Source: a bacterium (lineage in GTDB: Bacteria; B130-G9). From it: DNA of 14,051 nucleotides. This document shows, piece by piece, positions 1-14,051 of this stretch. Numbering within the stretch: position 1 is the stretch's first letter; every line of letters begins with the position of its first letter. Where the stretch lies: NCBI GenBank assembly GCA_021160245.1, contig JAGHCW010000027.1, positions 1 to 14,051 of the forward strand. Direction: 5' to 3'. Under the pieces are notes generated by a model. The model did not search any database and was not told the DNA's origin. It saw only the letters and a list, made by a program, of their open reading frames with translations. The position numbers and the translations under genes are program-made.

Positions 1-1176
1 CGGGACACCCGCGAATGAGAGCAGGATGTAGAGCGGCTCCGCTGAGATGTATCCCATGCTGATTCCGAGATTCGCGTGCATCCGCGCCTCGTCTATGACA
101 AGGCCATCAAGCGTCTTTCGCATCCTCACGACGGCGTAGTCGAGGGCGGCGATGAGCTCCATCGTGAAGCGTCCGGACGCTGAGTTCGTGAGGTCGCGCT
201 GGTGCTCGGAGGTCTGGTCGATGTATTGAGTGATCATTCTCGGCATAAACGCCTTGTAAAGGCTCTTGATGTTCTCAAAACTCTTGGGATTTGTCTTGTG
301 TGGCATCGTTGACGAGCCAATACCCGTCTTGCCGCGAGGCTCCGTAATCTCGGCTATCTCCGTGCGATGCAGATGGCGCATGTCGTCCGCAAGATTCGCC
401 AGAACCGAGAACGTGCTGGTCATCGCGTGGGCAAAATCTGTTATGAACTCCGCCTCGACCACTTGCGTTGATATATACGTGTCCGACGGCAGCAGGCCGA
501 GGCGCGCGAGAAATAGCCGCTCGACCAGGTGCGCGGATTTCGGGAATTTCAGCGCCAGCGCATTATGCGCTCCAACCGCCCCCGAGAGCTTGCCCTTGAG
601 ATTCTGCCTTGCCGCCTCAATTGCCATGACACGACCAGCCAGCCGACTGACATAGACCGAAAGGAAGAGGCCAAAAGTTACCGGCTCCGCGTGCATCCCG
701 TGCGTTCTGCCAATCTGGACCGTGCTTGCGTGCTTCCGTGCCATTTGACAGAGCATTGTGAAGAGCGAGACGAGATCGGGAATCAGAACTTCGCGAGCAA
801 CGTCCTGGTAGCGAAGCGCGCTTGCGGTGTCCAAAATGTCGAACGAGGTCGCAAAGAGATGCACAAAGCGCCTCGCCTCAGGCGAGACCTTCTCCCGGAT
901 CGCCTCAACGAGCGCTCTCGTTGTGTGGTGAAGAACCTCATCGAGCTCGTAAACGCGCGAGGCGCTGACGGCTTCGGCGGCGTTTGAGACCTCATCCGCG
1001 ACATGGCGCGAACAGAGGCCAAGATCGGCAAACGTCTGGACTAGAGCCGCCTCGACCCTGGCCTGATAGCGAACTGAAGCCTCTTCGCAGACGAATGGCT
1101 TAAGTTTCTCAAAAAGCGATTGCTCGCCACCATAATATCGAAAATCTAGCGGACTAACTGCGTGAAAACGTTCCAT
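1..1176 (-). CDS. purB: Adenylosuccinate lyase, C-terminal end cut by window edge
   Basis: The reading frame is open for 392 codons from ATG at 1176 to the window edge, so the 3' end is missing. The family is the aspartase/fumarase superfamily; PurB releases fumarate from adenylosuccinate and from SAICAR in purine synthesis, in the cytosol. Seen in the sequence: a GRTHGMHAEP motif (residues 156-165), the superfamily loop signature GSSTMPHKTNP (287-297) with its mobile-loop serine, and HTT (84-86) plus HLFATS (106-111), which line up with the HDV and HYGLTS regions holding the other active-site histidines. The stretch after the signature reads SFEN and later EHQRDLTNS, where classical PurB has GSEN and WHERDLS, so this is a divergent subfamily. 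The start is supported by AGGA and GGGAG just upstream and a promoter 24 bases away. It is transcribed divergently from the glycosyltransferase block. A different lyase of the superfamily is possible but less likely. Confidence 0.9.
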   Translation of the reverse strand, partial: MERFHAVSPLDFRYYGGEQSLFEKLKPFVCEEASVRYQARVEAALVQTFADLGLCSRHVADEVSNAAEAVSASRVYELDEVLHHTTRALVEAIREKVSPEARRFVHLFATSFDILDTASALRYQDVAREVLIPDLVSLFTMLCQMARKHASTVQIGRTHGMHAEPVTFGLFLSVYVSRLAGRVMAIEAARQNLKGKLSGAVGAHNALALKFPKSAHLVERLFLARLGLLPSDTYISTQVVEAEFITDFAHAMTSTFSVLANLADDMRHLHRTEIAEITEPRGKTGIGSSTMPHKTNPKSFENIKSLYKAFMPRMITQYIDQTSEHQRDLTNSASGRFTMELIAALDYAVVRMRKTLDGLVIDEARMHANLGISMGYISAEPLYILLSFAGVP

Positions 1177-1199
1177 TGTCCTGCTCCCTTCATTTGATT

Positions 1200-1227
1200 A
1201 GTATATTGCATTAGGGACTTCGGTCAA
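1200..1227 (-). promoter_or_regulatory. Sigma70-like promoter of purB
   Basis: Read on the minus strand, TTGACC (1227-1222) is followed by a 16-base spacer and TATACT (1205-1200). Both hexamers match the consensus at five of six positions. Transcription would start near 1193, leaving a leader of about 17 bases before the ATG at 1176, just enough for the ribosome binding site. No room is left for a leader riboswitch. Confidence 0.7.
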
Positions 1228-1253
1228 CCATCGAGATTCTCCCGTTGATGTGG

Positions 1254-1300
1254 GACGGACTTTCCAGTCTGTCGGTGCAGGACGGACCATCCAGTCTCTC
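1254..1300. repeat. Two tandem hairpin repeats, 27-base period (REP-like)
   Basis: Copy 1 (1254-1273) is GACGGACT-TTCC-AGTCTGTC, an 8-bp stem with one G-T pair and a TTCC loop. Copy 2 (1281-1300) has the same layout, with ATCC in the loop, but its stem carries two mismatches. The repeat units start exactly 27 bases apart. A third, more degraded copy in the opposite orientation may lie at 1301-1320, where the complement reads GGCGGATTTCCAGCAT. The block sits between two divergent genes, so a terminator role is unlikely. The layout resembles REP/BIME-type interspersed elements. I saw no further copy in this window. Confidence 0.6.
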
Positions 1301-1391
1301 CATGATGCTGGAAATCCGCCTACGCAATCAACCCGATGTGGACAGCGGAGCTTAAGCAAAAAATGCTATTTCGTGGCAAAAGTGTTGCGAG

Positions 1392-1397
1392 AGGAGG
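1392..1397 (+). promoter_or_regulatory. Ribosome binding site fixing the chimeric gene's start at 1402
   Basis: AGGAGG lies 4 bases before the ATG at 1402. An in-frame ATG at 1336 has no comparable site, and the extra 22 residues it would add precede the natural hydrophobic N-terminus. The start at 1402 is therefore preferred. Confidence 0.6.
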
Positions 1398-1401
1398 GGA
1401 A

Positions 1402-2767
1402 ATGGGGCAAGTGAATCATTATTCACAAGTTCGGTCCGGGCACGTTCTTCTTCTTTCAGGTGTAGTTCTACTCGTTGTCTTTACGGTCTATGCCATCATT
1501 CCCGAGCATTGTCTCATCGGCGACAACATAGGTTACCCTCTGATAGCCGCAAGTCTCGCGACTTCGGGCGACCTTGATCTGGATGAGTTCGGTTATTTGC
1601 CTGACTATTATGTGCATCGCTATCAGGGCCGACTTTACTCCACATATCCAATTGTGCCAGTTCTTCTTTTGTATCCATTCACCAAGCTGGCTTTTGCGCT
1701 TAACTTGACGGACTCCCCCAATAAAGTCGTGGATTGGGTCGCAGGGCTTTGGATCGCAATTGCCTGTTCGCTCCTCTTCATAGTCCTCTGCCGTATTGTG
1801 CCTATTAGGTGGGCCCTGATGCTTGCCTTGGGGCTTGCGTTCGCATCACCCGTGTTTTCCAATTGCAGCTCGGAACTCTGGAGTCACGTTCCCGCGTTGG
1901 TCTTTCTTTGCCTGAGCATATTCTTGGCGATTAAACCGGTCTCCTGCGCGACGGCTGTGGGACTTGGGATGTCCTGCGCGTTTGTTCTATTCTGCCGCTC
2001 ACAGACCGCACATTGGCTGGCTGTTCGGCGCCCTTGCTTCGCTGTTCGGGTCGTCGGCGAGCATCCAATATGGTCTGGCTCTTGCTCTCATAATCGTCAT
2101 CTGGGGAGCTGTTGTCGTCGCGAGGTCCCGAAACTTCAACGTGAGCATCTTGGCTGCAGGAACGCTTTTTGCGGCTCTCTGCGCAAGCTGCCTGCGGGTC
2201 TATCCCCTATCCGGCGGCAGATTGGGGACCTATTGGGCTGGGATATCGCTATTTCTATTGGCGTATGGTCTATTCGCGGCATATCAATCCTTCAAATCGC
2301 AAGTTCCGGCGCGATGTGTGAAAGCCCTCGCGATTTTCCTCGTTCTTGCGGCAATATACGGCACAGTTTCTGATTTGTCATGGCTGATCGCGCAGGAGGA
2401 AATTCGCTTGGTGGTACGGGACCTGAAGGTCAGGTCTGATGCGGAGATACCTTTCTTCGTCTCGGCGCAGGCAAGGTCTTCGTTCAGGCTCTATGGCGGT
2501 TCTCTTCTTGATAGACCCGTTGTGTGGCTCGTGGAATGGGACATCATGCCCAAGGAGTTCTATAACAAGTGGATTACGGCTGGTTGTTCAGGCAAGTTCT
2601 GGCTTGTCTTGTCGCACTACGATTTCAATGTCATCGACGATGTAGTTAAGAAATTCGCGCCCCACAGTGAGGTCAAAGAGAGAATAAGGCATTGGGATAG
2701 CGCCGCCTATCTGTTTGAACTTAAGCCGAAGGAGATGTGGCCCCTTGCCCCCCTCGCTGCGAATTGA
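1402..2767 (+). pseudogene. Chimeric, out-of-frame fusion of two GT-C glycosyltransferase-like genes
   Basis: Two halves in different frames are joined near 1999-2009. The 5' half (frame of 1402, about 199 residues) is an integral membrane protein beginning with a hydrophobic segment and then GDNIGYP, GDLDLDE and YSTYPIVPVLLLYPF, as in the N-terminal part of GT39/ArnT-like proteins. The 3' half (open from a TTG at 1964, meaningful from about 2009 to the stop at 2767) contains HIGWLFGALASLFG, LRVYPLSGGRLGTYWA, FRLYGG and FWLVLSHYD. It aligns along its whole length with the C-terminal half of the next gene (QVGLWLL, LHIYPFTQGRLSAYFA, FILYGG, FWLVVSYWD). The 5' half does not resemble the N-terminus of that gene. 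The likely history is a deletion that joined the front of one gene to the back of a neighbour and left the frames mismatched. The remnant lacks the catalytic first-loop region of the second gene. An assembly error is the main alternative. Confidence 0.75.
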
Positions 2768-2846
2768 GGGAACGAGCAATTGAGGCGAGTTATTCTTGCA
2801 CCGGAATTAGGAAACTGCAGCATGAAGTAATACGGAGCATACGTCT

Positions 2847-4334
2847 ATGTCTTTGACAAGTATATGGGAACGCGCAAGGGAGCGAGTGGCAGGAAATCGG
2901 CTACTTCTGGCCATCATATCTGGCGGGATAGTCATCAGACTCGCCGTCTATTTGCGAGGCGGAAGCCTGTGGCATGACGAGGCGGCGCTTGCGCTAAACG
3001 TCCTGCATCATCCTTACCTAGAGTTATTGGGCCGTCTTGACCACGTTCAGGTCTCTCCACCACTCTTCCTGTTGCTGTCCAAGGCCGCTTTTGAGCTCTT
3101 TGGGCATCTTGAGTACTCGTTTAGGTTACTGCCGCTCATCGCCGGATGTGTTAGCCTCATTCTATTCGCCCGTCTGGTCCTTAGGTTCGTGCCCGGCTTC
3201 TTCGGGATATGCGCCGTCTCGCTCTTTTCATTTGGGCTTTATGCAATAGACTACACGGTAACATTCAAGCATTACGCCTCAGACCAGCTCTGCGCTTTGC
3301 TTGTTCTATATGCGGCCAGCCATTGGGACAAAAGCTCGGCCGGCAGGCGCTATCTTTTGGCGCTAATCCTGCCCTCTTGCCTCTGGTTATCATACACGTC
3401 GGCATTCACGCTCAGTGGGCTTGCTCTCGTCGCGGCGATCTCTGCGTTCGTCAGTCGAGATAGGGATAGACATAGGCAAGTTGCGCTTGGCCTTTTAATC
3501 ATCTCAATCGCGGTCTGGGCGGGTTCAGTCTATCTTGGGGCTGCCCAGCACTCCATCGGAGCGAAGGGGATGATGCAGTTTTGGCAAGAGGGCTTCCCTG
3601 GTCGCCAAGTTGGACTATGGTTATTGCGCAGCGTGCTTGACCTATTTGGCGGAGCGACTGGTTTTATTATTGCCCCGGCGCTTACTTTCCTAATATGTCT
3701 TTGGGGATTCTGCAAGTTTGCGAAGTCTCGCGCCGATTCCTCCATAAGCGCTCTCGCGGGCGGGGCGCTTGCGTCGGCCATTCTGGCGAGTTTCCTGCAC
3801 ATTTACCCGTTCACGCAGGGCAGACTCTCCGCATATTTCGCGCCGCTTGCCCTCCTGCTCATGGCCAAGGGGCTTGATACTGCCTACGAGACTGTAAAGA
3901 GAACAGGCGCAAGGCGATTGGTGCGTGGTCTTTCGGTAGCTCTTTTAATCGCCATGGCGATGGGGCTTCTATACTCTGCGGATAAGCTCTTCGTTCGGCA
4001 GGAGGTGAGGGCGATCGCCCATTCCTTTGCACGACAAAACGACACCTCAATCCCAATAATGCTTACTGAGCAGAATTACCTGCCATTCATTCTCTATGGC
4101 GGCCAGCGCCTCGAACCACGTATCATCAGAATGGAGAAAGAGAGGCTCAGCTGGCGGAATCTATTCGGCACGTGGTTCAGGCAGGGCAAACCGGACCGCT
4201 TCTGGCTTGTGGTCTCCTATTGGGATGCTGACTACTTCGACGAGACCGCCGCGGAGATGAGTACGCTATTTGACGTTAAACAGACGTTTCAGAAGGGCGA
4301 GACGGTGGTTGTCCTGCTGGAGCGGCACCCATGA
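2847..4334 (+). CDS. GT-C fold (GT39-like) integral membrane glycosyltransferase
   Basis: This is a 495-residue polytopic membrane protein. After the first hydrophobic segment (about 18-37) comes LWHDEAA with D44 and E45, the acidic pair in the first extracytoplasmic loop of GT-C enzymes. It is followed by QVSPPLFLL (P71-P72), matching the HPPL-type motif of the PMT/ArnT superfamily. About ten hydrophobic segments run to about residue 378, and then a soluble C-terminal domain of about 110 residues ends the protein. Family knowledge suggests transfer of a sugar from a lipid-phosphate donor at the outer face of the inner membrane; donor and acceptor cannot be read here. The ATG start has GGAG 9 bases upstream. 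The C-terminal half is homologous to the 3' half of the broken gene just upstream, so this was a tandem family. The stop overlaps an ATG at 4331 of the following broken gene. Confidence 0.75.
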   Translation: MSLTSIWERARERVAGNRLLLAIISGGIVIRLAVYLRGGSLWHDEAALALNVLHHPYLELLGRLDHVQVSPPLFLLLSKAAFELFGHLEYSFRLLPLIAGCVSLILFARLVLRFVPGFFGICAVSLFSFGLYAIDYTVTFKHYASDQLCALLVLYAASHWDKSSAGRRYLLALILPSCLWLSYTSAFTLSGLALVAAISAFVSRDRDRHRQVALGLLIISIAVWAGSVYLGAAQHSIGAKGMMQFWQEGFPGRQVGLWLLRSVLDLFGGATGFIIAPALTFLICLWGFCKFAKSRADSSISALAGGALASAILASFLHIYPFTQGRLSAYFAPLALLLMAKGLDTAYETVKRTGARRLVRGLSVALLIAMAMGLLYSADKLFVRQEVRAIAHSFARQNDTSIPIMLTEQNYLPFILYGGQRLEPRIIRMEKERLSWRNLFGTWFRQGKPDRFWLVVSYWDADYFDETAAEMSTLFDVKQTFQKGETVVVLLERHP

Positions 4335-4348
4335 TGGGAGTCTCTCAA

Positions 4349-4916
4349 ATGCAGGCAAAACGCCGGATTGTCACAGCGCTGACAATCGCCGTCCTGGTAT
4401 TCTGTATCTACTCGCTAATCGGCTCCGAAAAGCACTCGGGCGACAACAAGGGCTACATCTTAGGCGCGCGCAGTCAGCTATGACCGCGCTTGGCATGATG
4501 AGATGGATGAGCGCGACTATAAACGCTTTGAATTAAGCCAGCCATACTGCGCCTGGCGTCACATACTTGGTCTTCCAAACGAGCAGATTCTGATACATCT
4601 GGATGTCCGGCTGTTACCTACCGATACAGGGGGGCCCTGGGCCAGCATCTACTACGGGAATCCAACCAAATCAAGGACTGTCTATCTCACAGCTAAGGTA
4701 TATGTGCGAGCGGCGCCAAACGTGGCCTTCGAGTTCTGCAAACGGTACAAGGATAATCTCGTGCGGGTAAACCGCCATCAGGCCGACAGATTCAAGATAC
4801 CGCTCCGGCGTGCGCTTGCGGACTGTGACGCTCAAGAGTTGGAGTTGGTCTTCGCATTTATCGGCGAGGACGGCCGGAGAAAAAGCAATACCGCCAAGAT
4901 AACATTCTCTCGGTAG
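4349..4916 (+). pseudogene. Small membrane-anchored protein of unknown function, frameshifted
   Basis: Frame 2 from ATG 4349 gives a basic start (MQAKRR), one hydrophobic segment (IVTALTIAVLVFCIYSLIG) and then GDNKGYILGAR before a stop at 4481-4483. The continuation, VSYDRAWHDEMDERDYKRF, is in frame 3 and stays open to 4916. The break falls in the run GGCGCGCGC at 4463-4471; restoring one lost GC unit joins the frames as GYILGARAVSYDRAW, giving about 190 residues. GGGAG at 4336-4340 lies 8 bases before ATG 4349. An ATG at 4331 overlapping the previous stop is an alternative start, and ATG 4503 could restart a 137-residue soluble remnant. I recognise no family. It looks like an N-terminally anchored periplasmic or surface protein serving the glycosyltransferase genes. 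Sequencing error is possible. Confidence 0.6.
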
Positions 4917-4978
4917 TGGCGTTCGATTGTGGCGTTTCGGTTTCTCCTTTCAGAATCAGCCTTTACAAAGAGCTAGCG

Positions 4979-5008
4979 TTTCACCCACTATTGCGATGAA
5001 TCTGTAAT
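4979..5008 (+). promoter_or_regulatory. Possible weak promoter before apgM
   Basis: TTTCAC (4979-4984), an 18-base spacer and TGTAAT (5003-5008) lie in the 114-base gap before apgM. The -35 box matches consensus at only four positions, so this is a tentative call. Confidence 0.3.
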
Positions 5009-5018
5009 TGCTACGAGC

Positions 5019-5024
5019 GGAGGG
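5019..5024 (+). promoter_or_regulatory. Ribosome binding site fixing the apgM start
   Basis: GGAGGG is followed by a 6-base spacer and ATG at 5031. An in-frame TTG at 5025 directly abuts this site and is too close to be used. Confidence 0.65.
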
Positions 5025-5030
5025 TTGCTT

Positions 5031-6278
5031 ATGAGGAAGGCTAAAGGTCTGCTTCTAATCCAGGATGGCCTGGGTGATAGGCCGATCTACAAGCTTGGAA
5101 GACGAACGCCTCTTGAGGCCGCAAACACACCGAATATGGACAACCTCGCCCGCAACGCAATAACCGGGTTGATGGACCCCCTTGCGCCGGGCGTGAGGGT
5201 CGGAACCGACGTGGGGCATCTGGCGCTATTTGGCTACAATCCCCTTAGAACCTACTGGGGCAGAGGCCCTATTGAGGCGAGAGGAGTCAACATAGAACTC
5301 AAGACGCAGGACGTTGCGCTGCGCTGCAATTTCGCGACTGTTGACGATGAGATGAATGTCATAGACAGGCGAGCAGGGCGGATTCGCGAGGGCACGAATG
5401 CCTTGGCGTCTGCACTGTCAGGTATGGTCTTGGAGGGTGACATCGAGGTCATCTTCCGGCTGGCCACAGAGCATCGCGCCGTGCTTGTCTTGCGCGGCGA
5501 TCATCTCTCCCCAGAGATCACGAATACCGATCCCGGACCGGCAAGCGTTGGCGAGCCGGTAAGGACTTGTCAGCCGACGGAACCCGGCCTGCGCCTCGCG
5601 AAGCGGACGGCCAATGCCATCAACGAGTTCGTTTCCCGTTCACACGAGATTCTTTCGAAGCATCCCGTCAACATAAAGCGAGTTGATGAGGGCAAGCTTC
5701 CCGCGAATATCGTTCTGACAAGGGGCGCCGGCTCCGCGCTTAAGATGCGCACTATTACTGAGCGATTCGGACTGAAAGGCGCTTGTGTGGCTGGAGAGAG
5801 CACAGTTATTGGCGTGGCCCGAATGGCGGGTTTTGACATTTTCACGTCCCCGCGCTTCACGGCCAATGTCGATACGTCGCTTGAGGACAAAAGCAGGCAC
5901 GCTCTTGAGGCGCTCAAGCAACACGACCTCGTGGTGCTACATCTTAAGGGAACCGACATCCTCTCACACGACAACAAGCCGCTTGAGAAGATGCATTTCA
6001 TCGAGAGAGTCGATGAGATGATTGGCCAGCTAGTCGCGAAAATAGAACCGGATGTTTACATTGCGTTGGCGGCAGACCACTCAACTCCGTGTGAGATTGG
6101 GGAACACACCGCAGACCCAGTACCGGTCCTGATTCATGGGCCGGATGTTCTTGTGGACAATGTTGTCAGCTATGGAGAAAGGAACTGTCAGAAGGGTGGA
6201 CTCAACAGGATAACCGCCAACCAGTTCCTGCTCAGCTTGCTTGATCTAATGGGCTTCACAGTAAGATACGGCTATTGA
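5031..6278 (+). CDS. apgM: Archaeal-type cofactor-independent phosphoglycerate mutase (ApgM)
   Basis: This 415-residue protein is full length for the family, which interconverts 3- and 2-phosphoglycerate in glycolysis using a phospho-enzyme intermediate and two divalent metals. Seen in the sequence: LLIQDGLGDRP (D12, metal), HLALFGYNP and YWGRGPIEA after the nucleophile region, RRAGRI (113-118), HLKGTDILSHDNKP (D309 and H313, metal), AADHSTPCE (D349 and H350) and GEHTADPVP (H359). The order and wording match archaeal ApgM closely. The oddity is the nucleophile site: the sequence has GTDVGH with T59, where archaeal enzymes have GSDTAH with the phosphorylated serine. Thr is used as nucleophile elsewhere in the alkaline phosphatase superfamily, so the enzyme may well be active. 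It stands alone, with no glycolytic neighbours. Alternative roles within the superfamily cannot be excluded, but the overall match is strong. Confidence 0.92.
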   Translation: MRKAKGLLLIQDGLGDRPIYKLGRRTPLEAANTPNMDNLARNAITGLMDPLAPGVRVGTDVGHLALFGYNPLRTYWGRGPIEARGVNIELKTQDVALRCNFATVDDEMNVIDRRAGRIREGTNALASALSGMVLEGDIEVIFRLATEHRAVLVLRGDHLSPEITNTDPGPASVGEPVRTCQPTEPGLRLAKRTANAINEFVSRSHEILSKHPVNIKRVDEGKLPANIVLTRGAGSALKMRTITERFGLKGACVAGESTVIGVARMAGFDIFTSPRFTANVDTSLEDKSRHALEALKQHDLVVLHLKGTDILSHDNKPLEKMHFIERVDEMIGQLVAKIEPDVYIALAADHSTPCEIGEHTADPVPVLIHGPDVLVDNVVSYGERNCQKGGLNRITANQFLLSLLDLMGFTVRYGY

Positions 6279-6514
6279 AGCTCTGCAACTGATCGAAGCT
6301 GTTGTCGAGTAGGTAGTGGGCATGGAGCCAGTTGTTCGAGAGGTCGATACCAATGAAGGGAGGGGCTTGTCTCCGAATACCCCGCGTTTTACACGGCGTA
6401 ACCATTGTCACGCCTCGCAGGGCGGCGATCGGGCGAGATGATCTCGGCTTTGGGCATAACCTGAGATGAGAATCTATCTACAATCTGAGATCAGACCCGT
6501 TTCGGCTTTCGCAA
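6279..6514. other. Gene-free stretch with clustered GAGAT/ATCTC inverted repeats
   Basis: I see no convincing gene in this stretch. Between 6434 and 6495, GAGAT occurs at 6435-6439, 6463-6467 and 6487-6491, and its complement ATCTC at 6441-6445, with further ATCT copies at 6472-6479 and 6483-6486. They can form CGAGA-TGA-TCTCG (6434-6446), ATCTCGG pairing with CCTGAGAT (6441-6467, one bulge), and TCTGA-GA-TCAGA (6484-6495). The first two are mutually exclusive. They lie 20-80 bases upstream of the operon promoter and would not be transcribed from it. A protein-binding operator, or the 3' end of the apgM transcript, are the two readings. No U-run follows any of these hairpins. Confidence 0.35.
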
Positions 6515-6543
6515 TTGACCGCTTACGGAGGCCGATATATATT
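6515..6543 (+). promoter_or_regulatory. Sigma70-like promoter of the three-gene operon
   Basis: TTGACC (6515-6520), a 17-base spacer and TATATT (6538-6543) match the consensus in sequence and spacing. It lies in an AT-rich island (6535-6562) within GC-richer surroundings. A second TATAAT at 6553-6558 lies just downstream but has no -35 at a proper distance. Transcription would begin near 6550, giving a leader of about 80 bases before the ATG at 6632. Confidence 0.65.
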
Positions 6544-6631
6544 GACTAGCTATATAATTTCACTTTCTGACAACCGCTTTGAAGGGCAAGCCTAATTGCG
6601 GCCCTCGAGGAGACCACGGGATACATGAGCA

Positions 6632-9049
6632 ATGACCGTAAATAAGAATCGCAATTCTGACATTTTCGCCACGCTTTGTCTGCTTGTTTTGTGGGCAATC
6701 GCCTTGCCCGGCATCGTCGCCGCCGACGAGGGGAAGGTCGAGATAGCCATCGCCTATACGGCGGAAACACACGCGATGATTGAGCCCTGCAACTGCCCGG
6801 TTGAACCTTTGGGCGGCGTTTCGAGGCGAGCGCATCAGATCAAAGAGCTTCGCTCGGAGCTCAAGCATCTTCTCGTTCTTGATGGCGGCGGCACGTTTGC
6901 GAAGGGTATCTATGACGAATATGTTCAGGGAGAGGTTCTTGACAGAAAGCGAACAGTTATTCAGCTCAAGGCGATGGCCAAGATGGCATACGACGCGGTC
7001 TGCGTAGGCGATGATGAGTTTGGATTCGGTCAGGAGGCGATCAGATGGGCGGAAAGCGAGCTTCACCTGCCATTTGTCTCCTGCAATATCAAGACAGGCG
7101 CCGGTGAGTTCTTTGTGGCGCCGTATGTTACTAGGAAGTTCTCCGGATTGACGGTTCTTATCACCGGCGTATGCACGCCCGAGGTGGCGGAGGGGGACAA
7201 CTGGAAGCATTTTGCGGGCCTCAAGGTCATTGACCCTCAAAAGGCGGTCTCGGACCTGCTGGCGAAGCACGCAAAGCCTGCCGATGTCGTTCTTCTGCTC
7301 TCGCATCTCGGGGAGGAGGCATCAGAGAAGCTCACGCAAAACGTCAAGGGCATTGATGTCGTCTTCAACGCCAATAGGCGAAAGTCAACGCGCAACTCCT
7401 TCGAGGTCGGCGCCACGCATCTTGTCAACTTCGATTATCAGGGCCAAAATCTCATACTAGCGAGTATCAGGCCATGGGAAACAAAGCTCTCCGACAGATT
7501 CTCTATGGAAGAAATACCGCTCAGCAAGGAAATTCCAGACGATCCCGAGGTCGCGACGCTGGTGAATGAGTTCAAGCAACTGGTCGAAGCCGGTGAGTTT
7601 CAACCGAAGGTTACGATGGACCTTTACATGATGAGTCAATGCCCCCACTCAAAGCCCGCGCTGAGAACGCTCTTTCAGGTCAGACGGGAGACAGATGGCG
7701 CACTAGAGCCTCATATTTACTACCTCGTCCGGCAAGATAAGAATGGCGATTTCAGCGCAATGTACGGCGAGGAGGAGATTCAGGAGGACATGAGGCGTAT
7801 CTGCATTGAAAAGGTCCAGCCCAAGAAGCTCGTCTCGTATATCGTATGCAGAGACAATGCAGTCGCCGGCGCTTCCTGGACAGACTGCGCCTCGAGAATA
7901 GGCATAGATCTCGACGCGCTGAATAGATGTTTGGCCAGCGATTATCCGAAGAAGGAACTAACCAGCATGGCGATGAGGTCTGAGCGACTGAGAGTCGAGG
8001 CTTCTCCGACCATATATATAAACAACCGGAAATTTGGCGAGCGGCTGGACGAGACCTATCTTAAGCGAGGCCTCTGCCGCGCGTTAGGCCCGCTGGCAGA
8101 CCGCATCGAGGCTTGCAGCAAGCTGCCCAAGTGCTTGCACGATTATGATTGCCCCCAGAAAGAGGGGATGATCTCAAAGTGCATAAAGCCCGGAACTCCT
8201 GACGCGGAGTGCGTCTATGAGGAAGCGGTCAAAGTCCCGCTGACGGTGCTTTTTGACGATCACGCTATTGCGGCAAATGAGGCGCGAATAGTCGCATCGA
8301 CGAAGATGATGATGCCAGGGCTCATCGTTGAGAAGGTCGAGGCGTCAACGCCCGAGGGCAAGGCGCTTGCTGAGAATTACGGCATTGATCGTCTTCCGGG
8401 CTATATCTTTGGCGAGGAGGTTACGCGCGCTCGCAACTTCGAACGGCTAAAGTCGGCCCTGGAGAGGCGGAAGGACCGGCTGGTTTTTAGACCGGACCTC
8501 TCGGGCGCAATGATTTACTCGCTTCGGCCTCGGATTGCGGGCAAGGTTGACATTTTCATCTCTGCGACCGCAAGAGCTGGGCTCGACGGCCTCTCCAAGA
8601 TAGTAAAGCTGCGCAAGGAGGGCCATGCTAAATACGACTGTGATCTGCATTATATGGTCTATCGCGATGAGAAGAATCAGCTGGTAGCTCGAGGAGGGCT
8701 TGCGGAGCTTCAGGAGGCCAGACGACAGGTTGCGATGAAGATTCTGGACGGCTCGAAGTTCGATGAGTATATCGTAATTCGAGCTGGACAACCCGACAAC
8801 TCCTATTGGGAGGAGCCAATCGAGCAGGCCGGCCTAAGCCCAGTTGAGGTCAAGAAACTCACGAGCTCAGAAAAGGTGAGCTCCCGCCTCATGCAAGACG
8901 CGAAGCTCTGTAAGGAGCTTCGGATAGGCGGTGGGCTGGTTTTTCTTGTAGATAACCGAGAGATAATCCCGATAGCCAGCAACAAGATGCTGGAGGAGAT
9001 TCTTGAGAAGCTATCAAATCGACGAACGAAAGGGACGGATACGCAATGA
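6632..9049 (+). CDS. Exported metallophosphatase-like protein fused to thioredoxin-like domains
   Basis: 805 residues. A Sec signal peptide (basic start, hydrophobic core 11-30, cleavage near A30-A31) sends it to the periplasm. Residues about 37-300 follow the UshA/5'-nucleotidase metallophosphatase fold: EPCNCPVEPLGGVSRRA (51-67), LLVLDGGGTF, MAYDAVCVGDDEFGFG, LPFVSCNI, LLLSHLG (222-227). The metal motifs are lost: TND-H-G has become TAETHA, DAGD is DGGG, GNHEF is GDDEF and GHSH is NANR. Residues about 326-485 are DsbA/GILT-like, with LYMMSQCPHS (C337, a single redox Cys) and the cis-proline loop ASPT (457-460). A Cys-rich segment follows (C495, C501, C507, C517, C527), then a degraded thioredoxin-like segment (about 536-612) and a third (about 638-795) where FISATARAG replaces the cysteine motif. 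The ATG is the first possible start; GAGGAGA is 18 bases upstream, rather far. The stop overlaps the next start (ATGA). Function is unknown. Confidence 0.75.
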   Translation: MTVNKNRNSDIFATLCLLVLWAIALPGIVAADEGKVEIAIAYTAETHAMIEPCNCPVEPLGGVSRRAHQIKELRSELKHLLVLDGGGTFAKGIYDEYVQGEVLDRKRTVIQLKAMAKMAYDAVCVGDDEFGFGQEAIRWAESELHLPFVSCNIKTGAGEFFVAPYVTRKFSGLTVLITGVCTPEVAEGDNWKHFAGLKVIDPQKAVSDLLAKHAKPADVVLLLSHLGEEASEKLTQNVKGIDVVFNANRRKSTRNSFEVGATHLVNFDYQGQNLILASIRPWETKLSDRFSMEEIPLSKEIPDDPEVATLVNEFKQLVEAGEFQPKVTMDLYMMSQCPHSKPALRTLFQVRRETDGALEPHIYYLVRQDKNGDFSAMYGEEEIQEDMRRICIEKVQPKKLVSYIVCRDNAVAGASWTDCASRIGIDLDALNRCLASDYPKKELTSMAMRSERLRVEASPTIYINNRKFGERLDETYLKRGLCRALGPLADRIEACSKLPKCLHDYDCPQKEGMISKCIKPGTPDAECVYEEAVKVPLTVLFDDHAIAANEARIVASTKMMMPGLIVEKVEASTPEGKALAENYGIDRLPGYIFGEEVTRARNFERLKSALERRKDRLVFRPDLSGAMIYSLRPRIAGKVDIFISATARAGLDGLSKIVKLRKEGHAKYDCDLHYMVYRDEKNQLVARGGLAELQEARRQVAMKILDGSKFDEYIVIRAGQPDNSYWEEPIEQAGLSPVEVKKLTSSEKVSSRLMQDAKLCKELRIGGGLVFLVDNREIIPIASNKMLEEILEKLSNRRTKGTDTQ

Positions 9050-10746
9050 TCATTCTAGGTATAAGTGCTTTTGAACACGATTCCGCCGCTTGCCTGCTGG
9101 AAAGTGGCCAGCTCGTGGCAGCCGCTCAACAGGAACGCTTCTCGAGGATAAAGCACGATGGCGCCTTCCCAAGCGACGCGATTGAGTTCTGTCTTTCACA
9201 AGCAGGCGCCACGATACGCGATGTTGATTGGGTAGGCTTCGCCGGCGTCAAACGTTCGGATATCTACAAAAAGGCCCTTCACATTATCAAGAATGTGCCA
9301 AGATCACTGAGTATGCGCTGCTGCACGGAGGAGAAAGTCTGCGTCTTCAAAGTGCCGGCGACCGCCAAGGCTCAGCTTAGGATGCTGCCCGGCTACAGGG
9401 CAAAGGCGAGGCTGAAATTCCAGTTAGTTCCTTATCATATCTGCCATGCTTACGGTTCATTCATGCCATCGCCTCACGACAAGGCGGCGATTCTTGTGGC
9501 CGACGGCGACTTGGGCTGGATGACCACGCTTTTGGCCGGCGGACGAGGTGCGGATGTGCAGACGTTCAAACAGATGTTTTTTCCGATGTCGCTCGGCGCC
9601 TTCTATTCAACCATGACGAGCTATCACGGTTTTAAGCCCATCGCGGACGATCAGAGAGTCATGGCCCTCTCGCTCGAGGGCAGCGACCATTACTATCCGG
9701 AGTTCAAGCGAATGCTGCGGCTTTCTGCGGACGGCGAGTTCAAGCTCGACCTATCATTCTTCAATCACCAATACGGCAAACCGCATCGCTATACTGATAA
9801 ACTAAGGCTCGCATTTGGCGAGAGCAGACCGCCCGCATCAGAAATTACCCAACGGCACAAGGACATCGCACGAGGCTTTCAGTTACGGCTTGAGGACGCC
9901 ATCGTTCACGCGGCCCGCTACCTGCACACAGTGACCGGCAGCAAGGCTATATGCCTAGGGGGAAGCGTTGCGAATAATAGCCTCGCATGCGGCAGAATAC
10001 TTGAGCAAACGCCATTCGAGCAAGTCTTCGTCCAACCGGCCGCGGGCCAGGCAGGCGCAGCAATTGGCGCGGCGTTTTATATCCACAATAATGCACTAGA
10101 TAACCGGCGCAACTTCGCTCTGAAGAGCACGTCGCTAGGCCCCGAGTTCAACCGTGAGGAGATTGCGTCGCTGCTCAATCAGTCGAAGCTGCAGTACAAA
10201 GAAGTGGAGAACCCAGAGATGCAGGCGGCAAGCTTGCTTGCGAAGGGCAAGACCGTCGGTTGGTTTCAGGGGCGTATGGAGTTTGGGGACGGCGGCCTCG
10301 GCAATCGCTCCGTACTGGCCGACCCTCGAGTCGCGGAGTCCCGCAAGACCGTCGGCGCGCAGATTGAGGACGCTGAACCTTACCCACTATTTGCCGCGTC
10401 GATTCTGGCTGAGAAGGCATCTGAGTTCTTCGCCTCGGCAAAGCCGTCTCCCTTTGCCTCGTCTTTCATTCGAGTTCTGAGGGACAAGGTCGATTCGATT
10501 CCCGCGGTCGTTCTGCCGGATGGAACCGCCAGGCTTCACACGGTCGATAGCGAGACTAACGCTCTTTATCATGGCCTCATCACGGAGTTTGAGAAGTTGA
10601 CGGGCGTCCCGGTTATACTGATCGCGCCGCTCAAGTCGAAGGACGGGCCTGTGGTTCGATCCCCGCAGGATGCGCTGCGAGCCTTTTATACCGCCGGCCT
10701 CGACAATCTCGTCATCGGCAATTTCGTTCTGAGCAAATCCCCGTGA
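9046..10746 (+). CDS. Divergent NodU/CmcH-family carbamoyltransferase homologue
   Basis: 566 residues, normal length, cytosolic. Family members move carbamoyl from carbamoyl phosphate, through carbamoyl-adenylate, onto small molecules such as antibiotics and Nod factors. Seen: ILGISAFEHDSAA (3-15), QQERFSRIKHD, YHICHA (H131, H134; metal/ATP site of the Kae1-like domain), VADGDLGW (D153), LGGSVANN, VQPAAGQAGAAIGAA (329-343), GWFQGRMEFG and LGNRSVLADPR. Several C-terminal hallmarks are altered: GPRALGNRS is GDGGLGNRS (residues 414-422), RE-FRPFAP is EDAEPYPLFAA, NTSFN-GEPIV is IAPLKSKDGPVV (526-537), and the middle GEYKVMGLA is DDQRVMALS. Loss of the conserved arginine and NTSFN makes normal carbamoyl transfer doubtful. 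The start overlaps the previous stop by 4 bases, and the stop overlaps a GTG at 10743. It sits between two exported phosphatase-like proteins. It is a real, intact gene, but the substrate and activity are unknown. Confidence 0.85.
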   Translation: MIILGISAFEHDSAACLLESGQLVAAAQQERFSRIKHDGAFPSDAIEFCLSQAGATIRDVDWVGFAGVKRSDIYKKALHIIKNVPRSLSMRCCTEEKVCVFKVPATAKAQLRMLPGYRAKARLKFQLVPYHICHAYGSFMPSPHDKAAILVADGDLGWMTTLLAGGRGADVQTFKQMFFPMSLGAFYSTMTSYHGFKPIADDQRVMALSLEGSDHYYPEFKRMLRLSADGEFKLDLSFFNHQYGKPHRYTDKLRLAFGESRPPASEITQRHKDIARGFQLRLEDAIVHAARYLHTVTGSKAICLGGSVANNSLACGRILEQTPFEQVFVQPAAGQAGAAIGAAFYIHNNALDNRRNFALKSTSLGPEFNREEIASLLNQSKLQYKEVENPEMQAASLLAKGKTVGWFQGRMEFGDGGLGNRSVLADPRVAESRKTVGAQIEDAEPYPLFAASILAEKASEFFASAKPSPFASSFIRVLRDKVDSIPAVVLPDGTARLHTVDSETNALYHGLITEFEKLTGVPVILIAPLKSKDGPVVRSPQDALRAFYTAGLDNLVIGNFVLSKSP

Positions 10747-10749
10747 GGA
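10745..10749 (+). promoter_or_regulatory. Ribosome binding site supporting the ATG at 10761
   Basis: GAGGA overlaps the previous stop codon and lies 11 bases before ATG 10761. The alternative GTG at 10743, overlapping the stop as GTGA, has no visible site upstream. Both starts give a signal peptide, so the mature protein is unaffected. Confidence 0.4.
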
Positions 10750-10760
10750 TAGTTGGGAGA

Positions 10761-11849
10761 ATGGACCTCTCATCGCAAGCCAGCATGAAGCTCCTGGGTG
10801 GCGTTTGCAAATCAAGCGCCCTTGTGATTTTTGCCGCGGCGCTCATCCTCTGCGCCGGCACAAGCGCCTCGTGCCTTGCGGATGATGATTTCGACGGTAT
10901 AAAGGTTGATTTTGAGCAAGTGGCCACTCCCAGCCTCATGGCTTTCTTCACGGGCAACACCTATGGGACGATGACCAGGTCCAGCTGCTCCGACCCCCAA
11001 CTCGGTGGCTTTGAGAGGCGCCGCGCGTTCATCCTCCAGTGCCTTCCCGATGCCGACGAATTATTGCTCGTGGATGCGGGTAACCTGTTTGCAGCCAACT
11101 GCGAACGCGAGAGGGTCAAGGCGCACTACATAATCGCCGCATTCAACATGATGGCTTACGATGCGGTGGCGCTCGGCCCAACGGATTTCGTCTTTGGGCT
11201 TGATTTCTTGAAGACGCTCGCCGGGAAGGCCAAGTTTCCGTTCATTTGCGCGAATCTCGTGGATTCTACGACTCAGGAGCCCATATTCGACACGGTCTTC
11301 TATCCGGAGACCACTGCCGCTACGGTTTGTGTTACGGGTGTCATCTCGATGCGCCACGAGGACTTCATCGTCGATTGCACGACTGACGAGGCGGGGGAGA
11401 GGCCGGTTGAGCTGATCGATCCCCTAGACGCGCTTGCAGCGAATTTTCCGGCAACCGAGAGCACAACGAACGTCATCATCGTGATGGCGCAGATGGCTTT
11501 CGACGAGGCGATGATGGCTGTCGATCGCTTTCCTGAGATTGATCTGCTCGTTATCTCGGACAGAGGGCGGCACGATGACCTCGTCCGCGGCAGCACTTAC
11601 ATCACAGATGTTGGAACGAAGGGCAAGTTCTTCAAGGGCGCCGCGCTCCTCCCATACGACGAATCCCCCGATCTGCGATTTCATGTCGAGACGTTCCCCA
11701 TCGTCGAGGAGATTGAACACTCATACAGCATGCGCCGTTTATATGAGCGCTTCCTGTCTGGCCGGAAATCACTTCTGCCCGAGCGACTTGTGCAGGAGCC
11801 GTTCATTATTGACCGCAGAGTCTATCATGATCCGGAAATTCATTATTAG
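10761..11849 (+). CDS. Second exported metallophosphatase-like protein with lost metal site
   Basis: 362 residues from ATG 10761 (368 from GTG 10743). A signal peptide with hydrophobic core ALVIFAAALILCAG precedes a likely cleavage after SCLA, so it is periplasmic or, less likely, anchored. The body mirrors the phosphatase domain of the first operon gene: FFTGNTYGTM, CSDPQLGGFERRRAF, LLLVDAGNLF, MAYDAVALGPTDFVFG, FPFICANL, FPEIDLLVISDRGRH. Metal-site motifs of UshA-like enzymes are again replaced: TND-H-G by TGNTYG, DAGD by DAGN, GNHEF by GPTDF, SHLG by AQMA and GHSH by SDRG. Only the phosphatase-like part is present; the C-terminal nucleotide-binding domain of 5'-nucleotidases and the thioredoxin part of its paralogue are both missing. 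It ends the operon. It is most likely a pseudoenzyme or binding protein working with the 6632-9049 product. Confidence 0.7.
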   Translation: MDLSSQASMKLLGGVCKSSALVIFAAALILCAGTSASCLADDDFDGIKVDFEQVATPSLMAFFTGNTYGTMTRSSCSDPQLGGFERRRAFILQCLPDADELLLVDAGNLFAANCERERVKAHYIIAAFNMMAYDAVALGPTDFVFGLDFLKTLAGKAKFPFICANLVDSTTQEPIFDTVFYPETTAATVCVTGVISMRHEDFIVDCTTDEAGERPVELIDPLDALAANFPATESTTNVIIVMAQMAFDEAMMAVDRFPEIDLLVISDRGRHDDLVRGSTYITDVGTKGKFFKGAALLPYDESPDLRFHVETFPIVEEIEHSYSMRRLYERFLSGRKSLLPERLVQEPFIIDRRVYHDPEIHY

Positions 11850-11910
11850 CACCCGGTGATCTCAGTTCGGATGACGTGATCACTCGCTTGCCTGATTTAA
11901 GGTGAGTGAC

Positions 11911-13357
11911 ATGAGCCAACTGGTCTTTCGTCAAGGGACAATCTCCCTGATAGCAACCATATTAGTCATGGGCGCGTTGCCCATTGCGGCGAACGCCCGG
12001 CCATCGATAAACATCCACACCGACCGGCCCGTATATGACTCGGGCGATGTGCTCGAGGTAAGTCTCTCAGGCGAGAACCTCGTTGAGACTATGTGGGTTG
12101 ATGTTTACGTCGGCCTCTTGACGCCAAGCGGTGAGCTCTGGACGATGGGGGATGGCTGAAGCAGAGCGGTTGTTCCGTGGATTGAGTCGCTTTGTGTCCC
12201 ATGGGGCTTCAATATAGATCATACGCCATTCTTATGGTTTGAGATTCCCTGCGACGTCCCTCCCATAATCAAGAATGGCGATTACTCTTTTGCAGCGGGC
12301 GCGACGCGGCCCGGGACGCTGGAGTTCACGTTCGATATCGATTTCGCGCCATTCATAATCGGCCGTGAGGAATTGCACTTCTACGTTGACGGCGAAACAG
12401 GCGATGACGCAGGCGACGGCTCGCTAGATTCCCCATTTACGGCACAGAGTCGAGATTCGTGAATATCCACATCGCGGCCGGCACGAACTCGTCCTCAATT
12501 AATCAAGAGACTTTTCCGCTGAACATGAAGAGCTAGTGTCTTTGGCCAGCGAGGACCGCGACACGACGATACTGGATGCCCAGGACAACGCCGGCCATGT
12601 CATCCGGTGCAATAATGTCCATAATCTGACAATCGAGGGATTGACGATTGAGGGCGGCGATTCATATTCTGCCACCGGAGGGGGCATTCACTGTGCCAGC
12701 AGCAGCCCTGTAACAAGGGGCAATACTATAAACCAGAATCGGGCGGAGGATGGTGGGGGGATATTCTGCGGGAATAACAGCTCGCCCACGATAATAAACA
12801 GCACCATTTCGGGCAATTCTGCACGCTATGGCGCCGGGACCTCCTGCGCGGAAAGCTCGCTCACAATTGAAAACTGCATTATCTCGGACAACATGGCGTA
12901 CTACGACGGCGGTGGCGGACTATACTGCGGTCGTGGTACATTTTCCGATCCCTCTTCGCCAGCGACCATTGTGAACAACACGATCGCGAGCAACATTGCC
13001 GGCGACTCTGGCGGCGGGATATGCCGCGGACCGTCTGGCCGGCCATTCATCATCAATTGCATCATCTGGGGCAAAGGCGAGGAACTATCTGGCTGCTCCG
13101 CCACTTATTGCTGCATCGAAGACCTCGAAAAGGGCGAGGGCAACATCCAGAACGCCCCGATGTTCGTCACCGGTCCTCTCGGCGAATACTACCTCCACCC
13201 GCTTAGCCCGTGCATCGACGCGGGGAGCCAACCGGCGGCGGATGCGGACCTCGATAGCAAGACGACGCAGACGGATGGGAAGCCGGATACAGGGACGGTC
13301 GATATGGGGCGCCATTATCCGGTCACCGAAGATGATGATCGAGGCAGCGACCTATGA
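11911..13357 (+). pseudogene. Decayed gene for an exported right-handed beta-helix (DUF1565-like) protein
   Basis: The product would be about 480 residues. From ATG 11911 (AAGGTG 6 bases upstream) come a signal peptide ending near IAANA and a beta-rich domain (TDRPVYDSGDVLEVSLSG). The frame meets TGA at 12157-12159 but continues recognisably (SRAVVPWIESLCVPWGF to FYVDGETGDDAGDG) until TGA at 12460. The sequence then moves to frame 3 (NIHIAAGTNSSSINQETFPLN, about 12459-12533, ending in TAG) and to frame 2 from about 12536 (VSLASEDRDTTILDA). The last part carries beta-helix repeats with GGGIHC, GGGIFC, GGGLYC and GGGICR turns and NTI/STIS/CIIS strands, and ends with PCIDAGS and VDMGRHYP. Such proteins are secreted or surface-attached and of unknown ligand. 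Each frame change would be repaired by one added base. Three lesions in one gene indicate decay, unless the assembly is poor here. Confidence 0.75.
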
Positions 13358-13398
13358 GAATCGTGATTTTATTGTGATTTGTATTGGTAGCGCAGTTT

Positions 13399-13414
13399 GC
13401 GGCGTTTACGCCGC
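13399..13414. terminator. Possible hairpin between convergent genes
   Basis: GCGGCG-TTTA-CGCCGC is a perfect 6-bp GC-rich stem with a four-base loop, located in the 158-base gap between the beta-helix remnant (plus) and fmt (minus). It could end transcription from either side, but no T-run follows on either strand, so it would not be a classical intrinsic terminator. Nothing else is seen in this gap. Confidence 0.25.
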
Positions 13415-13515
13415 CCGCACAGCCGTCGATCACGTTCTAAACGGATGTGGGTGGTTGCTCGGACATCGTGGCCTCGGTGGGTCGTCATTGTACAAGCGGC
13501 CCGGCCCGCTCCGCA

Positions 13516-14051
13516 TCACTTCTCGCCGGCTGCGAATGATTCGTCGGCCAGCGGCGACAGCCGTCCACCCGGCTGCATTTTGTGCCCAGTGAGGAAGTCC
13601 CTTGCCGACATCTTGCGCTTTCCGGGCGGCTGCAAGAGCTCAATCGACACGGCGCCGGGATTGGTCTTGATAACAATGCCTTGTTTTGCCGATGCGGCGA
13701 CGATTGTGCCTGCTGGGGCGTCGCTGAGATCATCCGGCGGCGATGCATGCTTCAGCTTCACGATTTTCAGAAGCCGGCCGGTGTAATATGTGTATGTTCC
13801 TGGCCAGGGAGTAAGCCCGCGGACATAATTGATTATCGTTGTGGGGTCTTTTGACCAATCGATATGACCGTCCTTCTTAGTCAGTTTTGGGGCGTAAGTT
13901 GCCTTCGAATGGTCCTGCGGCCGCCGTTTAACGCTGCCGTCCTGAAGGCCTATGAGCGTCTTCAGCAAGAGCTTCGCGCCGAGTATCGAGAGTCTCTCGT
14001 AAAGTTCGACCGCAGTCTCCTCAGGTCCTATCTCACAGACCTGCTGCAGCA
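13516..14051 (-). CDS. fmt: Methionyl-tRNA formyltransferase, C-terminal part
   Basis: The frame is open from the window edge to a TGA at 13518-13516, giving about 177 residues; the N-terminal formyl-transfer domain lies outside. The enzyme formylates Met-tRNA(fMet) with 10-formyl-tetrahydrofolate for translation initiation in bacteria. Seen: ETAVELYERLSILGAKLLL, matching the linker after the catalytic domain, then ATYAPKLTKKDGHIDWS and the PWPGTYTYY motif, which are hallmarks of Fmt, followed by the beta-barrel tRNA-binding C-terminal domain (LLKIVKLKHA, GTIVAASAKQGIVIKT, LLQPPGKRKMSARDFLTGH). Length and order are normal for this part. It converges on the decayed beta-helix gene. The def gene, a common partner of fmt, would lie outside the window. 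Confidence 0.93.
   Translation of the reverse strand, partial: LQQVCEIGPEETAVELYERLSILGAKLLLKTLIGLQDGSVKRRPQDHSKATYAPKLTKKDGHIDWSKDPTTIINYVRGLTPWPGTYTYYTGRLLKIVKLKHASPPDDLSDAPAGTIVAASAKQGIVIKTNPGAVSIELLQPPGKRKMSARDFLTGHKMQPGGRLSPLADESFAAGEK

Follow-up and report, generated by a model that had tools for sequence, protein, structure and literature searches.

A translationally coupled operon of Candidatus Coatesbacteria with two exported UshA-like proteins and a carbamoyltransferase homologue that appears inactivated in one genome

A conserved three-gene operon

The stretch of DNA analysed here (the window, 14,051 nucleotides) contains three full-length open frames on the forward strand, g1 (6632-9049), g2 (9046-10746) and g3 (10743-11849), preceded by a promoter and joined by stop-start overlaps:

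6515..6543, +, sigma-70-like promoter TTGACC-17-TATATT, matching the consensus at 10/12 positions, with a counterpart in three relatives
6632..9049, +, g1, exported UshA-like domain followed by tandem thioredoxin/GILT-like repeats, 805 aa; orthologues 56-57% identical in three relatives
9046..9049, +, g1/g2 stop-start overlap ATGA, kept in four genomes
9046..10746, +, g2, class III carbamoyltransferase homologue with Kae1-like (1-345) and YrdC-like (395-566) halves (PF02543 and PF16861)
10743..10746, +, g2/g3 stop-start overlap GTGA, kept as GTGA/ATGA in four genomes
10743..11849, +, g3, second exported UshA-like protein, 368 aa, without haem domain; profile match, orthologues in three relatives

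The comparison set comprised the window genome and three relatives (n = 4) from one uncultured bacterial family of Candidatus Coatesbacteria, and all four sampled genomes carried the g1-g2-g3 operon. Gene order was kept in 3/3 relatives with 46-57% identity to the window proteins, and their overlaps read ATGA between g1 and g2 and GTGA, ATGA and GTGA between g2 and g3. The promoter scan alone was unremarkable (4 sites found against 3.0 expected), yet a TTGACA-18-TATATT element lies at the matching place upstream of g1 in 3/3 relatives, and a chance promoter was rejected on the conservation of the site in four genomes. The operon is vertically kept, translationally coupled and under selection, because genes, overlaps and promoter recur in three other genomes of the family, and it combines known protein families in a new way without being a new kind of system.

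A first-pass annotation, made from the letters of the window, had described the intact frames, the two overlaps and the promoter, all of which were confirmed and recur in the relatives. Its suggestion of selection agrees with purifying selection on the operon: along the branch to the window, omega = 1 was rejected for g1, g2 and g3, with dS to the window saturated and branch dN/dS used solely as that rejection. Broken frames were also seen nearby, as it had reported, with overlapping frames at 1336-2767 and an in-frame TGA near 12157.

The exported UshA-like proteins g1 and g3

The following elements of the two exported proteins were recognized:

6788..6796, +, g1 C53-N-C55, the C-x-C/C-x-U centre of the UshA-like (seleno)protein lineage, from alignment with C-x-U (TGA) and C-x-C relatives
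7592..8077, +, first thioredoxin/GILT-like domain of g1, with C337 kept and the second active-site Cys changed to Ser (CPHS); domain search and alignment
8075..8212, +, Cys-rich linker of g1 (C482, C495, C501, C507, C517, C527), invariant in five genomes from two phyla
8537..9001, +, second thioredoxin-like repeat of g1, without conserved Cys pair; domain search and alignment
10986..10988, +, g3 C82, at the place of the second Cys (Sec position) in aligned C-x-C/U centres, with Ser instead of the first Cys; conserved in 4/4 orthologues

The top NCBIfam match of both proteins was NF041198, UshA-like (seleno)protein (UshA_like_PCGU), with 136.6 bits for g1 and 126.9 bits for g3, below the curated cut-off of 275 bits for the whole protein. 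The C-terminal half of this profile (about 343-518), haem-bearing in relatives, is missing from g1 and g3, and it is present in another copy of the window genome (C173) and in genomes G001 and G002. The model of the g1 N-terminal domain (pLDDT 82) matched the UshA/SoxB fold with Z of about 28-30 over about 280 aligned residues. This domain of g1 shares the metallophosphoesterase fold of SoxB (thiosulfohydrolase) and the UshA 5'-nucleotidase, but the di-metal ligands of these enzymes are absent: DxH, GD, GNHE and GHxH are replaced by ETH, DGGG, GDDE and FNAN in g1, and they are absent or incomplete in g3. Like NF041198 members, g1 and g3 are exported and contain a UshA-fold domain in which the DxH metal motif has given way to C-x-C/C-x-U, but the cytochrome c554-like half at the C-terminus is missing from both, g1 adds the thioredoxin-like repeats, and g3 matches the centre in part only, reading S-S-C with the second Cys kept in 4/4.

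The family, also known as the COG0737 UshA-like selenoprotein, has been described as selenoproteins with a C-x-U motif (PMC2398784, PMC13188914). By alignment, g1 and g3 are not decayed phosphatases but members of this UshA-like (seleno)protein lineage, whose C-x-C/C-x-U centre takes the place of the phosphatase metal site; the loss of the phosphatase residues is an ancestral state found in more than one phylum. The first-pass annotation had held that all three proteins lack the hallmark residues of their families. This is correct for the UshA ligands of g1 and g3 and for the carbamoyltransferase motifs of g2, but g1 keeps the C-x-C of its subfamily and g3 the second Cys. No function of the UshA-like (seleno)protein family was found in the literature searched, and no relative of g1 was found in viral contigs. 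The window genome also contains a full TGA-containing NF041198 member (the C173 copy) and SelB.

In Armatimonadota, g1 and g3 are represented in one polypeptide, in the order UshA, thioredoxin-like repeats, UshA and tetrahaem cytochrome c554. These fusions (JAKPQA010000349.1 and WJIW01000254.1; L085 and L086) score 319-320 bits, above the NF041198 cut-off, and carry four CxxCH motifs and a cytochrome c554 profile match. They resemble g1 followed by g3 in the UshA-like domain with C-x-C, the thioredoxin-like repeats and the second UshA-like domain, but differ in being a single chain with four CxxCH and with CxxC in the thioredoxin-like domain (CPHC and CGYC at the matching motif). Since the two occur there as a single polypeptide, g1 and g3 are probably partners in thiol/electron transfer in the envelope, the thiol chemistry being read from the conserved Cys and the fusion partners only. 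The exported pair, part of a pairing that the first-pass annotation could not name, can be placed, since its two members together correspond to a single fused redox-type protein of another phylum. The UshA-like (seleno)protein family occurs widely, and its split and fused forms with thioredoxin-like repeats and cytochrome c554 provide a testable redox hypothesis, with g3 offered as the partner for g1. No carbamoyltransferase-like gene was found near the Armatimonadota fusions, so that the link of g2 to g1 and g3 comes from Coatesbacteria alone (four genomes, one family).

Motif loss in the carbamoyltransferase homologue g2

Both Pfam domains of g2 exceed the cut-off (PF02543, 4.6e-48; PF16861, 3.4e-44), and the protein aligns nearly end to end with both catalytic domains of GdmN. 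g2 shares these two domains with the class III O-carbamoyltransferases TobZ and GdmN, and the copies of the relatives have all motifs, but g2 is without the GdmN-type C-terminal dimerisation domain, and the window copy is without two of the four iron ligands and the YrdC catalytic tetrad KxR...SxN (motif from PMC9654439). The changes, all found by alignment, are:

9433..9435, +, iron ligand lost, H130Y (GdmN H133)
10048..10050, +, iron ligand lost, D335Q (GdmN D333)
10288..10293, +, FGPRALG changed to FGDGGLG (P415D, R416G)
10366..10374, +, K-x-R half of the YrdC tetrad lost (K441E, R443A; PMC9654439)
10627..10635, +, S-x-N half of the YrdC tetrad lost (S528P, N530K; PMC9654439)

At the iron-ligand positions H133/H137/D156/D333 (GdmN numbering), window g2 has Y130, H134, D153 and Q335, and KxR/SxN and all four iron ligands are intact in the three syntenic relatives, whose g2 orthologues include those on JAFGIT010000232.1 and QMNL01000139.1. 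With locus L032 left out of both the column count and the g2 tree, 28/97 conserved columns are changed in window g2, compared with 0-7 in other homologues and with 18 in a single, very divergent paralogue. The protein branch leading to the window is about 3.3 times as long as the remaining tree for g2, and 0.7-0.8 times as long for g1 and g3. A g2 structure model built from three sequences reached pLDDT 33 and was not used. Sequencing error was rejected as a source of the changes, which are scattered substitutions in a gap-free YrdC-like alignment with no frame slip. Judged by its motifs, window g2 is catalytically dead, with the loss confined to the window genome among the four, and the best reading is a pseudoenzyme specific to this lineage. 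The window genome has six other carbamoyltransferase genes or fragments; those compared are 29-38% identical to g2 and fall outside the operon clade, and no second intact operon-type g2 was found in this genome.

Possible roles of the operon

Our results favour, with a probability of roughly 0.55, a coupled operon in which g1 and g3 form a redox-type envelope assembly and window g2 is kept as a pseudoenzyme. As suggested by the Armatimonadota fusion, g1 and g3 would form one envelope thiol-disulfide/electron-transfer assembly, which in Coatesbacteria, with the haem part absent, could work via Cys53/Cys55 and Cys337 of g1 and Cys82 of g3. The g2 copies of the relatives would make carbamoyl-AMP and carbamoylate a cytosolic acceptor that is needed by, or co-regulated with, this assembly. 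In the window lineage, this catalysis would have been lost, possibly replaced by one of the six other carbamoyltransferase genes or fragments, or might have become dispensable, and g2 may be retained as a pseudoenzyme that binds or acts as a scaffold without catalysis, for its translation, which links g3 to g1, or for both.

Simple decay of window g2 is a weaker but serious candidate, in which selection was relaxed after the loss of function and the frame stayed open by luck or through coupled translation of g3. It would account for the extreme lineage-specific acceleration of the window branch; the conserved stop-start overlaps make translation of g3 likely to depend on g2, and further genes nearby are broken. 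However, the frame of window g2 is free of stops and frameshifts, whereas in simulations neutral drift to 24/84 conserved positions lost, nearly the degree seen in window g2, introduced at least one stop in 300/300 runs (mean 7.3), and its YrdC-like half aligns to the relatives without gaps. Of the sites conserved family-wide, 71% are still present, twice the share of the clade-specific sites (35%). The rejection of omega = 1 on this branch argues in the same direction, though dS is saturated and the time before motif loss is included, so that selection before and after the loss is inseparable. A changed rather than lost activity, with another acceptor or activated donor at a re-built active site, is improbable. 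The catalytic base H11 (GdmN H27), H134, D153 and R410/R421 are retained and the Kae1-like half is better preserved than the YrdC-like half (39/48 vs 30/49 conserved positions, Fisher p = 0.04), but the changes affect the sites of both half-reactions, where all four KxR/SxN residues and two iron ligands are gone, with no sign of replacement ligands.

The first-pass annotation had proposed that the three proteins lost catalysis jointly to become a novel non-enzymatic system between cytosol and envelope, which now seems very improbable. The canonical UshA and carbamoyltransferase motifs are literally absent in the window, but homologues with intact active sites occupy the same neighbourhood for g2 in 3/3 syntenic relatives, where they are paired with the same g1 and g3, and the state of g1 and g3 is ancestral and common to more than one phylum. 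Joint loss is not supported because g2 is intact in the relatives and the residue loss in g1 and g3 is normal for a family with its own Cys/Sec centre. The apparent three dead enzymes in one operon instead reflect two separate events of different age, ancestral in g1 and g3 and restricted to the window in g2. Of the proposed non-standard role, a function of g1 and g3 other than phosphohydrolysis stands, but the loss of catalysis by three proteins as one system does not.

It is also conceivable, though with low probability, that a cytosolic carbamoyltransferase of Coatesbacteria cooperates with a split, haem-less form of the UshA-like redox protein and that the window enzyme has turned into a pseudoenzyme scaffold of the same pathway. 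For example, the exported Cys centre might receive a carbamoylated thiol or hydroxyl ligand, in loose analogy to hydrogenase maturation by HypF/HypE. No relevant paper on carbamoyltransferase pseudoenzymes was found in the literature searched. Window g2, which appears naturally inactivated, and its motif-complete orthologues in the same operon provide a clean pair to ask what remains of such a protein without both half-reactions.

Layout and conservation of the operon

The operon brings known protein families together in a new form: a UshA-like/thioredoxin pair, split in two and lacking haem, encloses a carbamoyltransferase. On contig C98 of the 3.43 Mb genome (244 contigs) it is laid out as follows:

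6515-6543, + strand: promoter-like TTGACC-17-TATATT, with a matching site upstream of g1 in relatives
6632-9049, + strand: g1, exported UshA-like protein, open frame
9046-10746, + strand: g2, class III carbamoyltransferase homologue, open frame
10743-11849, + strand: g3, exported UshA-like protein, open frame

The three genes were found in the same order and strand in all three other genomes examined from this family (G001:C151, G002:C370 and G003:C165), in which two genomes are annotated as Candidatus Coatesbacteria, with identities to the window of 56-57% (g1), 50-53% (g2) and 46-48% (g3). The g1/g2 stop-start overlap is ATGA in four of four genomes, the g2/g3 overlap is likewise kept in all four (GTGA in the window; GTGA, ATGA and GTGA in the relatives), and upstream of g1 the relatives carry TTGACA-18-TATATT in place of the window's TTGACC-17-TATATT. 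An omega of 1 on the window branch was rejected for each gene, the two-ratio and fixed-at-1 models differing by about 82 (g1), 39 (g2) and 30 (g3) log units; because dS on this branch is saturated, only the rejection is usable and no omega value is given. Together with retention in four of four genomes, this supports selection on the intact operon, as the first-pass annotation had proposed. Its description of three open, overlapping frames without catalytic motifs held in part: the frames and overlaps stand, but a joint loss of catalysis across the three proteins is not supported, since the g2 motifs are intact in three relatives and the state of g1 and g3 is subfamily-wide.

Loss of catalytic residues in the carbamoyltransferase

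Both carbamoyltransferase domains were found in g2, its alignment with GdmN spans nearly the whole length, and it clusters with the three operon orthologues (support 100/100). Where GdmN has iron ligands H133, H137, D156 and D333 and base H27 (PMC9633730), window g2 has Y130, H134, D153, Q335 and H11, and at the YrdC tetrad, K-x-R...S-x-N (PMC9654439), it has E441, A443, P528 and K530; ligands, base and tetrad are all intact in the three relatives. Among 97 columns at least 90% conserved in 26 homologues, 28 are changed in the window, compared with none in the operon orthologues, 18 in one very divergent paralogue and 0-7 in the others, and 20 of 52 invariant columns are altered in the window alone. 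In the amino-acid tree of g2 the window's branch measures 0.88 and the remainder of the tree 0.27; the corresponding values are 0.53 and 0.73 for g1, and 0.88 and 1.09 for g3. Given intact relatives and this long branch, the predicted catalytic loss is confined to the window lineage and accompanied by acceleration, and g2 of this genome is probably a pseudoenzyme.

When an intact g2 orthologue was mutated at random up to 24 changes among 84 conserved positions, close to the loss seen in the window (300 runs, indels ignored), a mean of 7.3 stops arose and no run was free of them, whereas the window frame has none; window g2 also retains 71% of family-conserved sites against 35% of clade-specific sites. 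The open frame and this uneven retention argue for selection having acted on the g2 protein after, or through much of, the catalytic loss. The loss could also have come late and been followed by a short decay, or the frame could have been kept open because translation of g3 is coupled to that of g2, for which their conserved overlap provides a basis.

Six more class III carbamoyltransferase genes or fragments occur in the same genome (C95, C67, C152, C190, C209 and C239), of which the one on C239 has diverged strongly, departing at 18 of 93 conserved positions.

The UshA-like pair and its relatives

The best NCBIfam match of both g1 and g3 is NF041198, "UshA-like (seleno)protein", a family catalogued with a C-x-U motif and without function (PMC2398784, PMC13188914); they score 127-137 bits, below the cut-off of 275, and cover the first half of the profile only, the haem half being absent. 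In an alignment with relatives of both kinds, C-x-U (in-frame TGA) and C-x-C, drawn from several genomes and including a copy on contig C173 of the same genome, g1 has the centre C53-N-C55, and g3 has Ser at the first place and Cys82 at the second, all invariant across the four orthologues. Both proteins, like the other members of the subfamily, have the UshA ligands DxH, GD, GNHE and GHxH missing or incomplete. The AlphaFold2 model of g1 (pLDDT 82) matched UshA, CD73 and SoxB over about 280 residues with Z of about 28-30; the rest of g1 comprises tandem thioredoxin/GILT-like repeats and a Cys-rich linker whose six Cys are all invariant. Its first thioredoxin-like domain carries CPHS in the window, CPYS in G001, CPHS in G002 and CPYA in G003, and CPHC and CGYC in Armatimonadota homologues.

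Two Armatimonadota loci each encode one polypeptide, about 1,200 aa long, in which a UshA(C-x-C) domain is followed by thioredoxin-like repeats, a second UshA(C-x-C) domain and finally four CxxCH:

L085 (JAKPQA010000349.1), 4054-7677: fusion protein
L086 (WJIW01000254.1), 8001-11567: fusion protein

Their C-terminal part matches tetrahaem cytochrome c554, so that the layout is g1 then g3 plus a haem tail, and they score 319-320 bits against NF041198, above the cut-off. Because counterparts of g1 and g3 are fused in this order, a joint action of the two is well supported, and Cys conservation and fusion partners suggest that they could perform thiol or electron chemistry. Further genomes contain UshA-thioredoxin fusions without g2, one with cytochrome c554 between both parts.

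A different order of UshA(EPCGC), thioredoxin-like repeats and a part with four CxxCH (cytochrome c554) is seen in a 992 aa protein (L104:556-3531, - strand), and stand-alone tandem thioredoxin/GILT repeats, often lipoprotein-like, are widespread in unrelated genomes (L100, L101, L103, L107, L108, L109 and L110). In the C173 copy (G000:C173:6363-7691, L066) the C-x-U position is encoded by an in-frame TGA, and one half of the protein is cytochrome c554-like; since SelB of the same genome (C90) scores above its cut-off, selenocysteine is supported and this protein is probably a genuine selenoprotein.

Genes flanking the operon

Upstream, a membrane glycosyltransferase-like gene (1336-2767) is split by a frameshift into two overlapping frames and adjoins an intact PMT_2-type paralogue (2847-4334). 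Downstream, an exported-protein frame (11911-12465) has an in-frame TGA near 12157 and appears broken; a beta-helix frame comes next, at 12536.
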